64,000 nucleotides of DNA. It comes from DHVE2 group archaeon. Its GTDB lineage: Archaea; Thermoplasmatota; Thermoplasmata; Thermoplasmatales; Aciduliprofundaceae. The DNA is taken from positions 62,001 to 126,000 of the forward strand of contig JALWRZ010000010.1 in assembly GCA_026993785.1 (NCBI GenBank). Direction: 5' to 3'. A program made the position numbers and the translations under genes. The notes beneath the pieces were generated by a model that was not told the origin of the DNA, did not search any database, and was given only the letters and a program-made list of their open reading frames with translations. This document shows positions 1-64,000 of the stretch, piece by piece (positions within the stretch are counted from its first letter, which is position 1; each line of letters begins with the position of its first letter).

Positions 1-38
1 GAAAAATAGAAGGACTTTTCACCACAAATAATATCTAA
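1..38 (+). CDS. 3' end of an upstream gene (partial)
   Basis: Frame 3 reads KIEGLFTTNNI then a TAA at 36-38. That stop shares its last A with the ATG at 38-40 of the next gene (TAATG), the usual sign of translational coupling. Only eleven codons are visible, so the product cannot be named. If the next gene is lipS2, lipS1 would be a natural candidate for this one, but that is a guess. Confidence 0.35.
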   Translation, partial: KIEGLFTTNNI

Positions 39-883
39 TGCTTTTCAATAGCCTACTGATGCGGGTGTATTTCCCGGGCAACAGGTTTCCCTCGTTATCC
101 GTTACAGGCAGTTTCTGTGCCCTGAGATGCAAGCATTGCATGGGGTACTACCTTCAGCATATGATTCCGGTAGAAACTCCCGAAAAATTGATGAAATTTG
201 TAAAAGAGAACGCGCCCAAGATTAACGGTTTTCTGCTAAGCGGTGGCTGTCTGCCCGATGGAAAGGTTCCTCTTAAGAACCATGTCACCGCAGTAAAGAA
301 AATCAGGGAGAGCACAAAGCTTCTCATCAATGTGCATACGGGGCTCATAGACCAAGAGGACATTAAATATCTTCAAGAAATGAATCCGCATCATATCTCC
401 ATAGACATCATCGGTTCTACGGATACCATTAGAAGGGTGATAGGTATATCCCGTACCAAAGAAGATTATTTCCACACGCTGGAGCTCTTGGATTCCTCTG
501 ACCTAGCATATTCACCCCATATAATTATAGGCTTAGATTTTGGAGAGATAAAGGGGGAGTGGGAGGCCATAGACCGTATCTCAAGGCTCAAAAATTTCTC
601 CAATCTGGTTCTCATAGTGCTTATTCCAACTAGAGGTACACCCATGGAAAATGTGAAAATTCGTGAGGAAGATGTGATGGAAGTGATGCGCTACGCTGCT
701 AAAAAAATTTCTCCAGAAAAGCTGGTGCTTGGATGTATGAGACCCCGAAAGATGCTGAAGATAGAGAAGCTTGCAGTAGATATGAGATTTAAGGGTATAG
801 TGCTTCCATCCTTGAAAACCATGAAATATGCGAGGGAGAAGGGTATAAAAATAGAGAGCAAGGAAACATGCTGTGTCTTCTAA
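38..883 (+). CDS. Radical SAM protein, LipS2-like (COG1856 type)
   Basis: A radical SAM enzyme of 281 residues with the CxxxCxxC cluster motif CALRCKHC near residue 30, preceded by FPSLSVTG and followed by a LSGGC glycine-rich SAM-binding loop and an NVHTGL strand. This layout resembles the archaeal 'biotin synthase homologue' family COG1856, of which the Thermococcus member LipS2 works with LipS1 to insert sulfur into octanoyl-protein to make lipoyl groups. The protein ends with a CC pair (ETCCVF). The start at 38 overlaps the stop of the preceding gene; an internal Met at 59 (MRVYFPG) is an alternative. Lipoylation would fit the glycine decarboxylase genes at 34.3-37.1 kb. The family call is fairly secure; the lipoate role is recalled family knowledge plus inference. 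Confidence 0.7.
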   Translation: MLFNSLLMRVYFPGNRFPSLSVTGSFCALRCKHCMGYYLQHMIPVETPEKLMKFVKENAPKINGFLLSGGCLPDGKVPLKNHVTAVKKIRESTKLLINVHTGLIDQEDIKYLQEMNPHHISIDIIGSTDTIRRVIGISRTKEDYFHTLELLDSSDLAYSPHIIIGLDFGEIKGEWEAIDRISRLKNFSNLVLIVLIPTRGTPMENVKIREEDVMEVMRYAAKKISPEKLVLGCMRPRKMLKIEKLAVDMRFKGIVLPSLKTMKYAREKGIKIESKETCCVF

Positions 884-927
884 AAATATAAATAGATGAA
901 CAGATATTAAAGGCCAAGGTGATGGTA

Positions 928-1236
928 ATGGAGGACAAGGATGTTATAATGAACCAGTACTATGAGGAGGGATACATTGTTACCGCCCTGATTGGGGTGA
1001 AGGTGGACACCAAGAGCATTGAAAATTTCGCCAAGGCGGTGTGGGATCTCAACACCGTTGAGGACATATTTCTTGTTACAGGAGAATATGATATAATCCT
1101 CAAGGTCAAGTTCCCATCTTATGGGGAGCTTAAAGATTTTGTGATAAACAAACTCTCCAAAATTGAAGGGGTTATAAAAACAGAGACCATGATGGTGATA
1201 AATATCTACAAGGAGAGAGGAATAAAATTTGAGTGA
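928..1236 (+). CDS. Stand-alone Lrp/AsnC ligand-binding (RAM) domain protein
   Basis: About 102 residues with the beta-alpha-beta-beta-alpha-beta pattern of the Lrp/AsnC effector domain (YIVTALIGVKV, then VWDLNTVEDIFLVTGEYDIILKVKF, then a KIEGVIKTETMMV strand). No N-terminal helix-turn-helix is present, so it is the stand-alone type that usually binds an amino acid and pairs with full-length Lrp proteins. The start at 928 follows GGTGAT at a good distance; GTG 919 and ATG 922 are possible. The next gene begins 11 bases downstream, so the two probably share a transcript. Confidence 0.75.
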   Translation: MEDKDVIMNQYYEEGYIVTALIGVKVDTKSIENFAKAVWDLNTVEDIFLVTGEYDIILKVKFPSYGELKDFVINKLSKIEGVIKTETMMVINIYKERGIKFE

Positions 1237-1246
1237 GGTGATAAAA

Positions 1247-1519
1247 ATGTCCAATAAGGATGCGCTGTATAAGGAGATAGTGGAGATGATGGAAGAGCTG
1301 TCGGAGGATACCTCTCTGCCCAGAAATATAAGGAGAGGCATCGCCAATGCCAAAGATATTCTTACCAATGAGAAGAATGCGCTGGATGTAAGAGTTGCCA
1401 GTGCCATATTTGCACTGGATGAGATTGCTAATGATCCTAACATCCCTGTGCATGGGAGAACCATGGTGTATATGATTATGGGAAAGCTTGAAACTCTCTC
1501 CAAGGAAATTTCCTCCTAA
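1247..1519 (+). CDS. UPF0147 family small helical protein
   Basis: About 90 residues, almost all helical, matching the archaeal UPF0147 family (EEMMEELSEDTSLPRNIRR followed by a conserved ANDPNIPVHGRTMVY stretch). Function is unknown; the family is widely conserved in Euryarchaeota and Crenarchaeota. The start at ATG 1247 follows GAGGTGAT. It lies between a RAM-domain protein and MarC on the same strand with very short gaps, so all three are likely cotranscribed. Confidence 0.75.
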   Translation: MSNKDALYKEIVEMMEELSEDTSLPRNIRRGIANAKDILTNEKNALDVRVASAIFALDEIANDPNIPVHGRTMVYMIMGKLETLSKEISS

Positions 1520-1529
1520 GATGGTGTGA

Positions 1530-2144
1530 ATGGATTGGAACTCTTTCCTACACATATTCGTGCCTCTCTTTGCAGTCATAGATCCCTTCGCGGCACTTCC
1601 CCTTTACATATCCCTTACTTCCGGATTTAGTAAGAGACAGAAGAATAGGGTAATACGGGAATCCTTCATTACTTCCCTCTCCCTCCTCATTTTCTTCGCT
1701 TTTCTCGGGATATATATCTTAGATTTCATGGGGATATCCATTGCAGCCCTCATGATTGCCGGTGGCCTTCTTATGCTTGTTGTAAGCTTTGAGATGGTGA
1801 AGGAGGGAGACAAACCCCGCAGCACGGAGAAAAAGAAGGTCATACATGAAGAGGTAGGTGATGTGGGTATTGTTCCCCTGGGCACCCCCATGCTAGCTGG
1901 ACCCGGAGCGATATCTCTTGTAATAATACTGATGGGGAAATACAGTTCAGAGGTGCCCATGATCATCCTTTCCATATTCCTTGTTCTCATAATTACAGCA
2001 CTGGTCTTCTGGGGTGCAGGCTATATAATGAAAGTCATAGGTGAGAAGGGTTCCAGGGCTCTTACAAGGGTTATGGGTCTCCTCGTAACTGCGTTTGCCG
2101 TGCAGTATATTCTGGATGGCATCTCCCTCTATTTTGGATTATAA
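1530..2144 (+). CDS. MarC family integral membrane protein
   Basis: A 204-residue polytopic membrane protein with about six hydrophobic segments and the MarC/UPF0056 signatures FVPLFAVIDPFAALPLYISL at the N terminus and PLGTPMLAGPGAIS in the middle. The family is of unknown transport function; the original link to multiple antibiotic resistance in bacteria was not upheld. The length is typical. It starts 11 bases after the UPF0147 stop. Confidence 0.85.
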   Translation: MDWNSFLHIFVPLFAVIDPFAALPLYISLTSGFSKRQKNRVIRESFITSLSLLIFFAFLGIYILDFMGISIAALMIAGGLLMLVVSFEMVKEGDKPRSTEKKKVIHEEVGDVGIVPLGTPMLAGPGAISLVIILMGKYSSEVPMIILSIFLVLIITALVFWGAGYIMKVIGEKGSRALTRVMGLLVTAFAVQYILDGISLYFGL

Positions 2145-2152
2145 GGGGGGTG

Positions 2153-3268
2153 ATGCATTTGTTTGATAAAAGAGTGGAAAAATTAAGGAGGTATATGGAG
2201 GAAAAAAGGATCGCAGCGGTTGTTCTCACAAATCCCGAAAATCAGTACTACTTCACAAATTTTCTAACCGTGAGTTATTCCAGACCCATAATCACATTTA
2301 TTACCCAGGACTCTATAGCGATGATTATCCCCTCCTTAGAGAGGGAGCATGCGAAAATGGATGCCCATATAGACGCTCTCTACACCTATGGTGAAGTCCC
2401 CGGGAGTTCTGAAGAACCATACAGCATACTGAAAAGGCTTCTATCCCCTATTGAAGGTGGAGTTGGTGTAGAGAGAAAATTCATGCCCCTCAGCGTGGCA
2501 GAGATTTTAGATGGAAAAGAAATAAGAGATGTGGGAGCCAGAATAGAAGAGATGCGAATGATAAAGGATGAGATGGAGCTAAGATTAATACGCTCTGCTG
2601 CATATCTCGTGGACTTTGGGGTAAAAAGCAGTCTCCAGGCTGCAGGAGAAGGCGTCGCAGAGATAGAGATAGACGATGCGGGTAATCGGGAGATTTTAAA
2701 AAAAGCCTCCACTGAGTTTCCAGGATATATGGTTTCTCTGTTCTCCATGTCCCCCTCCGGGAAGGTGAGAACTCCCATGCCGCACGTGTTCTCTACGGGG
2801 CGAAGGATAATAAGAGGTGATGTGGTTATTCACAGCAGACAGGTGGCACTGAATGGATATCGCGCAGAGTGTGAGAGGACATTTTTCATATCCCCGATTA
2901 AAAAAGAGTATTGCGATGCCTTCCAGGCTATGGTGGAAGCTCAAAGGGAAGCCATGAGAAGAATAAAAGATGGCGTGAGGGCTGGTGAGGTGGATATGGC
3001 TGCACGAGAAGTAATAGAGGAATATGGCTACGGAAAATATTTTCCCCACAGAACCGGGCATGGAATTGGGATAGGAGTACACGAGCCCCCTTATCTGAGA
3101 TTCGATTCCCAGACAATTCTTCGCAAAGGTATGGTAGTTACCGTGGAGCCTGGAATATACATTCCTGGCTTAGGAGGCTTTCGTCATTCCGATACTATAA
3201 TTGTGGATGAGAGCGGCGGGGAGTTACTGACACATTTCCCCCGGGACATGGATTCGCTGATTATCTAA
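2153..3268 (+). CDS. M24 family (Xaa-Pro peptidase-like) protein with altered metal ligands
   Basis: A creatinase-N domain (residues 1-125) followed by the pita-bread M24 fold, with HRTGHGIG near residue 300 and VVTVEPGIY near 330. In a standard proline aminopeptidase five residues (D, D, H, E, E) hold two metals. Here the first Asp position reads VIHSR, the second GYRAECERTF (Asp to Glu), and the last Glu position GFRHSDT (Glu to Ser), so only the His and one Glu are kept. This suggests a non-peptidase or metal-free member, like creatinase, or a divergent subgroup. Starts at 2150 (GTG), 2153 and TTG 2160 are all possible. It follows marC by a few bases. Confidence 0.75.
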   Translation: MHLFDKRVEKLRRYMEEKRIAAVVLTNPENQYYFTNFLTVSYSRPIITFITQDSIAMIIPSLEREHAKMDAHIDALYTYGEVPGSSEEPYSILKRLLSPIEGGVGVERKFMPLSVAEILDGKEIRDVGARIEEMRMIKDEMELRLIRSAAYLVDFGVKSSLQAAGEGVAEIEIDDAGNREILKKASTEFPGYMVSLFSMSPSGKVRTPMPHVFSTGRRIIRGDVVIHSRQVALNGYRAECERTFFISPIKKEYCDAFQAMVEAQREAMRRIKDGVRAGEVDMAAREVIEEYGYGKYFPHRTGHGIGIGVHEPPYLRFDSQTILRKGMVVTVEPGIYIPGLGGFRHSDTIIVDESGGELLTHFPRDMDSLII

Positions 3269-3271
3269 AAA

Positions 3272-3356
3272 TGCGGGGGCTGGGATTTGAACCCAGGAAC
3301 CCCTACGGGACTGGCCCCTCAAGCCAGCGCCTTTGGCCAAGCTCGACAACCCCCGC
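3272..3356 (-). tRNA. tRNA-Leu(GAG)
   Basis: The minus strand folds as an 85-base class II tRNA. The acceptor stem is GCGGGGG pairing with CCCCCGC, the anticodon arm is CTGGC-TTGAGGG-GCCAG with anticodon GAG, there is a long variable arm, and the T-arm loop is TTCAAAT. It has no encoded CCA and no intron. Confidence 0.93.
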
Positions 3357-3410
3357 TCGCTTAGTGGATTATAGAGAACTTATTAATTTATCTTTCGCTT
3401 CAGCCAATCC

Positions 3411-3791
3411 TCACTCTTCATTGTCCAAAGTCGCAGAATAGGGCTTTATGTCTATAACAGGGGTATCTTCATATGCATCCAAATATCTAACGAATATCTT
3501 TGAATTTTCAAGCTTCAGTATTCTCCTTCGATACAGTGCAATGGGATTTGGCCTAACAGGAGAGCGAGTTGCAAAAATACCGCGAAGAGGATATCCCGGC
3601 TCGCCGTGGGAATGCACCTTCATTATTTTTCTCTTCTTTTCATCATCGCTTCTATGGAACCAGAGGATGAGCCAGATAAGCTGTCCTTCCCTGAGACCAT
3701 CCAGAGCATCCCGATATTCCGGAAAGATTTCAATCTCTGTGCTGCTTTTTTTGTTATGCACCTTGCCCACAGGCACTAACCTATATTCCAT
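3411..3791 (-). CDS. trmO: tRNA (N6-threonylcarbamoyladenosine(37)-N6)-methyltransferase TrmO
   Basis: 126 residues of the TrmO/UPF0066 fold. Seen are the N-terminal PVGKVH strand, QLIWLILWFHRSD, and the hallmark GIFATRSPVRPNPIALYRRRI, followed by YLDAYEDTPVIDIKPY. TrmO uses SAM to methylate t6A37 of tRNA-Thr. The length is that of the catalytic domain alone, as in most archaea. It lies between tRNA-Leu and a divergent gene. Confidence 0.88.
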   Translation of the reverse strand: MEYRLVPVGKVHNKKSSTEIEIFPEYRDALDGLREGQLIWLILWFHRSDDEKKRKIMKVHSHGEPGYPLRGIFATRSPVRPNPIALYRRRILKLENSKIFVRYLDAYEDTPVIDIKPYSATLDNEE

Positions 3792-3838
3792 AACACTCCA
3801 AAGATAATTAAATATATTACACTTTGTTCCTCTGTCAT

Positions 3839-4351
3839 ATGGAGCCGAGAGAAATGGCCAAGAAATTGGGCTACAGAGTTAAGTATATTCCCCATGAGAG
3901 GATTAAAGATTACATTGCCTGCTACAGAGTCATCTATGAAGGCAAAGAAATCTATCCTCCTGCTGCTCTACGATTGGGGATACCTTTAAATGAGATATGG
4001 ATAAGCAATGCCTTTAAAAAATATGAGAAATACATACTTTTCCACGAGATCAGGGAAATTGTTCACCGTGCTGAGGGCTATGATGTGGATGAGGCACATC
4101 TTCTCGCTCTTAAAGACGAAAAAATGGAGTTTGGGAATGACGATGAATGGAAGAAAATGAAAATGGAGATAAATATATGCCCAGTAGAGGAGTTACTCGC
4201 AACTCCTGGCATAGGCAAAAAACTGGCGATGGAGATCATTGAAAATAGACCTTATGAAAGTATAGAAGAGCTTAGAAAAGTAAGGGGAATAGGGAAGAAG
4301 AGATTCTCAGCTCTTCGAGCAAAGTTCTGGTGCGTGAGAGATGGGAATTAA
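3839..4351 (+). CDS. Zincin-like N-terminal domain fused to helix-hairpin-helix domain
   Basis: About 170 residues. The N-terminal part (1-110) has HEIREIVHRAEGYDVDEAH, an HExxE-type arrangement with a downstream Glu and His that looks like a metal site. Residues 115-165 are a ComEA-type double helix-hairpin-helix (PVEELLATPGIGKKLAMEII then IEELRKVRGIGKKRF), which binds DNA without sequence preference. A TATA box at about 3810 puts transcription start at or near the ATG at 3839, so it is likely leaderless. It could be a DNA-directed metalloprotease or nuclease accessory; I do not recognise a named family. Its end overlaps the convergent next gene by four bases. Confidence 0.6.
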   Translation: MEPREMAKKLGYRVKYIPHERIKDYIACYRVIYEGKEIYPPAALRLGIPLNEIWISNAFKKYEKYILFHEIREIVHRAEGYDVDEAHLLALKDEKMEFGNDDEWKKMKMEINICPVEELLATPGIGKKLAMEIIENRPYESIEELRKVRGIGKKRFSALRAKFWCVRDGN

Positions 4352-5220
4352 ATGGATATCACCATACCCGCGTGGAGCTTGTGAAAATTCTTATTGAGTT
4401 GCATCCTGAATTCGCATTCTGCCTGCAATCCTGTGCAGTGCCCCGTGTATATTTTCTCCACACCCAGATCTTTAAGAGCTGTGACGGTCTTTAGGATTCT
4501 CTCATCGCTAGCGCTAACGAGATGGAAGCCTCCAATCACCGCGTGTATCCGGGAGATTCCACTTATTTCTATGGCCCTTTTCACCATGCTCACTATTCCC
4601 GGGTGAGAGCAGCCTCCAAATATTACTAGGCCTTTTTGTGTATTTATTCCCAATCCAATCTCGTCTTCCATATAATCCTCGACTTTCTCGCCATTATTTA
4701 TCATTACAACCCTCGTTGCACCCCTTTCCCATTCTACCCTTTCTTCCTCCTTTATCTCGCCCAGCGTGAATATGCCTGGGACTATGTAAATTGGTTCGCG
4801 ACTAAGAACCCACATCCCGCCGTATTTTTCTGCCTCTTCCCTCATATTTATTGGAGGACCTATGTACCTGAAATAGGGGTCTACGGAGTAACTCATCTTG
4901 AAAATATCCGGATGTGCAAATATGGGAACGCTCTTTTTCATCTCTTTAAGTAAGCCCAGAAGCCCACCTGTATGGTCATAGTGATTATGGGAAAGCACTA
5001 TGTAGTCCACCACGCTAATCTCCTTCTTGAGCAATTGGAGATTGTGGAGAATGGGATCTGCATGATTTGCGGTATCGAATAGTATATATTTCCTATCTTC
5101 ACCAATCTTTGCCTCTATCAGAAAGGACACCCCATGCTGGGCCCAGAAAAAGCTATTGTATCCTGAAAAATCTTCCGCTAAAGTATATATCTTGAGGGAA
5201 TCAACTTTTTCTTCAATCAT
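4348..5220 (-). CDS. MBL-fold metallo-hydrolase, COG1237 type
   Basis: A 290-residue metallo-beta-lactamase fold protein with SHNHYDHTGG as the HxHxDH zinc motif, GGCSHPGI as the second His motif, and GGFH and TGHCTG near the C terminus. This is the COG1237 pattern, whose Methanocaldococcus member (MJ0301) acts in methanopterin biosynthesis; most relatives are untested. The start at 5220 is preceded by GAGGTGAG at four bases, better than the more upstream Met at 5253. A paralogue lies at 59.2 kb. Confidence 0.75.
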   Translation of the reverse strand: MIEEKVDSLKIYTLAEDFSGYNSFFWAQHGVSFLIEAKIGEDRKYILFDTANHADPILHNLQLLKKEISVVDYIVLSHNHYDHTGGLLGLLKEMKKSVPIFAHPDIFKMSYSVDPYFRYIGPPINMREEAEKYGGMWVLSREPIYIVPGIFTLGEIKEEERVEWERGATRVVMINNGEKVEDYMEDEIGLGINTQKGLVIFGGCSHPGIVSMVKRAIEISGISRIHAVIGGFHLVSASDERILKTVTALKDLGVEKIYTGHCTGLQAECEFRMQLNKNFHKLHAGMVISI

Positions 5221-5253
5221 TAGGCTCACCTCAAGATAGGCATCATCTTGCAC

Positions 5254-6048
5254 TTATTTATTCTTTTCCTTGACAAAAAACATCACGTACTCATGCTTGA
5301 AAATATAGTAACCATCTTTAAGGGCTCGATATCTCCAAAGTGCTCTTTGTCCCCTCTTCCCTCTATTTTCCTCTATATTTTTAACCACGATACTTTTTAG
5401 CTTGAATCCAAGCTCCATTATCACCCGCATGGTGTAGAAACCCAAGGGTATCCATTCTCCCTCAGAGTATTTGTCACCAATCACAAGAACCAGATAGCGA
5501 TTTTTATCCAGATGCTTTGAGGATAATTCCACCACTCTCTTAAAACCTTCTAAAAATTCATTAAGTGTGGTAGCATTGGAGAGATCTCCCTTCTTATTCG
5601 AGAATTTAATTATATCCCAGTATGGCGGGTGCAGAATAACAAGCTGAAATTTCCCTAGTCCTTGATATGTAGATTTTGCAGCTGCATCTCCCACAATGAG
5701 TTTTGTCGTTACCTTATATGGATTCTCCTCATTCTTTACAAGTTGAAGGGCTTTTTTGGCAATTTCTTCATTTATCTCTATTCCCACGGCATTTCTACCC
5801 AATCTTCTGGCTTCAATGAGCGTTGTTCCAAGACCGGCAAAGGAGTCAAGTACCCATTCTCCACGTCTTGTGAAGCGTAGCATGGCTTGACGGGGTATCT
5901 GAGGCACAAAGTTTCCATGGTATTCGGGGGTGTGCATCCCGCTGTTATCTCTAGATGGAATTATCCATAGGGAGTCGGTCCATATTTCCTCATACTCTTT
6001 CCATCGCCTTAAATCTATATCGTTTATCTTCACAGTTAAGGTATGCAA
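5254..6048 (-). CDS. DNA methyltransferase, N4-cytosine/N6-adenine type
   Basis: 264 residues with the SAM motif I placed after the target region (DSFAGLGTTLIEARRLGRNAVGIE) and a motif IV of LHPPYWDI, i.e. HPPYW in place of the usual DPPY or SPPYW. The order and the GDKYSEGEWIPLGF stretch match the COG0863 modification methylases. No restriction endonuclease is next to it, so it may be a solitary methylase. It is followed directly by the MBL protein on the same strand. HPPYW is a known variant in this group, and activity is likely though unproven. Confidence 0.78.
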   Translation of the reverse strand: MHTLTVKINDIDLRRWKEYEEIWTDSLWIIPSRDNSGMHTPEYHGNFVPQIPRQAMLRFTRRGEWVLDSFAGLGTTLIEARRLGRNAVGIEINEEIAKKALQLVKNEENPYKVTTKLIVGDAAAKSTYQGLGKFQLVILHPPYWDIIKFSNKKGDLSNATTLNEFLEGFKRVVELSSKHLDKNRYLVLVIGDKYSEGEWIPLGFYTMRVIMELGFKLKSIVVKNIEENRGKRGQRALWRYRALKDGYYIFKHEYVMFFVKEKNK

Positions 6049-6070
6049 AGCGAGATTTAAAAGTTTTTAA

Positions 6071-6289
6071 TACGAAGGGGGCTGACGCCCCCTTTCTAAA
6101 CCCCCTAAAGATAAGGGAGGAGGGTAGAGGGGAGAACGAGCATCTGAGATGCGAGCGAGCCCTGCGTCAGCGGGGCGTTGCGTAGGTGTCCCCTCGTATG
6201 GGAACCCACCGAAGGTTAAAATTTAAAAGGGAGGGGTGTAGAGAGGGGAACCGTAGGTGCCCCTTCGTGGGGAACCCGCTGGTGGTTCA
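6071..6289 (+). repeat. Dispersed structured repeat, copy 1
   Basis: A G-rich non-coding block filling most of the 312-base gap between two divergently flanking gene blocks. It contains a GGGGGC-TGAC-GCCCCC hairpin at its left end, a GCATCT-G-AGATGC hairpin at 6140-6152, and GCCCTGC-GTCA-GCGGGGC at 6159-6176, closed by an outer AGGGGA/TCCCCT pairing. About 140 bases are nearly identical to copy 2 at 12.3 kb, and the whole length aligns with the reverse complement of copy 3 at 50 kb. The right half (6230-6289) repeats a gtaggt-cccc-cgt-gggaaccc pattern seen in the left half. No open reading frame of note. Confidence 0.85.
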
Positions 6290-6360
6290 TCGCATTGTTT
6301 GGTTGCAGGAGGGAAAGGGAACCTGGTGGTGGTTCCCATAGCTAGAGGTTCCTAGGCTTC

Positions 6361-6747
6361 TCATTGAACAAAAAAACTTAGCTCCTCCACGGAAGAAATG
6401 TGGGAAGAAAGAAGGGTATGAAGCTTATCCCATAATCGAAGATCGCAGTGTACCCCCACATCTCTAAGCAGATGTCGCAATTTTTCGGTAAGCTCTTCAC
6501 CTTTTCTATCCCAATCTAAAAGAAGGATCACCTCTGAGTAATGGGTCGCTATTTCATCCGCAAAATCCACAAGGTTCATTCCTTGATTGAGAAGAATAAT
6601 TTCTCCTTCAAAACCAAGCTCTCGTAGAACATCCCTATCTCTCCGGCCTTCCACAATTATTGGGCGTTCAATATTTCTTTCCTTTCCCTCTTCCAAGATG
6701 CTTTGCAGCCTATCATAGGTATCTTGAAAGTATTTTCCTGAGCTCAT
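6361..6747 (-). CDS. TOPRIM domain protein, UPF0292 type
   Basis: 128 residues forming a single TOPRIM domain: IIVEGRRDRDVLRELG carries the catalytic Glu, and EVILLLDWDRKGEEL gives the DxD motif. Family UPF0292 resembles the small primase-like TOPRIM proteins of archaea; its substrate is unknown. The start at 6747 overlaps the upstream DUF167 gene by 35 bases, so translation may be coupled. It is the last gene of a four-gene minus-strand series ending at repeat copy 1. Confidence 0.75.
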   Translation of the reverse strand: MSSGKYFQDTYDRLQSILEEGKERNIERPIIVEGRRDRDVLRELGFEGEIILLNQGMNLVDFADEIATHYSEVILLLDWDRKGEELTEKLRHLLRDVGVHCDLRLWDKLHTLLSSHISSVEELSFFVQ

Positions 6748-7015
6748 CCTCCTTGCCTCCTACTATGAGAATGCTCTTCAGGGTGCTCTTTTCACCACCT
6801 ACGATCCTTACCTTTTCTGGAGGTATATTAAGCAGGGTGGCAAAGAATCTCACGAGTTCTCTGTTCACCTTGAACTTTTCGGGCTTTTCCTTCATATCCA
6901 CCATAAGTCTCATCCTCCAGGGGTCATAGCCCTTTATTCTTTCCTTTTTTGCGTTGGGCGTGACTGCGATTTCAATGATTACACCTTCCTTGGTGGCTCT
7001 AAGCATCCCTACCAC
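6713..7015 (-). CDS. DUF167 / UPF0235 family protein
   Basis: 100 residues with the DUF167 pattern: VTPNAKKERIKGYDPWRMRL, the KPEKFKVNRELVRFFATLL helix, and KVRIVGGEKSTLKSILI. The family is universal and of unknown biochemical role, often beside YggT or tRNA and rRNA genes. It overlaps the methyltransferase upstream by 17 bases and the TOPRIM gene downstream by 35, so all are in one operon. Confidence 0.8.
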   Translation of the reverse strand: MVGMLRATKEGVIIEIAVTPNAKKERIKGYDPWRMRLMVDMKEKPEKFKVNRELVRFFATLLNIPPEKVRIVGGEKSTLKSILIVGGKEDELRKILSRYL

Positions 7016-7718
7016 CTACCACAATTATTCTCTCGCTTCTATCATCATCAAATTCACTGAAATCATAGTCTCCATAAACTTCCATTATCTTCAGACCTGC
7101 CTGGGAGAACTCCTCTTTTATATCCTCAAGGCCAAGGGGATAGAGATATAGGGTGGCTACCTTTCTGCGAAGATTCTCGCCTTCTACAATATCGTAGAAG
7201 TATAGGAGTTTCCAGCGCTCTCTCTCGCGAATTGGAACGAAGAAGCGGGAATATACCTTACCGTCGATGAATTTTGTATCTCCATGATGCACTATACCCT
7301 CCACCATCTCAAAGGGGTTAAAAACATCCACTATTATTTTGCCCTGAGGCAGGAGATGGTCCCTGGCATTTTTTAGAATTTTGATTCTATCCTCTTTGGG
7401 AAACATGGTAAGGGAATTGAGTCCGATGATTATCAAACAGAAGTGGGTGTTGAGATTAAAATCGTGGACATCACCCTTTATAAGTTTTGCCTTCTTTCCC
7501 TTCAAATTCTCTCTGGCTTTCTGAAGCATCTTTTCGTTGGAATCGATTCCCCAAAGTTCCTTGGCATTATCGAGATAATAGAGTATACGGCCCGTGCCAC
7601 ACATTAACTCAAGAACCCTCTTGCAATTCTTTGAATACTTTTTATAGAGGAGGATATCATCTTGAAAATCAAAATAAAATAGATCGTAAAATTCTGCCTC
7701 CACATCGTAGAATTCCAT
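6999..7718 (-). CDS. Class I SAM-dependent methyltransferase
   Basis: 239 residues with motif I VLELMCGTGRILYYL near residue 36, an acidic ribose-binding end of strand 2 (LWGIDSNEKM), GDVHDF as motif II, and LIIIGLNSLTMF in the place of motif IV. The substrate cannot be read from the sequence. One base separates it from the adenosine-specific kinase-like gene, supporting cotranscription. Confidence 0.7.
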   Translation of the reverse strand: MEFYDVEAEFYDLFYFDFQDDILLYKKYSKNCKRVLELMCGTGRILYYLDNAKELWGIDSNEKMLQKARENLKGKKAKLIKGDVHDFNLNTHFCLIIIGLNSLTMFPKEDRIKILKNARDHLLPQGKIIVDVFNPFEMVEGIVHHGDTKFIDGKVYSRFFVPIRERERWKLLYFYDIVEGENLRRKVATLYLYPLGLEDIKEEFSQAGLKIMEVYGDYDFSEFDDDRSERIIVVGGRDA

Positions 7719-7719
7719 A

Positions 7720-8214
7720 TTACCCCAGCTTGTATCCTATCTTTCTGAGAAACTCCTTTCTCTCCTTTCTCTTCTCCTCATTTTCAACGCCTAGTGGAGG
7801 ATAGCCGTCCACCACGCCTATTATTGCACGACCCTGCTCCGTTTTTGCAACAACGACTTCCAGAGGATTGGCACTGGCAACCATTATGTGGGTGATCTCT
7901 TGGACATTTTTAAGGGCGTTGAGTACATTTATTGGATATGCATTCCTGAGCATTATTATAAAGGAATGTCCGGCACCTATTTTTTGGGCATTTTTGATGG
8001 CATAGCTCACCAGCTCATCATCGGTTCCCTCGTATCTTACCAGGCGATCTGCAGATGCCTCGCAGAATGCAAAACCAAATTTTATTTCCGGCATGCTTGT
8101 AACTAATGCTTCGTAGATATCCTCTGCACTCTTTATGAAATGAGTATACCCTATTATTACATTGATATCTTCCGAGGGTTTCTCTATCTTGACAACCTCC
8201 AGTTCTACGCTCAT
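7720..8214 (-). CDS. Adenosine-specific kinase family protein (COG1839)
   Basis: 164 residues matching the COG1839 fold first studied in Pyrobaculum (PAE2307): GYTHFIKSAEDIYEALV, FGFAFCEASADRLVRYEG, AGHSFIIMLRNAYPINVLNA and ASANPLEVVVA. The proposed role is adenosine phosphorylation, on limited evidence. The start at 8214 (MSVELEVVKI) matches the family; the frame extends further upstream only through the divergent promoter. It is the first gene of the minus-strand operon and faces the DtxR operator. Confidence 0.75.
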   Translation of the reverse strand: MSVELEVVKIEKPSEDINVIIGYTHFIKSAEDIYEALVTSMPEIKFGFAFCEASADRLVRYEGTDDELVSYAIKNAQKIGAGHSFIIMLRNAYPINVLNALKNVQEITHIMVASANPLEVVVAKTEQGRAIIGVVDGYPPLGVENEEKRKERKEFLRKIGYKLG

Positions 8215-8258
8215 AGTTGCATTATTGATTACCCGATAATTAATTTTTCTCAGTGAAA

Positions 8259-8289
8259 GTTTTAAATATTTCGTTAGGTATTGCCTAAC
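8259..8289 (+). promoter_or_regulatory. Promoter and DtxR/MntR-type operator
   Basis: A TTTAAATA TATA box at 8261-8268 is followed by the inverted repeat GTTAGG-TATTG-CCTAAC at 8273-8289, which ends two bases before the ATG of the DtxR-family gene. The TTAGGN(5)CCTAA form is what DtxR/IdeR/MntR regulators bind. Its position over the likely transcription start predicts repression by metal-loaded repressor of the gene and the importer behind it. Confidence 0.8.
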
Positions 8290-8290
8290 C

Positions 8291-8695
8291 ATGCTCACTG
8301 TCCAGGAATCTCGCTATCTTCTAGAGATATACGAAAGCTATATGGAAGGCGTATCCAGCGTGGGTCCCCAGTATCTGGCTCTTAGGATGAATGTGAAGAG
8401 ACCTTCTGCCTATGAGGTTCTGCAGAAATTATTAAGAAAGGGTATGCTAAAGAAGAAGCACGGAAAATATATGTTAACCTCGGAAGGCATGAATTGTGCG
8501 CGCCGAATAATAAGAAGCCACAGGATCATCGAGACCATGCTTTACCGTGCGGGCATAGAGCTTGATAAAGCTTGCGAATATGCAACGAGGATACAGAATG
8601 AATTTGAAGAAGATGCGGTGGAAAAGATCTGCAAGTATCTGGGAAATCCTAAAACTTGTCCACATGGCAAGCCAATCCCGGAGGTGGAGGGGTGA
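8291..8695 (+). CDS. DtxR/MntR-family metal-dependent repressor
   Basis: 134 residues: an N-terminal winged helix (QESRYLLEIYESY, then ALRMNVKRPSAYEVLQKLLRKGML as the recognition region) followed by the metal-binding and dimer domain with RSHRIIETMLYRAGI and ACEYATRIQNEFEEDAVEKI. The last part, CKYLGNPKTCPHGKPIP, is the standard dimer-domain end of the MntR/IdeR family; there is no SH3-like third domain. It is leaderless and probably self-regulated through the palindrome just upstream. It overlaps the ATPase gene by four bases (GTGA). Confidence 0.88.
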   Translation: MLTVQESRYLLEIYESYMEGVSSVGPQYLALRMNVKRPSAYEVLQKLLRKGMLKKKHGKYMLTSEGMNCARRIIRSHRIIETMLYRAGIELDKACEYATRIQNEFEEDAVEKICKYLGNPKTCPHGKPIPEVEG

Positions 8696-9453
8696 GCAAA
8701 TATATTGAAGTGAAAAACCTCTCTGTGCGGTATAATGGCACTCCGACGCTCAAAAATATAAATTTCAGAATAGAGCATCCCTCTTTTCTTGTGATAATGG
8801 GCCCAAACGGTGCCGGCAAAACAACACTTTTGAAGGCAATAATGGGACTCGTCCCCTATGAGGGAGATATAAGAATTCTTGGGAAGGCACCTAAAGAAGC
8901 CAGAAATTTTATGGGGTATATGCCGCAGAGAGATAGAATCAATACCAATGTCCCGCTACGGGTAAGGGACGTGGTGCTTATGCCGCTTCTCTCGCGAAGA
9001 AAGTTTGGAATCTCGCGAGAAGAAGTGGAGCAAGCTAAAAGAGCGCTGCGTTTTGTAGGGCTGGAAAAACTATGGAATCGGAATTTTCTCTCTTTAAGCG
9101 GTGGGCAACAGCAGCGTGTATTTCTTGCTAGAACTCTGGCCATGGATCCCCAGGTAATTGTGCTTGATGAGCCTTTCTCGGCCACTGATGTGGCAACGAA
9201 GATGAAAGTTGTCTCTCTTCTCCACAGGCTCAAAAGCACAAAAACAATAATTCTTGTAACTCATGATATAAATCCTCTTGTAGAATGCACAGATAAGGTG
9301 CTTCTCTTAAATCGCGAGATGATTGCGTTTGGCAGAACTATCGAGGTTATAACGGAGGAGAATATGGAACTCCTATACGGTGCAAGGGTGCCTGTGATAA
9401 GACAGAGGGATGTATGCTATCTGGTAGGAAGTGATACCCATGTTCACCATTAA
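8692..9453 (+). CDS. Metal ABC transporter ATP-binding protein (ZnuC/MntB type)
   Basis: About 253 residues with Walker A GPNGAGKTT, ABC signature LSGGQQQRVFLARTLA, Walker B VIVLDEPFSATD and switch His in VTHDINPL. Sequence type and the partner permease place it with zinc/manganese/iron importers of the ABC-3 group. The GTG start at 8692 overlaps the repressor stop. It overlaps the permease frame at its 3' end, so repressor, ATPase and permease form one operon. Confidence 0.88.
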   Translation: MSKYIEVKNLSVRYNGTPTLKNINFRIEHPSFLVIMGPNGAGKTTLLKAIMGLVPYEGDIRILGKAPKEARNFMGYMPQRDRINTNVPLRVRDVVLMPLLSRRKFGISREEVEQAKRALRFVGLEKLWNRNFLSLSGGQQQRVFLARTLAMDPQVIVLDEPFSATDVATKMKVVSLLHRLKSTKTIILVTHDINPLVECTDKVLLLNREMIAFGRTIEVITEENMELLYGARVPVIRQRDVCYLVGSDTHVHH

Positions 9454-10237
9454 TATCTGGGTTCTCAGGGGGATAATTGCGGTTTTTCTCATAGCCATAG
9501 TGGCTGCGACGGTGGGTAGCTTCTCCGTATTTCAAAGAAGCACATTCTTTGTAAGTGGCATCGCCCATGGCTCCCTGGCCGGTGCTGCCCTTGGAATATA
9601 TCTCACTCTCTATCTCTTCCCCGTAAATCCTTTTTTTACCGCGATACTCTTCTCCATATTCTTCGCGGTTGCCATCGGAATTGCATCACATCGCAAAGAA
9701 GACGTTGATGTGGCAATTGGCATAATGTTCTCCTTCTCCATGAGCCTTGCAATTCTTTTCCTCGCCATGATAAAAGAATACGCCTCGGTGGCATGGGGAC
9801 TTATCATAGGAGATCTGCTGCTTCTTTCTTCAGAAGATATTATATGGATGCTTACCACAGTGCTGCTCATTCTCCTTTTCTTTCTCCTTTTCCGCCGCAG
9901 ACTGCTCTTTTCCATATTTGATCCCGATGGGGCAGAGAGCATGGGAATTAACCCCTATATTTACGAGACGCTGCTTTTCATCCTCATTGCCTTGGGAGTC
10001 GTAGTCCTTCTAAAAGGTGTTGGCGCAATATTAGTTTACGCTCTTCTAATAGTGCCTGCGGCTGCCGCCAAGAGATTTACGGCCACCCTTGAAGGTACAT
10101 TGGTTCTCTCTTTTTTCATCTCTTTGATTGCAGGTCTTGGGGGAATACTCCTATCCATATTCACAAGTGTGGCTCCTAGTGCATATGCAGGACTCATAGC
10201 TACCTTCATATATTTCCTATCTCTTCTTAAAAAATGA
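9440..10237 (+). CDS. Metal ABC transporter permease (ABC-3 family)
   Basis: About 265 residues with eight or so membrane spans, including SVFQRSTFFVSGIAHGSLAGAALG, which is the conserved first cytoplasmic region of ABC-3 permeases, and LLKGVGAILVYALLIVPAAAA in the coupling region. It completes a DtxR-ATPase-permease operon. No gene for a substrate-binding protein (ZnuA/TroA type) is in the operon or elsewhere in the window, so it must be encoded at a distance or be absent. Confidence 0.85.
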   Translation: MFTINIWVLRGIIAVFLIAIVAATVGSFSVFQRSTFFVSGIAHGSLAGAALGIYLTLYLFPVNPFFTAILFSIFFAVAIGIASHRKEDVDVAIGIMFSFSMSLAILFLAMIKEYASVAWGLIIGDLLLLSSEDIIWMLTTVLLILLFFLLFRRRLLFSIFDPDGAESMGINPYIYETLLFILIALGVVVLLKGVGAILVYALLIVPAAAAKRFTATLEGTLVLSFFISLIAGLGGILLSIFTSVAPSAYAGLIATFIYFLSLLKK

Positions 10238-10280
10238 GGGCAAAAAAGTTTTAAATATTGAAAGATAATACACACCCGCT

Positions 10281-10401
10281 GGGGCCGTAGCTTAGCATGG
10301 TTGGAGCACCCGGCTGATAGAGCCCCTTTGGAAAAGGTGCTTCACCCCCAAAGGGTGCTTCAGACACCGGGAGGTCGCCGGTTCAAATCCGGTCGGCCCC
10401 A
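10281..10401 (+). tRNA. tRNA-Ile(GAT) with a 46-base intron
   Basis: Exons fold as GGGGCCG...CGGCCCC with anticodon stem CCCGG/CCGGG, anticodon GAT at 10316-10318 and T-loop TTCAAAT. Between position 37 (10319) and 38 (10366) lie 46 extra bases, at the canonical archaeal intron site. The intron ends can form the bulge-helix-bulge that the splicing endonuclease cuts, and its middle can pair as CCCTTTGG/CCAAAGGG. No CCA is encoded. Confidence 0.9.
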
Positions 10402-10402
10402 C

Positions 10403-12268
10403 TCATTTTTTATGCTTAAGGAACCAATCTGCGATTTCCCGCAACCTTGTTTCCCTGTGCTTTGGCTTGCCACTTCTTGAGAGATCATGAGTCTCCTTGG
10501 GAAAGAGAATCATTTTGACATCCTTTTTAAGCATCTTAAGGGCGTAGAATAACTGATATGCCTGTTCCACAGGGCATCGGTAATCCTCCTCGCTGTGAAT
10601 TATAAGTAGAGGCGTTTTTACATTTTTGGCGTATTTAAGGGGAGATTTTTCCCAGTAATGAAGTGTGGCTTCCCACAGGTCCTTGCCCGAGCCTATCTGG
10701 TCGGTGTTGAACCAGGAGCCTATATCGCTGGTGCCCCAGAAGGATAGCTGGTTGCTTATGCTGCGTTGCGTGACCGCAGCTCTGAATCTGGATGTATGTC
10801 CCACTATCCAGTTAGTCATGAATCCCCCATAGGATCCTCCAGTTACGAAAAGATTCTCCTTATCCACTGGGTATCTTTTGAGCACGTAATCCACCGCTTC
10901 CATCAGGTCCAAATATTCCCTCTCTCCATATTTGCCCTGAATGCTGACTGCAAAATCCTCCGAGTATCCTGCGCTACCCCGTGGATTAGTAAAAATCACA
11001 GCAAACCCTAGGGAATTTAGATAATGGAATTCGAACATGAAGGCATAGCCATACGCAGTTTTTGGTCCTCCATGAATCTCCAAAATTGCGGGATATTTTT
11101 TTCCTTCTCCAGGCAAGAACCACCCATCGATAGAAACACCGTCTGAGGCCTTGAAAGAAAAGCTCTCCGGCTCCTTCAATCCTCTATTTCTCAGGAATCT
11201 ATTGAAATTGGTAATTTTCCTTTCCCTATTATTCTTTAAAAGGAAAAGCTCCGGTGGATGTGTGGCATCCTGGGCAGTGAAAACAAGAACTCCATTTGAA
11301 TAATCAAAGGATTCTATGCTCCTATTACCCCCTAAATACTTGCGGCATTGGCCTGCAGAATATAGATAAAGAGGCGCAGTTCCTCCTTCAGTTACAACAA
11401 AGAGAAGCTCTTGAGGAGAGAGCCACACCACATTATTTCCAGAGCCAAATCTTACATCGGAGTTGAGGGCATTACCGAAAGAAAGGTCCAAATTGCACCC
11501 TAGCTCATAATCGCCACCCTCGATATCCATGAAATAGAGCTTTGTATGCTCTAGAAGACTTCTCTCTCTGAATTTTAGAAATACTGCAACTCTCTTTTTA
11601 TCGGGAGATATACTTAGTGTCCATATGTTAGCCCCTCTCTTTGAAATCTTTACTCCTTTTCCCTCTCGGAGCACATAAAGGTTGTTCATATAAGGCCTAG
11701 TTTCATCCTCGGAGGTTGCATAGACTATCAGGCCATCACGAACATCGTAGGCAACAACATCGAAATCACCCTCTGTGAGTTTCTCCACTTTACCACCTTT
11801 AATAGGAACCCTGTGCAAATGAACTCTACTGTTATAAATGAACCCTTTGCCATTGAAATAGAAGGGAATACGTGTAATTCTCTTCACATCATCCTTTTCC
11901 TTATTAACGACGGGAGCCAGGAAATAGGCATAATTTCCATCCACCTTGAGATCGAAGAGCTTTTCCATAATGGCTATTCTCTTGGACTCGCCACCCTTGA
12001 GAGAGATTCTTCTAAGCTCCGTCTTTTTGTCCTTTGAAGAGGAATATATCAAATATTTCTCATCCTGAGAAAACCTGGGCATGCTATCCTTCTCCCCTGA
12101 GGTGAATTCCATTAATTTTCCATCCCACAGATAGATCTTTGAGAAGTACGTATCTTTCTTCCTGTCCATCCTTGCCACAGTGAATGCAAGAAGCTTTCCG
12201 GAGGGAGAAATTCTTGCATCACTCACAAGCCTTAATTTATAGAGATCATCCAGTGTTAGTTTTTTCAT
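10403..12268 (-). CDS. S9 family peptidase (acylaminoacyl-peptidase-like)
   Basis: 621 residues: an N-terminal beta-propeller (1-370) and a C-terminal alpha/beta hydrolase. The hydrolase has ILEIHGGPKTAYGYAF as the oxyanion-side motif, GGSYGGFMTNW with the nucleophile Ser, IIHSEEDYRCPVEQA with the catalytic Asp, and KETHDLSRSG with the catalytic His. No signal peptide is visible, so it is likely cytoplasmic and degrades peptides, fitting a peptide-fermenting archaeon. It ends directly beside tRNA-Ile, convergent with it. Confidence 0.87.
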   Translation of the reverse strand: MKKLTLDDLYKLRLVSDARISPSGKLLAFTVARMDRKKDTYFSKIYLWDGKLMEFTSGEKDSMPRFSQDEKYLIYSSSKDKKTELRRISLKGGESKRIAIMEKLFDLKVDGNYAYFLAPVVNKEKDDVKRITRIPFYFNGKGFIYNSRVHLHRVPIKGGKVEKLTEGDFDVVAYDVRDGLIVYATSEDETRPYMNNLYVLREGKGVKISKRGANIWTLSISPDKKRVAVFLKFRERSLLEHTKLYFMDIEGGDYELGCNLDLSFGNALNSDVRFGSGNNVVWLSPQELLFVVTEGGTAPLYLYSAGQCRKYLGGNRSIESFDYSNGVLVFTAQDATHPPELFLLKNNRERKITNFNRFLRNRGLKEPESFSFKASDGVSIDGWFLPGEGKKYPAILEIHGGPKTAYGYAFMFEFHYLNSLGFAVIFTNPRGSAGYSEDFAVSIQGKYGEREYLDLMEAVDYVLKRYPVDKENLFVTGGSYGGFMTNWIVGHTSRFRAAVTQRSISNQLSFWGTSDIGSWFNTDQIGSGKDLWEATLHYWEKSPLKYAKNVKTPLLIIHSEEDYRCPVEQAYQLFYALKMLKKDVKMILFPKETHDLSRSGKPKHRETRLREIADWFLKHKK

Positions 12269-12308
12269 ACTGATTGTATTTCAATGCAAAAGATAAACTT
12301 TTCGCTAA

Positions 12309-12452
12309 GAAGGGGGCTCCGCCCCCTTTCTAAACCCCCTAAAGATAAGGGAGAGGGGTAGAGGGGAGAACGAGCATCTGAGATGCGAGCGAGCCCTGCG
12401 TCAGCGGGGCGTTGCGTAGGTTCTCCCTCGTAGGGAACCCGCTGGTGGTTCC
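12309..12452 (+). repeat. Dispersed structured repeat, copy 2
   Basis: Nearly identical to the left half of copy 1 from the GGGGGC/GCCCCC hairpin through both internal hairpins to the GTTGCGTAGG box. The outer stem differs in a compensated way: GAGGGGAGAAC pairs with GTTCTCCCTC here. After GTAGGT it runs directly into the gggaacccgctggtggttc end that in copy 1 lies 80 bases further on, so copy 2 looks like a deletion between the two GTAGGT-CCC repeats. It sits just upstream of tRNA-Pro. Confidence 0.85.
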
Positions 12453-12510
12453 CATTGGGAAAGGTTTTTATGTGTTTTTACATTCACTCCCTTGTAGGAT
12501 GCTGGAAGCT

Positions 12511-12583
12511 GGGGCCGTAGGGTAGCTTGGCATCCTACCACCCTGGGGCGGTGGCGACCCGAGTTCAAATCTCGGCGGCCCCA
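12511..12583 (+). tRNA. tRNA-Pro(GGG), integration target
   Basis: 73 bases with acceptor GGGGCCG/CGGCCCC, anticodon arm CCACC-CTGGGGC-GGTGG (anticodon GGG) and T-arm ending TTCAAATCTCGG. The gene remains intact because the integrating element restored its last 16 bases. A T-rich promoter region lies at 12460-12480. No CCA is encoded. Confidence 0.93.
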
Positions 12584-12624
12584 CTAAAAAGTTTCTCGGT
12601 CCCAACCAAATTTGAACAAACCAT
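12565..12624 (-). pseudogene. 5' fragment of the attP-spanning gene, cut by integration
   Basis: Directly after the integrase stop, the minus strand has AGGAGGTGAG and then an ATG at 12624 that reads MVCSNLVGTEKLFSGAAEI and hits TGA at 12565-12567, just past the att core inside tRNA-Pro. The same frame continues without interruption at attR (32923 downwards), giving a 72-residue protein if the ends are joined. So this is the 5' part of a gene that is whole only in the circular form. The good ribosome binding site and exact frame match argue against chance. Confidence 0.7.
12568..12583 (+). other. attL core
   Basis: AATCTCGGCGGCCCCA, the last 16 bases of tRNA-Pro, occurs again in the same orientation at 32923-32938. 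A tRNA 3' end repeated on the far side of a tyrosine integrase is the classical attachment-site arrangement. Confidence 0.93.
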
Positions 12625-12626
12625 TT

Positions 12627-13502
12627 TTACTCACCTCCTGATTTTTCTTCTACAGAACGGGATTTTACATCATATCCCCCAAATAGATCATCCTTCTCAT
12701 AAATCTGAGAAAGGGTAATTGAAGCGAGTAAAGACTTAAGATATACCTGAGTGGTAGACAAAGATGCATGCCCTAAATACTGTCGGATTGCTTCCAGGTC
12801 CACGCCTTTCCGGTATAGATCAACTGCTCTCCAATGCCTACAAGCATGTACATGCAAAGGTACGCCTAATGCCTTACCTATCTGCCAGAAAATAGCTCCT
12901 ATCGTTTTAATATGAATACGGCCCTGTGGAGTGGTGAAAAGCGCATATTTGTCCGATGCAATACGGTAATATCGAATATATTCCTGGGTTAATCTCCAAA
13001 CTTCCTTGGGCATGGGGATGCGTCTGGAGACATTCATCTTAGAATCACGGATGCTTATCCAGTTCTCAGAAACATCAGAGATGTTAAGATTTGCAATTTC
13101 TCTACGCCTTAACGCCAAAAATGCATAGCGTATTATTAGCTGATTTCTCTTGGTGATTGCTGGATCTGCCCATCTGAAATTCAATATCTTTTTCATATCC
13201 TCATCGGAGGGAATGTATATCTCTTTCACACTCCGTGTGTGCCAGGTTTTCAATTTTATATCTCTGCCCAGAAAACGCATATAAACGTTTATCGCCTTGA
13301 TATCATGATTAAGAGCTACTTTGCCCCGATGCATCTCCTGATTCATGATCCATTTGGTAAGCTCCAGAGATGTCGCAGTTTCTAAATCTATCTCTTGGAA
13401 TATTCTCCTCAATCTGCGATCGTAATCATCTATTGTCGCTCTTCTATAGCGTTCATTGAACATCCACATCAGAAATTCTTCACGATGATAACTCACTCCC
13501 AT
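12627..13502 (-). CDS. int: Tyrosine recombinase, element integrase
   Basis: 291 residues. The SAM-like core-binding domain is at 5-80 and the catalytic domain from about 95. Active-site residues visible are Arg in LALRRREIANL (about 132), H219 and R222 in HACRHWR, H245 in LGHASLSTTQ and the nucleophile Y254 in TQVYLK. It is an intact gene, unlike the SSV-type integrases that are split by integration; here the split gene is the one behind it. It overlaps the upstream wHTH gene by ten bases. Its target is the tRNA-Pro at 12511. Confidence 0.92.
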   Translation of the reverse strand: MGVSYHREEFLMWMFNERYRRATIDDYDRRLRRIFQEIDLETATSLELTKWIMNQEMHRGKVALNHDIKAINVYMRFLGRDIKLKTWHTRSVKEIYIPSDEDMKKILNFRWADPAITKRNQLIIRYAFLALRRREIANLNISDVSENWISIRDSKMNVSRRIPMPKEVWRLTQEYIRYYRIASDKYALFTTPQGRIHIKTIGAIFWQIGKALGVPLHVHACRHWRAVDLYRKGVDLEAIRQYLGHASLSTTQVYLKSLLASITLSQIYEKDDLFGGYDVKSRSVEEKSGGE

Positions 13503-13858
13503 CCCTCCAGTTCTGCTTTTAGCTCTTCAAGATACCTCAACCCAGCTTCAGTGATGCGATAGATCCAGATTACCCTCCCATGTGAACTTGGAACTCCTGT
13601 CTTTGTTGGGCTTACCGGCTCTAAGTAACCTTTACGCCTTAGAGCTCCAAGTACTGCACCCAGCACTTTTCTATTCTTTCCTGGAGGCACAAAATTACGC
13701 AAATCATCAGAGGTTATGTCCCCATTCTCTGCCGCAAGCTTCAAGGCTACAACTTGAAGATACTCATAGACCGGCCTGCCTTCATAGTAGCGAGGCAAAA
13801 CAAAGGTGGCAAAGGGGTCAGTGTAATCGTCCAGCCTGAGCTGGGCTTTTAGCGTCAT
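13493..13858 (-). CDS. Winged-helix DNA-binding protein of the element
   Basis: 121 residues with a winged-helix pattern in the second half: DITSDDLRNFV, GKNRKVLGAVLGALRRKGYLEPVS as the recognition helix region, and a wing GRVIWIYRITEAGLRYLEEL. It overlaps both neighbours (int by 10 bases, the acidic protein by 4), so it is in the integrase operon and could be its regulator or an excision factor. Neither role can be proved from sequence. Confidence 0.7.
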   Translation of the reverse strand: MTLKAQLRLDDYTDPFATFVLPRYYEGRPVYEYLQVVALKLAAENGDITSDDLRNFVPPGKNRKVLGAVLGALRRKGYLEPVSPTKTGVPSSHGRVIWIYRITEAGLRYLEELKAELEGWE

Positions 13859-14142
13859 ATGATTATTCCACCCCCATACTCGTCCTCACCGTCTTTTATC
13901 TTCTCAATCTCTTCGATTATCTCATCCAGAATGTCCAGGTTCTCAAGCTTCTCTTCATCAAAAAGCGCCCACTTCTCTAACTGCAGAATCGTGAGCCTTA
14001 CTATCGCCTCGATCTCTTCATATTCAAGATACATCAAATCTGGACGGTGCGGGGCTTCTTCTACAAAAATCGTGTCTATGATCTCCTGGATCAGCGGCTC
14101 CGGGAAAATCTGGGTAGGGAGATTTCGCTCGGACATAATCAA
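13855..14142 (-). CDS. Small acidic helical protein of the element
   Basis: 95 residues, strongly acidic and helical (YLEYEEIEAIVRLTILQLE, then LDILDEIIEEIEKIKDGEDE), ending GGGIII. No known domain recognised. A second Met three codons in (MSERNLPTQ) is an equally good start. Four-base overlaps on both sides show translational coupling in the integrase operon. Confidence 0.65.
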   Translation of the reverse strand: MIMSERNLPTQIFPEPLIQEIIDTIFVEEAPHRPDLMYLEYEEIEAIVRLTILQLEKWALFDEEKLENLDILDEIIEEIEKIKDGEDEYGGGIII

Positions 14143-14471
14143 AGCACCTCCTCAGAAACTTCAATGAGTTCTTCTCCTCTCTCTCCAAATAAATCCCTTG
14201 CGAGCTCCTTCAGCTTCTCAACCCTCTCTTTTCTTCTTTTGTTGTCATACGAGTTTGCCGCAAGCAAGAAATACATAGCCCACATCATTATTATCAAAGT
14301 ACCGTAGAAAAAAAGTGTGCCCACGATATCCCTCACAAATGCAGACACTGCGACGGTTATTATCGAGATTATTGAGAGAACCATCAGAAGTATTTTTATT
14401 CCATTGCTCTTCATTGCATACTCCCACAGAGTTTGGTCAGGCATTGGATTCCACCCCCCGGTGCTGCTCAT
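14139..14471 (-). CDS. Small two-span membrane protein of the element
   Basis: 110 residues with two adjacent hydrophobic spans at about 29-50 (IKILLMVLSIISIITVAVSA) and 55-78 (GTLFFYGTLIIMMWAMYFLL), then a charged tail KRRKERVEKLKELARDLFG. It has the shape of a small envelope or coat protein of a membrane virus, but no family is recognised. It overlaps the ribbon-helix-helix gene before it and the acidic protein after it. Confidence 0.65.
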   Translation of the reverse strand: MSSTGGWNPMPDQTLWEYAMKSNGIKILLMVLSIISIITVAVSAFVRDIVGTLFFYGTLIIMMWAMYFLLAANSYDNKRRKERVEKLKELARDLFGERGEELIEVSEEVL

Positions 14472-14622
14472 AAAAGTTTAAAAGATAATTCACCGCTTGC
14501 CCTAATGTGTCGAGCTCTTCTCTGTGCATCACTTTCTTTAGACGCTTCCAATCCTCCATACTTATTCTTACTTGCATAGCCTTCTTCACCTCCTTTTTTG
14601 TCGATGTTGTAGATAACATCAT
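14437..14622 (-). CDS. Ribbon-helix-helix regulator A
   Basis: 61 residues with a ribbon-helix-helix core: KAMQVRISMEDWKRLKKVM (strand and helix 1), LGQAVNYLLNFYEQH (helix 2). The start could be ATG 14622 or the internal Met before QVRIS. It heads the minus-strand integrase operon and faces regulator B1 across a palindrome-rich gap, so it probably controls both directions. Confidence 0.72.
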   Translation of the reverse strand: MMLSTTSTKKEVKKAMQVRISMEDWKRLKKVMHREELDTLGQAVNYLLNFYEQHRGVESNA

Positions 14623-14702
14623 GCATTCCTCCTTAATAAATCTGTCGATGATGTCATTACTAATGACAAAAACTTAATGTCTTCAATGTCCATGTTATCT
14701 AC
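14609..14702. promoter_or_regulatory. Divergent control region between regulators A and B1
   Basis: Between the two divergent genes lie a perfect 15-base palindrome GTCATTA-C-TAATGAC at 14653-14667 and, around it, an 11-base inverted pair GTAGATAACAT (14609-14619) and ATGTTATCTAC (14692-14702). The symmetry centres of the inner and outer repeats are within five bases of each other, as expected for cooperative binding by dimeric ribbon-helix-helix proteins. Confidence 0.7.
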
Positions 14703-14703
14703 T

Positions 14704-14865
14704 ATGCCGGGTGTAAGAGGCAAGCCCAAATCAGAATATCCGCAAATACGTGTTTCTAAGGAAACGTATGAGAAATTAAGGAAGTTGAAGTTCAAGTTAG
14801 AATGTGAAACTTTTGATGAACTGATACGGAAACTCATTGAAATCTCTGAGTCGCAGGAGGAGTGA
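14704..14865 (+). CDS. Ribbon-helix-helix-like protein B1
   Basis: About 53 residues from Met 14704 (62 from ATG 14677). The stretch YPQIRVSKETYEKLRKLKF followed by TFDELIRKLIEI matches its neighbour B2 (YVQIRLHRDVYEKL...TFNDVVKKLIEE), so the two are tandem paralogues. This is the antitoxin or regulator type of ribbon-helix-helix (strand, then two helices). The alignment with B2 favours the start at 14704. B2 begins three bases after its stop. Confidence 0.68.
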   Translation: MPGVRGKPKSEYPQIRVSKETYEKLRKLKFKLECETFDELIRKLIEISESQEE

Positions 14866-14868
14866 ACC

Positions 14869-15042
14869 ATGTCACCAAGAACAAAGGGAGGGCCAAAAGA
14901 GGGAAAAGAATATGTCCAGATACGCCTCCATCGGGATGTGTACGAAAAACTTGCGGATCTGAGATTTGAGTTTAAAGTCCTGACATTCAATGATGTTGTG
15001 AAAAAACTCATTGAGGAATACGAGAAGTCCCGGGAGAAGTGA
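14869..15042 (+). CDS. Ribbon-helix-helix-like protein B2
   Basis: 57 residues, starting MSPRTKGGPKEGKEYVQIRL and ending EEYEKSREK. It is preceded by GGAGGAG. It is a tandem paralogue of B1 with the same strand-helix-helix plan. A membrane protein gene follows seven bases later in the same direction. No toxin is evident beside the pair. Confidence 0.68.
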   Translation: MSPRTKGGPKEGKEYVQIRLHRDVYEKLADLRFEFKVLTFNDVVKKLIEEYEKSREK

Positions 15043-15048
15043 GTGGCC

Positions 15049-15258
15049 ATGTCCCCGCAAGTTAGGCCCCAATTCTGGGAGAATTTGATGATTTTCTTTA
15101 TAGTTTTTATACTTGCTCTTTTGGGATTTTGGGAAATTTTGCATGGAACATATTGGTATTGGGAGCCTGAGGTTACTATCGGATGGTCTATTATATTGGC
15201 TTTGATCGTGGCTTCAACCTTCTTTGCAGGACTACATATCCATTTCCATCGGAAATGA
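15049..15258 (+). CDS. Small two-span membrane protein
   Basis: About 69 residues from ATG 15049: a short polar start (MSPQVRPQFWEN), span 1 LMIFFIVFILALLGFWEIL, a tryptophan/tyrosine-rich loop, span 2 IGWSIILALIVASTFFAGL, and a basic HIHFHRK tail. It is the third gene of the plus-strand B1-B2 unit and ends one base before the convergent membrane gene. Unknown family; possibly a virion or superinfection-exclusion membrane protein. Confidence 0.6.
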   Translation: MSPQVRPQFWENLMIFFIVFILALLGFWEILHGTYWYWEPEVTIGWSIILALIVASTFFAGLHIHFHRK

Positions 15259-15259
15259 A

Positions 15260-15430
15260 TCATCTTGATTCCCTCCTTATTCTCCAATCCAATGCATAGA
15301 AAATCAATCCCAAAGTGGCAACGCCCAAAAACAACTCTGCATTATGCACATCTCCGTAAACCAAGAATGTGCCAGCTCCAATCATGCTCAGCTTGTATAC
15401 TACATCTCCTACTCTCCACCAGTCACGCAT
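15260..15430 (-). CDS. Small membrane protein cotranscribed with regulator C
   Basis: 56 residues read on the minus strand from ATG 15430: MRDWWRVGDVVYKLSMIGAG, one or two hydrophobic spans (TFLVYG and LFLGVATLGLIFYAL) and a basic end DWRIRRESR. It overlaps the end of regulator C by eight bases, so the two are coupled, paralleling the B2-membrane-protein pair on the other strand. Function unknown. Confidence 0.6.
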   Translation of the reverse strand: MRDWWRVGDVVYKLSMIGAGTFLVYGDVHNAELFLGVATLGLIFYALDWRIRRESR

Positions 15431-15602
15431 TGGAATCTACCCCCTCTTTTGTTATCTCTTTTAGCTTTTCACGTACAGCTTCTCTTATGAACTCTGATAA
15501 ACTGCTGTACCTTCCAGAAGCCACTATTTTCTCAACATCTTTCAAAAGAGATTCTGGTAAAGACACCGTCCGCCAACCTTTTACCACGCTACCACTCTCC
15601 AT
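15423..15602 (-). CDS. Ribbon-helix-helix regulator C
   Basis: 59 residues, too short to be noticed by length alone. It reads GWRTVSLPESLLKDVEKIVA then YSSLSEFIREAVREKLKEI, a textbook CopG-type ribbon-helix-helix with the S-E-F-I-R-E-A-V helix 2. The divergent regulator D has the same features (YRTISLPSDL...YSEFVREAVRQYL), so they are paralogues facing each other over shared TTACGCCAT sites. Confidence 0.78.
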   Translation of the reverse strand: MESGSVVKGWRTVSLPESLLKDVEKIVASGRYSSLSEFIREAVREKLKEITKEGVDSNA

Positions 15603-15612
15603 TTAAACCACC

Positions 15613-15701
15613 TTACGCCATGTATAACGCAATGGATGTATTTAATTGTTACGCCATGAATGGCGTAATAAAGATTATACCTTATGGCTCTGTTACGCCA
15701 T
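15613..15701. promoter_or_regulatory. Operator cluster TTACGCCAT between regulators C and D
   Basis: TTACGCCAT occurs at 15613-15621, 15649-15657 and 15693-15701, and its inverse ATGGCGTAA at 15660-15668. The second copy and the inverse form a palindrome with perfect 9-base arms and a 2-base spacer. The outer half-sites lie close to the two start codons. This is a clear candidate binding array for the flanking ribbon-helix-helix proteins. Confidence 0.82.
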
Positions 15702-15703
15702 CC

Positions 15704-15862
15704 ATGCCTCCTCAAAAATATCGCACTATCTCTCTGCCTTCTGACCTTATAGAAGAGATTGAAAATTTTATCAAAGAGCATCCCGAACTTGGCTATTCCT
15801 CTTATTCTGAATTTGTTCGGGAGGCTGTGCGCCAGTATCTCTTTAAACTCAAAGGTCTCTGA
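15704..15862 (+). CDS. Ribbon-helix-helix regulator D
   Basis: 52 residues from ATG 15704: MPPQKYRTISLPSDLIEEIE, then YSSYSEFVREAVRQYLFKLKGL. The frame extends upstream to 15620, but that would translate the operator sites, and alignment with regulator C supports 15704. It is a CopG-type DNA-binding dimer subunit, probably repressing itself and regulator C. Confidence 0.78.
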   Translation: MPPQKYRTISLPSDLIEEIENFIKEHPELGYSSYSEFVREAVRQYLFKLKGL

Positions 15863-15869
15863 ATGCCAC

Positions 15870-16049
15870 TCACGCATCCGTGGCCACCTCCTGCGGGGAT
15901 TCCATAGACTGCGCCGGGCTTGTGATTGCGGTGTGTTCTTCTAAAAGTTCGGCTATCACATCATTGAGGCTTTTCTTCCTTTCTACAAGTTTTATGTGCA
16001 TAAGTTTGGCCCAAACCGCTTCCTCAACCCTTATTGTTTTTTCCTCCAT
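15870..16049 (-). CDS. Ribbon-helix-helix-like regulator E
   Basis: 59 residues on the minus strand: MEEKTIRVEEAVWAKLMHIK, LVERKKSLNDVIAELLEEH and a polar tail. The strand TIRV and helix 2 SLNDVIAELL match the archaeal VapB-like antitoxin/regulator group. The gene is convergent with regulator D and divergent from the wHTH gene at 16135, with a palindromic promoter between. Confidence 0.7.
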   Translation of the reverse strand: MEEKTIRVEEAVWAKLMHIKLVERKKSLNDVIAELLEEHTAITSPAQSMESPQEVATDA

Positions 16050-16064
16050 GTTCTCACCTCAATA

Positions 16065-16112
16065 TGTATAAACTTTTATACATCTATACATTAATACATC
16101 ATCCTATAAATA
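16065..16112. promoter_or_regulatory. Divergent promoter with TGTATAAA palindrome
   Basis: TGTATAAA-CT-TTTATACA at 16065-16082 is a perfect inverted repeat with 8-base arms and doubles as a TATA region. A second TATA box, CCTATAAATA at 16103-16112, lies 25-30 bases before ATG 16135, giving a leaderless plus-strand message. Further TATACAT and TACAT repeats lie between. Confidence 0.72.
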
Positions 16113-16134
16113 CTTTTGGATGCATGTCTTAACG

Positions 16135-16443
16135 ATGTTGGACTATGACGAAATTGAAAATCCGTACGAGGTAGAGAACCTTGCAGACGCTATCTCTCAC
16201 CACATCCGATACATGGTGATGGTTATCCTACGGAAGCACAAAGCCATGACCATTGGGGACTTGATGAGAGAATTAGAGAAAAAATTCGGAGTAAGAATGA
16301 CTCACGGCAATATCAGGGCACACCTAATGAAAATGGTGATTCCGGGTATCATTGAAATAACGAAGATGGATGGAAAGGATGCAGTAATTCTTAAGAAAGA
16401 TATCAAAATATTCGTGAAGGAGGTGGAAGGAAATGAAAGATAA
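16135..16443 (+). CDS. Winged-helix regulator of the element
   Basis: About 102 residues with an ArsR/PadR-like winged helix: AISHHIRYMVMVILRKHKA (helix 1), MTIGDLMRELEKKFG and MTHGNIRAHLMKMVIPGII (recognition helix), then a short wing. The TATA spacing points to the ATG at 16135; ATG 16120 is in frame. It overlaps the next gene by 11 bases and begins the five-gene plus-strand block to 18738. Confidence 0.68.
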   Translation: MLDYDEIENPYEVENLADAISHHIRYMVMVILRKHKAMTIGDLMRELEKKFGVRMTHGNIRAHLMKMVIPGIIEITKMDGKDAVILKKDIKIFVKEVEGNER

Positions 16444-16720
16444 TCTGGTAAGATTCTCCTTCCTGCTTTCCGGGGGAGAGCAAATAACCCGTGTTATGGA
16501 ATTTAAGGGTATAGATGAGGCCGATTTTCTGAATATTCGAAGATATGATGATAGATACGTGATAGAAATAGGCCCTCACACCATAGACCTCCCGGCAAAG
16601 CTAATGAAGGATCTCGTAGAGAATATTTTGCTCACTTATCCTGAGGATGAGGATCTCAAAGATATTATAGCCTCTCTTGCTCAAGATAAGCCATGGCTCT
16701 TTGAGAATTTGCCAGGGTAA
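16433..16720 (+). CDS. Small protein of unknown function
   Basis: 95 residues, mixed beta then helix: VRFSFLLSGGEQITRVMEF, YDDRYVIEIGPHTIDLP, then LMKDLVENILLTYPEDEDL. No family recognised. It overlaps the wHTH gene and so is coupled to it. Confidence 0.6.
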   Translation: MKDNLVRFSFLLSGGEQITRVMEFKGIDEADFLNIRRYDDRYVIEIGPHTIDLPAKLMKDLVENILLTYPEDEDLKDIIASLAQDKPWLFENLPG

Positions 16721-16765
16721 AGGTTAAATAACACTAAAAACATGCAAACCCTGGAGGATGTAAAA

Positions 16766-17419
16766 ATGGATAAACCAAAGTATTGTCCTTATTGCGGGCA
16801 TGAAATCCAGCCTGACTGGAAGATATGCCCTTATTGTGGACATCAACTGGAAGTTAAGAAAACCACTATTCAAAGCAAGATTATATATTACTACATCATA
16901 TCTTTGATATTAGGTGCTATATTTGTTATTCTGGCCATACTCCTGGCAATCTGGAGCTTTAAGGCTTCTTCCAACACAGTTATTCAATATTTCTCATCGC
17001 ATCCTGATATGGGAGAGAGAATGCTGTATAAGTATAGTAAAGTCGCATTGAACTTATGGAATCTTTCCGTTGTGGGGGGCTTGGTATTTGCTCTTATAGG
17101 ATTGATAACTGCTGTAGTGGCAGCATTCAAAAAGAAGCATATCCTAACAAGTGCAGGATTTTATATTACTGCCCTCGCATTATTCGGCATATCTCTAAGT
17201 TCTACCTTTTGGATGATGATGATGACCTATAACTCATTGTATAATGAATCCAAGAATATCACCTCTAACTATCAGACACTCACTAACACATTAATTGGCT
17301 ATCAAAACTTTCTCTGGATCCTCTTCATTGTGGGTGGTATTCTTATATTCGTAACCTTCTTAACCCACAGTAAAGAGACTGGACAAACCAGCGAGGAAAA
17401 AGCATCACAGGAGGGATGA
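16766..17419 (+). CDS. Double zinc-ribbon membrane protein
   Basis: About 217 residues from ATG 16766, which follows GGAGGATG. Two CxxC-based zinc ribbons open the protein (YCPYCGHEIQPDWKICPYCGHQLE), followed by four hydrophobic spans (for example IIYYYIISLILGAIFVILAI and LWILFIVGGILIFVTFLTH) and a polar tail. It is a membrane-anchored zinc-ribbon protein of unknown role. Two related-looking membrane or exported proteins follow in the same operon. Confidence 0.65.
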   Translation: MDKPKYCPYCGHEIQPDWKICPYCGHQLEVKKTTIQSKIIYYYIISLILGAIFVILAILLAIWSFKASSNTVIQYFSSHPDMGERMLYKYSKVALNLWNLSVVGGLVFALIGLITAVVAAFKKKHILTSAGFYITALALFGISLSSTFWMMMMTYNSLYNESKNITSNYQTLTNTLIGYQNFLWILFIVGGILIFVTFLTHSKETGQTSEEKASQEG

Positions 17420-17423
17420 TGCC

Positions 17424-18176
17424 GTGAAACATTTATGGTTATATGTAAGTGTCATAATAGTTGTTGCATTATTGATCTCAGTTTTTGTGTTTGTTAGTCT
17501 TCACAACAGTGAAAACAAGCAAAATATTAAGTTAATAGATTATAAGGTGGTAAATGATTATACTGCAGTTTATGGACATCATTGGAACACTACTACTTTA
17601 AGATTGAAATTCAACATGCCTCCCTCCGCCATAACAAATGAATATAATGTGTATGTTTATGATTCCCAAAAGAAAATGGTAGGAAAAGATATTGTCTATG
17701 GTGAGGGTGGAGGCTATCTGGATATCTATTTCCATGTGCCAATAAATTTTGTTGGAACTTATTATGTGGGCTTAGGTGGAGCATTCGATCCAAATCTTGG
17801 ATACTACCCTTTCTCGAAACTAGATACTGTTTTTAAAATAAATTTCACACAACCTTCTCTTGACATAACAGGTTGGTCGGTAAACTATAAAAAAGAGAGT
17901 AACAACGCAATGCTCGTTTCTATTAAGTTTTCTTTCAGAGTAAAGGGTGAGACCCCTTTCTATTATAGATATATTTTCTGGGAAATTGGTGACAAATCAA
18001 ATGGTGCTATAGTGGGAGAAAAACCCGTTAAGGAGGTAGATCCGAATAAATTGGTAACCACCATTATTTATATTTATCAACCTTTTGCTTATGGCTCATA
18101 TAAAGCAAAAATAACCCTAAGTGGATGCGATTTAGACCTTTCTGACACGATAAATATCAATCTGCAAAGGAGTTGA
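17424..18176 (+). CDS. Membrane-anchored extracellular protein
   Basis: 250 residues. It starts at GTG 17424 after GGAGGATGATG. An N-terminal signal anchor (LWLYVSVIIVVALLISVFVFV) is followed by about 220 residues of beta-rich, Tyr/Asn-rich sequence with no TM at the end. The segment likely folds as two beta-sandwich domains. No family is recognised. It lies four bases behind the zinc-ribbon membrane protein. Confidence 0.6.
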   Translation: MKHLWLYVSVIIVVALLISVFVFVSLHNSENKQNIKLIDYKVVNDYTAVYGHHWNTTTLRLKFNMPPSAITNEYNVYVYDSQKKMVGKDIVYGEGGGYLDIYFHVPINFVGTYYVGLGGAFDPNLGYYPFSKLDTVFKINFTQPSLDITGWSVNYKKESNNAMLVSIKFSFRVKGETPFYYRYIFWEIGDKSNGAIVGEKPVKEVDPNKLVTTIIYIYQPFAYGSYKAKITLSGCDLDLSDTININLQRS

Positions 18177-18180
18177 TGTT

Positions 18181-18738
18181 ATGGAAGAGGATGAGGATAT
18201 CGAGGTAATAGAACTAAAATCAAATAACAAGAGGGTGAAGAGAGAAAAAACAGAGATTGAAATCCTAGAGGTTTATCGCTGGGCAAGTGTGGTGTTAATG
18301 GTTTTCATCACCTTAATAGGATTTGCCCTCATATATCTGGGATATACACGTTTGTACTCTGTTTTAACATCAAGTATTGGAAGGTTTACTGCTTTAAAAG
18401 GCCTAGGTGCGGCGTATGGAATTATTTTATTCTTTGAGATTGTATTTATTCTTGTGGGAATAAGATTTGTTTGGAGGTTTTACAAAAGTGGAAATGGTGA
18501 AATGGGCGCTGCTATGGCATTCACTTCTCTTGCGCTTTTACATATCTTCAACTTATCTTATGGCCTGATAATCCTACTCTTCTATGAGTCGATGAATATC
18601 AAAACTCCCAAGAACTTTATTCACGATCTTACTTTTTGGAATGGGTTATCTATTGGTTTTATTATACTCATAGTACTTGCTATTGGAGTTTTAGGCGCTG
18701 GACATGCAAGAAGGCAGAGAATAAAATCATCACGCTGA
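18181..18738 (+). CDS. Four-span membrane protein
   Basis: 185 residues: a charged N-terminal tail (EEDEDIEVIELKSNNKRVKR), then hydrophobic spans VVLMVFITLIGFALIYLGY, AAYGIILFFEIVFILVGI, AMAFTSLALLHIFNLSYGLI and GLSIGFIILIVLAIGVLG, and a basic end. It is the last gene of the plus-strand block and is preceded by AAGGAG. Unknown family. Confidence 0.6.
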   Translation: MEEDEDIEVIELKSNNKRVKREKTEIEILEVYRWASVVLMVFITLIGFALIYLGYTRLYSVLTSSIGRFTALKGLGAAYGIILFFEIVFILVGIRFVWRFYKSGNGEMGAAMAFTSLALLHIFNLSYGLIILLFYESMNIKTPKNFIHDLTFWNGLSIGFIILIVLAIGVLGAGHARRQRIKSSR

Positions 18739-19008
18739 CCAGCACCTCCACCCCCTTTTATTTTTATTCGCCACACTTTTAAAATTCCTCTGAGCGATTT
18801 TTTCAAGCAGGGGTATAGAAAATATCCTCTTGGCCAAAATCGGCGGCGATAGGTATGCGTATGGAACATGTGCTGGGCTTGGTCTCCCATACTCTAATAC
18901 AGGAGTGAGATTCTATCTCGAACCTTAATTATTTTCAATTGTTTTTATTAAATTATTTAAATCCCGAGGAGGAAAATTATATATATCCGATCCCAACTAT
19001 CTCTTACT
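18739..19008 (+). other. Non-coding gap with promoter of the cargo pair
   Basis: 270 bases without a convincing gene. The right end has BRE/TATA-like sequence AAATTATATATATCC around 18975-18987, about 27 bases before the ATG of the AbrB-DUF488 gene, giving a leaderless start. Just before it is AT-rich sequence (about 18925-18960), marking a drop in GC that continues through the cargo. The left part holds a polypyrimidine tract at the operon end. Confidence 0.6.
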
Positions 19009-19581
19009 ATGAAAGAATACAAAAGAAGAATTGTGAATGGCAAAGGTGCAGCTTATATCAATATCCCCAAAAAATTGATGGAATCTATGGGGTGGGAGAT
19101 AGGAGATTCCGTGTATCTGTTTCCCAACTCTTCTGGAATATTTCTGTCTACTCCAAAGGTCTATACTCTAGGATATGAAGGGTTATCTCTGAAAAAATTT
19201 AAAGAGATACTCAAGAAGTATAGGATACAACAAGTTATTGATGTGCGAAATACTCCTTGGAGTGCAAATCCCGTGTTTAGAAGTGGGTACCTGGATAAAG
19301 TGCTAGAAGAAGCGGGTATTTTCTATTATAATATACCTAGGGTTGGTGCTCCCAAATCGTTGAGAAATATAATAACTAGTGATGGATATGAGGCCTTTTT
19401 TGAAAAATATAGAAGATATTTAAGAAATCAGAGAAAAGCTTTCAAATTATTAATGAAGCTGATAAACAATGGTAGAACTTTACTCTTATGTTATGAGAAA
19501 GATTGGAATATATGCCATAGAAAAATAATTGCTGAAGAATTGGAAAAACGAGGTTATGAGGTGGTACATATTGAGCACTGA
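19009..19581 (+). CDS. AbrB-like domain fused to DUF488
   Basis: 190 residues. Residues 1-45 (KRRIVNGKGAAYINIPKKLM then WEIGDSVYLFPNSSGIFLS) are a SpoVT/AbrB swapped-hairpin DNA-binding domain. Residues 50-190 are DUF488: VYTLGYEGLSLKKFKEIL, VIDVRNTPWSANP, and the hallmark LLLCYEKDWNICHRKIIAEEL with Cys, Glu and CHR. DUF488 proteins have no settled biochemistry; several sit in defence or DNA-modification neighbourhoods. The fusion to an AbrB domain is unusual. The DNA here is much more AT-rich than the rest of the element, suggesting later acquisition as cargo. It overlaps the next gene. Confidence 0.75.
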   Translation: MKEYKRRIVNGKGAAYINIPKKLMESMGWEIGDSVYLFPNSSGIFLSTPKVYTLGYEGLSLKKFKEILKKYRIQQVIDVRNTPWSANPVFRSGYLDKVLEEAGIFYYNIPRVGAPKSLRNIITSDGYEAFFEKYRRYLRNQRKAFKLLMKLINNGRTLLLCYEKDWNICHRKIIAEELEKRGYEVVHIEH

Positions 19582-20431
19582 TTGGATCTCTGCAGATGTT
19601 TATTTGTTTATAAAAACATATCCTGTGTTAAGTAGAACTTATAAGGTCCTTATATGTACAGCTGCAATATGGGAAAAAAATGATGGTAGCTATCAGCTTA
19701 TTAGAATGTATCCCGTACCTTTTGATTTTTATAAATCTCACTATGAGGGTCTTAAAAAATTTACTAAGATAAGAGTTGAAATTAAAAAATCAAATGAAAA
19801 ATTGAAAAGAAGTGATAGTTACAAGGTGAGATTTGAACGATTTAGAATATTGGATGATTCTCTTGCATACAAAGGGAGACAATTGACAGATGATATTTGG
19901 AGAGCTCGAAATTCCATTGTGAAAGAGGTTATGTATGATTCTGTGGAGCAATTAGAAGAGCTTAAAGAGAAAGAAAAAATTTCACTTGGTGTTATTAAGC
20001 CGAGAGAAATCTATGATTTCACAATGACTCCAAAAGAATTGGTTGGGAATAAATGGGAAAGAGAACTATTAAATGATACGCAGAAAACATTAGATTTCTT
20101 CAACACCGGGAAATCATATGGAGAAATTAGACCTATTGAACATATTCCATATAGGTTTGGATATCAGTTTAAATGTGATAATTATAGGTGCAAAGGACAT
20201 AATATGATGTGTGAGGATTGGGAATTGCTGCAATTATGGAGGGGAATTAGGGACTATTATCATAACAAAAAAGGTATAGATTTGACTCATGAGGAGATCT
20301 TTGAAAAAGTAAAGCAAAAATATCTTGATGAATTCACAAATAAGTATCACGCCTATTTTGTAATGGGTACGGAAAGCAGATGGAACAAATGGATAATTAT
20401 TGGCGTGTACTATACGCCAATTCCCATTTAA
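19556..20431 (+). CDS. Cargo partner protein with putative zinc site
   Basis: About 291 residues from ATG 19556, overlapping the DUF488 gene by 26 bases; TTG 19529 is in frame upstream. The C-terminal part contains IPYRFGYQFKC, then CDNYRCKGHNMMCEDWELL, where three Cys and a His could bind zinc, and the end WNKWIIIGVYYTP. The N-terminal part (RWYILSTDWISADVYLF, KVLICTAAIWEKNDGSYQLI) resembles a modified-nucleotide or nucleic-acid-binding fold only loosely. I cannot name a family. Overlap and shared AT-rich composition show that it works with the DUF488 protein. Confidence 0.6.
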   Translation: MRWYILSTDWISADVYLFIKTYPVLSRTYKVLICTAAIWEKNDGSYQLIRMYPVPFDFYKSHYEGLKKFTKIRVEIKKSNEKLKRSDSYKVRFERFRILDDSLAYKGRQLTDDIWRARNSIVKEVMYDSVEQLEELKEKEKISLGVIKPREIYDFTMTPKELVGNKWERELLNDTQKTLDFFNTGKSYGEIRPIEHIPYRFGYQFKCDNYRCKGHNMMCEDWELLQLWRGIRDYYHNKKGIDLTHEEIFEKVKQKYLDEFTNKYHAYFVMGTESRWNKWIIIGVYYTPIPI

Positions 20432-20619
20432 GGGCAGATGCATCTAATATCTATATATACATATTACATAGAGGGTGAAAACTTTTCGCTTTGCCCTCCA
20501 GGAAGGATGAAAGTTAGATTTTCAGAAATTAAGTATAGAACAGGATTTTCAACATCAAAATGGTTTCAAAAGGAACCTTTTGAAGAAATAAGGTGCGAAA
20601 AAGGAGCGAAATTTTTTTG

Positions 20620-21231
20620 TCAGACACCGGCACGGTAACAGATTGTTTTTACTGTGCTATACTTGATTCCTGTCTTCTCTGAAATCTCTTTGAGGGTATA
20701 ACCCTTTTTCCTCAGGTTTAGAATCTGTTCTTTTAGTTGATCAGATATTTTAGGGGGTCTCCCTATGCGCTTCCCAGCTTTCCTGGCCTTTTCCATTCCT
20801 AACTTAGTGCGCTCTGAATTACTCTCTCGCTCATACTGTGCAAAGGAGACCAGTATATGAGCAAGAAGCCGACCTGATGGTGTACTCATGTCCAGTCCTT
20901 CAGTCACCGATGCAATTTTAGGCCCTATCTTCTCCACAATCTTAGTGAAATCATTAACGCTTCTTGTGATCCTGTCGAGCCTCCAGGTTATGAGCATGTC
21001 AGCTCCCCCCTCCTCAATTAAATTCAAAGCTTTATTAAGCTCTTTTCTCCTCTGTAAGCTCCCAGTTTTGGCGGTTTTTGGCTCTTTATACTCCAGAACC
21101 ACGTTCCATCCTTTGGCCTTTGCGTAGGCCCTGCATGCCTCAAGCTGAGCCTCTATGCTGTAGCCCTTTCGCTTCTGCTCTTCCGTCGAGACCCGGGCAT
21201 AGATTATTGCTCTCATATTACGGGAAGCCAT
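20620..21231 (-). CDS. Small serine recombinase (resolvase/invertase family)
   Basis: 203 residues. The catalytic domain has IIYARVSTEEQ with nucleophile Ser15, GYSIEAQLEACRAYAKAKGW, DMLITWRLDRITRS, SGRLLAHILVSFAQYERE and the long E-helix; the C-terminal 45 residues are a Hin-type helix-turn-helix (YTLKEISEKTGIKYSTVKTIC). It is the last gene of the minus-strand morphogenesis operon, with GGAG four bases before ATG 21231; ATG 21216 is also possible. It could resolve multimers of the circular form or invert a segment; no paired inverted site was found. Confidence 0.88.
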   Translation of the reverse strand: MASRNMRAIIYARVSTEEQKRKGYSIEAQLEACRAYAKAKGWNVVLEYKEPKTAKTGSLQRRKELNKALNLIEEGGADMLITWRLDRITRSVNDFTKIVEKIGPKIASVTEGLDMSTPSGRLLAHILVSFAQYERESNSERTKLGMEKARKAGKRIGRPPKISDQLKEQILNLRKKGYTLKEISEKTGIKYSTVKTICYRAGV

Positions 21232-21322
21232 GCAACTCCATCCATGCTTGTATAGCTATCCACAAGAAAAATCCTATGCCTATGAGATGCAGCAGTATTA
21301 TTAACATACCGCCCTTATTCAT
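21218..21322 (-). CDS. 34-residue single-span membrane peptide
   Basis: Minus-strand frame MNKGGMLIILLHLIGIGFFL, continuing to WMELHGFP. One hydrophobic span with a short polar tail. It overlaps the end of the 75-residue membrane gene by four bases and the start of the resolvase gene by 14, so it is in the same coupled series. It is likely real because the overlaps are of the same kind as elsewhere in the operon. Confidence 0.5.
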   Translation of the reverse strand: MNKGGMLIILLHLIGIGFFLWIAIQAWMELHGFP

Positions 21323-21546
21323 GAGGCATACCCCCTTTTCTTCTTTATTGCTCTTTTGTATAGTGAATAATTCACCACCATCAGGAAGGCCAATACTCCA
21401 GCTCCAATTATCCCCCAGGTATATCTCTTCTGTGGGGTATCCATAGTTAGAGCCGAAGCTATGTATTGTCCTAATCCTACTGCTTCTACCACGATAATAG
21501 TTCCAAAAATGCTTATTATAGTGGCTACTTTTCCTTTCCATTTCAT
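21319..21546 (-). CDS. 75-residue two-span membrane protein (candidate coat or envelope protein)
   Basis: MKWKGKVATIISIFGTIIVV forms span 1 (with EAVGLG), a short loop SALTMDTPQKRYT follows, then span 2 WGIIGAGVLAFLMVVNYSLY and a basic tail KRAIKKKRGYAS. Two hydrophobic helices with a short basic end is the plan of the major coat protein of spindle-shaped viruses, but no sequence match is claimed. The position just behind the ATPase supports a structural role. Confidence 0.6.
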   Translation of the reverse strand: MKWKGKVATIISIFGTIIVVEAVGLGQYIASALTMDTPQKRYTWGIIGAGVLAFLMVVNYSLYKRAIKKKRGYAS

Positions 21547-21564
21547 AAATCTATCACCTCCTTT

Positions 21565-22656
21565 CTATTTATTTTTTTCGCCATTTTCCTCCAGACCTGT
21601 GTGCTTCCTCCATTTCTTTATCTTGAGCTGTATGCTCCTCTTCGTCAGCTTTATGCCCTCACGCTCTAAGATCCTCTGTATTTCCGATGCTGTTAATCCT
21701 TTTTCACTGAGCTCTCCGCAACGCTGCACAATATACCGCTCACGCTCACTTTTGATCATCATCAGTGCAGTATTCTTCTTGGCCTTGCGATGCGCCTCTA
21801 ACAACCACACCGGGGGGTTCGTTTCGTGCAAAAATATCTTGACTCCCTTGCCCTGCACAGGCGCTATAACAAGATTCTCGTTGATGTTTAGGGATGCGGT
21901 AATTTTCAAAAGCTCACCCCATGCTTTCGGGAGATTCATCATTGCATTGCTGATGAGCTCTGGAGAAAGCCACTTGAACATTTTTATATCTGCTGTCTCT
22001 CTGAGTACCCCCTCCAGAGAGGAGAGACGTATAACGTTGTAGATTACCCAGGTGCGTAAGTGCCTGGAGCGGAAGGCTTGAAGATTCGCTTCAAGATTCG
22101 ATGTGGATAAGGCCCTCTTCGAGATGAGAGATTCTCCTATCTCATTATAAACTACAATCTTGTCCTTGCCATCCTTTGGAGGAAGACTGTAATCTTTCTT
22201 GATTATTATTCTCTCATCTAAATCTGGCCTCTCTTTTATTATCTGCTCTCCCAGCCCATCCACATCTCCGTAGATGTATAGCTTTGCATTCTCTTTCCTT
22301 TCCAGGAAATCAAGCGCTATGGTCCAGGACGTTATTGTCTTCCCGGCATGGCGATTTCCGATTATCGCCATAAGCTGCGGATATGCCATAAATACTTTCA
22401 TCAGCTCGTCCCTGGAGCGTGGGATTATCACCAAATGTTTGTCACTTATAACTCTGTACTTATAGCCAAATCTATGCCTGAACAGTGCCCCAAATACCAC
22501 CGCCTTGCGCCTGTCCAGATCTCCACGCCTGTAACCCTCCTCTATCATCAAGATCGCAGCTCTAAGCTTTGGATCTAAATCTGAAGGGAGTAAGCGGGCC
22601 TCTCTGAGGTAAAAATCATATTCTCGCAGTTTCTGAGAAACATATGTGTAGCTCAT
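21565..22656 (-). CDS. P-loop ATPase with C-terminal helix-turn-helix (packaging/morphogenesis type)
   Basis: 363 residues. Walker A is GNRHAGKT at 100-107, after LMAII. Walker B-like KIVVYNE is at 166-172. A conserved SRHLRTWVIYNVIRL region follows, resembling the FtsK-HerA/A32/Zot group used for genome packaging or virion assembly. Residues 315-352 add a helix-turn-helix (GELSEKGLTASEIQRILE then LTKRSIQLKIKKWR). The N-terminal 95 residues are helical. It overlaps the upstream gene by four bases. It could instead be a DNA-pumping protein of a conjugative plasmid, but no relaxase is present. Confidence 0.72.
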   Translation of the reverse strand: MSYTYVSQKLREYDFYLREARLLPSDLDPKLRAAILMIEEGYRRGDLDRRKAVVFGALFRHRFGYKYRVISDKHLVIIPRSRDELMKVFMAYPQLMAIIGNRHAGKTITSWTIALDFLERKENAKLYIYGDVDGLGEQIIKERPDLDERIIIKKDYSLPPKDGKDKIVVYNEIGESLISKRALSTSNLEANLQAFRSRHLRTWVIYNVIRLSSLEGVLRETADIKMFKWLSPELISNAMMNLPKAWGELLKITASLNINENLVIAPVQGKGVKIFLHETNPPVWLLEAHRKAKKNTALMMIKSERERYIVQRCGELSEKGLTASEIQRILEREGIKLTKRSIQLKIKKWRKHTGLEENGEKNK

Positions 22657-23015
22657 ACTTTCTCACCCTCCATCTGCCTCAAATCCCCTTCTTTGAACAC
22701 ATTAACAAGCTGAGCATACGGATCCACTGGTCTCAGATCCTCCAGGATTGTTTTCTTGGCCTTGTTCTTAATTTTGCCCAGGTATTTTTTGAATGTGCTG
22801 ATGTTCTTCAAATCCTCGTCCTGTGGGATTTCAACTTCAAAAAATTCGGCAAGTTCTCTAAGGTCGTCTATGTCCCCATCAGGTATGTAAAACTCACTGG
22901 AGGGTAATGATGCGAGCTTCTTTATTGCTAGATTTACAACTAAGATGTAATTTTCTAAGAGGGCCGCATGCCACTGCTGATATACGCTCCCCTTACTCTT
23001 CTCCACTTCCACCAT
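22653..23015 (-). CDS. Helical protein upstream of the ATPase
   Basis: 120 residues, mostly helical and without membrane spans: VYQQWHAALLENYILVVNLA, DDLRELAEFFEVEIPQDE and KYLGKIKNKAKKTILEDL. It overlaps the upstream secreted protein by 23 bases and the ATPase by four. No family recognised; possibly an ATPase partner. Confidence 0.6.
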   Translation of the reverse strand: MVEVEKSKGSVYQQWHAALLENYILVVNLAIKKLASLPSSEFYIPDGDIDDLRELAEFFEVEIPQDEDLKNISTFKKYLGKIKNKAKKTILEDLRPVDPYAQLVNVFKEGDLRQMEGEKV

Positions 23016-23823
23016 TTCCCAACACCCTCTTTCCTATTACTGCCAGAATCAGGGCTATAATCACAACGCCTAGATACCAAGTCCAAGAACGGCCGGCCGC
23101 CGGGTAGCGGTGTGCTTGCTGATAATCGTATTCAACGGGATAACCCTGGAACTGGAACGCCTGGAGGTTTATGCTCATTCCGTTGCGCCAACCGTATTGA
23201 TCCACTACATCAACGATCAATATTCCTGTGCGCCAATTTGGCGAGACATTTATTGTGAGATTCGTTACATTGTTGTACACGCTCACTAAGCTTTGCTGTG
23301 AGCCGTCCCAGAGATATATTTCTAATCTGAATGTTGTATTGGGATCTATCTGGCCGGTGCTATTGAGAACTTTGCTTTTGAAATGGATCTTAGAGCCATC
23401 GTTGCTGAAATAACATTCATAGGGCAATGGGGCCGGGACCACGCCGAAATCCTCACTGATGATCTTTGATTTTATACCCTTGTACTCTGCCCACGTGACT
23501 ATGGCGTAGTGGCCCTGTTGCATGGCCGGGAGATAGATTGTTTGCTGCACTCCTGTGCGAATTGGAAAAATCTGATCATAGCTGTAATTTACATTTATGC
23601 CTTGAATTTTCACGTGAATCTGGAGGGTAGCATATACGGGCTTGTTACTCTGGAATGGAATGGCAAGAACCTGGATGGGAGCGCTGACGTTCATAATGTA
23701 CATCGGGCTTATGTTGGCTCTGAAAACCACGAAATTTGATCCATTAGATGCTTGAGTTTGCGGTGAAAAACCCAGGGTTACAGCGAAAAAAAGGGTAAGG
23801 AAAAGGGCGAATTTCCGGGTCAT
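22993..23823 (-). CDS. Type I membrane surface protein
   Basis: 276 residues with a signal peptide (RKFALFLTLFFAVTLGFSPQ), an extracellular beta-rich region of about 220 residues with many N-x-S/T sites, and a C-terminal anchor WTWYLGVVIIALILAVIGKR. This design recurs in four proteins of the element and fits virion spikes or surface fibres. No named domain. Confidence 0.65.
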   Translation of the reverse strand: MTRKFALFLTLFFAVTLGFSPQTQASNGSNFVVFRANISPMYIMNVSAPIQVLAIPFQSNKPVYATLQIHVKIQGINVNYSYDQIFPIRTGVQQTIYLPAMQQGHYAIVTWAEYKGIKSKIISEDFGVVPAPLPYECYFSNDGSKIHFKSKVLNSTGQIDPNTTFRLEIYLWDGSQQSLVSVYNNVTNLTINVSPNWRTGILIVDVVDQYGWRNGMSINLQAFQFQGYPVEYDYQQAHRYPAAGRSWTWYLGVVIIALILAVIGKRVLGNGGSGEE

Positions 23824-24458
23824 GTGGATTTCTCACCCCCGCCGTGCCTTGCCTGCTCTATTTTGATCAGCTCCTCAAGCGTTAGTGAGGTTTCTTTGCG
23901 CTCCTTCTCTGCCCTGTACTTCTTCAGCTCTTCAATTAGTGATTCTGCCACCCGTTTCCACATCAATGATGTATTCACTTCTAACTTTGTAGTCTGGTAA
24001 ACTATAAGCGTACCTTGTGGAGTCCGGGAGACTGGGGCCTGAGTTCTCCATCTCAGACCCTTGCGCTTCACTATCTTTCTATGCATAACAAGAGTGTAGC
24101 CCCCAAAAGTCCTGAAATAGCGAAGATCTCCTTCCTCCCAGGTCTTGCGATAGAAATAACTGTCCTCGACCCAAGGAATCTCCACTACCGGCATGAATAG
24201 CCAGCCGAGCCACGCCACCACAAACACGAAGGGAATGAACCACCACATCTGGAAAATTACTGGGGTATGGAGGAACTGCAGGACCAGGAGCCAGAATTCA
24301 AACCAGAGGGCTGAGATCTGCTCTGGCCAGAGAAGGGCTACTCCTAAAGTTGCAATGAAAAGAGCCACAACGAAAAGATAGTACCAGTACGAGGTTTTGA
24401 TGTATTTATTTTCCTTCTCTTTTGGCTTGGGCTTGAAATACTGTGAAATCTTGCGCAC
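23820..24458 (-). CDS. Two-span membrane protein with cytoplasmic domain
   Basis: 212 residues: spans YYLFVVALFIATLGVALLW and WWFIPFVFVVAWLGWLFMPV, then about 110 residues of soluble domain (VEDSYFYRKTWEEGDLRYF, RTPQGTLIVYQTTKLEVNT) and a helical, charged C terminus. The gene overlaps the surface-protein gene downstream by four bases. Family unknown. Confidence 0.6.
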   Translation of the reverse strand: MRKISQYFKPKPKEKENKYIKTSYWYYLFVVALFIATLGVALLWPEQISALWFEFWLLVLQFLHTPVIFQMWWFIPFVFVVAWLGWLFMPVVEIPWVEDSYFYRKTWEEGDLRYFRTFGGYTLVMHRKIVKRKGLRWRTQAPVSRTPQGTLIVYQTTKLEVNTSLMWKRVAESLIEELKKYRAEKERKETSLTLEELIKIEQARHGGGEKST

Positions 24459-24461
24459 TGC

Positions 24462-24881
24462 TTACCACCCCCAAATGAAAGTTTTGATATATAATGTAAT
24501 CCCCAGCAACGCTATGAGAAAAGCGATTAGTGCTATACGCTTGCCACGTCCTTTTTTATCTCCCCAAAACTTTGTTTTTGCTTCTTTTGGCAACACTGGA
24601 GTGTATTTTACCTTCGCTGCGAGCTCGTCTAATTTCTCTGCTATCTCTTTCACTTCTTCGAATGTGAGGGTTTTAGTGTGCGCTCCGGGGAAATAGCTCC
24701 AAATCTTCTTTACATATTCGATTCTCTCTTTCTCGATGTTTTCTTTTTTCTTTTTGAGTTCTTCGGTCTTGGCCAGGATCTCTGGTAATTTCTCCTCCAG
24801 AATCCTGGCTATCTTCTCGTCTAAATTTTTTTCGTCCTGGTCCTCAGCTGCAACCGAAGATTTTTTAGTTTCTTCTTCCAC
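24462..24881 (-). CDS. Coiled-coil, tail-anchored protein
   Basis: About 139 residues. A GTG start at 24881 has AGGAGGTGAT five bases before it; the frame opens at 24890. The body is a long charged coiled coil (LDEKIARILEEKLPEILAKT, EELKKKKENIEKERIEYVKK) followed by a single C-terminal span (IALIAFLIALLGITLYI). It is likely a membrane-bound scaffold or tether in the morphogenesis module. Confidence 0.6.
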   Translation of the reverse strand: MEEETKKSSVAAEDQDEKNLDEKIARILEEKLPEILAKTEELKKKKENIEKERIEYVKKIWSYFPGAHTKTLTFEEVKEIAEKLDELAAKVKYTPVLPKEAKTKFWGDKKGRGKRIALIAFLIALLGITLYIKTFIWGW

Positions 24882-24886
24882 AGATA

Positions 24887-25051
24887 TCACCTCCTCAGGA
24901 ATTCATCTAAAAATGCGTTCAGTTCAGCTTTCAAGTCTTCAAAAAATCTTTGAAAGGATTTGTAGGTAGGGAGATAGCGGAACGTGGAAAATCTCCGCAC
25001 CTCCTTGCCTTTCTGGACTTTTACTGAGATTTTTATCTCTTCTCCCTTCAC
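24887..25051 (-). CDS. 54-residue protein
   Basis: A GTG-initiated frame reading MKGEEIKISVKVQKGKEVRR, then FSTFRYLPTYKSFQRFFEDL and ending LDEFLRR. It overlaps the GTG at 24890 and carries the ribosome binding site of the next gene. Two beta strands and a helix are predicted by eye. No family. Confidence 0.5.
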   Translation of the reverse strand: MKGEEIKISVKVQKGKEVRRFSTFRYLPTYKSFQRFFEDLKAELNAFLDEFLRR

Positions 25052-25053
25052 GG

Positions 25054-25113
25054 CTAATCACCCTCGTCATGATTTCTGTAAAGGTCCTCATACTTCTCTT
25101 TCTCCGGCTTCAT
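25054..25113 (-). CDS. Possible 19-residue coupled peptide
   Basis: MKPEKEKYEDLYRNHDEGD begins with an ATGA overlap at the stop of the basic protein and ends two bases before the next GTG start. Its coupling to both neighbours is suggestive, but it is short enough to be chance. Confidence 0.3.
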   Translation of the reverse strand: MKPEKEKYEDLYRNHDEGD

Positions 25114-25403
25114 AACTCCATCCCCTTGTATGCCTCTGTATAAATATCTGCAATTTCTTCGAACTCTCGCTTCTCTTTCCTACTCAGATTCTTTTTCTTT
25201 CTCGCCGCTTTCGCTCTGTTCGCCGCTAACACCGTCGCCTGCTTTATGATTCTCTTCTCTTTGCGAGTCCTGGCCCTCCTGAACAGCTCTTTTAGCTTTC
25301 TCGCTGCGGATCTGGCCTTGCTTGGGCTCTCTAAATTTACGATTTCTGCAAGCTTTTTGTGTCGGGCTGGCTTGTAGAACATACTCTTTTTCTTCCTACC
25401 CAT
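25110..25403 (-). CDS. Very basic DNA-binding-like protein
   Basis: 97 residues of which about a third are Lys or Arg: MGRKKKSMFYKPARHKKLAE, SPSKARSAARKLKELFRRAR, and LAANRAKAARKKKNLSRKEK. Helical and without membrane spans. It could condense the genome inside a virion, like other archaeal-virus basic proteins, though no family match is claimed. Confidence 0.62.
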   Translation of the reverse strand: MGRKKKSMFYKPARHKKLAEIVNLESPSKARSAARKLKELFRRARTRKEKRIIKQATVLAANRAKAARKKKNLSRKEKREFEEIADIYTEAYKGMEL

Positions 25404-25407
25404 TCTA

Positions 25408-26718
25408 TCACCTCCTACTTCCTCCGCTCAGGAGGAGTAAAAGAAATATTCCACCACCAAGCAAGAAGTACAGCTTATATTTCTGCCAGAGGTCCTGCAG
25501 CTCTGGAGGAATAACCCAGCTGCCACCGGCCCACGGATCCCAATTTGCGGGCTTGTCCGTGCTGATCAGGTACGCATAGATAAAATTGTCATCTCCGACG
25601 TAATAGCCGCCCCACATCACTTTTACTGCGCCTGTCTTGTTGCGGAATGCAACTACTTTGAGAGGCACCGGTGCGTTATCTACCTTGTAGTAATACTTAT
25701 CATGCAGGTTGTAAGCATAGTTCATATCATTGCTGTACTCTGCGATTATGTGATTCGTCGCATCATCGAATACATAGAGAATATTGTTATTCCCAACAAC
25801 GTATGTTCTGTTGAGAAAATGTTTCACTGCGTTGAACTGCTGAGTATCGTTGAAAAAGAGATAGTAGACATTCGTGCTTAAATCTGCTGTGAGTACTTCA
25901 TAAATTGCACCGTGATTACCATGTGAATCTGTGCCGTGCCCCACCAGATACGCATATCCGTTATCAAAATCCATGTTCACAATGTGCATCCCGTAAACTG
26001 TATCTTCGTATGATTTCACAAAGTTCAGCTGTGAATCGTAAACATTGATTTTTGTACCTCCCAGATTGATATAATAGCTGCTATTGTAATATGCAAGATC
26101 CGTAATTCTCTCAGTAAAATTCAGTTTCTGTATGAATGCCCCTGTTGAGAAATCAACGATATAAACATAGCTTTCTGGAGTTGAGAGATCAGATTCACTG
26201 TAACCTGTGATTGCAACCACAAGCTCTTTGCCAAACGCTACAAACATAGAGTTAATAGCTGTGCTATAGTATTTTCCGTATAGCTCTTTGCTCAGTGTAA
26301 TCTCTTTGATTATCCCAAACTGTGAATTTGTTTGCCATACAGTGAAATTGAAAATGTCAAAGTCTACATCTGTGGGTATCGGGCAGGTAATCACGGGAAC
26401 ATTACCACCGCCTCCACTACTGCTGTTATAAATATGCCTCTTGACCTGGTACCCGGCGATGTAGAAGCTCCCGTTATCGTATGCAAAATCCACACCAATG
26501 TAATTCAAGCCGATGTCAAACTTACGCTGAAATTCTGCTGTGCTGATGTTGTAGGCATAGATTGATGTGTCAAAGAGAATATAGACTGAATTGTTAACTG
26601 TGATTACTTCGCTAAATCTGCCCTCGTCCGTGTGGATTATTGCATATGTGTTCTGCGAGGGTGTTATCGCTGCGGATGCTGGTACAATTAAAAGAAAAGA
26701 GAAAAGAAGGAGGGGCAT
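25408..26718 (-). CDS. Secreted propeller-like surface protein
   Basis: 436 residues with a signal peptide (PLLLFSFLLIVPASAAIT), then repeating beta-strand units of about 45 residues, each with a DxxNxxxY-type pattern (YAYNISTAEFQRKFDIG, YVYIVDFSTGAFIQKLNF, YLVGHGTDSHGNHGAIYEV, LYVFDDATNHIIAEYSND). This looks like a WD40/YVTN-type propeller. A C-terminal anchor is LYFLLGGGIFLLLLLSGG. A virion attachment or surface role is inferred. Confidence 0.65.
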   Translation of the reverse strand: MPLLLFSFLLIVPASAAITPSQNTYAIIHTDEGRFSEVITVNNSVYILFDTSIYAYNISTAEFQRKFDIGLNYIGVDFAYDNGSFYIAGYQVKRHIYNSSSGGGGNVPVITCPIPTDVDFDIFNFTVWQTNSQFGIIKEITLSKELYGKYYSTAINSMFVAFGKELVVAITGYSESDLSTPESYVYIVDFSTGAFIQKLNFTERITDLAYYNSSYYINLGGTKINVYDSQLNFVKSYEDTVYGMHIVNMDFDNGYAYLVGHGTDSHGNHGAIYEVLTADLSTNVYYLFFNDTQQFNAVKHFLNRTYVVGNNNILYVFDDATNHIIAEYSNDMNYAYNLHDKYYYKVDNAPVPLKVVAFRNKTGAVKVMWGGYYVGDDNFIYAYLISTDKPANWDPWAGGSWVIPPELQDLWQKYKLYFLLGGGIFLLLLLSGGSRR

Positions 26719-26723
26719 CAGCT

Positions 26724-28253
26724 TTATATTCGTAATATCACCCCCGGCAAATGTGGCATAAGGCTATCTATCTTTGAGTGTAAATAATCGAAACTGATGA
26801 AAGACAAAGCTATCAGGGCAAGGCCGATAATGCGCATTAATGGATTTCTTGTAAATAGCGTGAAGACAATACCTATTGCGAATATCACTAGATGCACTGT
26901 ATCATCCCAGGGCATCTGGAGCCAGGAGGGAAGTATCGTATATCCCCCGCCGTTTGCTTTGTCTACATAATACTGTACCCTTGTGATGTTGAGATTTCCC
27001 TCATCATCTTCTGCAAAGATATTTAGATTGATGTTGCCATAGTAGTTCAACTGCTGTGCATAATCCACCGTCCCTGGGTTTACAGTTTCGAATGGTTTGA
27101 AATACGCAACAATAAGATCCGTCGTTGGATCGGGCATCTGTATCTTGTTGTTGCCGAACCAGGCCACTACCCAGATCCTGATCTTTGTCGAGTTGTTATC
27201 TTTTACTTTGATATAGAAATGCACCGTCATTCCTTGTACAAAAGTTCCTTGTCTCTCTACACTTATCGATGGCGGATTGGCATTGGGTTTATTGTTATAA
27301 ACTGTCCAGGAGTAAGAGTATAGCATAGCATTGCCCCAATAGGAGGTAATGATCCATACATATACTCCGTTGCTATCATTTGCAGTAAAGTTGTAGCGCA
27401 AGGGATTTGGCGGTGGATTGCTTGGCGAGAAATTTCCAAAGTCCTTAACGATATGCGCATTGGGGTGGCTTTTTGTATTGACCTGCCCGTACTCTACATA
27501 TATAGGTGGAGATTTATCTGCATACCATAATGTGACATGCCAGATCCCTTCACCTACAGAGAGAGTGATGGAAGTATATGGTTGCTCATCGGCATTCCAG
27601 TTAGCTGCATCGTGAATATCATTCACGGTTGCCTCTCCTGTGACAAAAATGCCCCAGATCTTTGCCACCGTTTTGTAGCCTTCATTTGATACGAAGATCT
27701 GAACATCTATCTCGAATATGCCAGGATGAAAATCTGATGATGATGTTAGAAATGATGCGTTTGCATAGTACCCAGTTTCCTTTGTGCCATTTGTTGTTAG
27801 ATACCCACTGAGAAAACTTGCAGATACATTCATCATATGTACATTGTGATTCTCATCGTTCCAGGAATCTGCCCACTCTTTCTTTTGTAAAATCGTGAAA
27901 TGTGCATTCTGGTCTATGTCTACTTGACCGGCATAAACATGCGCATAGGCAAGAAAGAAACTTACCGCTACACGCTGATTGCTATAGCCTCCCCAGATAG
28001 ATGCAAAGAACTTGTATGGCTCTTTAATTATGCCACTTTCATACGCATCGTTGTTAATGAAGCCTACCCAATCTTCCCTGATTTCCGTTCCTGGAACATA
28101 TTTTCTTAGTGGATCATAAACTTCATAGTGTCCTGGGGTTGGCCCTGTATCTCCGCCACCATCGATCATAGCCTTCGCTGGCGAAGAAAAAAAGAGAGGG
28201 GTGGAGGACAGCAGCATGAGGATGATGATGAGTATGGAGATGATGCGCTTCAT
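26724..28253 (-). CDS. Large surface glycoprotein-like protein
   Basis: 509 residues: signal peptide (RIISILIIILMLLSSTPLFF), a long extracellular beta-rich part with many aromatic residues and N-x-T sites, and C-terminal spans (TVHLVIFAIGIVFTLFTR, IIGLALIALSFISFDYL). Residues 325-430 resemble an immunoglobulin-like or Big-type domain (SISVERQGTFVQGMTVHFYI). No named family. Four-base overlap with the gene upstream. Confidence 0.62.
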   Translation of the reverse strand: MKRIISILIIILMLLSSTPLFFSSPAKAMIDGGGDTGPTPGHYEVYDPLRKYVPGTEIREDWVGFINNDAYESGIIKEPYKFFASIWGGYSNQRVAVSFFLAYAHVYAGQVDIDQNAHFTILQKKEWADSWNDENHNVHMMNVSASFLSGYLTTNGTKETGYYANASFLTSSSDFHPGIFEIDVQIFVSNEGYKTVAKIWGIFVTGEATVNDIHDAANWNADEQPYTSITLSVGEGIWHVTLWYADKSPPIYVEYGQVNTKSHPNAHIVKDFGNFSPSNPPPNPLRYNFTANDSNGVYVWIITSYWGNAMLYSYSWTVYNNKPNANPPSISVERQGTFVQGMTVHFYIKVKDNNSTKIRIWVVAWFGNNKIQMPDPTTDLIVAYFKPFETVNPGTVDYAQQLNYYGNINLNIFAEDDEGNLNITRVQYYVDKANGGGYTILPSWLQMPWDDTVHLVIFAIGIVFTLFTRNPLMRIIGLALIALSFISFDYLHSKIDSLMPHLPGVILRI

Positions 28254-28576
28254 CTCTTGAACACCCCCTTCTTCTTGCGCTTGGTGCTCTTTTTGGGAAC
28301 CCTCACCAGGATAATGTCCTCATCTTCATCCTCTTCATCTCTTGTTTTGTGACGTTCATGCAGCATTAGAGCAGCTCCGATGAGAATGAGAAATATCGCC
28401 GCTGCATTGGCGGCAATGTCTCCGTAGAGCCAGTTGCCCTTGAAGATCTTCTCGACCCAGATGTACATCCAAAAATCAGTACCAAAGGGTAATATGTACA
28501 CTCCGAAAAAGAAGATTAGCGCTCCCGCAAGCGCTACAATTGCTCCCACTTTAGACGCTTTAGACATAGAAAACAC
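28250..28576 (-). CDS. Two-span membrane protein with acidic/basic tail
   Basis: 108 residues: spans VGAIVALAGALIFFFGVYIL and IAANAAAIFLILIGAALML, then a cytoplasmic tail HERHKTRDEEDEDEDIILVR ending in a Lys-rich KKSTKRKKKGVFKR. It overlaps the DUF2341-like gene by 17 bases and the next gene by four. Candidate minor envelope protein. Confidence 0.6.
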   Translation of the reverse strand: MFSMSKASKVGAIVALAGALIFFFGVYILPFGTDFWMYIWVEKIFKGNWLYGDIAANAAAIFLILIGAALMLHERHKTRDEEDEDEDIILVRVPKKSTKRKKKGVFKR

Positions 28577-30197
28577 CCCCGTTCTCCAGATAGCGTGCCA
28601 TGCCTCTCAACATTCTTGCATATGCGCCCGCAACGTCGACATGGAAGCTCTGCAGTGCGAAGGTTGCGAGTACGATGATTATGATCCAGCCCCAGAATGG
28701 AATCGCTGCGAGAAATGGAACAAAGCGGGCAACGAGTAATTTCATTATCACTGCCACGACGACGGCGATGAAAAAGGAAATAGCTATGAAAATGGTGAGG
28801 GTGATGAAGTCAAAAGGCATCTTACCACCTCCCTGGAACAGCTGCGAGATTGAGATGTGCGGATCGATTACGTAGTACGCTGCAACTGCCAGCAATGCGA
28901 AGAATATGAACGCCTTTCCGTTGCGGGCAAAGAGCGAGATTACTGCGAGAGCTGCGAAGATGAGCGTGAAGAAGTGCTTCTGCACAAACTCGCCTGCCTG
29001 CGAGATGAAGTTCTGTATGCTGTCCCAGATTCCGCCGCTGTTGGGATTGCCTGAGCCGCCTCCGCTGCCTGTATCATTGCTGGGATCGCTTACCTGAAGT
29101 GTTTTTGCTGTGAGGTTGTAGTTCACATCTTGTAGCAACGCCACGCCGAAATAATCGATGTCGAGAGTGTAAGTCTGCGCAGGCGTCATAGCAATACCAA
29201 CAATAAAATAGAAACTGCTTTGGGTAGTAAGTGATGACTGATTATTATAAGAATTTATTTCTGTTGAGTAATCGCTATAGTTGTTATATAGTATATTTTG
29301 TTTGAGAGTCATCTGGTCTATATACCAACGTCCTACTGTAACTGCTGAGGCATTCACACTGTTTCCTAAGAAATAGAGAACTGAGTAACGTTGTGACGGG
29401 GAGAATATTGCATCTGTTGGTTGTGTTGATGAGTCATATGTTGTTGTGGTACTAAGTCCAAAACGCCCATATGGATATGGATCAGTGTCTTGCCGCAAAT
29501 TAAATTTCACAACTAAAAGTGCATAATTGTTTGTATTTTGTGTTAAATCAGTTATGACTGGATTCTGTGTTGCCACAGAAACTGAATTCGAATAACCGTT
29601 TCCTATCAAACTAAGTTCTAATATAGAATTAGAAATATTAGCTTTACCAGCGGTTGTACTGCTTACAGTGTATAAATTTGTGAATTTGCTATCTGTTGTG
29701 CTATTATAGTTGAAATCATCAAAATGATCAAACACCGCAGAACCGTCGCTGTAAATCTGTGCAGATGGATTATCATAGTAAAGGTAGAATTTTGTTGTGC
29801 TCTTTGGAATCTTGACATATGCATACACTATATCTTTCTTGATAACCTTGTTGCCGTTCACGATATCATAGTAATCTAAGAACTGTGGAAGTGGAGTGTC
29901 TGGGGATGAGAGCGTGAAGCGAAGATCAAATGGAAAATTCTGCGAAGGTGTGTATAATGTGTGATTTGCTGGATCATCTGTACCAGTGGAGTTGATAAGC
30001 TTGAAGCGAATTATTGTGCTGTTCTGGACAAGGGTTGTGTTCAAGCTAATATCGATTTCTTTGTAGTATTTCCATCCTGAAGATGTGGCTTCCTCACCGT
30101 GCACCGCTGTAATCAGCGCTATGAAGGAACCGAAGATGACTAAAAGAGAGATGAGAAGTGCGAGGGCAACCTTGTGCTCTGCTTCCATAGCGCTCAC
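28560..30197 (-). CDS. DUF2341/ConA-like lectin-fold surface protein
   Basis: 545 residues. An N-terminal span (VALALLISLLVIFGSFIALI) is followed by a DUF2341-like module (WKYYKEIDISLNTTLVQNST to AYVKIPKSTTKFYLYYDNPS), then FDHFDDFNYN and a ConA/LamG-like beta-sandwich to about residue 365. A Gly/Ser-rich linker (TGSGGGSGNPNSGG) leads to at least four hydrophobic spans. ConA-like domains occur on virion surface proteins of Thermococcales spindle-shaped viruses, which supports but does not prove a viral origin. Unusual is the heavily membrane-embedded C terminus. Confidence 0.68.
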   Translation of the reverse strand: MSAMEAEHKVALALLISLLVIFGSFIALITAVHGEEATSSGWKYYKEIDISLNTTLVQNSTIIRFKLINSTGTDDPANHTLYTPSQNFPFDLRFTLSSPDTPLPQFLDYYDIVNGNKVIKKDIVYAYVKIPKSTTKFYLYYDNPSAQIYSDGSAVFDHFDDFNYNSTTDSKFTNLYTVSSTTAGKANISNSILELSLIGNGYSNSVSVATQNPVITDLTQNTNNYALLVVKFNLRQDTDPYPYGRFGLSTTTTYDSSTQPTDAIFSPSQRYSVLYFLGNSVNASAVTVGRWYIDQMTLKQNILYNNYSDYSTEINSYNNQSSLTTQSSFYFIVGIAMTPAQTYTLDIDYFGVALLQDVNYNLTAKTLQVSDPSNDTGSGGGSGNPNSGGIWDSIQNFISQAGEFVQKHFFTLIFAALAVISLFARNGKAFIFFALLAVAAYYVIDPHISISQLFQGGGKMPFDFITLTIFIAISFFIAVVVAVIMKLLVARFVPFLAAIPFWGWIIIIVLATFALQSFHVDVAGAYARMLRGMARYLENGGVFYV

Positions 30198-30202
30198 CTC
30201 CG

Positions 30203-30961
30203 CTACTGGAGGTACTGGATCAGCCAGGCGAAGAAGAGCAGGAGCAGACCGAAGACAGCTGAGAATTTTGCAACGTCCTCATGCTTCTTCTCTCTCGCTA
30301 TGTAAATCACAACGCCAACGATGAGCATGAGCACGCCGACAGCGACAAGCAGCGTGTTCAAGGTCTGATTGAAGAGCGTGATGTTCTGAATGTTCGTGTT
30401 GAAGTATGCGGTGCCCCAGGAAAACAGAAGCAGTATTATGCCGAGCAAGAGAGCGTACTTGGCCACGTCTTTATGCGTGCGGGCGCCGAAGGCCCAGAGC
30501 GGGATAGCGGCTGCGAGCAGGAACAGCGCAGTGTAGAGCATGTAGGAGTTGAACTTCAGATACTTCTTTATCACCGTGCCTGCGCCACCGCTGTTGTCAG
30601 AAATCGTGATGTACACTTCTGCACTCTTGTTAGTTTCGTTGCCGTTCACTACCGCCGTGACGTAGTAGTAATAAGTGTGCCCCGCCGAAACGTTTGAGTC
30701 AATGAAAGTGGTATTGGTAGTATTGCCATAATAGCTCTCATTGCCCGAGCTTAAGCCTCTGTAAATCTTGTACAATGTTGCGTTTTCAACGGGATTCCAG
30801 GAAAGCGTGACGTTGCCGTTTGAGTATGTGGCCGTGAGTCCTTGCGGAACGTTGTCTGCTGCAGCAAAGGGAGAGAAAAACAAAACGCTGAACAGCACTA
30901 CCGCTAAGAGCGTAAAAATCGCAACTCTCAGCGGTCTGGACGAAGTTTTAAACTCATCCAT
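30203..30961 (-). CDS. Fibronectin type III domain membrane protein
   Basis: 252 residues: signal peptide (LRVAIFTLLAVVLFSVLFF), one FnIII domain (VPQGLTATYSNGNVTLSWNP, ENATLYKIYRG, GHTYYYYVTAVVNGNE), then four spans to the C terminus (YMLYTALFLLAAAIPLWAFG, YALLLGIILLLFSWGTAYF, LLVAVGVLMLIVGVVIYIA, FGLLLLFFAWLIQYL). It is the first gene of the morphogenesis block and has its own promoter. Confidence 0.7.
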   Translation of the reverse strand: MDEFKTSSRPLRVAIFTLLAVVLFSVLFFSPFAAADNVPQGLTATYSNGNVTLSWNPVENATLYKIYRGLSSGNESYYGNTTNTTFIDSNVSAGHTYYYYVTAVVNGNETNKSAEVYITISDNSGGAGTVIKKYLKFNSYMLYTALFLLAAAIPLWAFGARTHKDVAKYALLLGIILLLFSWGTAYFNTNIQNITLFNQTLNTLLVAVGVLMLIVGVVIYIAREKKHEDVAKFSAVFGLLLLFFAWLIQYLQ

Positions 30962-31016
30962 ATACTTATATATAGTAGCGAAGCAATATATATAGAAGTT
31001 TGAAAAAATTTATATA
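30962..31016 (-). promoter_or_regulatory. Promoter of the morphogenesis operon
   Basis: Read on the minus strand this gap is almost only A/T, with two TATA-like runs (CTATATATATTGC and ACTATATATAAGTATATGG). The second lies within 25 bases of the FnIII start codon. The two runs form an imperfect inverted repeat, a possible control site. Confidence 0.6.
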
Positions 31017-31232
31017 TCAAAATAGAAGGATGCGGTAACTGCCCTCCTGGCGCTCTCCCTTGACACCAAGCTCCTCCAGAAGCACCCTCGTTATCCTTAT
31101 CTTTTCCCCAATTTCAAGCCTCCTCCCTAAGCGCCTTGAAATCTCAAGATGTACATCAAATTGCGTCACGCTCTCCTGCTTCGATGCTAAATCACGATAT
31201 ACGCTCAATATTAACCTGCGTGGAATCCTCAT
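31017..31232 (-). CDS. Small DNA-binding-like protein
   Basis: 71 residues: RRLILSVYRDLASKQESVTQ, FDVHLEISRRLGRRLEIGEK, IRITRVLLEELGVKGERQEG, SYRILLF. Helix pattern fits a small winged helix. It overlaps the large wHTH gene by four bases and precedes the morphogenesis promoter, so it may be its activator. Confidence 0.6.
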   Translation of the reverse strand: MRIPRRLILSVYRDLASKQESVTQFDVHLEISRRLGRRLEIGEKIRITRVLLEELGVKGERQEGSYRILLF

Positions 31233-32560
31233 GCGTAGCCCTCCACCTCGCCACCGGCCAGATTCTCATTGTGTATGTTCTTCAAAATATCTACAAATTC
31301 ACGCATCACATTCTTTATTTCCTCTGTTGATCTTATTATCGCATTTGCTGCCTGAGAATTGAGGAATAACTGTGCTTTCGTCTCCTCCCCTATCTTGTAG
31401 AAATATTCTTTCATCTCTTTTGTTGTCCTGTCTAATTCAACCAAGACATCCGCAAAATAAGCACTCCAGAAAGCACTGCCCGCTATGTTCTGCATGAAAA
31501 GCTCACTTGCTATCTCTACCTTTTCTGCATCGCCCTGGAAGCCTATATCTCCATCACTAAACTCTGAAAAATCTACCTGTGATTTTAAATTGTTGCCCTT
31601 GTATATCTTTATTATATCTCCAAGTGAGTACTCTTTATGCTTCATTGCCCCTCTTATCTTCGCTAATACTGCCGCCTCTTCTCCAAACACTTCCCTTACT
31701 TCTTGAAGCCATAGTTCATCCTTCGGCGTTATCATCACATACCCGTTCTTTGTGATTATTGCGTTAAGGTGTCGCCCCGTGAAACGCATCTTTCTCGATG
31801 GATCCTTCGGGTTGATCGGTTTGAGATGGTATCTCTCTATAAGCTCTTTCAATCTCCAGGGAGAAATTTGAATGTCCACTCTTGGAGCATGCTCGCTTAC
31901 TCGAATTGAAACAGGCGACAGGGTACCCCCGTGCTTCTGCAACTCGCTAACAACTGCAGTTTTTGGTACCCCTGGGGTGGTCGCACCCCTCTCTGGAGAA
32001 TTTGAAACGCTGAAAAATTCTCTTATCCCAGGCAGATTTACATAGTATCTATTGTATCTGAAATTAAGAAAACCACGGCGTTTCAAACGATATATAATCA
32101 CTCTATAAGTGTTTCGGTTGAGCGGGAAATGATATTTGTATTTCAGTGAATCATAGAACTTGTCAGAATCAAAAAATTCTATATTGTTGTTCATAAGAAT
32201 CGCCAAGAACCTCCTTATGAGCTTACTCCTAATGCCGTTTCGTTTCACTTTTTTAGAATTTGAAACGGCTTTGCTTGGAAAATTAGTTGTAGACCTGACT
32301 TTTTGGGTGTCGCCCTGTACCCTCAAAGTGTCGCCCTGTGTCGCCCTGTTTGAAACGGAGTGTCGCCCTCCTGGAGAAAAAATATATTGCCCTCCAGAAC
32401 GGTCAAGAATGCCCCGGTAATAAAGCCTTGAAACTATTTTGCTCACAGATTTATATGTTGTTTGGATGCCTCTATTGCGCAGTATGTAAAATACTTCTTT
32501 CGGTGTTAGGGCGACACCTTTTTGAAACGTTTCTATTACTGCACTTGTGACTGTCGTCAT
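31229..32560 (-). CDS. Multi-winged-helix protein (candidate replication initiator or partition protein)
   Basis: 443 residues. A wHTH at 1-62 (LTPKEVFYILRNRGIQTTYK), a linker 65-105, a second wHTH at 110-180 (FDSDKFYDSLKYKYHFPLNR), a third region near 210-260 (WRLKELIERYHLKPINPKDP) and a helical C-terminal 180 residues ending IRSTEEIKNVMREFVDILKN. Linker codons contain iteron-like TGTCGCCCT repeats, so the protein may bind DNA within its own gene. No Rep superfamily motif (RCR, helicase or Orc1) is visible; replication function is inferred only from repeats and position. Confidence 0.62.
   Translation of the reverse strand: MTTVTSAVIETFQKGVALTPKEVFYILRNRGIQTTYKSVSKIVSRLYYRGILDRSGGQYIFSPGGRHSVSNRATQGDTLRVQGDTQKVRSTTNFPSKAVSNSKKVKRNGIRSKLIRRFLAILMNNNIEFFDSDKFYDSLKYKYHFPLNRNTYRVIIYRLKRRGFLNFRYNRYYVNLPGIREFFSVSNSPERGATTPGVPKTAVVSELQKHGGTLSPVSIRVSEHAPRVDIQISPWRLKELIERYHLKPINPKDPSRKMRFTGRHLNAIITKNGYVMITPKDELWLQEVREVFGEEAAVLAKIRGAMKHKEYSLGDIIKIYKGNNLKSQVDFSEFSDGDIGFQGDAEKVEIASELFMQNIAGSAFWSAYFADVLVELDRTTKEMKEYFYKIGEETKAQLFLNSQAANAIIRSTEEIKNVMREFVDILKNIHNENLAGGEVEGYA
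32308..32370. repeat. Iteron-like repeats TGTCGCCCT
   Basis: TGTCGCCCTG occurs at 32308-32317, 32329-32338 and 32339-32348, and TGTCGCCCTC at 32361-32370. An inverse AGGGCGACA lies at 32508-32516, and a variant GGTGTCGCCCCG near 31769. A second motif, TTTGAAACG, accompanies them (around 32259, 32349, 32519 and 32004). They lie in the region encoding the linker of the multi-wHTH protein. Confidence 0.75.
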
Positions 32561-32673
32561 AGTATCTCTATGATGCCACTCCCAAGCGCTTTCAACTTCT
32601 CAAGCGCTTCCTCAAAGCTCTGTGCTGAATCTATCACTTTCTTTGTCTTCAGATCTTTAATGTAGTAGATCAT
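32557..32673 (-). CDS. 38-residue protein
   Basis: Minus strand MIYYIKDLKTKKVIDSAQSF followed by EEALEKLKALGSGIIEIL. GGAAGGAG lies immediately before the ATG, and its TGA overlaps the ATG of the multi-wHTH gene, so it is very likely translated. Beta-beta-helix-beta pattern; no family. Confidence 0.6.
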   Translation of the reverse strand: MIYYIKDLKTKKVIDSAQSFEEALEKLKALGSGIIEIL

Positions 32674-32764
32674 CTCCTTCCCTCCTTAGCTCCTCATTTT
32701 GAAACATTATGAGAAGCGCCGTATGCGGTAGCTTGCTCATCATTATCATGCTGCCCTGTCTCAT
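32657..32764 (-). CDS. 35-residue protein
   Basis: MRQGSMIMMSKLPHTALLIM then FQNEELRREGDDLLH. It begins with an ATGA overlap at the stop of the attP-spanning gene and overlaps the start of the 38-residue gene. Its reality rests on that coupling. Confidence 0.45.
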   Translation of the reverse strand: MRQGSMIMMSKLPHTALLIMFQNEELRREGDDLLH

Positions 32765-32982
32765 AGTTCTCCCTCCAGGAATAAGATAAGCTCCTGTGGG
32801 CTTGGCTCCCACCAGTGGCCTGCCTCAAACCATCTTTCTACTAACTCCTTTATCCTCTCTTTCTCTGTGCCCTGAAAAATCTCCGATTGGCAAATCTGTT
32901 CCACAATGCTATTTATTCTGTCAATCTCGGCGGCCCCATTTTTCCAAGGTTGCGTCCCATTCAGATCTAAACATTTTTTCAT
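32761..32982 (-). CDS. 3' part of the attP-spanning gene, with a host-derived start
   Basis: In the integrated state the frame opens at ATG 32982 in flanking DNA (MKKCLDLNGTQPWKN) and continues over attR into the element as GAAEIDRINSIVEQICQSEI, KERIKELVERWFEAGHWWEP and LILFLEGEL. Residues after the att core are element-encoded and helical. In the circular form the first 14 codons come instead from 12624 downwards, behind a strong ribosome binding site. No good ribosome binding site was seen for the 32982 start, so this half may be silent when integrated. Confidence 0.55.
   Translation of the reverse strand: MKKCLDLNGTQPWKNGAAEIDRINSIVEQICQSEIFQGTEKERIKELVERWFEAGHWWEPSPQELILFLEGEL
32923..32938 (+). 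other. attR core
   Basis: AATCTCGGCGGCCCCA, the second copy of the tRNA-Pro 3' end. The flanking bases differ from attL on both sides (GTC before, TTTTT after), fixing the repeat at 16 bases. Confidence 0.92.
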
Positions 32983-33008
32983 TCTCAATATTTTTAATGT
33001 TTCTTGCC

Positions 33009-33407
33009 ATGGGGGATACCATGAAACTGCCGGGAAATGTGAGGTATGAGTATCGACTTGTCGTAACGGAGGAATACGTGGCAAAAGGCATAGGGTTGAA
33101 CGTAAAAGTTTTCTCCACACCTTCCTTGGTTCTCTGCATGGAAACTGCTGCCCTGAAGGCGGTGGAGAGATATTTACCTGATACCCACACCACCGTAGGC
33201 ACAGGCATCTGTATAAAGCATATGAAGGCCACACTTCTTGGTGATACGGTGGTATGTAAAGCCACACTGCTCAAACAGGATGGAAACAAACTGGAATTCT
33301 TTGTGGAGGCATATGATTCTCAAGGTAAGGTGGGTGAAGGTAAGCATTATAGGTATATTGTGGATAAGAAAAAATTTGAGGAAAAGCTCAGTGGAAAGAA
33401 AGTTTAA
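33009..33407 (+). CDS. Predicted thioesterase, hotdog fold (FlK/COG5496 type)
   Basis: 132 residues: YEYRLVVTEEYVAKGIGLNV, STPSLVLCMETAALKAVERY, THTTVGTGICIKHMKATLLG and a beta-sheet end. This is the COG5496 pattern, related to fluoroacetyl-CoA thioesterase, with T, E and H positions (STPSLVLCMETAA, GICIKHMK) in their usual places. It is the first host gene right of the element. ATG 33021 is an alternative start. Confidence 0.75.
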   Translation: MGDTMKLPGNVRYEYRLVVTEEYVAKGIGLNVKVFSTPSLVLCMETAALKAVERYLPDTHTTVGTGICIKHMKATLLGDTVVCKATLLKQDGNKLEFFVEAYDSQGKVGEGKHYRYIVDKKKFEEKLSGKKV

Positions 33408-33432
33408 ATCTCTTTAAGCTAATCCCCAAGTT

Positions 33433-34197
33433 ATGAAAATTCTGCTGGCACAGACAAAGCCTATATTCGATGTTGAAAAAAATAAAGAGAAACTCCTGGA
33501 TATCGTGGAAAACAATCGAGCAGATATATATATCTTCCCGGAGCTTTATCTAACAGGGTACCTCATTCGCGATAAAATAGTTGAGCGGGCCTTAGACGTG
33601 GATTCTCCTCACTTACGGGAAATTGCAGAGGCATCTCACGGAAAAATCATAATTTTTGGCTTTCCAGAGAGGGATGAATTCCTTTATAATTCTGCAGCCA
33701 TTGCCTATAACGGAGAAATTCATGTTGCCCGCAAGATTTACCTACCTACCTTTGGTCCCTTTGAAGAGGGACTCTACTTTAAGGAGGGTACTGAACCATT
33801 TGTTATGGACACAGAGCATGGAAAAATTGGAGTGCAGATATGCTACGATGCCTTCTTTCCAGAAGTAGCAAAGATTCAGGCTCTTAAGGGAGCAAATTTA
33901 ATAGTAAATATTTCTGCAAGTCCCATCACCTCGCGGAAATTATTTGAGACGGTGATACCTGCAAGGGCAATAGAGAACACGGTGTTTTTTGCCTATGTGA
34001 ACTGGGCTGGATTAATGCGTACCTTAGAATTCTGGGGCGGTTCAATGCTATATTCTCCCCGTGGCTCACTCCTATACAAGGCCCCATATTTCGAGGAAAG
34101 CATAGGGGTGGTGGATGTGGATGATGGAGAGATAGATGTTGCGAGAAGATTGAGACCTACACTGCGGGATACCAATCGCAAATTCTTTAACTTATAA
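33433..34197 (+). CDS. Carbon-nitrogen hydrolase (nitrilase superfamily)
   Basis: 254 residues with the Glu-Lys-Cys triad: Glu in FPELYLTGY, Lys in ARKIYLPTFGPF, Cys in VQICYDAFFPE. It hydrolyses an amide or nitrile, substrate unknown; omega-amidase or N-carbamoyl-type roles are possible. It starts 26 bases after the thioesterase. Confidence 0.82.
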   Translation: MKILLAQTKPIFDVEKNKEKLLDIVENNRADIYIFPELYLTGYLIRDKIVERALDVDSPHLREIAEASHGKIIIFGFPERDEFLYNSAAIAYNGEIHVARKIYLPTFGPFEEGLYFKEGTEPFVMDTEHGKIGVQICYDAFFPEVAKIQALKGANLIVNISASPITSRKLFETVIPARAIENTVFFAYVNWAGLMRTLEFWGGSMLYSPRGSLLYKAPYFEESIGVVDVDDGEIDVARRLRPTLRDTNRKFFNL

Positions 34198-34298
34198 TCC
34201 CCTTGATTTTATTCTTATAATTCCTGTGGTACGCAGCATCGCTGATATTTACACCACTTCATGCCTGATAGATATTTAAAATTGCAAAAGAAAGTTTT

Positions 34299-35657
34299 AT
34301 GGTGATAAACTTATTCCCCATTTTCATGCAAAATGTTAACGATGAGGAAATAGAAAAGATGCTAAAGGAAATGCATCTGAGCACTTGGGAGGAGCTGTTT
34401 GTTGACATACCACAAGAGGCCAGAAAGGACGGGATAAACATTCCGGCTATGGAGGAATATGAGCTATACAGATACGCCATGGAGCTCGCCTCTCAGAACA
34501 AGGATTTCTTTAAGATGCCCAATTTTCTGGGAGCCGGTGTATATTTCCACTTTATTCCCCCGGTAGTGAAGGAGCTGGCATCAAGGGCCGAGTTCTACAC
34601 ATCCTATACCCCTTATCAGCCCGAGGTGTCACAGGGTATGCTCCAGGCAATGTTCGAGTATCAGAGCCTGATAGCAGAGCTCACCGCCATGGATATAGCC
34701 AACTCTTCCATGTACGATGCTTCCACCGCCCTAGGCGAAGCGGCCAGGATGGCCTACAGGATAAATAGAAAGAAGGAAATCCTCGTGCCTGAGAACCTCT
34801 ACTGGGAAAAGGAAAGCGTGCTTCTCAACTACATAAAAGGGCTGGGAATGAGGATCAAAAAATATCAGTTGAACGAGCAGGGAATGGTTGATCTCGATTC
34901 CATAGGCTCATTGCTCAGCGAGGATACTGCGGCGGTGTATGTAGAGAATCCTAACTTTTTCGGGGTGATAGATAAGAACGCTATGAAAGTAAAGAAGCTA
35001 ATAGGAAAAGCTCTTCTAATCGTAGGCGTCAATCCCCTTTCACTGGCGATTCTTAAACCTCCCGGCGATTACGGTGCGGATATAGTGGTGGGAGAAGGTC
35101 AGATTTTAGGGAATCCAATTAGCTTTGGAGGTCCGCTTCTCGGAATATTTGCGACGAGAAAGGAGTATTTGAGAAAGATGCCAGGAAGGCTTGTGGGGGC
35201 GACAAAAGATGCCGATGGTAGACGGGCCTTTGTTATGGCTCTGCAGACCAGAGAGCAGCATATAAGACGTGGGAAGGCTACCAGTAACATATGCTCTAAT
35301 GAAGCACTATGCGCTTTGTACAGCGTGCTTTATATGGCATACATGGGTGCAAATGGCCTGAGAAAGGTCGCACTTAAAAATATGGAGAACGCGAAGAAGC
35401 TGATGGAGAAGCTGAGAAGTATAGGTCTCAAAGCCCCGCATTTTGATGCGATGCATTTCAACGAGTTCTTGGTAGATTTACCCGAGAACCCGCACATCAT
35501 TGCCAAGAAATTGATAGAGAAAGGGGTTCATGGTGGATTGCCCATCAATGAGGGTTGCTATCGCGGTATAGGCAACGCTATGCTTCTATGCACAACCGAA
35601 ATGCACAGGGAGGAGGATCTGGATAAGCTTGTATCCGCTTTTAAGGAGGTGCTTTGA
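34299..35657 (+). CDS. gcvPA: Glycine dehydrogenase (decarboxylating) subunit 1
   Basis: 452 residues of the P-protein alpha subunit: [20 protein letters not shown], the [11 protein letters not shown] region, [20 protein letters not shown] and [20 protein letters not shown]. With subunit 2 it forms the PLP enzyme that decarboxylates glycine and loads the aminomethyl group on lipoylated H-protein. A TATTTAAA box near 34273 sits 25 bases before ATG 34299; Met 34326 is the other option. Its stop is one base before the gcvPB start. The T, H and L proteins are not in the window. Confidence 0.92.
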
Positions 35658-35658
35658 G

Positions 35659-37104
35659 ATGTATCACCAGGCAAGATATGATGAACCGCTACTTAACGAA
35701 ATAAAGGGAATTGGTAATGAGAACTTTGAAATTCCTCTGGATAAAGATTTGGTGAGAGATAACCTGGAGATACCGAATATTCCGGAATATGAGGTAGTTC
35801 GGCATTACACGCGGCTCTCTCAGATGAACTACGGGGTGGATATCAATATCTATCCCCTTGGCTCTTGCACAATGAAGTACAATCCGAAGCTCAATGAAGA
35901 GATCGCAAAGATGTTTCTGTATCTTCATCCATATCAGGATGAATCCACAGTGCAGGGTGCTCTTAGAATCATGTACGAGCTCCAGGAGATGCTCAAGGAA
36001 ATCACTGATATGGATGCATTCACTCTGCAACCCGCGGCAGGTGCCCATGGAGAGTTTACTGGAATGCTCATAGCCAGGGCATATCATGAGTACAAAGGTG
36101 AGGGTGAGAAGAGGAAGAATGTTATCCTACCAGATTCTGCTCATGGCACAAATCCGGCCAGTGCGGCTATGGCGGGGTTCAATGTGATAGAAATACCATC
36201 CAACAATAAGGGAATGATAGATTTAGAGGCGCTGGAAAATGTGGTGGATGATACCACTGCGGCATTCATGATTACCAATCCCAATACCCTGGGCATATTC
36301 GAGGAAGATATACTGGAGATAGCGAAGATCATGCATAAAAATGGTGCTTTGCTTTACTATGACGGGGCGAATCTCAACGCTATAATGGGCATAACCTCAC
36401 CGGGAAAAATGAATTTCGATATTGTGCATCTTAACCTTCATAAGACCTTTTCAACGCCCCATGGCGGTGGCGGTCCTGGCAGTGGTCCCGTAGGCGTGCG
36501 CGGTGAGCTAGTGGATTTCCTTCCAGTGCCTATTGTGAACTACGATGGGGAGAAATACTATCTCGATTACAATGTAAAGCATACCATAGGCAAGGTCCGC
36601 AGCTTCTACGGCAATTTCGGTGTGCTTGTTAAGGCATGGGCCTACATTAAGAGGCTCGGAGGTGAGGGACTGAAGAGAACGGCCATAAGAGCGGTTGTGA
36701 ATTCCAACTATCTCAAAGAGAAGATTAAGGGTTATTACGATATTCCCCACAAAGATTTGAGAAAACATGAGTTCGTCGCCAAGCCTAAGAATGGAAGAGC
36801 CCTGGATGTGGCTAAAAGGCTCCTTGATTTTGGAGTACACGCACCCACCATATACTTCCCCCTGATAGTTCCCGAGGCGCTTATGATAGAACCCACAGAG
36901 ACGGAGAGAAAAGAAACACTGGATAAATTTGCGGAAATCATGATTCGCATAGCCAAAGAAGCTGAGGAGAATCCTGAGATTTTGGAAGGCGCGCCCCATA
37001 ACACAGCGGTTAGAAGAGTAGATGATGTTCTGGCATCGAGAAGACCCGTGCTCACATGGAAGATGTACAGAGAGATGAAAGAAAAAGGCCTAATAGACTA
37101 TTGA
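35659..37104 (+). CDS. gcvPB: Glycine dehydrogenase (decarboxylating) subunit 2
   Basis: 481 residues carrying the PLP lysine in [20 protein letters not shown], with [16 protein letters not shown] and LPLI-type substrate loops ([20 protein letters not shown]). AAGGAGGTG precedes ATG 35659. It is the catalytic half of the P-protein, coupled to gcvPA. Its last seven bases overlap the convergent ubiX-like gene. Confidence 0.93.
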
Positions 37105-37649
37105 CCAGGATAGGACTCGTATAACCTGTGCCCTATCCCAAGAGTATCCAGAATCTTACCCACAATGTAATTTACCACATCTTCCAAATTTTTTGGTTTG
37201 AGATAAAAAGCAGGTATAGGAGGAAGGATCACGACTCCCAATTTTGCCAGCTCATACATGTTTCTGAGAACAATGGAGCTAAGAGGTGTTTCTCTGGGCA
37301 CCAGTATCACTTTTCTTCCTTCTTTAAGGGCAACAGCTGCCACTCTTGTGATGAGATTATCCGCAATTCCACAAGCTATCTTGGATAGGGTACTCATGGA
37401 ACATGGCGCTATTATGAGAGCATCAAATTTAGTGGTTCCTGAGGCAATATCTACATCCATTTCCTTATTACTATAAATTTTTGATACTAGATTTCTGATA
37501 TCCTCCTCTTTGTAACTTGTTTCGTAAACTATAATCTTTTTTGCGTTTTCAGAGAGTATCAGAGAAACTTCATGCCCTTTTAAATTTTCTAGAAGTTTTA
37601 TACCTATGATGCTGCCAGAAGCACCGGTGATGCCCACGATTATTTTCAT
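37098..37649 (-). CDS. ubiX: UbiX-like flavin prenyltransferase
   Basis: 183 residues with [20 protein letters not shown] at the N terminus, [22 protein letters not shown] in the FMN/phosphate site and [20 protein letters not shown]. This family prenylates FMN for UbiD-type decarboxylases; in archaea it acts in the modified mevalonate pathway or in aromatic acid decarboxylation. The start at 37649 matches the family; the longer frame does not. No UbiD gene is nearby. Confidence 0.88.
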
Positions 37650-37780
37650 AATCCCTCTAATGCTGTAACACTTAAATATTTTGCTTGATGCTTTTAGGGT
37701 ACGAAGGAAACTTGAACTATACTCTACTGCACCTATATTTAGAGAATACATATATATAGCTTCCTTATAACCCTTCTCTG

Positions 37781-39076
37781 GTGATCCTATTGGGTATCAA
37801 CATTTCAATGGTACTCCATTCTGGTGTAGATATGGTCGCATATACCGTTCTTGTTATTATTTTACTTGGGATGCTCGCTCTACTCATAAGCAGAAGAACA
37901 AAAATATCATATATACCTATACTCATTATTTTCGGGATTCTATCGGGACCAGTATTTGGAATTATTGATAGGAAACTTGCATTGGAGATGTTTGAGTATG
38001 TTCGAGTCTTTGGTCTTTTTATTATACTCTTTGCAGAAGGCTACCATCTTTGGCGTTCACTTTTGATAAAAAACTTTACCACTATTGCCCTTCTTGATAC
38101 AGTAGGGCTTTTTATAACTGCTATTCTAGCAGGACTCGCTTTTTCAATGTTATTCCATCTTCCATTTGCCGTTGGATTTCTTTTTGGCTCAATCATATCT
38201 GCAACAGATCCAGCAACCCTGATACCCCTTTTCAAACAGTACCATGTGAATAGGGATATAGAAACGGTTATTGTCACAGAATCAATTTTCAATGATCCAC
38301 TCGGTATAGTACTGACTTCCTTGGCCCTAGTTTTTGTTATCCCTCAGGCCCCTAGTGCTCAGCCTGTAGAAAAACTTGCAGAATATGTAACTCTATATCC
38401 AGCAGCAATTCTTTATTTTCTATACCAAATCGGGATGTCTGTATTTATAGGTGCCATAGTGGCTTGGGCTGGGTATGAGGCAATAAAGAAATTGAAAATT
38501 AGAAAATCACCCTATGTAGAAATTCTAGCACTAGCCTTAGCATTCGGAGGTTTTGTAGTTGGAGAAATTGTTGGAGCATCAGGATTTTTGGTTGCTACAG
38601 TGATAGGAATTCTTTTGGGTAATCATGATGATTTCTTTCATGACAACTCTCCTGAAATACAGTACGCTGTAAGATGGCACATGCATTTCAACGACACCCT
38701 TGCTATGCTGGGAACTATCTTTATATTTGTACTTCTTGGGGCAAGCTTAAATATCTACATGCTAACACCAAGCATGATTTTGTATGGTACCCTTATTGCT
38801 CTTTTTATAGTGTTTATAGCCAGACCTCTGGCAACTCTGGTCATTCTTCCCAAATGGAAGATAAAAAAATATCTTTTTATTTCCTTAGAAGGGCCACGGG
38901 GTGTAGTTCCATCGGCTCTCGCTAGCATGCCTCTAATGCTTGGTATGAGATATCAAAACACCCAATTAATTCAATGGGGTGAAATTATATTAAGTGCCAC
39001 TATTATAACAGTCCTTCTTTCAGTAATTATAGAGAGTCTTTGGGTACCCTACTTAAAGAAAAAACTTCTTGGTTAG
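37781..39076 (+). CDS. Na+/H+ antiporter, CPA1/NhaP type
   Basis: 431 residues with 12-13 spans and the conserved SATDPATLIPLF and ESIFNDPLGIVLTSLAL segments, which carry the ion-binding Asp residues (ND motif of electroneutral NhaP antiporters). EGPRGVVPSALASMPLML near the end is also typical. It is followed after 36 bases by a TM-RCK_C protein. Confidence 0.85.
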   Translation: MILLGINISMVLHSGVDMVAYTVLVIILLGMLALLISRRTKISYIPILIIFGILSGPVFGIIDRKLALEMFEYVRVFGLFIILFAEGYHLWRSLLIKNFTTIALLDTVGLFITAILAGLAFSMLFHLPFAVGFLFGSIISATDPATLIPLFKQYHVNRDIETVIVTESIFNDPLGIVLTSLALVFVIPQAPSAQPVEKLAEYVTLYPAAILYFLYQIGMSVFIGAIVAWAGYEAIKKLKIRKSPYVEILALALAFGGFVVGEIVGASGFLVATVIGILLGNHDDFFHDNSPEIQYAVRWHMHFNDTLAMLGTIFIFVLLGASLNIYMLTPSMILYGTLIALFIVFIARPLATLVILPKWKIKKYLFISLEGPRGVVPSALASMPLMLGMRYQNTQLIQWGEIILSATIITVLLSVIIESLWVPYLKKKLLG

Positions 39077-39112
39077 GAAAGATTTATATTTCTGGCCAGG
39101 AATAGGGGAAAT

Positions 39113-39880
39113 ATGCTTGCACTTATCTCTCTCCTCCTGGTCATTCTTTTCTCCATTCTCTTTGTGAGAATCGGAGCCGTCGCTCTCGAAATGACGGGGT
39201 TATCTAGAGAGATAGCCGCATTTCAAGCACAATCAGCCTACACAGGCGTGGGTTTCACTACCAGCGAATCTGAATATGTGGTCTCACATCCAGTAAGGCG
39301 GAAGATAATTCGCATCCTAATGTTCGTGGGCAGCGCAGGCATTGCATCCGCTATAGCAATGCTATTCCTAAGCTTTGTGGGCAAAACTGCAGAGGAAAGC
39401 CTATACAGCCTTATTTATCTCGCCATAGGCCTCCTTCTTTTATTTCTCTTCGCTCGCTCAAAACTTGTGGATAGGGGGTTGAGATACATAATAAAGAAAG
39501 CTCTAAAAAAATTCACCAAGCTTCATGCTTATGATTACGAGCTACTCTTGGGGCTCTCCAAGGGCTACTCCATTGGTCAATTCAAGGTGAGAAGAAACAG
39601 CTGGCTGGCTAATAAAACTTTAAGGGATCTCAGGCTCAACGAAGAAGGAGTCCTGGTGCTAGGCATACATCGAAAGAGCCAGGAAAAAGAGCTATTTATA
39701 GGCGCACCTAGGGGCGATGTGGTGATTAAACCTGGAGATGTTATTGTTTGCTACGGTCCCGACGAGGTGATAAAGAAACTTTCCCACAGGATAAAGGGCA
39801 GACGTGGAGATAAAGAGCATGAAGATGCAGTTGAAAAGGAGAAGATAAGAGAGATGGAAGAGCGTATGCTTATCCAGTAA
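39113..39880 (+). CDS. Membrane protein with C-terminal TrkA-C (RCK_C) domain
   Basis: 255 residues: three hydrophobic spans in 1-120 (MLALISLLLVILFSILFVRI, IASAIAMLFLSFVG, LIYLAIGLLLLFLFARSK), a helical linker, then RCK_C (SIGQFKVRRNSWLANKTLRD, GVLVLGIHRKSQ, KPGDVIVCYGPDEVIKKL) and a charged coil. RCK_C domains sense small ligands such as cyclic di-AMP. A TATA box 25-30 bases upstream suggests its own leaderless promoter. It may regulate the adjacent antiporter. Confidence 0.72.
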   Translation: MLALISLLLVILFSILFVRIGAVALEMTGLSREIAAFQAQSAYTGVGFTTSESEYVVSHPVRRKIIRILMFVGSAGIASAIAMLFLSFVGKTAEESLYSLIYLAIGLLLLFLFARSKLVDRGLRYIIKKALKKFTKLHAYDYELLLGLSKGYSIGQFKVRRNSWLANKTLRDLRLNEEGVLVLGIHRKSQEKELFIGAPRGDVVIKPGDVIVCYGPDEVIKKLSHRIKGRRGDKEHEDAVEKEKIREMEERMLIQ

Positions 39881-39932
39881 TCTTCCATTATTTTTTTATC
39901 TTTGAACTACATACTCTTTTTCGGGTGATTTA

Positions 39933-40706
39933 ATGCCTCGTGTGGGAATAATAGGAGGTTCTGGGGTCTATGGTGTGTTTGAAGCAAGGAGAACGGTAAA
40001 GGTGCATACACCATACGGTCTACCATCTGGGAATGTGGAACTGGGAGAAATAAATGGTGTGGAGGTTGCATTCATTCCTCGCCATGGAAAGGGTCATTAC
40101 ATCCCGCCCCACAGAGTGAATTACCGCGCCAACATCTATGCACTACACTCTCTTGGTGTAGAGAGGGTAATTGGAATCGCCGCTGTTGGCTCTCTTCAGG
40201 AAGAATACAAACCAGGTGATATTGTCATCCCGGATCAGTACATAGATTTCACCAAGAGGAGGGATTACACCTTCTACGATGGGCCTAAGGTTGTGCATAT
40301 AAGCATGGCTGATCCATTCTGTCCCGAGTTAAGAAAGGTGTTCATCGATACTTCAAGATCACTTGGCTACAGAACTCACGATAAAGGAACATATGTATGC
40401 ATCGAAGGCCCGAGATTTTCAACACGTGCCGAGAGTCGCATGTTCAGACAGTTTGCAGATATCATAGGCATGACCCTTGTACCCGAGGTTCAATTGGCAC
40501 GGGAATTGGAGATGTGCTATGTGAACATAGCAACCATCACCGATTACGATGTATGGGCTGAGAAACCTGTGACCACCGAGCAAGTTATACGCGTTATGAA
40601 GGAAAACGAGGAGAAAGTTAGGAAAATCTTAGAAGAAGGGATCCCCAAAATACCCCAAGAGCGTAATTGCCCCTGCAAGGACGCTTTGAAGGGCGCGGAA
40701 ATATGA
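39933..40706 (+). CDS. mtnP: S-methyl-5'-thioadenosine phosphorylase
   Basis: 257 residues of the trimeric purine phosphorylase family: [12 protein letters not shown] (phosphate loop), [35 protein letters not shown] (GPRFSTRAE signature) and [11 protein letters not shown] (base-binding Asp). It phosphorolyses MTA, or related nucleosides, to methylthioribose 1-phosphate and adenine. A CPC end (RNCPCKDA) may form the disulfide known in hyperthermophilic homologues. ATGA overlap with the flippase gene. Confidence 0.9.
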
Positions 40707-42223
40707 ATCCCAAGAACCCAGGTATAGCCAGAAAATCGCTGTTTCTCCTTTCCTACAATATTTTTGGTGGTGTAACCGGCTACATCACCATGTTTTTCGC
40801 CATAAGATTCGTGGGCCAGGATGTGTGGGGTATCTATGGCTCGGCTCTTGGCATTGCAGGGCTTCTTGGAATCTTAGCTACTTTGGGTGTGGATTCTGCC
40901 CATGTTAAAAAGATAACACAAAAAGAGGAAAAGGAGGAATGCATGGGTGCATACCTTCTCATAAAAGGCTCGCTGGGGCTTATTTTTCTCCTCGTTTCCT
41001 TTGGTGGCTTTTTCCTTCTTGGCGATGTTTTTGGCTACAAATTTGAATCTCCCTATCTGGAGAAAGCGGTATATCTTGCTATTCTTAGCATGCTTCTTTC
41101 TTCTATAGCCAATATATTCAGAACCACATATCAGGCAAGACTGGATGCCCGTAAATCAGTAGCGCCTCTATTCGCCCAGGTAAGCGTTCAAAATCTTCTA
41201 ATTATAGCGTTTTCCTTATATTTTAGGCTGAACCCTTCAATGAATCGGGAATTCATAGGGGTTCTTTTTGCCTATTCTTTTCTCCTCGGTCAATTCTCCC
41301 GCCTTCTGATTTATATCCTTATAGGATTTAGGCGTCCTATTCCTGTCAAAAAACCATCCTCATCTCTACTGAGAGAGTATATAGGCTTTTCTATCCCCCT
41401 TGCTCTTATGGGTATCGTGGGTACCGTTCAGGCATACACGGATAGAACCATGCTCCAATTCTTCTGGAACTCTGCAGAAGTGGGTGGCTATTTCTCTGTG
41501 CAGAAGCTCGCGCTCTTTGTGACCTACATCGGGGCATCTGTGAGTTTTTTCCTATATCCTGCTCAATCCACATACTATGAAAATAAAGATAGAAGAAGAT
41601 TTTTCCAGATAACTACCAAATCTGAGAGATATCTATCTCTTGCTACTGCACCCTTTGTATTCTTCACTGTGGTAATGGCGCCGGAAATTCTCAATATTTT
41701 CAAGAAGACCTTGATACCATACTCCCTGCCCCTCATAATTCTTATGCTCTACGCCTACTTGAATGTTATAAACAAACCCTATGGCTCGCAGATTACTTCA
41801 GCAAACAAGCCCCATGAGGTGCTGAGGGTTGGTATTCTCCAGGCCTCTGTGAATGTAATTCTCAATGCCATATTCATACCCACATCCATCCTTGGCATAC
41901 CCCTTTTGGGATGGAAAAGCACAGGTGCTGCTCTGGCTACGCTTCTCTCTTTCCTCATAGGACTCATCTATTTCCGATATCGCCTTAGAAAAATTCTTGG
42001 AACAAAATACGAAAAAAGGATTTTCTATCATCTATGGGCGGGCACCGCATCTATGCTCGTTCTCTACTTCCTAAAACACTTCATAGGACCTCTCTATCCT
42101 TGGTATTTGGTAATCGGAGCTTTCCTCTTATTCATCGCAATCTATGCAAGTCTCCTCTATCTTGTGGGCGAGTTCGGACGCCCAGAGATTCTCCTCGCTC
42201 TGAATGTTTTGGGAAGGAGATAA
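40703..42223 (+). CDS. Polysaccharide flippase (Wzx/MATE-like)
   Basis: About 506 residues from ATG 40703, with 12-14 spans and the Wzx/MurJ pattern ([40 protein letters not shown]). It would move lipid-linked surface oligosaccharides or polymers outward. It begins the surface-polymer region and is convergent with the sulfatase-fold gene. Confidence 0.8.
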
Positions 42224-42243
42224 AAACTACCAAAAAAGTAAAT

Positions 42244-43596
42244 TTAAGTAATTCTCGTTCTAACTTTTGTTTTAGTAGCTGCATTTAAAAATTTGATTAC
42301 TTCCTTCTTCATTCCCTCTTCTATTTCTTTTGTAACTCTTATTTTGGGGTCATGGGATACAATACTCTCGAATTTCCAATCGGCAACATTAAAAATTCCC
42401 TTAAAGCTCTTATAATAAACTGCAATTCTGTATTTTTCTAGTTTAGCTATTACTTGTTGATATTCTTCTGTTTTTATGTGGTGTAGAACCTTATGTATGC
42501 CATAGGATTCCCCAAACACTGTCTCTGAGTATAACAGGGAATCATCACTTATGTTGTCCTCTACAAATCTTAGTATAAATGGATAGAGCTTCAATAAACT
42601 AATATACTTATCTTTCTTTTTTGTTGTTAATTTTAGATGAGATCCTTTAGGATATTTTATTAGAAGAGGCACCCTCAAAAGTTCGTCATATAGAAAAGTG
42701 CCGTGACTAATCCTTCCATGCTCTCCTAGTAATTGTCCATGATCACTGGTAATTATAATTAACGAATCCTCAAATTCATTTTTTTCTTTCAGGATTTGAA
42801 TTATCTTGGTAATTTGTCTAAATATATAATCGCATTCTTTTTCATATTTAGATTTCCACTTTTTTATAAATTCAATATCAATCTTATTTTTTATCCAATT
42901 TATCTCCACCTCACGCGCTGTGAATTCACCCAACAAATAAGGTTCATGTGTCTCCATAAAATTTATAAAAATGAATTTTTGATGAGGGTCTGTTCTCTTT
43001 AATTCCCTTATAATTTTTTTAGAGCCTTTTTCCAAGGGATAGTGTCTGAATAAATCAAGCAGTAAACTAATTTTGTACAAAATATAATCAAGAACTAGTT
43101 TGGATAACAATTTTATCTCTTTATTCTGAATCAAGAATTTTATATTTTTTATTTTAGAATAATTATTAGACGCTGAAATCTTCATATACCTCCTTCTCTC
43201 CTCCTCTGAGAGGATGGATTTATATGAAGTTGTAGATGCATCATAGAAATAATCAAAATCTTTGAAACCAAAAAAAGGGCTAACCAAGGTGTTTGCGCTT
43301 AATAAATACGTTTTATATCCTAATTCGGAAAGTCTTAAATGTAACAGATTATCACTTACAAGTTTTACCTCCAACATCTTTTTTTCCTTCGTTTCATGGG
43401 CACCATGAAATATAGGGTAGAGTCCTGTGAATATGGAGGCATGAGAGGGTAGAGTCCACGGAGCAGTAGAAATTACATTTTCGTACACGACAAAACCCTC
43501 TTTTTGAAGTCTCTCTTCTAAAGGTTTCGCATAATCCTTTCTTAGTGTATCAATCACAATCAAAATTATATTAGGGTAGTGGGCAGATGAAGGCAT
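42244..43596 (-). CDS. Sulfatase-fold phosphotransferase or hydrolase
   Basis: 450 residues of the alkaline phosphatase/sulfatase fold. IILIVIDTLRKDYA holds the first metal Asp pair, APWTLPSHASIFTGLYP the nucleophile region, and SDHGQLLGEHGRISHG the second metal Asp-His. The residue in the place of the sulfatase Cys/Ser is Thr, as in phosphoglycerol or phosphoethanolamine transferases. No signal peptide or span, so it is cytoplasmic or released. The DNA is clearly more AT-rich than its surroundings. Confidence 0.72.
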   Translation of the reverse strand: MPSSAHYPNIILIVIDTLRKDYAKPLEERLQKEGFVVYENVISTAPWTLPSHASIFTGLYPIFHGAHETKEKKMLEVKLVSDNLLHLRLSELGYKTYLLSANTLVSPFFGFKDFDYFYDASTTSYKSILSEEERRRYMKISASNNYSKIKNIKFLIQNKEIKLLSKLVLDYILYKISLLLDLFRHYPLEKGSKKIIRELKRTDPHQKFIFINFMETHEPYLLGEFTAREVEINWIKNKIDIEFIKKWKSKYEKECDYIFRQITKIIQILKEKNEFEDSLIIITSDHGQLLGEHGRISHGTFLYDELLRVPLLIKYPKGSHLKLTTKKKDKYISLLKLYPFILRFVEDNISDDSLLYSETVFGESYGIHKVLHHIKTEEYQQVIAKLEKYRIAVYYKSFKGIFNVADWKFESIVSHDPKIRVTKEIEEGMKKEVIKFLNAATKTKVRTRIT

Positions 43597-43695
43597 CGTG
43601 TGTGAGAATATCTAACGCACTATATGTAGTTTTCTTCATTTTTCCTCAAACCAATAAAACGCAAATATTTTAAATGATAATTCAAATTCTCTCTT

Positions 43696-44388
43696 ATGAA
43701 ATCTTTGGATTGCATATTCCTTGCAGCGGGAATTGGTAAAAGGATGAAAAAGAATGTGCCTAAACAACTAATAAGAATAGGTGGAAAGCCTATTCTTATT
43801 TATTCCCTTGAAACACTAGTAAAAAGTGGATATTTTAAAAATATAATAATAACCTATCCTGAAGGATATCGTCAAGAATATGAAAAGATACTTTCCAGTT
43901 ATTTTGTGAATGATGCACTAAAAAAATTTATCCTTGTGAAAGGCGGAGAGACAAGGCAAGAATCTGTGTTTAATGGATTGAAATATGTGGATACAAAGAG
44001 AGTACTAATTCATGAGGCGGCAAGGCCATTTTTATCCTTAGATCTTATTAAAAAAGTGTTATCATATAGTGATGCAGCGGTGGTTCCAGTAATAAGCATC
44101 CCCTTTACTGTGGCAGGGGGTGATGAATTTATGAAGAAAATCTTCAAAAGAGATGAACTTAAAAATATTCAGTTACCTCAGGTGTTTGATACTCCTATTT
44201 TATTAGAGTCCCACCAAAAAGCAAGAGAGGATAAGTTAATTTTTACAGATGATTCCACGTTGGTCTTTTACTATGGAAATAAAGTGAGGTTTGTACCGGG
44301 TGAAGAGACTAATATAAAAATTACTACTCCTACGGATTTATTACTTGCTGAGAGGATTCTTTTTGCTAAAGATCTTCCCTCAGAGTAG
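43696..44388 (+). CDS. IspD/TarI-like cytidylyltransferase
   Basis: 230 residues: the nucleotidyltransferase start FLAAGIGKRMKKNVPKQLI, VLIHEAARPFLSLDLI, LPQVFDTPILLE and EETNIKITTPTDLLLAE. This family includes IspD (MEP pathway) and TarI/Bcs1 (ribitol 5-phosphate cytidylyltransferase). Archaea make isoprenoids from mevalonate, so the TarI reading is preferred. The adjacent SDR and TagF-like genes support CDP-polyol synthesis. Confidence 0.78.
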   Translation: MKSLDCIFLAAGIGKRMKKNVPKQLIRIGGKPILIYSLETLVKSGYFKNIIITYPEGYRQEYEKILSSYFVNDALKKFILVKGGETRQESVFNGLKYVDTKRVLIHEAARPFLSLDLIKKVLSYSDAAVVPVISIPFTVAGGDEFMKKIFKRDELKNIQLPQVFDTPILLESHQKAREDKLIFTDDSTLVFYYGNKVRFVPGEETNIKITTPTDLLLAERILFAKDLPSE

Positions 44389-44397
44389 GTGATGGTA

Positions 44398-45105
44398 ATG
44401 AATCTTCAAGGTAAAGTTGCAATAGTGACGGGTGCCAGTCGAGGGATAGGAAAAGAAATAGCGAGAAGGTTGGCAAAAAATAGAGTTAGATTAGGTATAA
44501 TTTCTAGAAATGAAAAAGTGTTAAAGGAGACTGCTAAGGAATTGAAAAACCTTACAGAGGTCTATTATAAAGCATTGGATGTAAGGGATGAAAATGGAGT
44601 TAAGGAATTTGTAAAAGATATGATAAATCTGTATGGGAGAATAGATATATTAATAAACAATGCGGGCTATGTAAAGCCATTATCTCTCCTTGAAACAACA
44701 TTGGAAGATTGGAAGATGCAGCTGGATATAAATTTAACGGGCACATTTTTAATGACTAGAGAAGTAGTACGATATATGAAAAATTATGGAGGAAAAATAG
44801 TGAACATCGCATCTACTGCCGGGTTAACGCCGAGACCGGGATGGAGTGCATATGCTGCAAGTAAAGCGGGAGTGGTTAATTTTTCTCTTACAATGAGTGA
44901 GGAGCTAAAACAATATGGTATTAAAGTTTATTGTGTTGCACCAGGTAGAACTGCTACGGAGCTGAGAAGAATACTTGCCCCAGACGAGGATCAATCCAAA
45001 ATACTTCAACCTGAGAATGTTGCAGAATTGGTAGAAACCCTATTAACAGAGAAAGGTGACTATATAGATGGACAGGTAATAGTAATTAGAAAAAAGTTAT
45101 TTTAA
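44398..45105 (+). CDS. Short-chain dehydrogenase/reductase of the polymer locus
   Basis: About 235 residues: NAD(P) site VAIVTGASRGIGKEIA, NNAGYV, catalytic Ser in VNIASTAGLTPR and Tyr-Lys in YAASKAG. In bacteria a reductase beside TarI makes ribitol 5-phosphate from ribulose 5-phosphate (the Bcs1 fusion uses an SDR domain); the same role is inferred. The ATG at 44398 follows GGTGAT. Its end overlaps the convergent TagF-like gene by nine bases. Confidence 0.78.
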   Translation: MNLQGKVAIVTGASRGIGKEIARRLAKNRVRLGIISRNEKVLKETAKELKNLTEVYYKALDVRDENGVKEFVKDMINLYGRIDILINNAGYVKPLSLLETTLEDWKMQLDINLTGTFLMTREVVRYMKNYGGKIVNIASTAGLTPRPGWSAYAASKAGVVNFSLTMSEELKQYGIKVYCVAPGRTATELRRILAPDEDQSKILQPENVAELVETLLTEKGDYIDGQVIVIRKKLF

Positions 45106-46311
45106 TATATTTTCTATGAGATCTATTACATTATCTGAATATTTTCCGCTCACAGCACCATGAATTAAGTGTAAGCATTTTTCATAAAATTCAAGATTAA
45201 AAGCCTTCTTTTCTTGTATAACTTGTGCCAACACTTCATAGAAATCCGCGCTATTTGTTGTCATATATCCTGGCCTGTACTCAGGAGGGACTTCAGAAAG
45301 CCCTCTCTGAAATGTAAAATATTTTTTATTAACCTCTATAAATATTATTGGTCTTCGTGTAACTAAGTAATCTGTATATATGGAAGACCAGTCAGTAATA
45401 AGAAGATCAGATACAGCTAATAATAACATGGTGTCAGGATACTTATTCATTGGAACAAATTTGATATTATCATAGCTCTTTAAATACTTTTTTAGCTTTT
45501 TTCTATTGTATTTAGCATAGGGATGTGTACGTAACAAAAGATATGATCTATATTTTTTTAAAAATTTTGCTAGCTGGGCAATACCCTTGTATGGATCACC
45601 CCAAGGCCATAAACCTATATCAAAGGTTGGAGCATACAAAATTATTTTTTTAAACTCTTTGGGGATATTTAACATATCCCTTAATTTATCAGGTGGTGTT
45701 TGGAGATATTTTAAAAGCCGATCCAGTCTTGCAAATCCGGTTACATATAGTTTGTGAGGTGGTGCGCTCCATAATTCAATGTGTTTTTTCTTAATAAATT
45801 CTGAAGACATACACCAACCATCAAATTCATCATACGCGCCAGTAAAATCTGTACCCTTGGGTCCCACACCATGCCACAACTGAAGCTTCTTTAAGGATCT
45901 ATACTGAGATTGAAGAATCGTTGGAAAATTAATAGCACCCCTATGCGCAAGCACCCAGAGATCTGCGGCGAGGTAGGTTCTTATGCTGAGTAAACCATGC
46001 TTATAAAGTACCGGTTTTCCCTCCCTTCGCAGTTTGAGAAACTCATTTAGATTGCTCGTCATCCAGTAGACCTCATATTTTTTTCGCACATCCTCTCTTT
46101 CCAGCATTCTCTCATACACAGCTCTGGGATTACCTGTATAGTAAAGATTGGTGAAAATTATGATTTTTTTAGTCTTTTTAATAGGTTTAGGATGGAATAA
46201 TTTATATGCAGTAACGTGTAAGGAAATAAAAATAAGTTTGAATAGGTTTTCAATATTCGAACCCTGTCTCATCAACGACCTGAGGTAAATAATCTTAGAA
46301 GCTTGACTCAT
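45097..46311 (-). CDS. CDP-glycerol/CDP-ribitol glycerophosphotransferase-like (TagF/TarL family)
   Basis: About 404 residues with the PF04464 signatures: IIIFTNLYYTGNPRAVYERM, KLQLWHGVGPKG, IILYAPTFD, LLLRTHPYA and SDLLITDWSSIYTDYLVTRR, where the His residues and DWSS loop bind the CDP-polyol. The enzyme would build a poly(polyol phosphate). It starts at 46311 (MSQASKII); the longer frame overlaps the glycosyltransferase. It is five bases behind that gene and convergent with the SDR. Confidence 0.82.
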   Translation of the reverse strand: MSQASKIIYLRSLMRQGSNIENLFKLIFISLHVTAYKLFHPKPIKKTKKIIIFTNLYYTGNPRAVYERMLEREDVRKKYEVYWMTSNLNEFLKLRREGKPVLYKHGLLSIRTYLAADLWVLAHRGAINFPTILQSQYRSLKKLQLWHGVGPKGTDFTGAYDEFDGWCMSSEFIKKKHIELWSAPPHKLYVTGFARLDRLLKYLQTPPDKLRDMLNIPKEFKKIILYAPTFDIGLWPWGDPYKGIAQLAKFLKKYRSYLLLRTHPYAKYNRKKLKKYLKSYDNIKFVPMNKYPDTMLLLAVSDLLITDWSSIYTDYLVTRRPIIFIEVNKKYFTFQRGLSEVPPEYRPGYMTTNSADFYEVLAQVIQEKKAFNLEFYEKCLHLIHGAVSGKYSDNVIDLIENILK

Positions 46312-46316
46312 AGGGT

Positions 46317-47297
46317 TTACACTCCCCTTAATATCTTTACCAGCTTCTCTTCTCTTTTTCTCAAAGAAAAATCCCAAGAACGATCTTTTACTTTTTTGAT
46401 GAAATCTGGATTCTTTGAATACTCAAAGGCCCTTTGGAGACCCTTCGCTATATTTTCTATATCCCCGTATTCCACAACAATACCAGCATCTCCAACAACT
46501 TCTGGCAAAGCACCGCGATTGGTAACAACGGGAATGCAGCCGCATCGCATCGCTTCTACAACAGCGATACCAAATGATTCATAAGCGGATAATTGCATGT
46601 AGACGCTACATTTCTTAAGGGTGTCCACAAGTTCTTCGTGTGGTAAGAAACCTAATATCTTCACATTTGCTGGAGCATGTTGTTTTAAAATATCTGGAGT
46701 TTCATCCATAGGTTTACCTACTATGATGAATTCATAGTCTGGAAAATGTTCTGCTACCCTGAGATAGGTAAGCAATCCCTTTCTCATAATATTCTCTTTT
46801 TTTAGTATGCTTATAGTAGCTATTTTTCTCTCTTTTCTTCCAATTTCCCCTCGGCAAAAATTGTCAGGAACACCGTTGTACACAATCTCATGTTTCCTTG
46901 GGGTGGCTATTTTAAGCATCTCCTTTTCATGGAATTTAGATACTGGAAGTGCAAAATCGGCGTGGGAAATTGAATATTTACACAGAAATTTTTCCAGCAT
47001 GGTTCCCTGAACCCACAGTCCATACCCTATCTCCGGCACGTTTGCAGCATCATATCCACCAACGACCACGAGGCTTTTCTTTCCAAGCAATCTTGCAAGG
47101 AAAACAGAAATGCCAGCATGCTTCCCTGCAAACCAGATGAAAACGACATCAGCCTCCTTTATCTTCTTTGCCAGTTTTATTATATCGCTTCTTTTTCTCA
47201 CGGCAATCTCATCCACTTCGAAATGCTTTGAAAGGATATCTATATCTCTCTGTATAAACGTTGTTTTGTTGCGATAGTATGCCACGAGCACTCTCAT
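46317..47297 (-). CDS. GT4 family glycosyltransferase
   Basis: About 326 residues of GT-B fold: N-terminal MRVLVAYYRNKT, C-terminal ISILKKENIMRKGL, FIIVGKPMDE and YESFGIAVVEAMRCGCIPVV with the E-x7-E motif typical of GT4. It transfers a sugar from a nucleotide donor to a surface lipid or polymer. The start at 47297 begins at the first Rossmann strand; upstream frame overlaps transaldolase. It forms an operon with the TagF-like gene. Confidence 0.82.
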   Translation of the reverse strand: MRVLVAYYRNKTTFIQRDIDILSKHFEVDEIAVRKRSDIIKLAKKIKEADVVFIWFAGKHAGISVFLARLLGKKSLVVVGGYDAANVPEIGYGLWVQGTMLEKFLCKYSISHADFALPVSKFHEKEMLKIATPRKHEIVYNGVPDNFCRGEIGRKERKIATISILKKENIMRKGLLTYLRVAEHFPDYEFIIVGKPMDETPDILKQHAPANVKILGFLPHEELVDTLKKCSVYMQLSAYESFGIAVVEAMRCGCIPVVTNRGALPEVVGDAGIVVEYGDIENIAKGLQRAFEYSKNPDFIKKVKDRSWDFSLRKREEKLVKILRGV

Positions 47298-47310
47298 CTT
47301 CACACCAAAT

Positions 47311-48114
47311 TCAGGAGAAAATCTCCCTGTATCCGGCCTTCTCCGCATCTTCGCTGAATTTTTTAACCCCTTCCTCGGTTTTGGGATGCAGCAGCATGGA
47401 TTGAAGCACATGGAATGGAATCGTTGCTATATGCACTCCAATCATGGCCACCTCGCGCACCTGTCTCGCGTTGCGTATGCTTGAAGCGATGACTTCTGTC
47501 TCATAATCGTAGTTTTCAAGAATCATCACTGTCTTTTCCACAAGATCCGCGCCACTGCGTATGCCGTTATCATCCACTCCCTTTCCGTCCCATGGGTAAT
47601 AATCGCCCTTCTGGAAATCCTGCCCCCTTTTCAATCCCAGTTTCGTCTCGCGAAGATAATCATCTATCCGTCCAGCAAAGGGACTCACATAGCGAGCTCC
47701 TGCTTTCGCGGCTAGCAACGCCTGCTCAGGGGTCATTATGAGTGTGCAGTTCACGGGTATGCCTTCCTCGCTCAATCGTTTGATGGTTTTGAGACCCTCA
47801 TAGTGACCCGCATAGGTATTTATGGGTATCTTTATCACCACATTCCCCGCGATTCCATTGAACTTGTCATAGAGTATCTCAGCTTCCCGAATCATGTCCT
47901 CAGATTTGAGCCCCATGACCTCCAGGCTCACAGGTCTATCGGGACCGGCAACCTTGAGGAGCTCAGCGATGTAATCTTCTAAGCTCATATCTTTTTTCTC
48001 CTCTTCCACAGCCTTGCGAATAAGAGAGGGGTTAGTGGTTACACCATCCACTATGCCCCAGGAGATTGCCTCACGGATCTCGCTAATTTTTGCCGTATCA
48101 ATAAATATCTTCAT
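47311..48114 (-). CDS. tal: Transaldolase
   Basis: 267 residues of the small transaldolase/FSA family: MKIFIDTAKISEIREAISWG, GVTTNPSL, the Schiff-base lysine in NVVIKIPIN, and NCTLIMTPEQALLAAKAGAR. A C-terminal extension YREIFS is present. It links sedoheptulose and fructose phosphates; with the split transketolase just upstream it gives a non-oxidative pentose pathway. It overlaps the transketolase gene by four bases. Confidence 0.88.
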   Translation of the reverse strand: MKIFIDTAKISEIREAISWGIVDGVTTNPSLIRKAVEEEKKDMSLEDYIAELLKVAGPDRPVSLEVMGLKSEDMIREAEILYDKFNGIAGNVVIKIPINTYAGHYEGLKTIKRLSEEGIPVNCTLIMTPEQALLAAKAGARYVSPFAGRIDDYLRETKLGLKRGQDFQKGDYYPWDGKGVDDNGIRSGADLVEKTVMILENYDYETEVIASSIRNARQVREVAMIGVHIATIPFHVLQSMLLHPKTEEGVKKFSEDAEKAGYREIFS

Positions 48115-49055
48115 TTCTTCACCTCCATAAGCTTCTTAACCGCTTTAATTATGCCTGCATCATCCATACCATAATAGGCGAGAAGCTCGTCCCACCTGCC
48201 GCTTCTTCCAAACTTGTCGGGCATGCCTACACGAAGCATCCTCGCAGGATAATGCTCTACGAGAACCTCGGCTACGCGGGAACCTAGACCATTGTAAATA
48301 TTATGGTCCTCCACCGTCACTATTCCACCGGTTTTTCGGGCGTATTTCACTATTATTTCCTTATCTATGGGCTTAATGGTGCTCATATTTATTACGGCGG
48401 CGCTTATGCCCTCCTTGTGCAGCTGCTCTGCAGCTAACAAGGCATAGGAGACTTCTATCCCCGTGGCAATTATTGCAACATCCTCACCATCCCGCATAAG
48501 CATGGCTTTACCAAACACAAACTCATCTTCGGGAGAAGTTATAAGAGGAAGAGCAGGGCGGGTTAATCGCACATAGAATGGGCCATTTTGCGAGGCTACG
48601 AACCTTATCACGCGGCGCACTTCATTAGCATCCACGGGAACTATCACCCTCATATTTGGCAATCCGCACATTAGCCCGATATCCTCTATCATCTGATGCG
48701 ATGCACCATCCTCACCTACGGTCACACCTCCGTGGGTAGCAACGATGTTAACATTGAGCTTGGGATACGCAATGCTCTGTCTCACCTGGTCATATGCACG
48801 ACCCGTAGCGAAAACTGCGAAGGATGATGCGAATACCGTTTTACCGCTTCTGGCGAGGCCTGCGGCGATACCCATCATATTCTGCTCCTGGAGCCCTACA
48901 TTGAAAAATCTATCAGGAAATTCCTTGCCAAACATCGCTGTTTTTGTGGATGTACTTAAATCTGCATCAAGAACCACAATATCCTCTCTCTCCCTGCCCA
49001 GGGCCACCAGGGTTTCGCCATAAGCCTTCCTTGGAGATTCATACTTCCATTTCAT
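48111..49055 (-). CDS. Transketolase C-terminal subunit
   Basis: 314 residues: the pyrimidine-binding part with FFNVGLQEQNMMGIAAGLAR (catalytic Glu), ASSFAVFATGRAYDQVRQSI and TVGEDGASHQMIEDIGLM, then the third domain VINMSTIKPIDKE and TVEDHNIYNGLGSRVAEVL. It pairs with the N-terminal subunit, overlapping it by four bases. Split transketolase is usual in archaea. Confidence 0.92.
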   Translation of the reverse strand: MKWKYESPRKAYGETLVALGREREDIVVLDADLSTSTKTAMFGKEFPDRFFNVGLQEQNMMGIAAGLARSGKTVFASSFAVFATGRAYDQVRQSIAYPKLNVNIVATHGGVTVGEDGASHQMIEDIGLMCGLPNMRVIVPVDANEVRRVIRFVASQNGPFYVRLTRPALPLITSPEDEFVFGKAMLMRDGEDVAIIATGIEVSYALLAAEQLHKEGISAAVINMSTIKPIDKEIIVKYARKTGGIVTVEDHNIYNGLGSRVAEVLVEHYPARMLRVGMPDKFGRSGRWDELLAYYGMDDAGIIKAVKKLMEVKK

Positions 49056-49897
49056 ATTCCTCTCCTCTCATCCTCTATTTCTTTAATAGCGGTATTATAC
49101 TCCTCCTCATTCTGGGGCGGCTTTCCGTGGTATTTGGCTGTGTTTTCCATATAGCTCACGCCCTTACCTTTCACGGTGTGGGCGATTATCACTGTAGGCT
49201 GTGATACGCTTCTCCTCGCTTCATTGAGAGCGCGGATAATCTGCACAATATCATGGCCATTTATACTCAAAACCCTCCATCCAAAGGCGTTCCATTTCTC
49301 CTCAAGGGGATCCAGCACCACCATTCTATCCGTGAAATCATCAAGCTGAATCATATTGCGGTCAATGATGGCCACAAGATTATCTAATTTGCGCGTGGCC
49401 GCTGTCATCGCTGCCTCCCAGATATTCCCTTCCTCAATCTCACCATCGCCGAGAAGCGCATAAACTCTATAGCTCTTCTTGTCAAGCTTAGCAGCAAGGG
49501 CCATCCCTATGGCCGCACTTAACCCTTGGCCCAGAGAACCGGTACACATATCTACGCCTGGAACCATAAGAGAGGGATGTCCCTGCAGAAAGGAGCTTAA
49601 CTTGCGAAAATTCATAAGCTCATCGGTGGGGAAGAAGCCGCGAAGTGCGAGGGCAGCGTAGTAGGCTGGAGATGCATGACCTTTACTAAGAACAAATCTG
49701 TCCCGATCTTCCCATTCTGGGTTCTGGGGATCCACCTTCATCTCGTGGAAATAAAGCACAGCGAGAATCTCCGCGGCACTTAGAGAACCACCAGGATGCC
49801 CGGATTTTGCGGCGTAAGTCATTTTTATGGTCCATTCCCTTATTTCATTGGCTATTAGCTTCAACTTTCGAATTTTTTCGGAAGAAATCTCACTCAT
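49052..49897 (-). CDS. Transketolase N-terminal subunit
   Basis: About 281 residues from ATG 49897, carrying the thiamine diphosphate site: SGHPGGSLSAAEILAVLYF, DRFVLSKGHASPAYYAALA and GDGEIEEGNIWEAAMTAATR. The longer frame upstream runs through repeat copy 3 and is not coding. First gene of a five-gene minus-strand run (transketolase, transaldolase, glycosyltransferase, TagF-like). Confidence 0.92.
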   Translation of the reverse strand: MSEISSEKIRKLKLIANEIREWTIKMTYAAKSGHPGGSLSAAEILAVLYFHEMKVDPQNPEWEDRDRFVLSKGHASPAYYAALALRGFFPTDELMNFRKLSSFLQGHPSLMVPGVDMCTGSLGQGLSAAIGMALAAKLDKKSYRVYALLGDGEIEEGNIWEAAMTAATRKLDNLVAIIDRNMIQLDDFTDRMVVLDPLEEKWNAFGWRVLSINGHDIVQIIRALNEARRSVSQPTVIIAHTVKGKGVSYMENTAKYHGKPPQNEEEYNTAIKEIEDERRGI

Positions 49898-49938
49898 TGT
49901 TGGGGTTATTCTACAACACCTTATTATTCTTTTCGATA

Positions 49939-50153
49939 TAGAAGGGGCACCTACGGTTCCCCTTTCTAAACTCCTCCCTTCTTTAAACAAGGGTTGGGGC
50001 ATCTACGCAGCGCCCTTTTCAGGGCTTGCTCGCAAATCCATAGGATTTCCTCATTTCCTCCTCTAACCCCTTCCCTTTTTATTGGGGGTGTAGAGAGGGG
50101 GCGCCAGCCCCCTTCGGGGCTTTAGAAAGGGGGCGAAGCCCTCTTCGTAGGAA
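49939..50153 (-). repeat. Dispersed structured repeat, copy 3
   Basis: The reverse complement of this block aligns along its whole length with copy 1: the C-rich left hairpins, GAGC(A/G)AGCCCT, G(C/T)TGCGTAG, and an identical 22-base GGGGAACCGTAGGTGCCCCT-type end near 49940-49961. The hairpins differ in sequence but not in pairing: AAATCC-ATA-GGATTT at 50034-50048 replaces GCATCT-G-AGATGC, and GCCCT-GAAA-AGGGC replaces GCCCTGC-GTCA-GCGGGGC. It fills the gap between transketolase and the oxidoreductase operon. Confidence 0.82.
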
Positions 50154-50186
50154 AGGTTTAAGGTTTAATAACCCATTCCCCCCTCT

Positions 50187-50738
50187 ATGTACGAAGTAAG
50201 ATTCCATGGTAGAGGTGGTCAGGGGGCTGTGACTGCAGCCAACATTCTGGCAATTGCAGCAGTGAAGCAGGGCTTTTACGCTCAATCCTTCCCCTACTTT
50301 GGTGTGGAGCGGAGAGGTGCCCCAGTTCAGGCGTTTACAAGGATTGATAACAAGAGAATAGATCTGCGGATGAATGTCTATAATCCCGACGCAGTTGTAG
50401 TTCTAGATCCCTCCCTAATGGAGGTCGTGGATGTCACAGAAGGTCTGAAGGAAGGAGGTATAATAGTTATCAACACCTCCAAAAAACCTGAGGAGTTCCA
50501 GCTTGGCAACTATCGAGTGGCCACGGTGGATGCAACTAAGATTGCAATAGATCACAAACTTGGCTCTCTTGCGGCACCTATAGTGAACACTGCAATTTTA
50601 GGGGCATATGCCAAGGCTGTGGGAAATGTGAAGATAGACTATGTGATAGAGGCAATTCGCGAAAACGCCCCCGCCAAGAGAGAGGAAAACGCCCTTGCTG
50701 CCAAGGATGCTTACGAGCAAACCATTTTGGGGTGGTAA
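50187..50738 (+). CDS. porG: 2-oxoacid:ferredoxin oxidoreductase gamma subunit
   Basis: 183 residues: EVRFHGRGGQGAVTAANILA, FPYFGVERRGAPVQAFTRID and AAPIVNTAILGAYAKAVGNV. It is the gamma domain of pyruvate or 2-oxoisovalerate ferredoxin oxidoreductase. The gene starts a tight gamma-delta-alpha-beta operon, the order known in Thermococcales. A TTTAATA box about 20 bases before ATG suggests a leaderless message. Confidence 0.9.
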   Translation: MYEVRFHGRGGQGAVTAANILAIAAVKQGFYAQSFPYFGVERRGAPVQAFTRIDNKRIDLRMNVYNPDAVVVLDPSLMEVVDVTEGLKEGGIIVINTSKKPEEFQLGNYRVATVDATKIAIDHKLGSLAAPIVNTAILGAYAKAVGNVKIDYVIEAIRENAPAKREENALAAKDAYEQTILGW

Positions 50739-50741
50739 AAA

Positions 50742-51059
50742 ATGGAGGTTATAACAAGAGGAGCTGTAATTACAGAACCGGGAAATTCGGTAGAGAACAA
50801 GACAGGGACATGGAGGGTCTTTAAGCCTATAATCCACTATGAGAAATGTATTCGATGCCTCATTTGCTGGCAGTTCTGTCCAGAGCCTGCAATTCTCAAA
50901 ATTGAAGATGAGAAGGTGAAAAAAGAGACTCCTGCGCCTAAGGAGCCCCTGAAGAGATTGCCCGTGGTGGAGATAGATTATGACTACTGTAAGGGATGCG
51001 GTATATGCTATAATGAATGCCCTGTTAATGCCATAGAGTTTGTAAAGGAGGAGAAGTAA
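50742..51059 (+). CDS. porD: 2-oxoacid:ferredoxin oxidoreductase delta subunit (2x 4Fe-4S)
   Basis: 105 residues with two ferredoxin motifs: CIRCLICWQFCPEPAI and CKGCGICYNECPVNAI. It passes electrons from the TPP centre to ferredoxin. Spacing to its neighbours is one to three bases. Confidence 0.92.
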   Translation: MEVITRGAVITEPGNSVENKTGTWRVFKPIIHYEKCIRCLICWQFCPEPAILKIEDEKVKKETPAPKEPLKRLPVVEIDYDYCKGCGICYNECPVNAIEFVKEEK

Positions 51060-51060
51060 A

Positions 51061-52260
51061 ATGACACGGATGATGATTAGGGGAAATGAATCAATAGCGT
51101 ATGCCTTTAAGCTTGCCAGGGTGCAGGTGGTGCCTGCGTATCCCATCACGCCATCTACGCTTGTACCTGAGAAGATAAGTGAGTTTATTGCCAACGGAGA
51201 GATGAAGGCAGAATTTGTACCTGTGGAGAGCGAGCATAGCGCCATGAGCGCAGCAATCGGTGCCAGTGCAAGGGGAGTAAGAGTTGGCACAGCAACAGCA
51301 TCTCAGGGTCTTGCACTTATGCATGAGGTGCTTTTCATTGCCAGTGGAATGCGTCTGCCCATAGTTATGGGAATAGGTAATCGAGCTCTGAGTGCACCAA
51401 TCAATATTTGGTGCGATCATCAGGATATGATGGCGGAGCGTGACAGTGGCTGGATGCAGTTCTATGCGGAGAGCAATCAGGAAGGTTTAGATCTCGGAAT
51501 AATGGCATTTAAAATTGCTGAAGACAATAGGGTTCTGCTTCCTGCCATGGTTGGCATAGATGCCTTCGTTCTCACCCATACAGTTGAGCCTGTGGACATG
51601 CCAGAGCAGGAGGATGTGGATGATTTCTTGGGAGAGTTTGTCCCACACTATGTTACCCTCGATCCTGAGAAGCCTGCGACTCTTGGCTCTTTCGGATTCC
51701 CCGAACACTATATGGAATTCAAGTACGGACAATGGATAGCCATGAACCGGGCCAAGGAGGTTATAGAGGAAGTATTCGCAGAATTTGAAAAGAAATTCGG
51801 AAGGAAATATGCCAAGGTCACACCGGAATTTGCGGAAGATGCCGATATCCTTCTCGTCACCATGGGCTCCATGACCTCTACCACAAGAGAATTCGTCAAG
51901 AAAATGAGAGAGAAGGGAAAGAAAGTCGGGCTTGTGAAGCTTACCGTATTCAGGCCCTTCCCCAAGGAGGAGCTCAGAGAGGTACTTAAGAACGCGAAAG
52001 TCGTAGCAGTCCTGGAGAGAAACATATCCTTCGGATTTGGAGGTGCAGTTTACGCAGAACTTTCCTCTGCGTTATCTACGTTGAAGGAGAAGCCTAAAGT
52101 AGTGGACTTCATCATAGGACTTGGCGGAAGGGATATCACATTCAAGAGTCTGGAAGAAGCGCTGAGTGTGGCTGAGAAAGCAATGAATGAGGATGTGGAT
52201 GAGGTGAACTGGATCGATGTAAATAAAGAAGCGGTGTTGAAAGCGGAGGGATTGCTATGA
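51061..52260 (+). CDS. porA: 2-oxoacid:ferredoxin oxidoreductase alpha subunit
   Basis: 399 residues: QVVPAYPITPSTLVPEKISE, FVPVESEHSAMSAAIGASAR, TASQGLALMHEVLFIASGMR and NIWCDHQDMMAERDSGWMQF. These are the alpha signature of pyruvate/2-oxoisovalerate oxidoreductase. Which 2-oxoacid is preferred cannot be told. It overlaps the beta gene by four bases. Confidence 0.9.
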   Translation: MTRMMIRGNESIAYAFKLARVQVVPAYPITPSTLVPEKISEFIANGEMKAEFVPVESEHSAMSAAIGASARGVRVGTATASQGLALMHEVLFIASGMRLPIVMGIGNRALSAPINIWCDHQDMMAERDSGWMQFYAESNQEGLDLGIMAFKIAEDNRVLLPAMVGIDAFVLTHTVEPVDMPEQEDVDDFLGEFVPHYVTLDPEKPATLGSFGFPEHYMEFKYGQWIAMNRAKEVIEEVFAEFEKKFGRKYAKVTPEFAEDADILLVTMGSMTSTTREFVKKMREKGKKVGLVKLTVFRPFPKEELREVLKNAKVVAVLERNISFGFGGAVYAELSSALSTLKEKPKVVDFIIGLGGRDITFKSLEEALSVAEKAMNEDVDEVNWIDVNKEAVLKAEGLL

Positions 52261-53150
52261 ATTATGAAAACGAAGAATTTTTTGCGCCAGGCCATGGAAT
52301 GTGCGCTGGCTGTGCAGCACCAATAATTGTGCGCTGGATTCTCAAGCTTGCAGGTCCCAATACCATTGTAACCAACGCAACGGGATGCTTGGAGGTTGCC
52401 ACTACAGCATATCCCCACACCTCATGGCGTGTGCCATGGCTTCATATCGCCTTTGAAAACGCCGCTGCGGCTGCGGCAGGCGTAGAAGCTGCCACTAAAG
52501 CTAAGGGAGAGAAACTGAATATCATAGCCTTTGGTGGTGATGGAGGCACGGTAGATATTGGGATGCAGGCCCTAAGCGGCATGGCAGAGCGCGGCCACAA
52601 TGTTCTCTATGTCCTATATGATAATGAGGCCTACATGAATACTGGAATACAGAGAAGCGGGGCTACGCCCTGGGGAGCATGGACCACTACAAGCAAGGTA
52701 GGCAAAGCAAATCCCATAGGAAAACTCAGACCCAAGAAACCCATAGCTATGATTATGGCAGCCCATGGCATTCCCTACGTAGCTACAGCGAATCCTGCTC
52801 TTTTCCAAGATTTTAAAAAGAAGGTAAAGAAGGCCCTTAGCATCGAGGGACCTAAATTCCTCCATGTGCTGTCCTCCTGTACAACAGGCTGGAGACATGA
52901 TCCAAGCAAAACAATAGAGATTATGAGACTGGCCACCGATACAGGTCTATTTCCACTATATGAAATAGAGAACGGAGACTTTGAGAATATGCGTATAACC
53001 TACAAGCCTAAGAAATTCAAGCCCGTGGAAGAGTACCTTAAGATGCAGGGCAGGTTCCGCCATCTTCTTAAGAATCCTGAGTATATGGAGAAGCTACAGA
53101 AAGACGTGGATAATTGGTGGGCCAAGTACGGCAAATACTATCGCCCATAA
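52257..53150 (+). CDS. porB: 2-oxoacid:ferredoxin oxidoreductase beta subunit
   Basis: 297 residues with the TPP motif GDGGTVDIGMQALSGMAERG ending in YDNEAYMNTGIQRSG, and cluster cysteines CAGCAAP and CLEVATT. The extra Cys in LHVLSSCTTGW is also usual. It closes the operon and overlaps the convergent mfnA gene by 13 bases. Confidence 0.92.
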   Translation: MNYENEEFFAPGHGMCAGCAAPIIVRWILKLAGPNTIVTNATGCLEVATTAYPHTSWRVPWLHIAFENAAAAAAGVEAATKAKGEKLNIIAFGGDGGTVDIGMQALSGMAERGHNVLYVLYDNEAYMNTGIQRSGATPWGAWTTTSKVGKANPIGKLRPKKPIAMIMAAHGIPYVATANPALFQDFKKKVKKALSIEGPKFLHVLSSCTTGWRHDPSKTIEIMRLATDTGLFPLYEIENGDFENMRITYKPKKFKPVEEYLKMQGRFRHLLKNPEYMEKLQKDVDNWWAKYGKYYRP

Positions 53151-54265
53151 CTCTTTTCTATATTTTTTAACTCTTTCAACAATTTTTCCACGACAACCGT
53201 GGTAACATGGGGCATAAACACTATCCTAAGGGTGCTATAACTGGGATTAATGGAGATTCCCCAGCCTCTCTTGACAAGCTCTCTTTTAACCCGCAGAATA
53301 TTGGGAATTTTTATATTGAGTATATTCATCTCGGGTTTGACAAATATTTCAAAGTCCTCCTCGGAGAATCTTTTCATCCCATAGAGAGTATTCTCCATGC
53401 AGCGTTTCACAAGCTCTCGATACCCAGACCATCCAAAGTATAGGATGGATGCATAACTGGCTGCCACGCTCCCGCTCTGCCTGGTGCCAAGAATGGAATA
53501 ATTTTTCCCTGTTGAAAGGTAGGGAGCATCGATGGAGATGCTTTGAAATATATTTTCTCGAGAAAGTAAAGCACCTGCAGGATAGGGGGCCATCCCCATC
53601 TTGTGTGGATCTATCGTTACGCTTTTAACTTCTTTAATATCAAACCCGAATCTCTGATTCAGGTATCCAAGCTCTCGAAGAAAGGGAATAACAAATCCTC
53701 CAAAGGCTGCGTCCACATGCAGGAAAATATCCATAGATGAGATTACTCTGGCGATTTCTTCAATTGGGTCTATCAAGCCTAGGGGCGTTGTTCCAGCAGT
53801 TGCTACCACTACATCTTTATCCTTCATTTTTCTCTCTAAATCTCCAAGGCTCATTTTGCCCCTATTCATTTTCACAGTTACAAGGGGCATATTGAGGATG
53901 TTGACCGTCTTTCTTATGGAGAAATGCGCATCTTTTGTGGCAAGAACTCTCCTGTAACCCATCTCTCTGGCAGCCCAGAGCGCCACTATATTTGCCTCGG
54001 TTCCTCCGCTCAGCACATGCCCGTAAAACCTCCCTTTCGGTGCTGAAACCAAACGGAGAAGAAATTTCACAACTCTCCTTTCTAGTTCTCGTGTTCCCGG
54101 ATAAAGTCCGGGATTGCCCAGATTTGCCTGGTGAAATCTCAAAAACGCTTCAAGCGCTATATCCGGGACTTTTGTGTACATAGAACCTAAAATACGGCCA
54201 TCTTCGTAATGCAGATCTCTCCGATAATATCTATCCAGGATTTTCTTTATTCTTTCTTCATCCAC
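53138..54265 (-). CDS. mfnA: MfnA-type PLP decarboxylase (L-tyrosine/L-aspartate)
   Basis: 375 residues of group II PLP decarboxylases: HANLGNPGLYPGTRE-like substrate region, VLSGGTEANIVALWAAREMG, LHVDAAFGGFVIPFL and TIDPHKMGMAPYPAGALL with the PLP lysine. In methanogens it makes tyramine for methanofuran; in other archaea the aspartate activity gives beta-alanine for CoA. The second is likelier here, as no methanogenesis genes are seen. Confidence 0.85.
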   Translation of the reverse strand: MDEERIKKILDRYYRRDLHYEDGRILGSMYTKVPDIALEAFLRFHQANLGNPGLYPGTRELERRVVKFLLRLVSAPKGRFYGHVLSGGTEANIVALWAAREMGYRRVLATKDAHFSIRKTVNILNMPLVTVKMNRGKMSLGDLERKMKDKDVVVATAGTTPLGLIDPIEEIARVISSMDIFLHVDAAFGGFVIPFLRELGYLNQRFGFDIKEVKSVTIDPHKMGMAPYPAGALLSRENIFQSISIDAPYLSTGKNYSILGTRQSGSVAASYASILYFGWSGYRELVKRCMENTLYGMKRFSEEDFEIFVKPEMNILNIKIPNILRVKRELVKRGWGISINPSYSTLRIVFMPHVTTVVVEKLLKELKNIEKSYGR

Positions 54266-54303
54266 AATGGGGTTATTTGAGGGGAATTAAATAACCTTTC
54301 CCC

Positions 54304-55620
54304 TCAGAGAATCGGAAGAAGTTTTTCGATTTCCCACTGGGTTACCTGAGCGCGGTATTCATGCCATTCTCTTTTCTTCACTATGATGAAGTGCTTGAAT
54401 ATATGCTCACCCAGTATCTCTCGCACAAGTTCGCTCTTCTCCATATGATAAAGCGCTTCTCCAAGACTTTCAGGGAGAGAATGTATTCCCAGCTTTTCCT
54501 TCTCTTCTAGGGTGAGAGCGTAGATATTCAGCTCTATGGGCTCGGGAGGCTCTATTTTCTTTTCAATCCCTGCAAGTCCAGCACCGAGCATCACCGCAAA
54601 TTGCAGATACGGATTTCCTGCTGGATCAGGATTCCTGAGTTCAATGCGTGTCTTCATACCTCTTCCAGCAGGCACACGTATCAAGGCGCTTCTGTTTAAA
54701 TTGGCCCAGGAGATATAGACCGGTGCCTCATATCCCGGTACAAGGCGCTTGTAGGAATTTACCCAGGAGTTGAGAATCGCTGAAATCTCTTTGGCATAAT
54801 TTAAGAGACCGCCTATGTAATAAAGGGCCACATCGCTTAGCTCCCATTTAGCTGAGGAATCGTAAAACATGTTCTCCTGAAAATCAAGGCTCAGAAGACT
54901 CTGATGCACATGCATCCCATTGCCATTTACCCCAAAGATAGGCTTGGGCATAAAGGTTGCATACAATCCATATTTAAGTGCCACATTCTTAATGGTCGCC
55001 TTCAGAGTGAGGATGCGATCCGCGATGGTCAAAGCGTAATCATATCTTAAATCTATTTCATGCTGTCCTGGTGCAACTTCATGATGCGCAGCCTCGGGAA
55101 CATACCCCATCTCAGAGAATATACCCAAGATTTCCTTGCGCACCGCCTCCCCCTGATCCACCGGGCCAAAATCGAAGTAGCCACCATAGTCGTTGGGCTG
55201 CAGAGTGGGTTTTCCATCCTCCATCTTGAATAGGAAAAATTCGAATTCTGGACCTGTTACAAATTTATAGCCCTTCTCCTCCGCCTTCTTGAGAACTCTT
55301 TGAAGAACATAGCGGGGATCTCCCTCAAATCTCTTTCCGTTGGGCATATAAATATCGCAGATTATTGTTGCAGATTTTTTATCGTAATGCATTATCTGAA
55401 AAGTGTCGGGATCAGGCACCGCACGCATATCACTTTCATCAATGGTCGCATAGCCCACTATGCTCGAGCCATCAAAAACTATGCCTTCGTTGAGTGCCTT
55501 TTCCAGCATTATGTGGGGAATCATTACACTTTTCACTTGCCCAAGAATGTCCATGAACTGCAGATGTATGTATTTCACTCCCTTCTCCTTCACGATTTTC
55601 AGTACATCTTCCGGCTGCAT
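54304..55620 (-). CDS. glnA: Glutamine synthetase type I
   Basis: 438 residues: beta-grasp start YIHLQFMDILGQVKS, FDGSSIVGYATIDESDM, GPEFEFFLF, VAPGQHEIDLRYD, NGNGMHVHQSL, and RVPAGRGMKTRIELRNPDPAGN. The Tyr adenylylation loop of GSI-beta is missing and the length is that of GSI-alpha, so control is probably by feedback or GlnB. Monocistronic, divergent from the aminotransferase. Confidence 0.93.
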   Translation of the reverse strand: MQPEDVLKIVKEKGVKYIHLQFMDILGQVKSVMIPHIMLEKALNEGIVFDGSSIVGYATIDESDMRAVPDPDTFQIMHYDKKSATIICDIYMPNGKRFEGDPRYVLQRVLKKAEEKGYKFVTGPEFEFFLFKMEDGKPTLQPNDYGGYFDFGPVDQGEAVRKEILGIFSEMGYVPEAAHHEVAPGQHEIDLRYDYALTIADRILTLKATIKNVALKYGLYATFMPKPIFGVNGNGMHVHQSLLSLDFQENMFYDSSAKWELSDVALYYIGGLLNYAKEISAILNSWVNSYKRLVPGYEAPVYISWANLNRSALIRVPAGRGMKTRIELRNPDPAGNPYLQFAVMLGAGLAGIEKKIEPPEPIELNIYALTLEEKEKLGIHSLPESLGEALYHMEKSELVREILGEHIFKHFIIVKKREWHEYRAQVTQWEIEKLLPIL

Positions 55621-55764
55621 ATGAAATAATAACTTTTGCCCATTTAAACTTTTTCATTACCAAATTTGAATAAATATCAGCATCAAAGATTGATAATCCT
55701 CCCGTCCAATTTCGGCGGATAAAACTTAATAAACATCCTTGCCATTCCCCCTTGGTGATTAAAA

Positions 55765-56967
55765 ATGTGGGCTGAGGATTTTTCAGATTTGGCAAAGACA
55801 CTTAAGGCCTCGGAGATAAGGGAACTGCTCAAGGTAACGCAGATGGAGGGAATAATCTCCTTCGCAGGGGGATTACCAAATCCAAAATCTTTCCCCGTGG
55901 AAATCATCAACGAGATTACCTCCAATCTTCTGGATAGGTATGGGGAGAAGATGCTTCAGTACGGTTCTACGGAAGGAGTTAACAGTTTCAGAGACACTCT
56001 TGCCGAGTATTTTATGAAGACTCATGATTTCAAAAATCTTAGTAGAGATAATATTCTTATCACTTCGGGCTCGCAGCAGGGTCTCTATCTTTTAGGCAAG
56101 GTGTTTTTGAATCCTGGAGATATCGTGGTTGTGGAGGCTCCAACATATGTAGGCGCATTAACAGCATTTCAAACCTTCCAGCCTACCTATGTGGAGGCTG
56201 AGCTTGAAAACGATGGCATGAGCATGGAGCTTCTTGAAAAGAAGCTTAAAGAGCTCAAGAAAGAAGGAAAGAAGCCAAAATTCATTTACTCCATACCAAC
56301 ATTTCAGAACCCCGCCGGTGTGACCATGAGCCTTGAAAAGAGAAAGAGGCTACTGGAACTTGCGCATGAATACGACGTTCTTGTGGTTGAGGATAGCCCC
56401 TACGAAGAGCTGAGATTCTCTGGAGAGAAGATTCCACAGCTCAAAGCTTTAGATAACGATGGCTATGTGCTTTATCTGGGCACCCTATCCAAGGTTCTAT
56501 CCCCTGGAATGCGCATAGCATTTATGATAGGTGATGAGGAAGTTATTCACAAAGCTGCCCTGGCGAAGCAGGGCGTAGATCTATGCACAAGCCCCTTTGT
56601 GCAGTACATAGCTGAGGAATACATAAAAGGAGGGTATATGAGCTCCCATATCCCCCGGATAATAGAGCTCTACAGGGAGAAGAGAAACATTATGCTGGAT
56701 GCCCTTGAAGATTATTTCCCCGATGGTGTTGAATGGACTAAACCCGATGGTGGCATGTTCCTATGGGTTACACTTCCAAAGCATCTGGATAGCGAGAAAC
56801 TCTTGCCAAAAGCCATAGAGAACAAAGTTGTGTACGTGATAGGCGCAGCCTTCTATCCGCACAGGGATCATAAGAATACCATGAGACTTAATTTCACATA
56901 TCCCAGCAATGAAGAAATAGAGGAAGGCGTTAAAAGACTTGCAAAAGTGATAAAAGAGGCTCTCTAA
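55765..56967 (+). CDS. Class I aminotransferase (LysN/2-aminoadipate type)
   Basis: 400 residues of fold-type I: ISFAGGLPNPKSFPVEIINE, YGSTEGVNSFRDTLAEY, SGSQQGLYLLGKVFLNPGD, PTFQNPAGVTMSLEKRKRL and LGTLSKVLSPGMRIAFM with the PLP lysine. This subgroup includes 2-aminoadipate and multi-substrate branched-chain or aromatic aminotransferases of archaea. Beside glutamine synthetase it could feed 2-oxoacids to the ferredoxin oxidoreductase. Confidence 0.85.
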   Translation: MWAEDFSDLAKTLKASEIRELLKVTQMEGIISFAGGLPNPKSFPVEIINEITSNLLDRYGEKMLQYGSTEGVNSFRDTLAEYFMKTHDFKNLSRDNILITSGSQQGLYLLGKVFLNPGDIVVVEAPTYVGALTAFQTFQPTYVEAELENDGMSMELLEKKLKELKKEGKKPKFIYSIPTFQNPAGVTMSLEKRKRLLELAHEYDVLVVEDSPYEELRFSGEKIPQLKALDNDGYVLYLGTLSKVLSPGMRIAFMIGDEEVIHKAALAKQGVDLCTSPFVQYIAEEYIKGGYMSSHIPRIIELYREKRNIMLDALEDYFPDGVEWTKPDGGMFLWVTLPKHLDSEKLLPKAIENKVVYVIGAAFYPHRDHKNTMRLNFTYPSNEEIEEGVKRLAKVIKEAL

Positions 56968-57983
56968 TCCTCTATTATTTTTTCCAGCAGTTCGATAGTA
57001 TTCTTTATATCAGCCATGTGACTCATTTCCACAGGACTGTGAGTATATTTTACAGGTATGCATATGGGCAGTGCCCTTATTCCATGCACGAAGATTGCAG
57101 CGGCATCTGTGCTGCCACCGGTCATGGCAAGTTGAATGGGTATACCGTTCTCCTTGGCAACCCGCAGAACTTTATCTTTAAGAATTCCACTTGATACGCC
57201 TCTCCTATCTACGAATCTTATCGCAGGACCTTCTCCCGGGGTTACCGGGCTCAGATGGTATGGCACACCTGACATAACGGCCGATGTCATGGTGTCTATG
57301 GCGTATACCTCATTGAAATCCATTTTGCTGGACAGAGCCTCAGCACCACGCAATCCTGTTTCTTCCTGTATGGTCCAGACAAAGGTTACCTTCTTATTTA
57401 GCTTCCTCCCCTTTATCCTGTTCACAAGCTCAAGGAGAATCGCGCAGCCAACCCTGTCATCTATTCCCCGTGTTACAATGTATTTGCCCATCACCACAAA
57501 ATCCTTTTTCCATCTGCCTGGAAGCATGGGCGTAACTCCAAGATCCATGGCTTCCTTTCTATTTCTGGCACCTACATCTATGGCCAGCTCTTTCCATGTT
57601 GGCAGCTTCTTTCTATCCTCTGCAGTGCTCAAATGCGGTGGTATGAGACCAATTACACCATGGATTATACCATTCTCTGTGAAAATCTCCACTAGACGGC
57701 CGTAAAGCATGCGGTCATCCACTCCACCAACAGGGGAGAAGCGTATAAACCCGTTTTCTTCGATGTAGGTGGTCACAAAACCTATCTCATCCATGTGCGC
57801 CAGAAATGCAATATGCTCATCACCCTCACCCATTGTAACGTAGACATTTCCCACCGAATCTACCTTGGGATTCATATCCTTCAGCTTTTCCAGCAGATAT
57901 CTTCTTATGGGATCCTCAAATCCGCTCACGCCTGGAAGCATAACTAGTTCCTTTATCAATTGTTCCAGCTCCATTTTCGTCAC
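56964..57983 (-). CDS. M42 family aminopeptidase (TET type)
   Basis: 339 residues: AFLAHMDEIGFVTTYIEENG (metal His and Asp), RGIDDRVGCAILLEL (bridging Asp), VWTIQEETGLRGAEALSS (catalytic Glu-Glu) and IPVKYTHSPVEMSHMADI (last His). M42 enzymes form dodecameric tetrahedra that trim peptides. Overlaps the aminotransferase end by four bases. Confidence 0.92.
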   Translation of the reverse strand: MTKMELEQLIKELVMLPGVSGFEDPIRRYLLEKLKDMNPKVDSVGNVYVTMGEGDEHIAFLAHMDEIGFVTTYIEENGFIRFSPVGGVDDRMLYGRLVEIFTENGIIHGVIGLIPPHLSTAEDRKKLPTWKELAIDVGARNRKEAMDLGVTPMLPGRWKKDFVVMGKYIVTRGIDDRVGCAILLELVNRIKGRKLNKKVTFVWTIQEETGLRGAEALSSKMDFNEVYAIDTMTSAVMSGVPYHLSPVTPGEGPAIRFVDRRGVSSGILKDKVLRVAKENGIPIQLAMTGGSTDAAAIFVHGIRALPICIPVKYTHSPVEMSHMADIKNTIELLEKIIED

Positions 57984-58015
57984 CGCGCAATTATAGCCTT
58001 ATAGGATAAATAATT

Positions 58016-59137
58016 TTACGATGTGCAGAGCTCCTCCCTCATTTTCTTTATGAATTCCTCAGGCGAAATTTTGCCGTTAATGAAGTTCCCCTTTCCTCCG
58101 CCCTTACCCCCCTGCTCCCTGAGAATCGAGAGGATTCTGTCCCCTAGGTGAAGATCTTTAGAAAAAGCGCACATTATGGTTTGAGAACTGAGATCTCCGA
58201 AGACGGCGATGCTCTTCTCTTCTTTCACAAGCTCCATAATTCTTTTTACTAGTATCTTCCTATTACTGCCGTAGAATAGGAGCCAGTAGAGCTTTATTTC
58301 TCTGCATTTTTCCTCTTCGAATGGTAACTTTTCGCTGGCATCTTTCAACGCGTTATACAGCTTTTCCCTCTCTTCCAGAAGATTCTCCACATATTTCTCC
58401 ATCTTCTCTGGTGTAACATTGTATCTCCAAGAAATGCTGCGGAGTTTCTGCGAAAAGGAGTAATGAGTTTGAGTGGCAAGATCACCCACAACAAATTTAA
58501 CCTCCTTAACGCTACCCAGCCTCACATGGGTTATGCAAAAATCTCCAATCTCCGAAAGATTCCTCACGTGGGTTCCTTTACAGGCCGAGATATCATGCCC
58601 TTCTATTTTCACCACTCTTATCCTGTTCTCTCTTATTCTATCCAGCCTTATTCTTAGCTGAGGATATTTCTTCACCTCTTCCTTGGAAATCCAGAACACC
58701 CCTACCTCGCGACCATCTTTTATCAATTTTCTCGTTTTCTCCTCTGCTTCAAGTATGTCCTCTAGGCTTATATCACCTCGAAAAACCAGTGAGGATTCTT
58801 CCCCAAAGTTTGCCCTTCCAAGCGTGGCACCTTTATCCTGAAGAAACCTGAAAAAGGCATGCTCAGCGGTGTGGGCGCGCATGAACCAGTATCTTCGGCT
58901 CCAATCAATCTCTATCTTTATTTTCCTGGCATTACAATCTCCTTCAATCTCATGCCAGAGATTGCCAAGGTGCATTATTTTGAGCCTCTTATCTCCGCAG
59001 ATGGCGTATCCCACATCGGGGGGCTGCCCACCACCTCCGGGGTATAGGATGGTATCGCTCAAAAGATATCTGTTATTCTCTTTTTTGACTATCTCCACCT
59101 CAGCCTCTTTTAAATATGGGTCTTCGTAGTAGAGCAT
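58016..59137 (-). CDS. alaX: Alanyl-tRNA editing protein AlaX-L
   Basis: 373 residues: an AlaRS-like beta-barrel start (LSDTILYPGGGGQPPDVGYA), the editing zinc motif RAHTAEHAFF and CKGTHVRNLSEI, and a C-terminal DHHA1-like domain (FGDLSSQTIMCAFSKDLHLG, REQGGKGGGKGNFINGK). It hydrolyses Ser-tRNA(Ala) or Gly-tRNA(Ala). Length matches the long AlaX class. Confidence 0.9.
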   Translation of the reverse strand: MLYYEDPYLKEAEVEIVKKENNRYLLSDTILYPGGGGQPPDVGYAICGDKRLKIMHLGNLWHEIEGDCNARKIKIEIDWSRRYWFMRAHTAEHAFFRFLQDKGATLGRANFGEESSLVFRGDISLEDILEAEEKTRKLIKDGREVGVFWISKEEVKKYPQLRIRLDRIRENRIRVVKIEGHDISACKGTHVRNLSEIGDFCITHVRLGSVKEVKFVVGDLATQTHYSFSQKLRSISWRYNVTPEKMEKYVENLLEEREKLYNALKDASEKLPFEEEKCREIKLYWLLFYGSNRKILVKRIMELVKEEKSIAVFGDLSSQTIMCAFSKDLHLGDRILSILREQGGKGGGKGNFINGKISPEEFIKKMREELCTS

Positions 59138-59190
59138 GGAGTTGGATGGGGATGCACAATTAATACTTTTTCTTCTTTTTTTTGAATTTT

Positions 59191-59874
59191 TCAGGGTAAC
59201 TTTATTTTGCTTCCAGTTCTTACCTCCAAAAACTTCTCGGGATATTTTCTTTTCACATAGTCCTTGGCAGCATCACCGCTGCAATGAGCTGGAGAGATAT
59301 AGCGAGAAAAGGCTGCAAGATTATCCAGACGCCTTTTGGGAGGTGAGTGAAATCCGCCCATAACCAGGAAAATATCCTCGCCTGTTAGATTCTTTAACTT
59401 GTATGCCATGGAATCCACTCCAGGATGGCTGCAGCCCACGATAACAATGAGGCCCAGAGAGTCTACCTTTACGCCCAATGCCTGCTCTCTGACAAACCCC
59501 ATGGGTCCTGTGCTCCAGGCATCCTCAATTATCTCTCCAGCTTCATGAACATTTGTTGGCCTCAGTCCCCATTTTCTGAGAAAATCCGATTCCCGAGGAG
59601 GTACAAAAATTTTGAGTTCCTTTCGGATTTTTCCTATATATTCGAAGCCACCATAGTGATCGCTGTGGTAATGGCTAAGAAACGCATAATCAATATTTTC
59701 AAGATTTATATTCATTCTTTTGGTGTTGTACTCTATAACTTCCGGCTTGGTATCTGCATCGAAGAGCAATCTCCATTTATCCGATTCAAGAAGTACGCTC
59801 CAACCCCAATCGTTTTTGAGTCCCTCGGTACCTATGTTATCATTGAGAATGGTAAGAGTAAGATATCTCACCAT
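59191..59874 (-). CDS. MBL-fold metallo-hydrolase, COG1237 type (second copy)
   Basis: 227 residues from ATG 59874: WGWSVLLESDKWRLLFDADT, SHYHSDHYGGFEYIG as HxHxDH, VGCSHPGVDSM and MGGFH, ending with SPAHCSGDAAK. Same family as the protein at 4.3-5.2 kb but 60 residues shorter. The upstream extension of the frame overlaps the divergent radical SAM gene and is not used. Confidence 0.78.
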   Translation of the reverse strand: MVRYLTLTILNDNIGTEGLKNDWGWSVLLESDKWRLLFDADTKPEVIEYNTKRMNINLENIDYAFLSHYHSDHYGGFEYIGKIRKELKIFVPPRESDFLRKWGLRPTNVHEAGEIIEDAWSTGPMGFVREQALGVKVDSLGLIVIVGCSHPGVDSMAYKLKNLTGEDIFLVMGGFHSPPKRRLDNLAAFSRYISPAHCSGDAAKDYVKRKYPEKFLEVRTGSKIKLP

Positions 59875-59956
59875 GCTTGAAGGTATCCCCCTACACGATT
59901 TTAATTTTTTGGAAATTTCTGCGAAGGATTTATAATTTATCGCGCGATGCAGCACT

Positions 59957-60919
59957 ATGCAGGATTCTGTGGTATTTGGGCCAGTGCCTTCCCGCAGGCT
60001 TGGGAGAAGCTTAGGGATAAATAATATCCCGGATAAGGTTTGCACCTATGCATGCGTTTACTGTCAGATAGGAAGAACTCTCAAAATGGAGATGGAGAGA
60101 AGGGAATTTTACCCTCCAGAACTTATATTCAAAGAGGCGGAAAAAAAGGTATCGAAGGCTGAGGATATGGGCGAAAAAATAGATTATATCACATTTGTTC
60201 CCGATGGGGAACCAACCCTAGATGTAAATCTTGGAAAGGAAATAGAGCTTCTCAGCGATATAGGAATAAAATTGGCAATAATTACGAACTCTTCCCTGCT
60301 ATATCGAGAGGATGTCCGCGAGGAGCTGATGAACCTGGATTTTGTTTCTCTGAAGCTTGATGCCGTTACCCCCGAATTATGGAAAAGGATAGATAGGCCC
60401 CACAAATCTCTCAAGCTCCACGAGATTCTCGACGGAATGCTCCAATTCCGTAGAGAATTCGGAAAAAAGATAGTGACGGAAACAATGTTGATAGGAGATA
60501 TATCTTATTCCTCTGAACTTGGAAAGATGGGAGAATTTCTTAAAAAATTAAAGCCCAATGTAGCGTATATAGCCGTGCCAACTCGCCCACCCCTGGAAAG
60601 CTGGGTTAAACCTCCTGAAGAGGACGTTTTACTTCACGCATATCATGAATTCGTTAGGGTGCTAGGAGAGGAGAGGGTGGAGTATCTTATAGGCTATGAG
60701 GGAGATGCCTTTGCCTTTACAGGCAATTTTGAAGAGGATCTTCTTTCCATAACCGCTGTGCATCCAATGAAAAAAGAGGCTGTGGAAACTCTACTACGCA
60801 AGGCAAATGCCAACTGGGACATAGTGGAACGCTTAATAACGGAGGGGAAACTTATGGAAAGGGACTATCAGGGTCAGAAATTTTATATGCGCAGATTGAA
60901 AAGCAGAGATAAGCCTTAA
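59957..60919 (+). CDS. Radical SAM protein (COG0731 type)
   Basis: 320 residues: VFGPVPSRRLGRSLGINNIP, cluster motif CTYACVYCQIGRT, and FVPDGEPTLDVNLGKEIELL. It belongs to the COG0731 group related to, but distinct from, the wyosine synthase TYW1; this branch's reaction is unknown. The C-terminal 80 residues (FTGNFEEDLLSITAVHPMKK then VETLLRKANANWDIVERLIT) add a winged-helix-like domain. It overlaps the convergent PhoU gene by four bases. Confidence 0.8.
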   Translation: MQDSVVFGPVPSRRLGRSLGINNIPDKVCTYACVYCQIGRTLKMEMERREFYPPELIFKEAEKKVSKAEDMGEKIDYITFVPDGEPTLDVNLGKEIELLSDIGIKLAIITNSSLLYREDVREELMNLDFVSLKLDAVTPELWKRIDRPHKSLKLHEILDGMLQFRREFGKKIVTETMLIGDISYSSELGKMGEFLKKLKPNVAYIAVPTRPPLESWVKPPEEDVLLHAYHEFVRVLGEERVEYLIGYEGDAFAFTGNFEEDLLSITAVHPMKKEAVETLLRKANANWDIVERLITEGKLMERDYQGQKFYMRRLKSRDKP

Positions 60920-61938
60920 ATCTTTGCATCTTTTTTGCTCTCCATTATGTAATTTATTGTGTCTTCCGCTATATCACCGGCATATTCTCCAACCCTCCTT
61001 ATGCTCTCGGAAATGTAAGCAAGGGATATGGCCACAGGGCCACGGCTTTTATTCGCGTGGGAGAGTATGCCCTTGCACATGGGAATCAGTTTCTCCACCA
61101 TCTCTATCGTAGAATTAGCTGCTCTTAAATCTCTTGAGAAAAAGCTCTCCATAGCCTTCTCGAATATTGAAAGCGCGTAGCTCTGCGCTTTTTCCACATA
61201 CTTCATAACTTTCTCATCTCTATAATTTCTCTCCAGAAGCACTCTGACACTTTTCGCCATTCTAACTCCATGGTCACCGATTCTCTCAATGTATCTGCTC
61301 AGAAGAAAACTATGCAACGCAAGGGATGGGTTCGTACCTACATCCTCCCCGCTCATTCCATATTCCCGAACCATCTGATACTGGCGAGCTATAAGCCAGT
61401 AAAGCCGATCCACTTCAGAATCCCGAGCGACAATGTCCTCTATCAGCTCAAAATCCCCGCTGTGATATGCCATAAGTGAGTGCCTGTGCATCTCCATGGC
61501 TATCTCGTACATCCTTCGCAGCCCCTTGAGAATTGGAATCTCCCTGGGATTCAGAAGATCTTTTATTACCACCTCATTTTCCTTCTCTTCCACAATTTCC
61601 ACACCAATGGCTATCTTCGTGAACTTTCTTATTTCCCTTTTGATTGAGGGAGGAATGATATCTCTTGAGATTATATTAATCTCTGAAAATCCAGCCATGT
61701 AGATGCCAACAAGAACCCTCAAAATTTCACTAGGGGACGCATCTATCCCCAGGTACAAGGTTTTACTTCTTCCTCGCCCCTTCACTAGAGATGGTGGAAC
61801 TATTATGAGGGATCCATCTTCTCGGGTTAGTATATTCACCTGCTCATTCTTCTTTAGATTGAATTTTGTAATCCACCACTTGGGAAGAGAGACGATATAT
61901 GAGGAACCCCCTGTTTTTTGTATCTTCCTGGTTTCCAT
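60916..61938 (-). CDS. PhoU-like regulator with N-terminal AbrB domain
   Basis: 340 residues. Residues 1-50 (RKIQKTGGSSYIVSLPKWWI then VNILTREDGSLIIVPP) are an AbrB/SpoVT hairpin; 120-330 form two PhoU three-helix bundles (EIAMEMHRHSLMAYHSGDFE, DREVDRLYW-type AxxE/DxxVD motifs, RYIERIGDHGVRMAKSV). This is the archaeal phosphate-uptake regulator architecture. No pst genes are near. Its start faces dcd across a 99-base divergent promoter. Confidence 0.85.
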   Translation of the reverse strand: METRKIQKTGGSSYIVSLPKWWITKFNLKKNEQVNILTREDGSLIIVPPSLVKGRGRSKTLYLGIDASPSEILRVLVGIYMAGFSEINIISRDIIPPSIKREIRKFTKIAIGVEIVEEKENEVVIKDLLNPREIPILKGLRRMYEIAMEMHRHSLMAYHSGDFELIEDIVARDSEVDRLYWLIARQYQMVREYGMSGEDVGTNPSLALHSFLLSRYIERIGDHGVRMAKSVRVLLERNYRDEKVMKYVEKAQSYALSIFEKAMESFFSRDLRAANSTIEMVEKLIPMCKGILSHANKSRGPVAISLAYISESIRRVGEYAGDIAEDTINYIMESKKDAKI

Positions 61939-62037
61939 ATATAGGGATGGGTTGAAATCTATATAAAATTATGCATCTATAATGCTGTATATATTTCCCG
62001 TGGAGAAGTTTTTTAAGAGTGAGGAATATCACTTCCC

Positions 62038-62499
62038 ATGCTCTCCGATGCCGATATTTTAAGAGCCATGGAAAAAGGGGAGATTCACATTGAAAATTTC
62101 CGGGAGGAGAATCTCACGCCCAACGGTTACGATTTAACCATAGGGGAAATAATGATTCCTTCTTTGGATTTGTATATTAAGAGCGGAGAAGTGGTAATCC
62201 CTCCACTGACCCGTTTCCTCGTGGGTTCGAAGGAGTACATAAAGCTGGGAAAGGGATACGTGGCACAGATTTGGATAAAGAGCAGATGGGCAAGAAGAGG
62301 CGTGCTTGCCTCCTTCGGATTAGTGGATGCAGGATTCGAGGGGATATTGACCATGGGTGCCTTTGCCACCGAAGAACTGAAAATGAAGGTAGGAGATAAA
62401 TTTGCACAGCTATGTTTTCTCAGGCTGGAAAAACCTGCGGAGAAGGGCTATGAGGAAAGGTCAGGGAACTATCAAAAACAAAAAAATATAAAGATTTAA
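62038..62499 (+). CDS. dcd: dCTP deaminase/dUTPase family protein
   Basis: 153 residues: MLSDADILRAMEKGEIHIEN, NLTPNGYDLTIGEI, RSRWARRGVL-like substrate loop (KSRWARRGVLASFGLVDAGF) and TMGAFATEELKMKVGDKFAQ. It deaminates dCTP to dUTP, possibly also hydrolysing it. The DCD glutamate lies in DAGFEGILT. The protein is shorter than typical DCD (about 180). TTTTTTAAG at about 62010 gives a leaderless start. Confidence 0.82.
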   Translation: MLSDADILRAMEKGEIHIENFREENLTPNGYDLTIGEIMIPSLDLYIKSGEVVIPPLTRFLVGSKEYIKLGKGYVAQIWIKSRWARRGVLASFGLVDAGFEGILTMGAFATEELKMKVGDKFAQLCFLRLEKPAEKGYEERSGNYQKQKNIKI

Positions 62500-62501
62500 A
62501 A

Positions 62502-63230
62502 TTAGGCTGCAATAAGAATATTGCGGTAGGCCTCCTCCACAATGGCATCCATGTCCTTAAGATATATTTCCCTGAATTTTTTCTCTATCTCTATCCTAGT
62601 GATATTCGTTATCCTTGCCACAAACTCGTATATTTCCTGATACATTATTTCATAGGCCTTGGAAACTCTGACCTTGGGATAGGAAAGAAGAACATCGCTG
62701 TCCAGCACTATGCACTTGGTGGAGTATCTCTTTATCTCTTCCAGTGCAGATAGGGCTGCCCTTCTCCTATCACCTTCTATAGAGAAGGGAAGTATAGCTA
62801 CGGTTATCACTATCTTGTTTGTTTCCTCCTTGAGAATTCTCAGAGTTTCTAAGAGTCCGCCGGTTCCCATCCCCCCTCCCAGGGAGGAGATGAGAATCAC
62901 AACATCAGCGTTTCGAGCCTCCTCCAGCAGCCAGGCCTTGCTCCTGCTTATCACGTACTCAGCAACCTTAATCTCACCGTTTGTATCCTGATGTTCTCCC
63001 AGCACATCTTTACCCAGGAGCATTTTTTTATCAGCTTCCACCTCCTCAAGGCCTCTTTCGTCCACATTGACCGCTATGATCCTTGCACCCTGTATGCCCT
63101 TCCGGTACAGATAACTGGCGACACGACCAGCACCACCGCCAAAGGCGAATACCCTGACATCTGGTTTTATGCCGAATTCTTCCACGAGAATCTCCTCTAC
63201 ACTCTTCTTTATCTCATTCATATCAGGCAT
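62502..63230 (-). CDS. Minimal FtsZ/tubulin-like GTPase-domain protein
   Basis: 242 residues aligning with the GTPase domain of FtsZ: FAFGGGAGRVASYLYRKGI (T1), ARIIAVNVDERGLEEVEADK (T2/T3), the tubulin signature LGGGMGTGGLLETLR at 117-131 (FtsZ has GGGTGTG), and LPFSIEGDRRRAALSALEEI. It ends at LKDMDAIVEEAYRNILIAA, which looks like the T7 catalytic loop and helix H8, so the C-terminal activation domain and tail of FtsZ are absent. It probably polymerises poorly or acts as a partner of a true FtsZ. The ribbon-helix-helix gene upstream is likely in its operon. Confidence 0.75.
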   Translation of the reverse strand: MPDMNEIKKSVEEILVEEFGIKPDVRVFAFGGGAGRVASYLYRKGIQGARIIAVNVDERGLEEVEADKKMLLGKDVLGEHQDTNGEIKVAEYVISRSKAWLLEEARNADVVILISSLGGGMGTGGLLETLRILKEETNKIVITVAILPFSIEGDRRRAALSALEEIKRYSTKCIVLDSDVLLSYPKVRVSKAYEIMYQEIYEFVARITNITRIEIEKKFREIYLKDMDAIVEEAYRNILIAA

Positions 63231-63257
63231 GACTCATCACCTTCTCAGCGCTTTAGT

Positions 63258-63632
63258 TTATGGCAAAGGGCTTTTCTGCTTCTCCTCCTCACTCAATCTC
63301 AAAGAAGAGAGCCCCTGGGTATAGGCTTTTAATATTCTGGCAAGTTCTCCATTGGATACCAAAATTCTAAGCACATAGGTTATAAGATCACTTAGATCTC
63401 TGAAATATTTGTAATCTACATAATCCTCAAGAATATCCAGAATACGGTCTTCCATTTCCACCTTCAAACCGCTTTCTCTGAGCAATCCGCGATCGCTCAT
63501 CTTCATGTACTCCATAACTGCTCGTCTTATGAACTCCGAGCGGCTTCTGTACTCTGGATGCCTGGCTATAAAATCATCAATTTCATCAAGCTCCACGTCT
63601 GACAGCCTTATTGTCAGTCTGGTACCACTCAT
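63258..63632 (-). CDS. Ribbon-helix-helix regulator beside the FtsZ-like gene (CdrS-like?)
   Basis: 124 residues: RLTIRLSDVELDEIDDFIAR, then RSRSEFIRRAVMEYMKM form the ribbon-helix-helix. A helical C-terminal 70 residues (MEDRILDILEDYVDYKYFRD, LSDLITYVLRILVSNGELAR) follow. In haloarchaea a ribbon-helix-helix regulator, CdrS, is encoded with ftsZ2 and controls division; the position here suggests a similar role, by inference. The gene ends 27 bases before the FtsZ-like start. Confidence 0.75.
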   Translation of the reverse strand: MSGTRLTIRLSDVELDEIDDFIARHPEYRSRSEFIRRAVMEYMKMSDRGLLRESGLKVEMEDRILDILEDYVDYKYFRDLSDLITYVLRILVSNGELARILKAYTQGLSSLRLSEEEKQKSPLP

Positions 63633-63785
63633 CTATACACCCTTTGCCCTTTGATATGGAAGATATGTACATTGCAATATATAAAGTTTTCTATCATCTT
63701 CAAATATTAAAATTATTTTTATGACAAAATAAAATTTTTGAAAGTAGTATGAAAGGGAATTATGTTGAAAAAACATCAGTCTCTT

Positions 63786-63802
63786 GTCATACACAGTATG
63801 AC
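63786..63802. promoter_or_regulatory. Inverted repeat upstream of the ribbon-helix-helix gene
   Basis: GTCATAC-ACA-GTATGAC, perfect 7-base arms, in a 230-base AT-rich gap between two minus-strand genes. A TATA-like AATATATAAAG is at 63679-63689, about 45 bases before the regulator start. The repeat is about 150 bases upstream of the regulator start; it could be an operator or part of the upstream gene's terminator. No gene is supported in the rest of the gap. Confidence 0.5.
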
Positions 63803-63862
63803 GAAAAGGTGTGGAAGAAGGCAGCATGGCAGACAAGTGGCACTGGTCGCCAGACTTCTGTC

Positions 63863-64000
63863 TTACTTGAGCAGCTCTGAAAGCAGGAGTTTGTCCATAA
63901 GTTTTGCCTTTATCCTAATTTTCTTGGTGATATACGCTGTAAGTGCATCTTCTCTCTTCTCAAGAATATCCTTAAAGGTGCGTGTATCTGTTTCCACCAC
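63863..64000 (-). CDS. C-terminal part of an SCP2-like protein (partial)
   Basis: The last 45 codons of a gene running off the right edge: VETDTRTFKDILEKREDALT, AYITKKIRIKAKLMDKLLLS, ELLK. The D-x-x-TF-x-DIL, A-Y-x-x-KK-I-x-I-K-x pattern is the end of an SCP2 sterol-carrier fold, which binds hydrophobic ligands. The rest of the gene lies outside, so any other domain is unknown. Confidence 0.6.
   Translation of the reverse strand: MVETDTRTFKDILEKREDALTAYITKKIRIKAKLMDKLLLSELLK

Follow-up and report, generated by a model that had tools for sequence, protein, structure and literature searches.

What kind of sequence keeps its hairpins paired while the letters in the arms change from copy to copy? 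The question is raised by a repeat with three dispersed copies in a 64,000-nucleotide stretch of archaeal DNA (hereafter, the window). An earlier note, made from the letters alone, had taken these copies for a structured non-coding RNA of no recognised class, with compensatory base changes and with no accompanying ORF or transposase. The window comes from a genome here called G000 (1.66 Mb in 14 contigs), that of a heat-loving archaeon of the Aciduliprofundum/DHVE2 type within the Thermoplasmata; other genomes are designated in the same manner. The three copies lie where the note had placed them, with slightly different limits, and can be resolved into hairpin units of a few types (X, Y and Z). 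These, their immediate neighbours and one tRNA intron with a further unit type (W) are, in window positions:

6071-6340, plus strand: element copy 1, with units in the order X, long Y, Z, short Y, Z, Z
6072-6105, plus strand: X unit of copy 1, ACGAAGGGGGC-loop-GCCCCC TTTCTAAACCCCC
6113-6198, plus strand: long Y unit of copy 1, matched by the covariance model, with two inner hairpins
6140-6152 and 6159-6176: the inner hairpins of this long Y unit, GCATCTGAGATGC and GCCCTGCGTCAGCGGGGC respectively
6226-6268, plus strand: short Y unit of copy 1, whose antisense strand matches, in relatives, tRNA-Pro introns of the Y type and units in tRNA 3' flanks
6301-6338, plus strand: Z unit of copy 1, similar in reverse complement to the tRNA-Pro(UGG) intron of G000
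6046-6069, minus strand: BRE/TATA-like promoter of a DNA methylase gene (5254-6048, minus strand), facing outward and abutting the X end of copy 1
12306-12456, plus strand: element copy 2, with X at 12307-12339, long Y at 12347-12431 and Z at 12433-12454
12292-12306, minus strand: BRE/TATA GCGAAAAGTTTATC of an S9 peptidase gene, abutting the X end of copy 2
12457-12471, plus strand: BRE/TATA GGGAAAGGTTTTTATG of tRNA-Pro(GGG), abutting the Z end of copy 2
49941-50148, minus strand: element copy 3, with X at 50116-50148, X at 50083-50115, long Y at 49997-50079 and short Y at 49941-49982
50142-50165, plus strand: BRE/TATA of the POR gamma gene, abutting the X end of copy 3
10320-10365, plus strand: intron of tRNA-Ile(GAT) (gene 10281-10401), a W-type unit, AGCCCCTTTGGAAAAGGTGCTTCACCCCC

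The contrasts described between the inner hairpins were recovered. The first reads GCATC-TGA-GATGC in copies 1 and 2 and AAATCC-TAT-GGATTT in copy 3; the second reads GCCCTGC-GTCA-GCGGGGC in the former and GCCCT-GAAA-AGGGC, with its GAAA loop, in the latter. The inner hairpins of copies 1 and 2 are identical, and the evidence for pairing within the window therefore amounts to one contrast. The outer stem had also been said to change in step between copies 1 and 2. This change turned out to be one-sided, because the 5' side is the same in both (GGGGAGAAC) and the 3' side alone differs (GTGTCCCC versus GTTCTCCC). In copy 3, a flanking pair is broken (GAGC to GAGG). A phage-integrase-family gene (12627-13502, minus strand) lies after tRNA-Pro(GGG) in the window (12511-13502), possibly at the edge of an integrated element.

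Copies in G000 were counted from searches and from retrieved stretches of the genome. A similarity search gave 75 matching pieces, which were resolved to at least 39 loci, each of them a mosaic of the few unit types. The general plan of a unit is a GC-rich hairpin with a tail behind it, for example TTTCTAAACCCC. Unit X consists of ACGAAGGGGGC-loop-GCCCCC and then TTTCTAAACCCC or CTCTCTACACCCC. Unit Y, on the opposite strand, is X-like with a longer hairpin body (ACGAAGGGGCACC...GGTTCCCC TTTCTAAACCCC), to which the long Y adds two internal hairpins. Unit Z, frequently in tandem, is (GGGTTGCAGGAGGGAAT)GGGAACC-CGCTGGT-GGTTCCCAG. The common order is X, inverted Y, Z, with related units in both orientations inside one element; the number of each unit varies, and the composition differs at nearly every locus. 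The smallest complete element (L036) has a three-armed cloverleaf fold closed by ACGA/TCGT, plus a Z hairpin. As in REP/BIME repeats, these are high-copy intergenic palindromic units, often inverted. No parent transposon of the kind expected for a MITE was found.

A genome-wide covariance-model search, which the earlier note had proposed as a check, was run with a model of 93 positions built from 27 Y units. It matched 55 places in G000; of 18 genomes searched in the family, 11 had matches. The X pattern was found in four of 292 genomes sampled across the phylum, all four in this archaeal family. Named genomes with matches are the DHVE2 group, Aciduliprofundum sp. and Thermoplasmata archaea AUK050 and AUK260. 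The places matched in G001, G002 and G003 coincide with those in AUK050, AUK260 and DHVE2 S014_41, respectively. Among viruses, the X motif occurred in one contig only, and the other units were absent from the stretch examined.

The most probable answer is that the copies belong to a non-autonomous repeat specific to the family, whose hairpin units are interchangeable and sit at promoter edges, at tRNA 3' ends and at tRNA intron sites. The repeat is concentrated in one archaeal family, its junctions are fixed, and its presence at a given site differs between relatives; we infer that the units are mobile. They would be mobile DNA spread by an enzyme, or would spread by conversion between copies. 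Insertions would survive where they leave a promoter unbroken or where splicing removes them. No transposase or target duplication was identified, and Y1 transposases are absent from G000, G007 and G009.

The link with tRNA genes lies in their introns. Some of these genes were labelled Leu by ARAGORN and were assigned to Pro by their anticodon loop CTT(T/C)GGG. With the tRNA-Pro(UGG) intron of G000 as query, retrieved G000 sequence gave 30 matches at 22 loci, all within arrays (best match 97% over 36 nt, E 4.6e-13; 0 for shuffled queries). A Y-type tRNA-Pro intron of G011 gave 39 matches in G000 at 26 loci, of which 38 were in arrays (shuffled mean 0.05). Over 36 nt, an intergenic unit of G001 is 100% identical to the core of the G000 Pro intron; this unit is located ~130 nt downstream of the G001 tRNA-Pro(UGG), which itself has a Y-type intron. 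Array units and tRNA introns are thereby shown to share sequence. In the tRNA copies, ARAGORN places Y-, Z- and W-type units at the splice site, with an intact tRNA after their removal. The W type (AAGCCCCTTT..AAAAGGTGCTTTACCCC) provides introns of tRNA-Ile, Asp, Arg and others; in G001 and G002 it stands between genes as a module. Only the shared ends of the long Y body were found in the introns examined.

The unit type at a given tRNA varies among relatives. A search with a tRNA-Pro(UGG) gene that carries a Y-type unit showed the intron of this tRNA to be, in most of the family, GAGGAACCACCAGCGGGTTCCTTTACCTCCTGCAACCC, the reverse complement of Z: this Z type is found in G000, G006, G007, G009, G011 and G013. 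Two relatives, G001 and G003, have a Y-type unit inside the same gene. The Pro(CGG) intron is Y-type in G002, G007, G009 and G011, and Z-type in G000, G013 and G016. Four genomes of another genus (G004, G008, G010, G012) have an intron-less Pro(UGG), and one of these, G008, carries array units. Comparison of the predicted introns shows that Y-type and Z-type cores have been exchanged between orthologous introns. Where the swap is between introns of Pro(UGG) and Pro(CGG), these two tRNA genes, being similar, may have undergone gene conversion. At the predicted 37/38 intron site, the unit makes up the intron core. More tentatively, and with slightly less than even confidence, we propose a mobile element with a unit able to live as a tRNA intron, where the splicing endonuclease would make insertions harmless; the same units would recolonise fixed intergenic positions, namely promoter edges and tRNA 3' ends. 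If so, archaeal tRNA introns in this family would be a niche of a transposable repeat.

A second position associated with tRNA genes, and a second proposed niche, lies just after the tRNA 3' end. In several relatives, units stand directly after tRNA genes in intron-sense orientation, starting after ...A-CT. At loci chosen mostly for their elements, this was the case for 10 of 18 tRNAs in G001-G003 and for 8 of 15 in G007/G011. At loci selected by tRNA similarity, with a query that contained one unit, ~16 of 34 were counted by eye. None of the 16 tRNAs in the retrieved loci of G000 has a 3' unit, although this genome is the richest in promoter-edge arrays. The fixed start after tRNA 3' ends suggests some targeting besides selection. 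CRISPR-like arrays with the repeat GTTAGAATCGGACCATGGTGGGATTGAAA were also seen near tRNA genes, at L042 2314-4101 (G000:C1) and at L214 (G001). The array in G000 adjoins an X/Z element and tRNA-Arg; in G001, tRNA-Lys has a similar repeat immediately after it.

Could the tRNA introns themselves be the source, their excised RNA being ligated or reverse-transcribed and returned to tRNA processing sites and to intergenic DNA? The intron site and the tRNA 3' end, which are occupied in the same sense, are both cut sites of the pre-tRNA, and some units are near-identical to present introns. Yet, the array copies have no flanking tRNA exon halves and abut promoters or tRNA 3' ends instead. Intergenic copies lack the full intron ends (e.g., TCCAGAAA) and are therefore not exact copies of excised introns. 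Moreover, tandem Z units show no intron-circle junction, and promoter-edge copies are antisense or mixed. This makes introns an unlikely source of the repeat.

The third proposed niche of the mobile repeat, and the one represented by the copies of the window, is the position just outside the BRE of promoters, which units would occupy as inverted mosaic arrays. De novo motif finding returned a ribosome-binding-like motif rather than TATA; for this reason, promoters were scored with a fixed textbook BRE/TATA consensus (RRAAARNTTTAWAW, minimum score 12 of 14), at a time when the flanks had already been inspected. Of 39 X ends, 26 had an outward-facing BRE/TATA motif, and so had 18 of as many Z ends, mostly within a few bases of the end of the element; random stretches reached the score in 3.9% of cases and control promoters in 32%. 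The promoters of the S9 peptidase and of tRNA-Pro(GGG) border copy 2 exactly on its two sides, and copy 3 lies between those of transketolase and POR gamma. Since the ends of the elements stand against outward-facing promoters, the neighbouring genes are not expected to transcribe the arrays.

Promoter cores, including that of POR gamma, are kept in relatives that lack the element. In G001, the promoters of the divergent transketolase/POR pair are back to back, the element is absent, and no clear target duplication is seen between them. This was the one clean empty site found with both neighbours conserved, and presence or absence cannot by itself tell gain from loss. The S9 peptidase promoter of G001 also has an element, which shares the junction but is composed differently. 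At L034, L013, L036 and their orthologues (L091-L098, L230-L246), the neighbouring genes differ by species just upstream of promoters that are conserved and, in G000, have elements. Rearrangement breakpoints may coincide with the sites of elements. A degenerate element of G007 (L237) also abuts the orthologue of the L013 promoter, which suggests repeated use of the same site.

Precise placement at promoter edges on both sides and directly after tRNA ends might also be expected of DNA elements kept for a function, for instance between divergent promoters, where they might act as insulators or supercoil sinks, or after tRNA genes, where they might be terminators, and the GC hairpin followed by a T-rich tail would suit such a role. 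Yet, the elements are missing at orthologous promoters and tRNAs of relatives, and their composition varies from locus to locus. We regard retention for such a function as rather improbable.

We give still less credit to REP/BIME-like repeats moved by a Y1 transposase of the IS200/IS605 type (RAYT or PATE-like) and landing 3' of a short target motif. Hairpin units, inverted pairing, a precise 5' junction and the lack of an obvious target duplication are what such a process would leave, and single Y1 transposase genes do occur in G002 (L072, G002:C165) and G003 (G003:C83). However, no Y1 transposase is present in G001, G007, G008, G009 and G011, nor in G000, which has most of the copies. A Y1 (PF01797) transposase as mobiliser in G000 was discarded accordingly, and the absence of these transposases leaves an IS200/IS605 or RAYT origin unsupported in that genome. 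The earlier remark that no ORF or transposase accompanies the repeat agrees with this, Y1 being the type searched for. In the accessible text of PMC2817692, PMC3116915 and PMC3733652, REP/BIME and REPINs with RAYT are likewise short intergenic palindromic units that form inverted mosaic composites; the present repeat differs by a host without RAYT (Y1), by units that double as tRNA introns and by its placement at promoter edges.

There remains the question of pairing. Among the copies of G000, the first inner hairpin has 17 distinct arm forms and the second has 18, nearly all of them paired, and the single contrast of the window thus becomes many across the genome. The 39 elements fold far more strongly than their dinucleotide shuffles (mean z -5.5). 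The repeat is dispersed, structured and pair-preserving, as the earlier note had it, and an Rfam scan at gathering score matched only tRNAs, in agreement with its statement that no known RNA class is involved. The step from compensatory change to RNA, at the exclusion of a DNA repeat, fails because palindromic DNA repeats can show the same pattern. Selection on an RNA should leave G·U pairs on one strand and not tolerate A·C. In G000 alone, there were 12 instances of G·T and 2 of A·C, from few independent forms; with the related genomes the distinct forms numbered 14 and 9, a weak strand excess. The two strands differed in folding energy by a mean of -7.7 kcal/mol, against -6.1 in shuffles (p 0.019, uncorrected for relatedness), a difference that is mostly compositional. 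A long-range helix between the tails of neighbouring X and Y units was rejected, tail variants agreeing in two of six scored cases. From the strand counts, the largely compositional energy difference and the tail matches, we conclude that pairing, although real, leaves the choice between RNA and DNA undecided.

That each copy gives rise to a structured RNA of a new class, as the earlier note had proposed, is very unlikely: strong folding, numerous pair-preserving variants, GNRA-type loops on one strand and the small strand excess in folding energy speak for it, but the excess of G·T over A·C is not decisive, the copies lie outside the neighbouring transcription units and against outward promoters, their modular make-up changes at nearly every locus with units in both orientations, and the tail-to-tail helix shows no covariation. 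For the intergenic copies, the evidence does not speak for an RNA gene, given the lack of a decisive strand bias and the position of the arrays outside neighbouring transcripts. The idea of an RNA survives in a form that had not been foreseen, since Y and Z are tRNA intron sequences, which would be transcribed within the pre-tRNA. If the units are mobile, pairing of the arms would be kept because the hairpin is the substrate of the spreading process and, in tRNA genes, also because the intron must fold for splicing. The repeat is a case in which pair-preserving changes alone do not prove an RNA gene.

Bacterial BOX-type intergenic repeats have a modular order of distinct sub-units in each copy. 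The present repeat shares this organisation; it differs in being archaeal, in its sequence and in having units common to tRNA introns. In Caldiarchaeum, a mobile element is also linked with the gain of one tRNA intron (PMC3293823); that element is 1.8 kb long and encodes a recombinase, whereas the units described here are non-coding hairpins of 35-120 nt. Transposition of introns between tRNAs is known in Thermoproteales from a 2010 study, described in the accessible parts of PMC4090602 and PMC4033280. The likeness lies in near-identical introns across isotypes and in the exchange of intron sequence between tRNA genes. The present case concerns another phylum, and many units lie outside tRNA genes, in promoter-edge arrays and at tRNA 3' ends, an extragenic reservoir of which those parts of the two articles give no description. 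One of these reviews, in the same parts, calls the mechanism by which archaeal tRNA introns are gained and move unknown, and the other asks for snapshots of insertion. The literature searched, with most subscription papers outside its scope, contained no account of tRNA-intron units dispersed as extragenic copies and nothing joining tRNA introns, intergenic repeats and this lineage.

This family gives a setting in which to study the spread of archaeal tRNA introns. Its snapshots are many: extragenic copies number in the dozens, intron cores are swapped from species to species, and insertions sit at fixed positions. The question can be tested by comparison and in the laboratory, because some of the species bearing these units have small complete genomes; G007 is a single contig of 1,486,778 bases.

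A 19-base core of X (GCCCCCTTTCTAAACCCCC) was also seen in other phyla, at L050, L065 and L068 (Altiarchaeota), L069 (Micrarchaeota) and L052 (archaeon SpSt-1190). Mis-binning, transfer or convergence may explain these occurrences. In the three Altiarchaeota loci, which come from two MAGs, the X core is followed by a different hairpin (GGAATTTGCTTCGCAAATTC-like).

Follow-up and report, generated by a model that had tools for sequence, protein, structure and literature searches.

Can an archaeal element that sits in its host chromosome carry a gene that becomes whole only when the two ends of the element are joined, and what would such a gene do for the element? The question is raised by a 20,355-bp element in the window, by which we mean the whole 64,000-nucleotide stretch of DNA analysed here, taken from a hydrothermal-vent archaeon of the DHVE2 group (genome G000, 1.66 Mb in 14 contigs). 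A preliminary description of this DNA had proposed that a small gene directly behind the integrase gene, int, is split by integration, and had offered three functions for it, namely a signal of the excised state, a replication switch or a regulator of int. We have compared the locus with its counterparts in the host family, represented by 18 genomes of DHVE2 archaea, and with known systems in which integration divides a gene.

The element and its attachment site

The element is bounded by the only two copies of a 16-bp core, AATCTCGGCGGCCCCA, in the window, one at 12568-12583 (attL) and one at 32923-32938 (attR), both read on the plus strand; in shuffled sequence 0.06 matches would be expected, allowing up to 2 mismatches. 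The left copy lies in the 3' end of a tRNA-Pro (GGG) gene found by ARAGORN (12511-12584, plus strand), which represents attB. Next to it on the minus strand is int (12627-13502), encoding an intact, XerA-like tyrosine recombinase of 291 aa (PF00589, E 1.2e-22) whose best NCBIfam match is archaeal XerA (XerA_Arch, E 7e-30, below that model's cut-off). Four overlapping small genes lie upstream of int on the same strand (13493-14622; ORFs 13493-13858, 13855-14142, 14139-14471 and 14437-14622) and probably form one operon with it. The first of these, 13493-13858, has a 67% identical counterpart in the related genome G009.

Other features of the region were also recorded. A serine resolvase of 203 aa with a catalytic domain and a helix-turn-helix (20620-21231; 63% identical in G009) is encoded within the element and is a second recombinase beside the tyrosine integrase, perhaps a dimer resolvase. 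At 19009-19581 on the plus strand, within a cargo segment of low G+C, lies a gene for a 190-aa protein whose N-terminus weakly matches an AbrB-type antidote. An intron-containing tRNA-Ile (GAT) at 10281-10402, detected only with introns allowed, is of the tRNA type used by the G009 element.

A gene divided between the two ends

When the ends of the element are joined exactly at the core, an open frame of 72 codons results (MVCSNLVGTEKLFSGAAEIDRINSIVEQICQSEIFQGTEKERIKELVERWFEAGHWWEPSPQELILFLEGEL, then the stop), as the preliminary description had claimed. Its ATG (12624-12622) lies two bases past the int stop (12629-12627), and its Shine-Dalgarno (SD) sequence, AGGAGGTGAG, lies within the last int codons (12630-12639, minus strand). 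We also reproduced what had been said of the integrated state: the 5' part (12565-12624, minus strand) runs for 19 codons until a TGA within tRNA-Pro, int ends before the core and stays intact while its neighbour is split, and the 3' part (32761-32938, minus strand), consisting of the core, 53 codons and the stop at 32763-32761, stays open into host DNA, where an ATG at about 32985 provides the weakly placed host-derived start. The right end carries the body of the gene and the left end carries the ribosome binding site, the start and a variable leader, with the tRNA-derived core between them. Since neither half resembles a gene, annotators miss such genes in every integrated copy.

The 57 residues from the core onward, when predicted alone with AF2, form three helices with a pLDDT of 92.6, and in this model helix 1 starts in residues encoded by the tRNA-derived core. 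The domain has a conserved signature, GHWWEPS..ELL.FLEGEL. No family in Pfam, PHROGs or NCBIfam matched the split gene, and sequence and fold searches of the three-helix domain against the PDB gave nothing significant. Among 390 surveyed genomes of the phylum, none outside this archaeal family held a convincing homologue, a search of viral_contigs through both int and the gene family gave no related loci, and phage and plasmid records held no relative of the split gene.

A natural junction and the right ends of integrated copies

A joined form of the gene occurs naturally in G009, a single-contig genome in which two units of a related element lie in tandem at an intron-bearing tRNA-Ile (G009:C1:157290-192340, L037/L038); each unit measures 17.52 kb, and the pair is 99.98% identical. 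Compared with the window element, the int product is 80% identical and many of the other genes are 55-75% identical. The left end of this array carries a split 5' part and its right end a 3' part without any start codon, and the middle junction is an exact core join with an intact frame, (GTG)KSSNLDGTGKIRNGADRI followed by ERILRHYKRIYPNTIFRDEDLRKLLEEWAEKGYAKIPTEGELLALLEGEI, preceded by the SD GGAGGTGAT. The claim that the gene is whole only in the circle is thus correct in that integration splits it, but it must be widened to any attP-type junction, since a tandem array also restores the frame.

At the attR of G009, G010:C18, G010:C55, G005 and G012 the frame is closed by a stop shortly before the core, and the interval holds neither ATG nor GTG nor TTG; the attR of the window, G010:C37 and G008 have weak, host-derived candidate starts. 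Since several attR sites lack a start codon, the domain would normally be without one when the element is integrated. A start codon inside the 3' part was considered and rejected. The natural reading of these sites is that the protein would be produced solely from attP-type junctions, although the weak host-derived starts in the window, G010:C37 and G008 could allow some of the 3' part to be made while integrated.

Conservation of the frame among relatives

The preliminary description had pointed to homologues behind int, and to conservation of the frame across att, as a means of checking the gene, and such homologues were found. Att-spanning frames of this kind occur in family elements at tRNA-Pro, -Ile, -Met, -Lys and other tRNA genes. 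In a profile search the 3' domain was detected at 17 strong places in 12 of the 18 family genomes, and 5' parts homologous to that of the window occur in G009, G010 and G004, in the latter two behind int at tRNA-Met. The 3' part on contig C18 of G010 completes the G010 5' part to a 72-aa product that is 64% identical to that of the window.

All nine native pairs of 5' and 3' ends are in frame (window, G009, G010 Met, G010 Lys, G010:C55, G008, G005, G012 and G011), where ends were paired by genome and core and not by phase, so that pairs across contigs, most relatives being multi-contig drafts, rest on these two properties. The five naturally fused copies are also open (G009 middle, G004:C71, G003:C55, G002:C184 and G012:C47), including two, G002:C184 and G012:C47, for whose core no second copy was found. 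Neither exact core joining nor conservation of the frame across att was refuted, the G009 middle junction and the relatives being in agreement. Applied to 14 cases, a mechanical rule that takes the best SD with an open start chooses the in-frame start in 12, the exceptions being a tie in G008 and a weakly spaced SD in G012:C47; an SD and a start recur behind int in all lineages. The tRNA-Lys core, AGCGGGCCAGGAGGGA, is read in three ways, as SGPGG in G008 and G005, as AGQEG in G011 and as RARR in G010 and G004, so that all three phases are in use across three lineages, and both ends match each time. At two junctions (G011:C9 with G013:C159, and G011:C52) the 5' and 3' parts come from different elements, and there the phases do not match, which is what heterologous tandem arrays should show.

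Considering phase only, chance agreement across the five leader types for which native pairs exist has a probability of (1/3)^5 = 0.004. The visible purifying selection is a stronger argument than this agreement, with dN/dS values of 0.27 for the window against G010 (5' part 0.20, 3' part 0.24) and 0.18 for G008 against G005 (5' part 0.19, 3' part 0.16). In other pairs the leader is nearly unconstrained, with dN/dS near or above 1 in some, and it therefore looks like a start-and-linker segment. We conclude that the 72-codon frame is a real, selected gene and, as judged from these substitution ratios and junctions, that the split arrangement is maintained by selection in the relatives. The family amounts to a natural experiment: elements at four or more tRNA targets, and a single core read in all three phases, reveal how both ends are constrained.

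Several additional loci were noted in the course of these comparisons. At the mixed tRNA-Lys att junctions L108 (G011:C9), L099 (G011:C52) and L048 (G013:C159) only int tails remain, and these junctions are either remnants of heterologous tandem arrays or assembly joins. L113 (G002:C184) and L112 (G012:C47) are intact family members behind int, at which the core TACCGCACCAGTGCCGCGGGCCG is present once per genome and is unlike a tRNA 3' end. In two distant integrases at tRNA-Pro, L018 (G019) and L016 (G053), the int frame itself continues across the tRNA end, and the C-terminus of Int would therefore differ between the circle and the chromosome.

The operon behind the split gene

The split gene is followed by short ORFs and then by a large gene, all on the minus strand in the window. 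The stop of the split gene overlaps the ATG of a 35-codon ORF (32657-32764) in the sequence ATGA, and similar ORFs with the same overlap are present in G009 and G012. The next ORF, of 38 aa (32557-32673), has a 58% identical homologue in the equivalent position in G011:C9, and the first large gene, encoding a 443-aa protein (31229-32560), likewise has its homologue there (E 7e-16), the two large genes forming a 443/446-aa pair. The 443-aa protein has an N-terminal winged-helix-like segment with a weak Penicillinase_R match, and its AF2 model, with an overall pLDDT of 46, is confident for residues 1-60 only. A Pfam scan found no Rep-Arvir domain (DUF7845), and no replication initiator was recognised in the 443-aa gene. 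The large gene in G010:C55 encodes an HUH rolling-circle Rep (PF23343, E 8e-10), and those in G009, G012 and G008 encode winged-helix proteins, as does that of G002 by similarity to these. We infer that the 443-aa protein is a replication or DNA-binding protein.

In the circle the right-end genes lie on the int strand behind int, and in the chromosome they are cut off from it by about 20 kb. An indicative search of the window from the core to the presumptive rep gene gave no clear TATA box; the right-end operon might have its own promoter.

Proposed mechanism and alternatives

To explain this anatomy, the conserved and selected frame, the order of the operon and the missing start in several integrated copies, we consider it likely that excision links the replication operon to the transcript of int and at the same time completes the split gene, so that the replication proteins would be made from the circle only. 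Circularisation upon excision would bring the right-end operon to lie downstream of the int operon and, in the same step, restore the gene. The int transcript would then run through attP into the replication-type genes, and translation along the joined transcript would be carried by the SD, the ATG and the ATGA overlaps. Integration would break the gene and detach the operon from its upstream part, so that the element would stay replication-silent in the chromosome. The arrangement probably lets the element start replicating only after excision. That transcripts pass through attP, that the protein is made and that it may serve as an accessory factor of replication or circle maintenance are inferred from the experimental model, orf26 of the pleolipovirus SNJ2 (see below). 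A tandem dimer such as that of G009 is predicted to switch the operon on and to express the split gene without excision. Among the three functions offered originally, the replication switch is best supported, since the split gene is followed by the replication-type genes at the opposite end.

Two alternatives accept the circle-specific protein and give it another role. It may be an integration helper or a brake on Int that aids integration or stops repeated recombination, and that integration would switch off by breaking the gene. The split gene is indeed directly behind int in every lineage, and archaeal integrase helpers exist, since Orf2 and Orf3 of SNJ2 raise integration, although they are other viral genes (PMC8371274). 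However, the ATGA overlap and the gene order tie the split gene to the other end rather than to int, it co-occurs with integrases only 33-38% identical to that of the window, and loss of the att-spanning gene of SNJ2 blocked replication and left excision intact. We consider a helper or brake unlikely. Still less probable, in our estimation, is a toxin-like or addiction component that would mark or stabilise the free circle and be silent when integrated. In favour of this, the counterpart in SNJ2 was placed by its authors in a toxin-like family and proposed to be part of an addiction module, but the protein described here is not related in sequence to the HRPV-9 pleolipovirus gene, no toxin family was matched in Pfam, PHROGs or NCBIfam, and no partner antitoxin was recognised.

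The remaining alternatives dispute the spanning frame itself. The left part could be a DNA arm bound by Int, with the frame as a by-product and the real protein being the 3' domain, started elsewhere. The leader does hold arm-type sequence resembling the tRNA T-arm (TTCAAATTTGG..TGGGACCGAG), and its dN/dS is near or above 1 in some pairs. Nevertheless, the right ends with an in-frame stop before the core offer the domain no start of their own, the SD and start behind int accompany it in all lineages, and the ends match in each of the three phases of the tRNA-Lys core, which makes a mere DNA arm very improbable. As to a chance open frame, short frames are commonplace and every frame tends to be open in the antisense of a tRNA T-arm, yet all 14 junctions are in frame over about seven leader types, dN/dS is well below 1 and the conserved domain recurs at its 17 places in 12 genomes; together these in practice refute chance, to which we assign a negligible probability. 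The preferred explanation remains the one in which excision completes the gene and connects the replication operon.

Comparison with known systems

The layout is less novel than the preliminary description implied. Genes in which attP is embedded, located between int and a gene for a CxxC protein, were described in the betapleolipoviruses Halfvol1, SNJ2 and HRPV-9 by Dyall-Smith and colleagues in 2021, who noted that these genes can be made from the circle alone (PMC7911831). The equivalent haloarchaeal layout was put to the test in 2026 in SNJ2 (PMC13107129). There the protein of orf26, which spans attP, was detected, and the operon forms only after excision, its transcription starting within int; nonsense mutations in orf19-26, including orf26, stopped replication and did not stop excision. 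The principle is therefore already known, and the gene described here is a non-homologous version in another phylum. In the literature that we searched we found no report of such a gene in Thermoplasmatota, and one may exist elsewhere.

In both groups the frame begins just downstream of int on the int strand, attP lies within it so that it is split in the provirus and whole at an attP-type junction (here the window join and the G009 junction), and the end of the frame abuts or overlaps the gene that follows (by ATGA in the window, G009 and G012). The spanning gene heads an operon in both, which in the pleolipoviruses ends in replication genes and here leads into replication-type genes, with an HUH Rep in G010:C55. 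The groups differ in that the next gene encodes a CxxC protein in the betapleolipoviruses and none of the 35-, 38- and 443-aa products here is of this kind. The spanning proteins are unrelated, with an hhalign probability of 0.1 against the HRPV-9 gene, the single pleolipovirus gene compared. By BLASTP the window integrase is not detectably close to the SNJ2-type integrase of HRPV-9 (E 0.067); the hhalign comparison lacked the power to match even one tyrosine recombinase with another, and the other element proteins had no match in HRPV-9 in a comparison of low power. Furthermore, the host phylum here is Thermoplasmatota, there is no Rep-Arvir (DUF7845) match, and one relative has an HUH Rep. 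Expression of the spanning gene was demonstrated in SNJ2; for the gene described here it is predicted.

In the integration-dependent immunity of mycobacteriophage BPs, attP also lies inside a phage gene beside int and integration alters the product, but there the interrupted gene encodes the repressor, most of the protein comes from the 5' part, and the shortened form made in the prophage is the active one (PMC4557955). Here, by contrast, the 5' part is a short leader, of 19 codons when integrated, and it is the folded domain that loses its start on integration. In Tn916 transcription likewise depends on circularisation, as excision brings operons at one end under a promoter located at the opposite end; the coupling there is transcriptional (PMC11658703), and here the coding sequence also crosses the junction. 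In the suicidal integrases of the SSV and pTN3 type integration splits an element gene at att as well, but that gene is int itself (PMC8371274), whereas here integration leaves int whole and divides the gene beside it.

These comparisons raise the possibility that an excision-replication gene split arose independently in Thermoplasmatota with a different protein and a different integrase, that the tRNA-derived core was captured as coding sequence at the start of the domain, and that the ends re-matched their phase on each move to a new tRNA or phase, a scenario for and against which we would give equal weight. If the proposed mechanism is right, the completion of a gene by circularisation would be a recurrent archaeal route for coupling excision to replication and not a haloarchaeal peculiarity.

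Follow-up and report, generated by a model that had tools for sequence, protein, structure and literature searches.

Two overlapping + strand genes in a 20.4-kb integrative element of an archaeal genome (1.66 Mb) encode a putative AbrB/MazE-DUF488 fusion protein and the obligate, co-inherited partner of that DUF488 domain. The pair is mobile-element cargo in a variable slot, and by its model matches it is a divergent archaeal member of PDC-M19, a catalogued defence candidate. The partner is predicted to be built of two tandem OB folds, and its family is predicted to carry sliding-clamp-binding motifs fitted to the clamp of the host domain. The reading we favour, at about an even chance, makes the pair a mobile conflict module of the PDC-M19 type whose target is DNA in replication and whose purpose is most likely anti-virus or anti-plasmid. 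Positions below are those of the window, the whole stretch of 64,000 nucleotides that was analysed.

The integrative element and its cargo slot

The element is bounded by 16-nt repeats of the 3' end of a tRNA-Pro gene, and its integrase gene adjoins that tRNA gene. Its main features are the following.

12511..12584, + strand: tRNA-Pro (ggg) gene, the integration target (ARAGORN)
12568..12583, + strand: att copy 1 (AATCTCGGCGGCCCCA), an exact 16-nt repeat inside the tRNA-Pro 3' end
12627..13502, - strand: tyrosine integrase of the element (PF00589, E 1e-22; 80% identical in the sister element)
14305..20619, no strand: variable cargo slot of the element (the sister element has 2.1 kb of unrelated genes here)
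20620..21231, - strand: serine recombinase of the element core, not part of the pair (PF00239; 63% identical in the sister element)
32923..32938, + strand: att copy 2, an exact 16-nt repeat at the opposite end of the element

The gene pair sits where the mostly + strand gene block of the element gives way to its - strand block, that is, between the two halves of the element as originally predicted. A collinear sister element is found in the complete genome of another genus of the same family, as two tandem 17.5-kb copies at a different, intron-containing tRNA gene (L195/L196; G009:C1:157283-189999). The integrase, serine recombinase, ATPase and secreted-protein genes are common to both elements, with identities of 80%, 63% and 67% for the first three and of about 48-73% for other genes, and in place of the region from 14.3 to 20.6 kb of the window, which includes the pair, the sister element has 2.1 kb of genes unrelated to it. 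This marks the pair as cargo of a slot whose content varies, in agreement with its earlier description as an accessory module. No M19B gene is present in the sister-element genome. The sister slot encodes, among others, a 310-residue protein without a Pfam match, whose sequence suggested a PD-(D/E)xK nuclease by eye. The serine recombinase was considered as the mover of the pair and rejected, since it belongs to the conserved element core. An empty-site search in the genus found no tRNA-Pro gene near the right-flank thioesterase in relatives, though the thioesterase itself is conserved, and no viral relatives of the element's ATPase were found with that protein as query.

The AT-richness noted for the pair is real, at 33.0% GC compared with 42.0% for the element and with only 2.4% of same-length segments as low, but the sharp contrast with its surroundings is not; the genes immediately before it (16.7-18.7 kb) have 36.3% GC, and so the low GC content is a gradient across the whole variable slot. 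A second AT-rich stretch (31-37% GC) lies outside the element, at 42000-46000 of the window.

The DUF488 protein and its partner

The features of the pair itself are as follows.

18977-18986, + strand: TATA-like box TTATATATAT for the pair, 23-32 nt before the first ATG (position test about 0.4%)
19009..19581, + strand: gene 1, putative AbrB/MazE-DUF488 fusion, 190 aa, PDC-M19A-like (Pfam, PADLOC, AlphaFold2, MazE match)
19009..19149, + strand: putative AbrB/MazE-type DNA-binding hairpin domain, residues 1-47 (AlphaFold2 and MazE match; weak in Pfam)
19489..19521, + strand: DUF488 motif C161-x-E163...C169-H170-R171, invariant in 100 partner-linked DUF488s
19556..20431, + strand: gene 2, the partner, two predicted tandem OB folds, PDC-M19B-like (PADLOC, AlphaFold2, Foldseek, VIA)
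20081..20101, + strand: QKTLDFF, predicted PCNA-binding motif, residues 176-182, in a low-confidence loop (Q176 89% and L179 86% conserved)
20174..20212, + strand: C207-x4-C212-x2-H215-x3-C219, not a family feature (alignment of relatives)

Both overlapping genes lie where the original prediction had placed them. It had also given them a leaderless promoter of their own, and the candidate TATA-like box, which would fall at that position in simulated sequence with a chance of about 0.4%, fits such a promoter.

Gene 1 had been read as an AbrB hairpin joined to a complete DUF488 domain with a CYEK...CHR motif, and both parts were recovered, the AbrB part as a putative domain. The DUF488 domain is complete (PF04343, residues 61-177, E 6e-25, 88.7 bits with a gathering score of 22.2). 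The N-terminus matches MazE/AbrB weakly in Pfam (16.9 bits, under the cut-off of 24.7), and in the AlphaFold2 model (pLDDT 93) it superposes on MazE (TMt 0.81, probability 1.00). Ten positions of DUF488 do not vary among 100 partner-linked copies (G55, Y56, D78, R80, G113, C161, E163, C169, H170 and R171), and the Cys/Glu/Cys-His-Arg site among them looks enzymatic. The DUF488 model is compatible with a phosphatase-like fold, and a methylase-domain fold scores equally (VIA Z of 8.5 for SsoPTP and 8.8 for tetrapyrrole-methylase domains). To our knowledge, the widespread DUF488 family has no settled function.

The partner is 291 aa long from the ATG at 19556 or 286 aa from the TTG at 19571, and it overlaps gene 1; the TTG is as likely a start as the ATG because homologues begin about 13-14 residues before a conserved K-x-Y-P. 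No Pfam or NCBIfam family matches it, and no solved (PDB) relatives of either protein were found by sequence. Its AlphaFold2 model, made with 85 aligned relatives (pLDDT 89, pTM 0.87), has two OB-fold barrels separated by a low-confidence loop (residues about 163-198, pLDDT about 53). The best solved structures in a Foldseek search with this model are RPA-DNA filaments (E 8e-6, probability 1.00) and HIN double-OB domains, and its top match in a viral structure library is the baculovirus ssDNA-binding protein LEF-3. By VIA the first OB fold resembles PriB (Z 8.3, rmsd 2.8 A, 88 aligned residues) and the Rim1 SSB (Z 8.1), values of about 8 being only modestly above background. The likeness holds at the level of the fold because the relative orientation of the domains differs (high global rmsd), and we describe the partner as a predicted pair of tandem OB folds of the RPA/SSB-like kind. 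The zinc site that had been proposed for this protein did not survive as a family feature: its motif is present here, but only 15 of 102 relatives have all four residues and 34 have its first two Cys, and what the family conserves in this region is H...DWE.

Both genes match PADLOC models of PDC-M19, so the pair is not unheard of. Gene 1 matches PDC-M19A (PDLC04505, E 1e-30) over its DUF488 half, model positions 148-293 of 294, and gene 2 matches PDC-M19B (PDLC04508, E 2e-52) over positions 5-262 of 269; the N-terminal region of the M19A model (1-147), which PADLOC's rule is not known to require, is left unmatched by gene 1, and the locus L111 matches the whole model. The PDC label marks putative defence candidates identified through guilt-by-embedding, most of them experimentally untested (PMC12988326). 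In the literature searched, nothing was found under the name PDC-M19 and no published mechanism for the candidate, and among open papers naming DUF488 no title or abstract dealt with a defence role of the pair.

The N-terminus of the DUF488 relatives is interchangeable. The AbrB form is found in the window copy, in Heimdallarchaeum and in several Thermoplasmata, ParB_N plus HTH_ParB on a Saccharolobus plasmid and in Lokiarchaea, and XRE in Streptomyces; many DUF488s of the family are without any N-terminal domain. The commonest N-terminal domain of the partner-linked proteins is Panacea-like: 13 of 40 N-termini match SocA_Panacea (the best at 6.8e-6, above its cut-off), and an hhalign comparison with genuine Panacea proteins gave E 2.5e-5 and a probability of 75%, the control comparison giving 0.22. 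We note that the Panacea-like M19A N-terminus of L111 (L111:5101-5982) weakly matches a stretch of the DarG model (7.6e-5) and, also weakly, the C-terminal part of a type I specificity model.

Pairing, neighbourhoods and predicted sliding-clamp motifs

Partner relatives were gathered from plasmids and phages, whole genomes, genome contigs (148 relatives, 80 kept) and viral contigs (9), the last with an alignment as query, a single partner protein having found no viral relatives. The partner has a DUF488 ORF as its immediate neighbour in 117 of the 120 loci surveyed, which come from archaea, bacteria, plasmids and phages and are in part redundant; this ORF is upstream on the same strand in 87, downstream on the same strand in 18 and convergent in 12. 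The three exceptions are a contig edge, the plasmid pSOG2, where there is no DUF488 at all and a different gene adjoins the partner, and L060. The distance matrices of DUF488 and partner are correlated (r = 0.59; none of 2000 permutations rose above 0.11), and the pairing is obligate, with the two proteins inherited together. Clustering of the neighbouring genes gave no cluster common to more than 5 loci and hence no third conserved component.

Several loci depart from the usual pattern in detail. In L060 (4988-6001) a ParB_N-ASCH protein precedes the partner and an Eco57I-type methylase follows it in a genome without DUF488, and ASCH may there substitute for DUF488. The Sulfolobales plasmids L004 (4843-5349) and L005 (4855-5346) encode after the partner a small protein that is PD-(D/E)xK-like by eye, with no Pfam match. 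L026 and L027, in two genomes of the same taxonomic order (G057 and G046), are decayed pairs in which about 40 partner residues are left beside DUF488, broken up in L027. In Gordonia phages (L009:3030-5277) the partner (gene 43) and DUF488 (gene 42) adjoin an annotated immunity repressor, near an integrase, where a superinfection role is possible.

None of the 17 other genomes of the family that were examined has the pair, and its occurrence in the class is patchy (16 of 300 genomes), which rules out strict single-copy housekeeping genes inherited vertically. The nearest neighbours on 142 locus sides include type I HsdR and HsdS, type IIG and Eco57I enzymes, ResIII helicases and MADS-like genes; this enrichment in restriction genes is modest, and the control, drawn from the surroundings of an aminotransferase gene in 20 of these genomes, is small (57 genes) and gave no restriction match. 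On a Methanoregula contig (L057) HsdR, DUF488, the partner and HsdS follow one another in this order on the same strand, with small gaps, so that the pair is inside a type I restriction operon. These neighbourhoods support a defence role of the pair without proving it. Anti-virus defence, as originally suggested, is made plausible by them and by the PDC-M19 matches, and the argument for it from the zinc site falls away.

The loop between the barrels of the partner has the signature of a short linear motif, with Q176 and L179 conserved inside a low-confidence region. The consensus for binding is QL(S/D)LF for the bacterial clamp and Qxx[I/L]xxFF for PCNA (PMC9690074). The loop sequence of the window copy, QKTLDFF, is near a PIP box but one residue shorter than the canonical form, and this copy has no C-terminal tail. 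Among relatives the loop carries QxxL[FW] in 48 of 59 bacterial or viral partners (at most 8 in shuffles) and Qx[ST]L in 26 of 43 archaeal partners. C-terminal tails with QxxL[FW], often QLSLF, QISLF or QLDLF, end 29 of 52 bacterial partners (shuffle mean 0.8, maximum 5) and none of the 403 proteins encoded near them (p 6e-32; this value and those below treat as independent sequences that are related). Tails of 13 of the 43 archaeal partners are PIP-like, several of them QTLDKWF, QTLDKWL or QSLDRWL, and the C-terminus of the host's own FEN1 is QKSLDAWF. The looser PIP-like pattern also matches 14 of the 195 archaeal proteins encoded nearby, which makes the stricter [ST]L[DEHG]x[WYF] the better test; this form is found in 9 of 43 archaeal partners and in none of the 195 neighbours. 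The split of the tail motifs between bacteria and archaea is significant both ways (p 4e-8 and 2e-4). The only PIP-type tail filed under bacteria is that of L052, a short Bacteroidales-labelled contig with a pair similar to methanogen copies; the label is probably a binning error.

Possible roles and relation to known systems

If the pair is a conflict module, its parts could work together as follows. The double OB-fold partner would bind single-stranded or branched DNA at the fork and dock on the replication sliding clamp (PCNA in archaea, the beta clamp in bacteria) through its short disordered motif, and would bring the gene 1 protein to the fork of an invading replicon or control it there. 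Gene 1 would encode a DUF488 enzyme, bound to the partner and with a phosphatase/rhodanese-like Cys site, that attacks or marks DNA, acts on nucleotides, or blocks DNA synthesis at that place. Its N-terminal domain would couple expression or activity to the binding of DNA or a ligand, and the AbrB domain of the window copy may bind the pair's own promoter region and restrain expression. We infer DNA as the substrate, the autoregulation, the defence outcome and the steps that lead from docking to it; the clamp motifs are sequence matches and OB folds bind many things, which limits this explanation. Phages and plasmids carry copies of the pair too, and these may be directed at rivals or at the host. 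In its more specific form, a clamp-tethered immune or addiction module of archaea and bacteria in which an RPA-like protein with a clamp-fitted peptide delivers a DUF488 enzyme to the forks of invading replicons, the proposal is put forward tentatively and at somewhat less than an even chance.

The main rival, which we consider unlikely though the best of the alternatives, is a SocAB-like toxin-antitoxin pair. The OB partner would be the toxin, occupying the sliding clamp and single-stranded DNA and stalling replication, and the DUF488 protein, with its AbrB, Panacea-like, XRE or ParB N-terminus, would be antitoxin and autorepressor. SocB, which has the sliding clamp as its target (PMC12795458), is countered by the Panacea antitoxin SocA (PMC8832971), so that the Panacea-like domains, the commonest on DUF488 here, and the predicted clamp motifs make a striking joint parallel by analogy. 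The weak DarG match points the same way, as does the gene order, in which DUF488, often with a DNA-binding domain, comes first in 87 of 117 pairs and usually with a short overlap, like classical toxin-antitoxin operons. However, pairs that are convergent or have the partner first are frequent (30 of 117), many DUF488s are without an N-terminal domain, and the window copy has AbrB in place of Panacea. In addition the invariant Cys/Glu/Cys-His-Arg site is enzyme-like, the partner is a large protein of about 250-290 aa in which many residues are invariant, and the PADLOC matches are to candidate defence models rather than toxin-antitoxin systems.

Less probable again is an accessory for replication or DNA repair of mobile elements, in which a clamp-bound RPA/SSB-like protein and an enzyme that processes DNA ends or nucleotides would aid replication of the element or repair a specific lesion. 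OB folds and a clamp motif are the usual make-up of repair factors, the pair is carried by plasmids, phages and integrative elements, and NucS/EndoMS, a clamp-tethered nuclease for mismatches, is a precedent (PMC9690074). Yet conflict is a better fit than housekeeping repair for the scattered occurrence of the pair on chromosomes (16 of 300 genomes of the class), for its absence from sister elements that replicate without it, and for its location inside restriction operons. A transcriptional regulator pair of the element, an AbrB-DUF488 repressor with a co-factor and not a weapon, would account for the AbrB, XRE, ParB and Panacea-like fusions and for the immunity repressor beside the Gordonia phage copies, but it is very improbable, as many DUF488s of the family have no DNA-binding domain, repression needs neither clamp motifs nor an invariant catalytic-like site, and pairs are found in chromosomal restriction loci.

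The mobile conflict module remains the reading we prefer. The predicted double OB fold and clamp motifs, overlooked in the original prediction, are the likely handle on its mechanism, and with peptides matched to the host they make DUF488 and PDC-M19 biochemically testable. The switching between beta clamp and PCNA motifs within one small protein family is a natural experiment on how a mobile module adapts to new replication machinery, and a clamp-tethered module, if true, would show what DUF488 does biochemically in conflict and establish a principle of defence built on the replication clamp.

Among known systems PDC-M19 is the closest. Both genes of the window match its models, side by side and with complete DUF488 and partner domains, but the M19A models have a Panacea-like N-terminus where gene 1 has AbrB/MazE. 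New here are this AbrB N-terminus on a PDC-M19A-like protein, the predicted double OB fold of the partner and the predicted clamp motifs. SocAB shares the two-gene operon, the Panacea-like domain in the first gene of many relatives and a clamp-binding motif, here predicted, in the second gene; it differs in that the present pair has a DUF488 domain, a double OB partner as the putative toxin and, in the window copy, AbrB instead of Panacea. In the report on archaeal ParB-CTPase-DUF488 fusions (PMC12704722), CTP binding is described for a ParB-like fold fused to DUF488-HTH. The Saccharolobus plasmid pBEU9E1 encodes such a fusion, ParB_N-HTH_ParB-DUF488, followed by the same partner, whereas the window copy is without the ParB part. 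Finally, NucS/EndoMS is a nuclease of another fold and a mismatch repair factor, but like the predicted partner it works with the sliding clamp (PCNA in archaea, the beta clamp in actinobacteria) through a short motif.

Follow-up and report, generated by a model that had tools for sequence, protein, structure and literature searches.

Three adjacent genes occupy positions 43696–46311 of the window, the 64,000-nucleotide stretch analysed here, which comes from an archaeon of the Aciduliprofundum family with a genome of 1.66 Mb that is 99.84% complete. The open reading frames and their Pfam families confirmed the arrangement given in a preliminary description of this DNA, including a flippase and a GT4 enzyme as neighbours. 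The first gene (43696–44388, + strand) encodes a 230-residue cytidylyltransferase of the IspD/TarI family (hereafter IspD protein) with intact CTP-site motifs, predicted to turn CTP and a polyol phosphate into a CDP-polyol. Its stop codon (44386–44388) lies 9 bp before the likely ATG start, at 44398 and preceded by GGTGAT, of a 235-residue SDR of the Bcs1 reductase type (44398–45105, + strand, within an open frame at 44389–45105), a predicted keto-pentose-phosphate reductase, and this short gap suggests translational coupling. The third gene (45097–46311, − strand) encodes a predicted CDP-polyol phosphotransferase of the TagF/TarL/TarF family with 404 residues (hereafter TagF), and its 3′ end overlaps that of the SDR gene on the opposite strand by 9 bp. 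A GT4 glycosyltransferase gene (46317–47297, − strand) lies 5 bp upstream of TagF, and the two stand 13 bp downstream of tkt-tal and are transcribed in the tkt-tal direction. On the other side, a gene for a sulfatase/alkaline-phosphatase-superfamily protein (42244–43596, − strand) diverges from that of the IspD protein; its product, a putative phosphoesterase or phosphotransferase, has a threonine where the nucleophile would be expected (PWTLPSH) and lacks an evident membrane helix.

Together these genes form a 5.09 kb cassette (42224–47310) that extends from the stop of a Wzx-like flippase (Polysacc_synt; 40703–42223, + strand) to the stop of a transaldolase (47311–48114, − strand), both of which are conserved flanks. 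GC content is 0.315–0.364 in the four cassette genes at 42244–46311, 0.408 in the GT4 gene and 0.43–0.49 in the flanks. A search for repeats marking the cassette ends found a 9-base direct repeat and nothing longer. Elsewhere in the window, a second low-GC island (0.32–0.37; 16500–20400) adjoins a serine-recombinase-like open frame (20623–21231). The same site is empty in a closed related genome (G009; G numbers denote individual genomes), where about ten bases separate the stop codons of the flippase and transaldolase genes; in A. boonei T469 it holds a different cassette of ~5 kb, with a fused Bcs1, a TagF, a nucleotidyltransferase and one further gene, and in G012 a longer cassette with rml-like genes. 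The G012 cassette also encodes a nucleotidyltransferase whose nearest matches are inositol-1-phosphate cytidylyltransferases, together with a myo-inositol-1-phosphate synthase (L125:5715-7765), with a TagF of the window type nearby. Low GC, an empty site and alternative cassettes form the pattern expected of an exchangeable, capsule-like surface-glycan site. As in bacterial capsule and O-antigen loci, a swappable low-GC cassette sits between conserved flanks and related strains carry differing alleles, but the present locus is archaeal and its cassette is small, with a flippase on one side and a transaldolase on the other.

The preliminary description had read the genes and their neighbours as a nearly complete route to a surface poly(ribitol or glycerol phosphate), a reading of which CDP-polyol formation and transfer are well supported, whereas a polymeric product and a place for the flippase in the pathway are not. 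The flippase is kept in 13 of 18 family genomes, also beside the empty site, and is thus not specific to the cassette; as a conserved flank, it may transport any glycan of these cells.

The transferase assignment rests on a match to Glyphos_transf (PF04464; 111.5 bits, cut-off 22.1) and on the WHG, THP and DWSS motifs noted earlier, which occur as LQLWHGVGPK, LLRTHPYAK and ITDWSSIYTD. Across an alignment of ten sequences that includes TarL and further TagF-like enzymes, the key residues H147, H263, D307, S309 and S310 are invariant. The protein scores far below the TarL, TarF and TarB equivalog cut-offs, and it could transfer single units rather than build a polymer. Two TagF subtypes, about 20–26% identical, occur in the family, and that of A. 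boonei accompanies Bcs1. TagFs of the window subtype are 51–55% identical in G009, G012 and G015, and 41–42% identical in G149, G158 and G238; a related GT4 accompanies those of G009 and G158. No IspD-family partner for these six TagFs (41–55% identity) was found in the stretches and genomes searched. In G009, the convergent position beside TagF, held in the window by the SDR/IspD pair, is occupied by a LicC-like cytidylyltransferase.

The cytidylyltransferase matches the IspD family (PF01128) with 175 bits and exceeds the TIGR00453 ispD cut-off (197 versus 181 bits), while its score against the NCBIfam model for ribitol-5-phosphate cytidylyltransferase (TarI), 133.7 bits, does not reach the 166-bit cut-off; among PDB entries, MEP IspDs rank best and TarI second. 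The ispD score and the PDB ranking would suit an enzyme of the MEP pathway or a relic of one, but the ispD cut-off is also passed by Bcs1 fusions, and the gene content of the host contradicts such a role. Further MEP genes in the genome had been named in advance as evidence that would count against another purpose for this enzyme in a mevalonate-using archaeon; a search of the host genome found neither IspF nor DXR, and HMG-CoA reductase is present, so that the IspD protein does not appear to serve the MEP pathway, and we regard that explanation as very improbable. The same genome has no other IspD, and matches to TagD-type CDP-glycerol synthase stay below the cut-off there (46 versus 165 bits). 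Its sole match to the oligosaccharyltransferase STT3 (L206, G000:C14:43006-44274) lies in an unusually long open frame of 2084 residues.

The SDR (adh_short, 201 bits) carries the TGxxxGIG Rossmann motif, the catalytic S/Y/K residues and an RTxTxxR motif that, among 30 SDR open frames, is confined to Bcs1 halves and the window protein; a GxVIxIRK-like C-terminus is likewise common to both. A tree built from 10 Bcs1 halves and a further 19 SDRs puts it in a basal position on the Bcs1 side of a branch with support 98/87, and a second tree with 14 other SDRs recovers the same Bcs1-side branch (100/99), bearing out its proposed kinship to the reductase half of Bcs1, although few members of a very large superfamily were sampled, so that an unsampled subfamily could sit between the window SDR and Bcs1. 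Overall similarity, with its PDB and NCBIfam rankings, had pointed to a generic FabG-type SDR, an assignment overturned by the tree and the RTxTxxR motif. Bcs1 and Acs1, which make CDP-ribitol, contain the same two domain families in the same order, but in the window these are two proteins with a stop codon between them, and the window SDR retains a segment of its Rossmann half absent from the Bcs1 halves. With this longer N-terminal half and a start of its own in the SDR, and an IspD protein far from Bcs1, a recently split or frameshifted Bcs1 is ruled out.

The IspD protein is 25–36% identical to Bcs1 IspD domains and is not placed within the Bcs1 clade, forming a lone long branch (end branch 1.57). 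The best tree places it weakly with MEP-type IspD (67/80), and the tree tests allow Bcs1 (AU p 0.164), TarI (0.43) and MEP-type placements alike. Two near-invariant positions have changed: position 107 is D in 99 of 100 relatives and E here (D107E in 0 of 100), and position 160 is T in 98 of 100 and L here (T160L in 0 of 100). Additionally, the residue preceding T138 is F, where most relatives have D or E. Position 107 corresponds to D106 of E. coli IspD, which lies at the substrate, and the polyol used may therefore be an altered one.

These substitutions suit a route of the same logic with another polyol, most likely glycerol, in which the SDR and IspD protein would furnish CDP-glycerol, or yet another polyol, for a TagF whose donor specificity is shared throughout its subtype. 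A gene row in G238, from another class of the phylum (L215:5103-8142), is also consistent with this: a TagF 42% identical to that of the window precedes genes for a LicC-like cytidylyltransferase and a GpsA-type glycerol-3-phosphate dehydrogenase, the GpsA being of bacterial type. The row appears to be a CDP-glycerol counterpart of the module, and its same logic but different ancestry supports the idea of a module. The SDR, however, has the motif of Bcs1, whose product is CDP-ribitol, and donor specificity changes within the transferase family, as between TagF and TarL; we consider a polyol other than ribitol unlikely, though still a serious candidate.

The survey of the genes in other Thermoplasmatota that the preliminary description had proposed was carried out on 389 genomes of the phylum. 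Six proteins exceed the ispD cut-off, five of them as open frames of 446–481 residues, that of the window measuring 235. In the long frames IspD is followed by SDR, the architecture of Bcs1, as indicated by family scans of one and tblastn of the rest; such fusions occur in A. boonei, G008, G210, G218 and G231. A Bcs1-type gene with an adjacent TagF was found in A. boonei, G008, G218 and G016, the G016 gene being cut by the contig end. PF04464 is present in 4 of the 6 genomes with a protein above the ispD cut-off versus 33 of 378 overall, a hypergeometric probability of 6e-4 that ignores phylogeny. Seven other survey genomes carry unfused IspD homologues, which group with TarI and TarI-like genes. 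In the neighbourhoods fetched, TagF or LicD lies near all 13 IspD-family loci, three of which also have an oxidoreductase resembling the neighbour of an L. plantarum TarI-like gene. Two of the archaeal loci (L127:8446-10822 and L128:8976-18388) combine Bcs1 fusions and LicD-family genes in one cluster.

These neighbourhoods bear on whether the IspD/SDR pair and TagF work together at all. The two lie on opposite strands, and the six related TagFs have no IspD-family partner, as might be expected if TagF were fed from elsewhere and the pair served another phosphopolyol transfer. Against such a separation stand their common low-GC cassette, the Bcs1-TagF neighbourhood repeated in four other genomes, and a host genome with neither a TagD equivalog nor another IspD, and functional independence of the two seems to us improbable.

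Taken together, CDP-polyol synthesis with phosphopolyol transfer is well supported as the predicted function, on the grounds that MEP enzymes are absent, no TagD scores above cut-off, the SDR is of Bcs1 type, Bcs1-TagF neighbourhoods recur and the cassette is polymorphic. We infer, with a probability of roughly 60%, that the cassette makes a CDP-activated polyol, most likely ribitol, and moves the polyol phosphate onto a lipid-linked or surface glycan, the reactions, polyol, acceptor and surface location all being predicted from gene content and sequence comparison. The SDR would form ribitol 5-phosphate by reducing a keto-sugar phosphate, most likely ribulose 5-phosphate; coupling of this product to CTP by the IspD-family enzyme would yield CDP-ribitol; and TagF would transfer ribitol phosphate, once or repeatedly, to an acceptor that the GT4 has made ready. 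On this view, the SDR and the IspD protein would correspond to the fused Bcs1/Acs1 of bacteria, as a pair that branched early and is not fused. Ribitol is a first guess, and the placement of the IspD protein, D107E and T160L, the window-type TagFs without an IspD partner, and the position of TagF outside the IspD/SDR operon all weigh against this explanation. More speculatively, and with rather low confidence, we suggest that the family may vary its surface by swapping non-homologous reductase-cytidylyltransferase-transferase modules at one locus, with the window pair an unfused intermediate between ordinary SDR/IspD proteins and Bcs1 that makes a CDP-polyol not yet known.

The proposed pathway resembles TarI/TarJ/TarL of Gram-positive ribitol teichoic acid synthesis in its adjacent cytidylyltransferase, reductase and PF04464 transferase, but the reductase here is an SDR, whereas TarJ belongs to the MDR family, and the 404-residue TagF scores far below the TarL, TarF and TarB cut-offs. 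Similarly, mammalian ISPD with fukutin/FKRP, acting on dystroglycan, uses IspD-family CDP-ribitol synthesis for phosphoribitol transfer. Fukutin resembles the LicD family, which is combined with Bcs1 in two Thermoplasmatota loci, while the window has TagF in place of LicD. Among archaea, phosphopolyol glycans are hardly known, in line with the preliminary description, which had called archaeal teichoic-like polymers hardly characterised; excerpts on Methanobrevibacter ruminantium M1, however, already note genes of teichoic type and a wall rich in phosphate (PMC2812497), and excerpts of a further source name a PF04464-type gene (PMC5816558). That organism is a pseudomurein-walled methanogen, and these excerpts do not mention CDP-ribitol genes. 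Among the titles and abstracts listed for open-licence papers, nothing relevant joined CDP-ribitol or teichoic acid with Thermoplasmata or Aciduliprofundum, and the collection of open-licence papers searched gave no earlier mention of a Bcs1-type CDP-ribitol route in archaea.

With a fused Bcs1 and a TagF at the same site, A. boonei T469 offers a cultured organism in which to test the prediction. The window pair may represent an unfused relative of Bcs1, and the proposed pathway would give a role to IspD-family genes of mevalonate-using archaea, cautioning against their annotation as isoprenoid genes.
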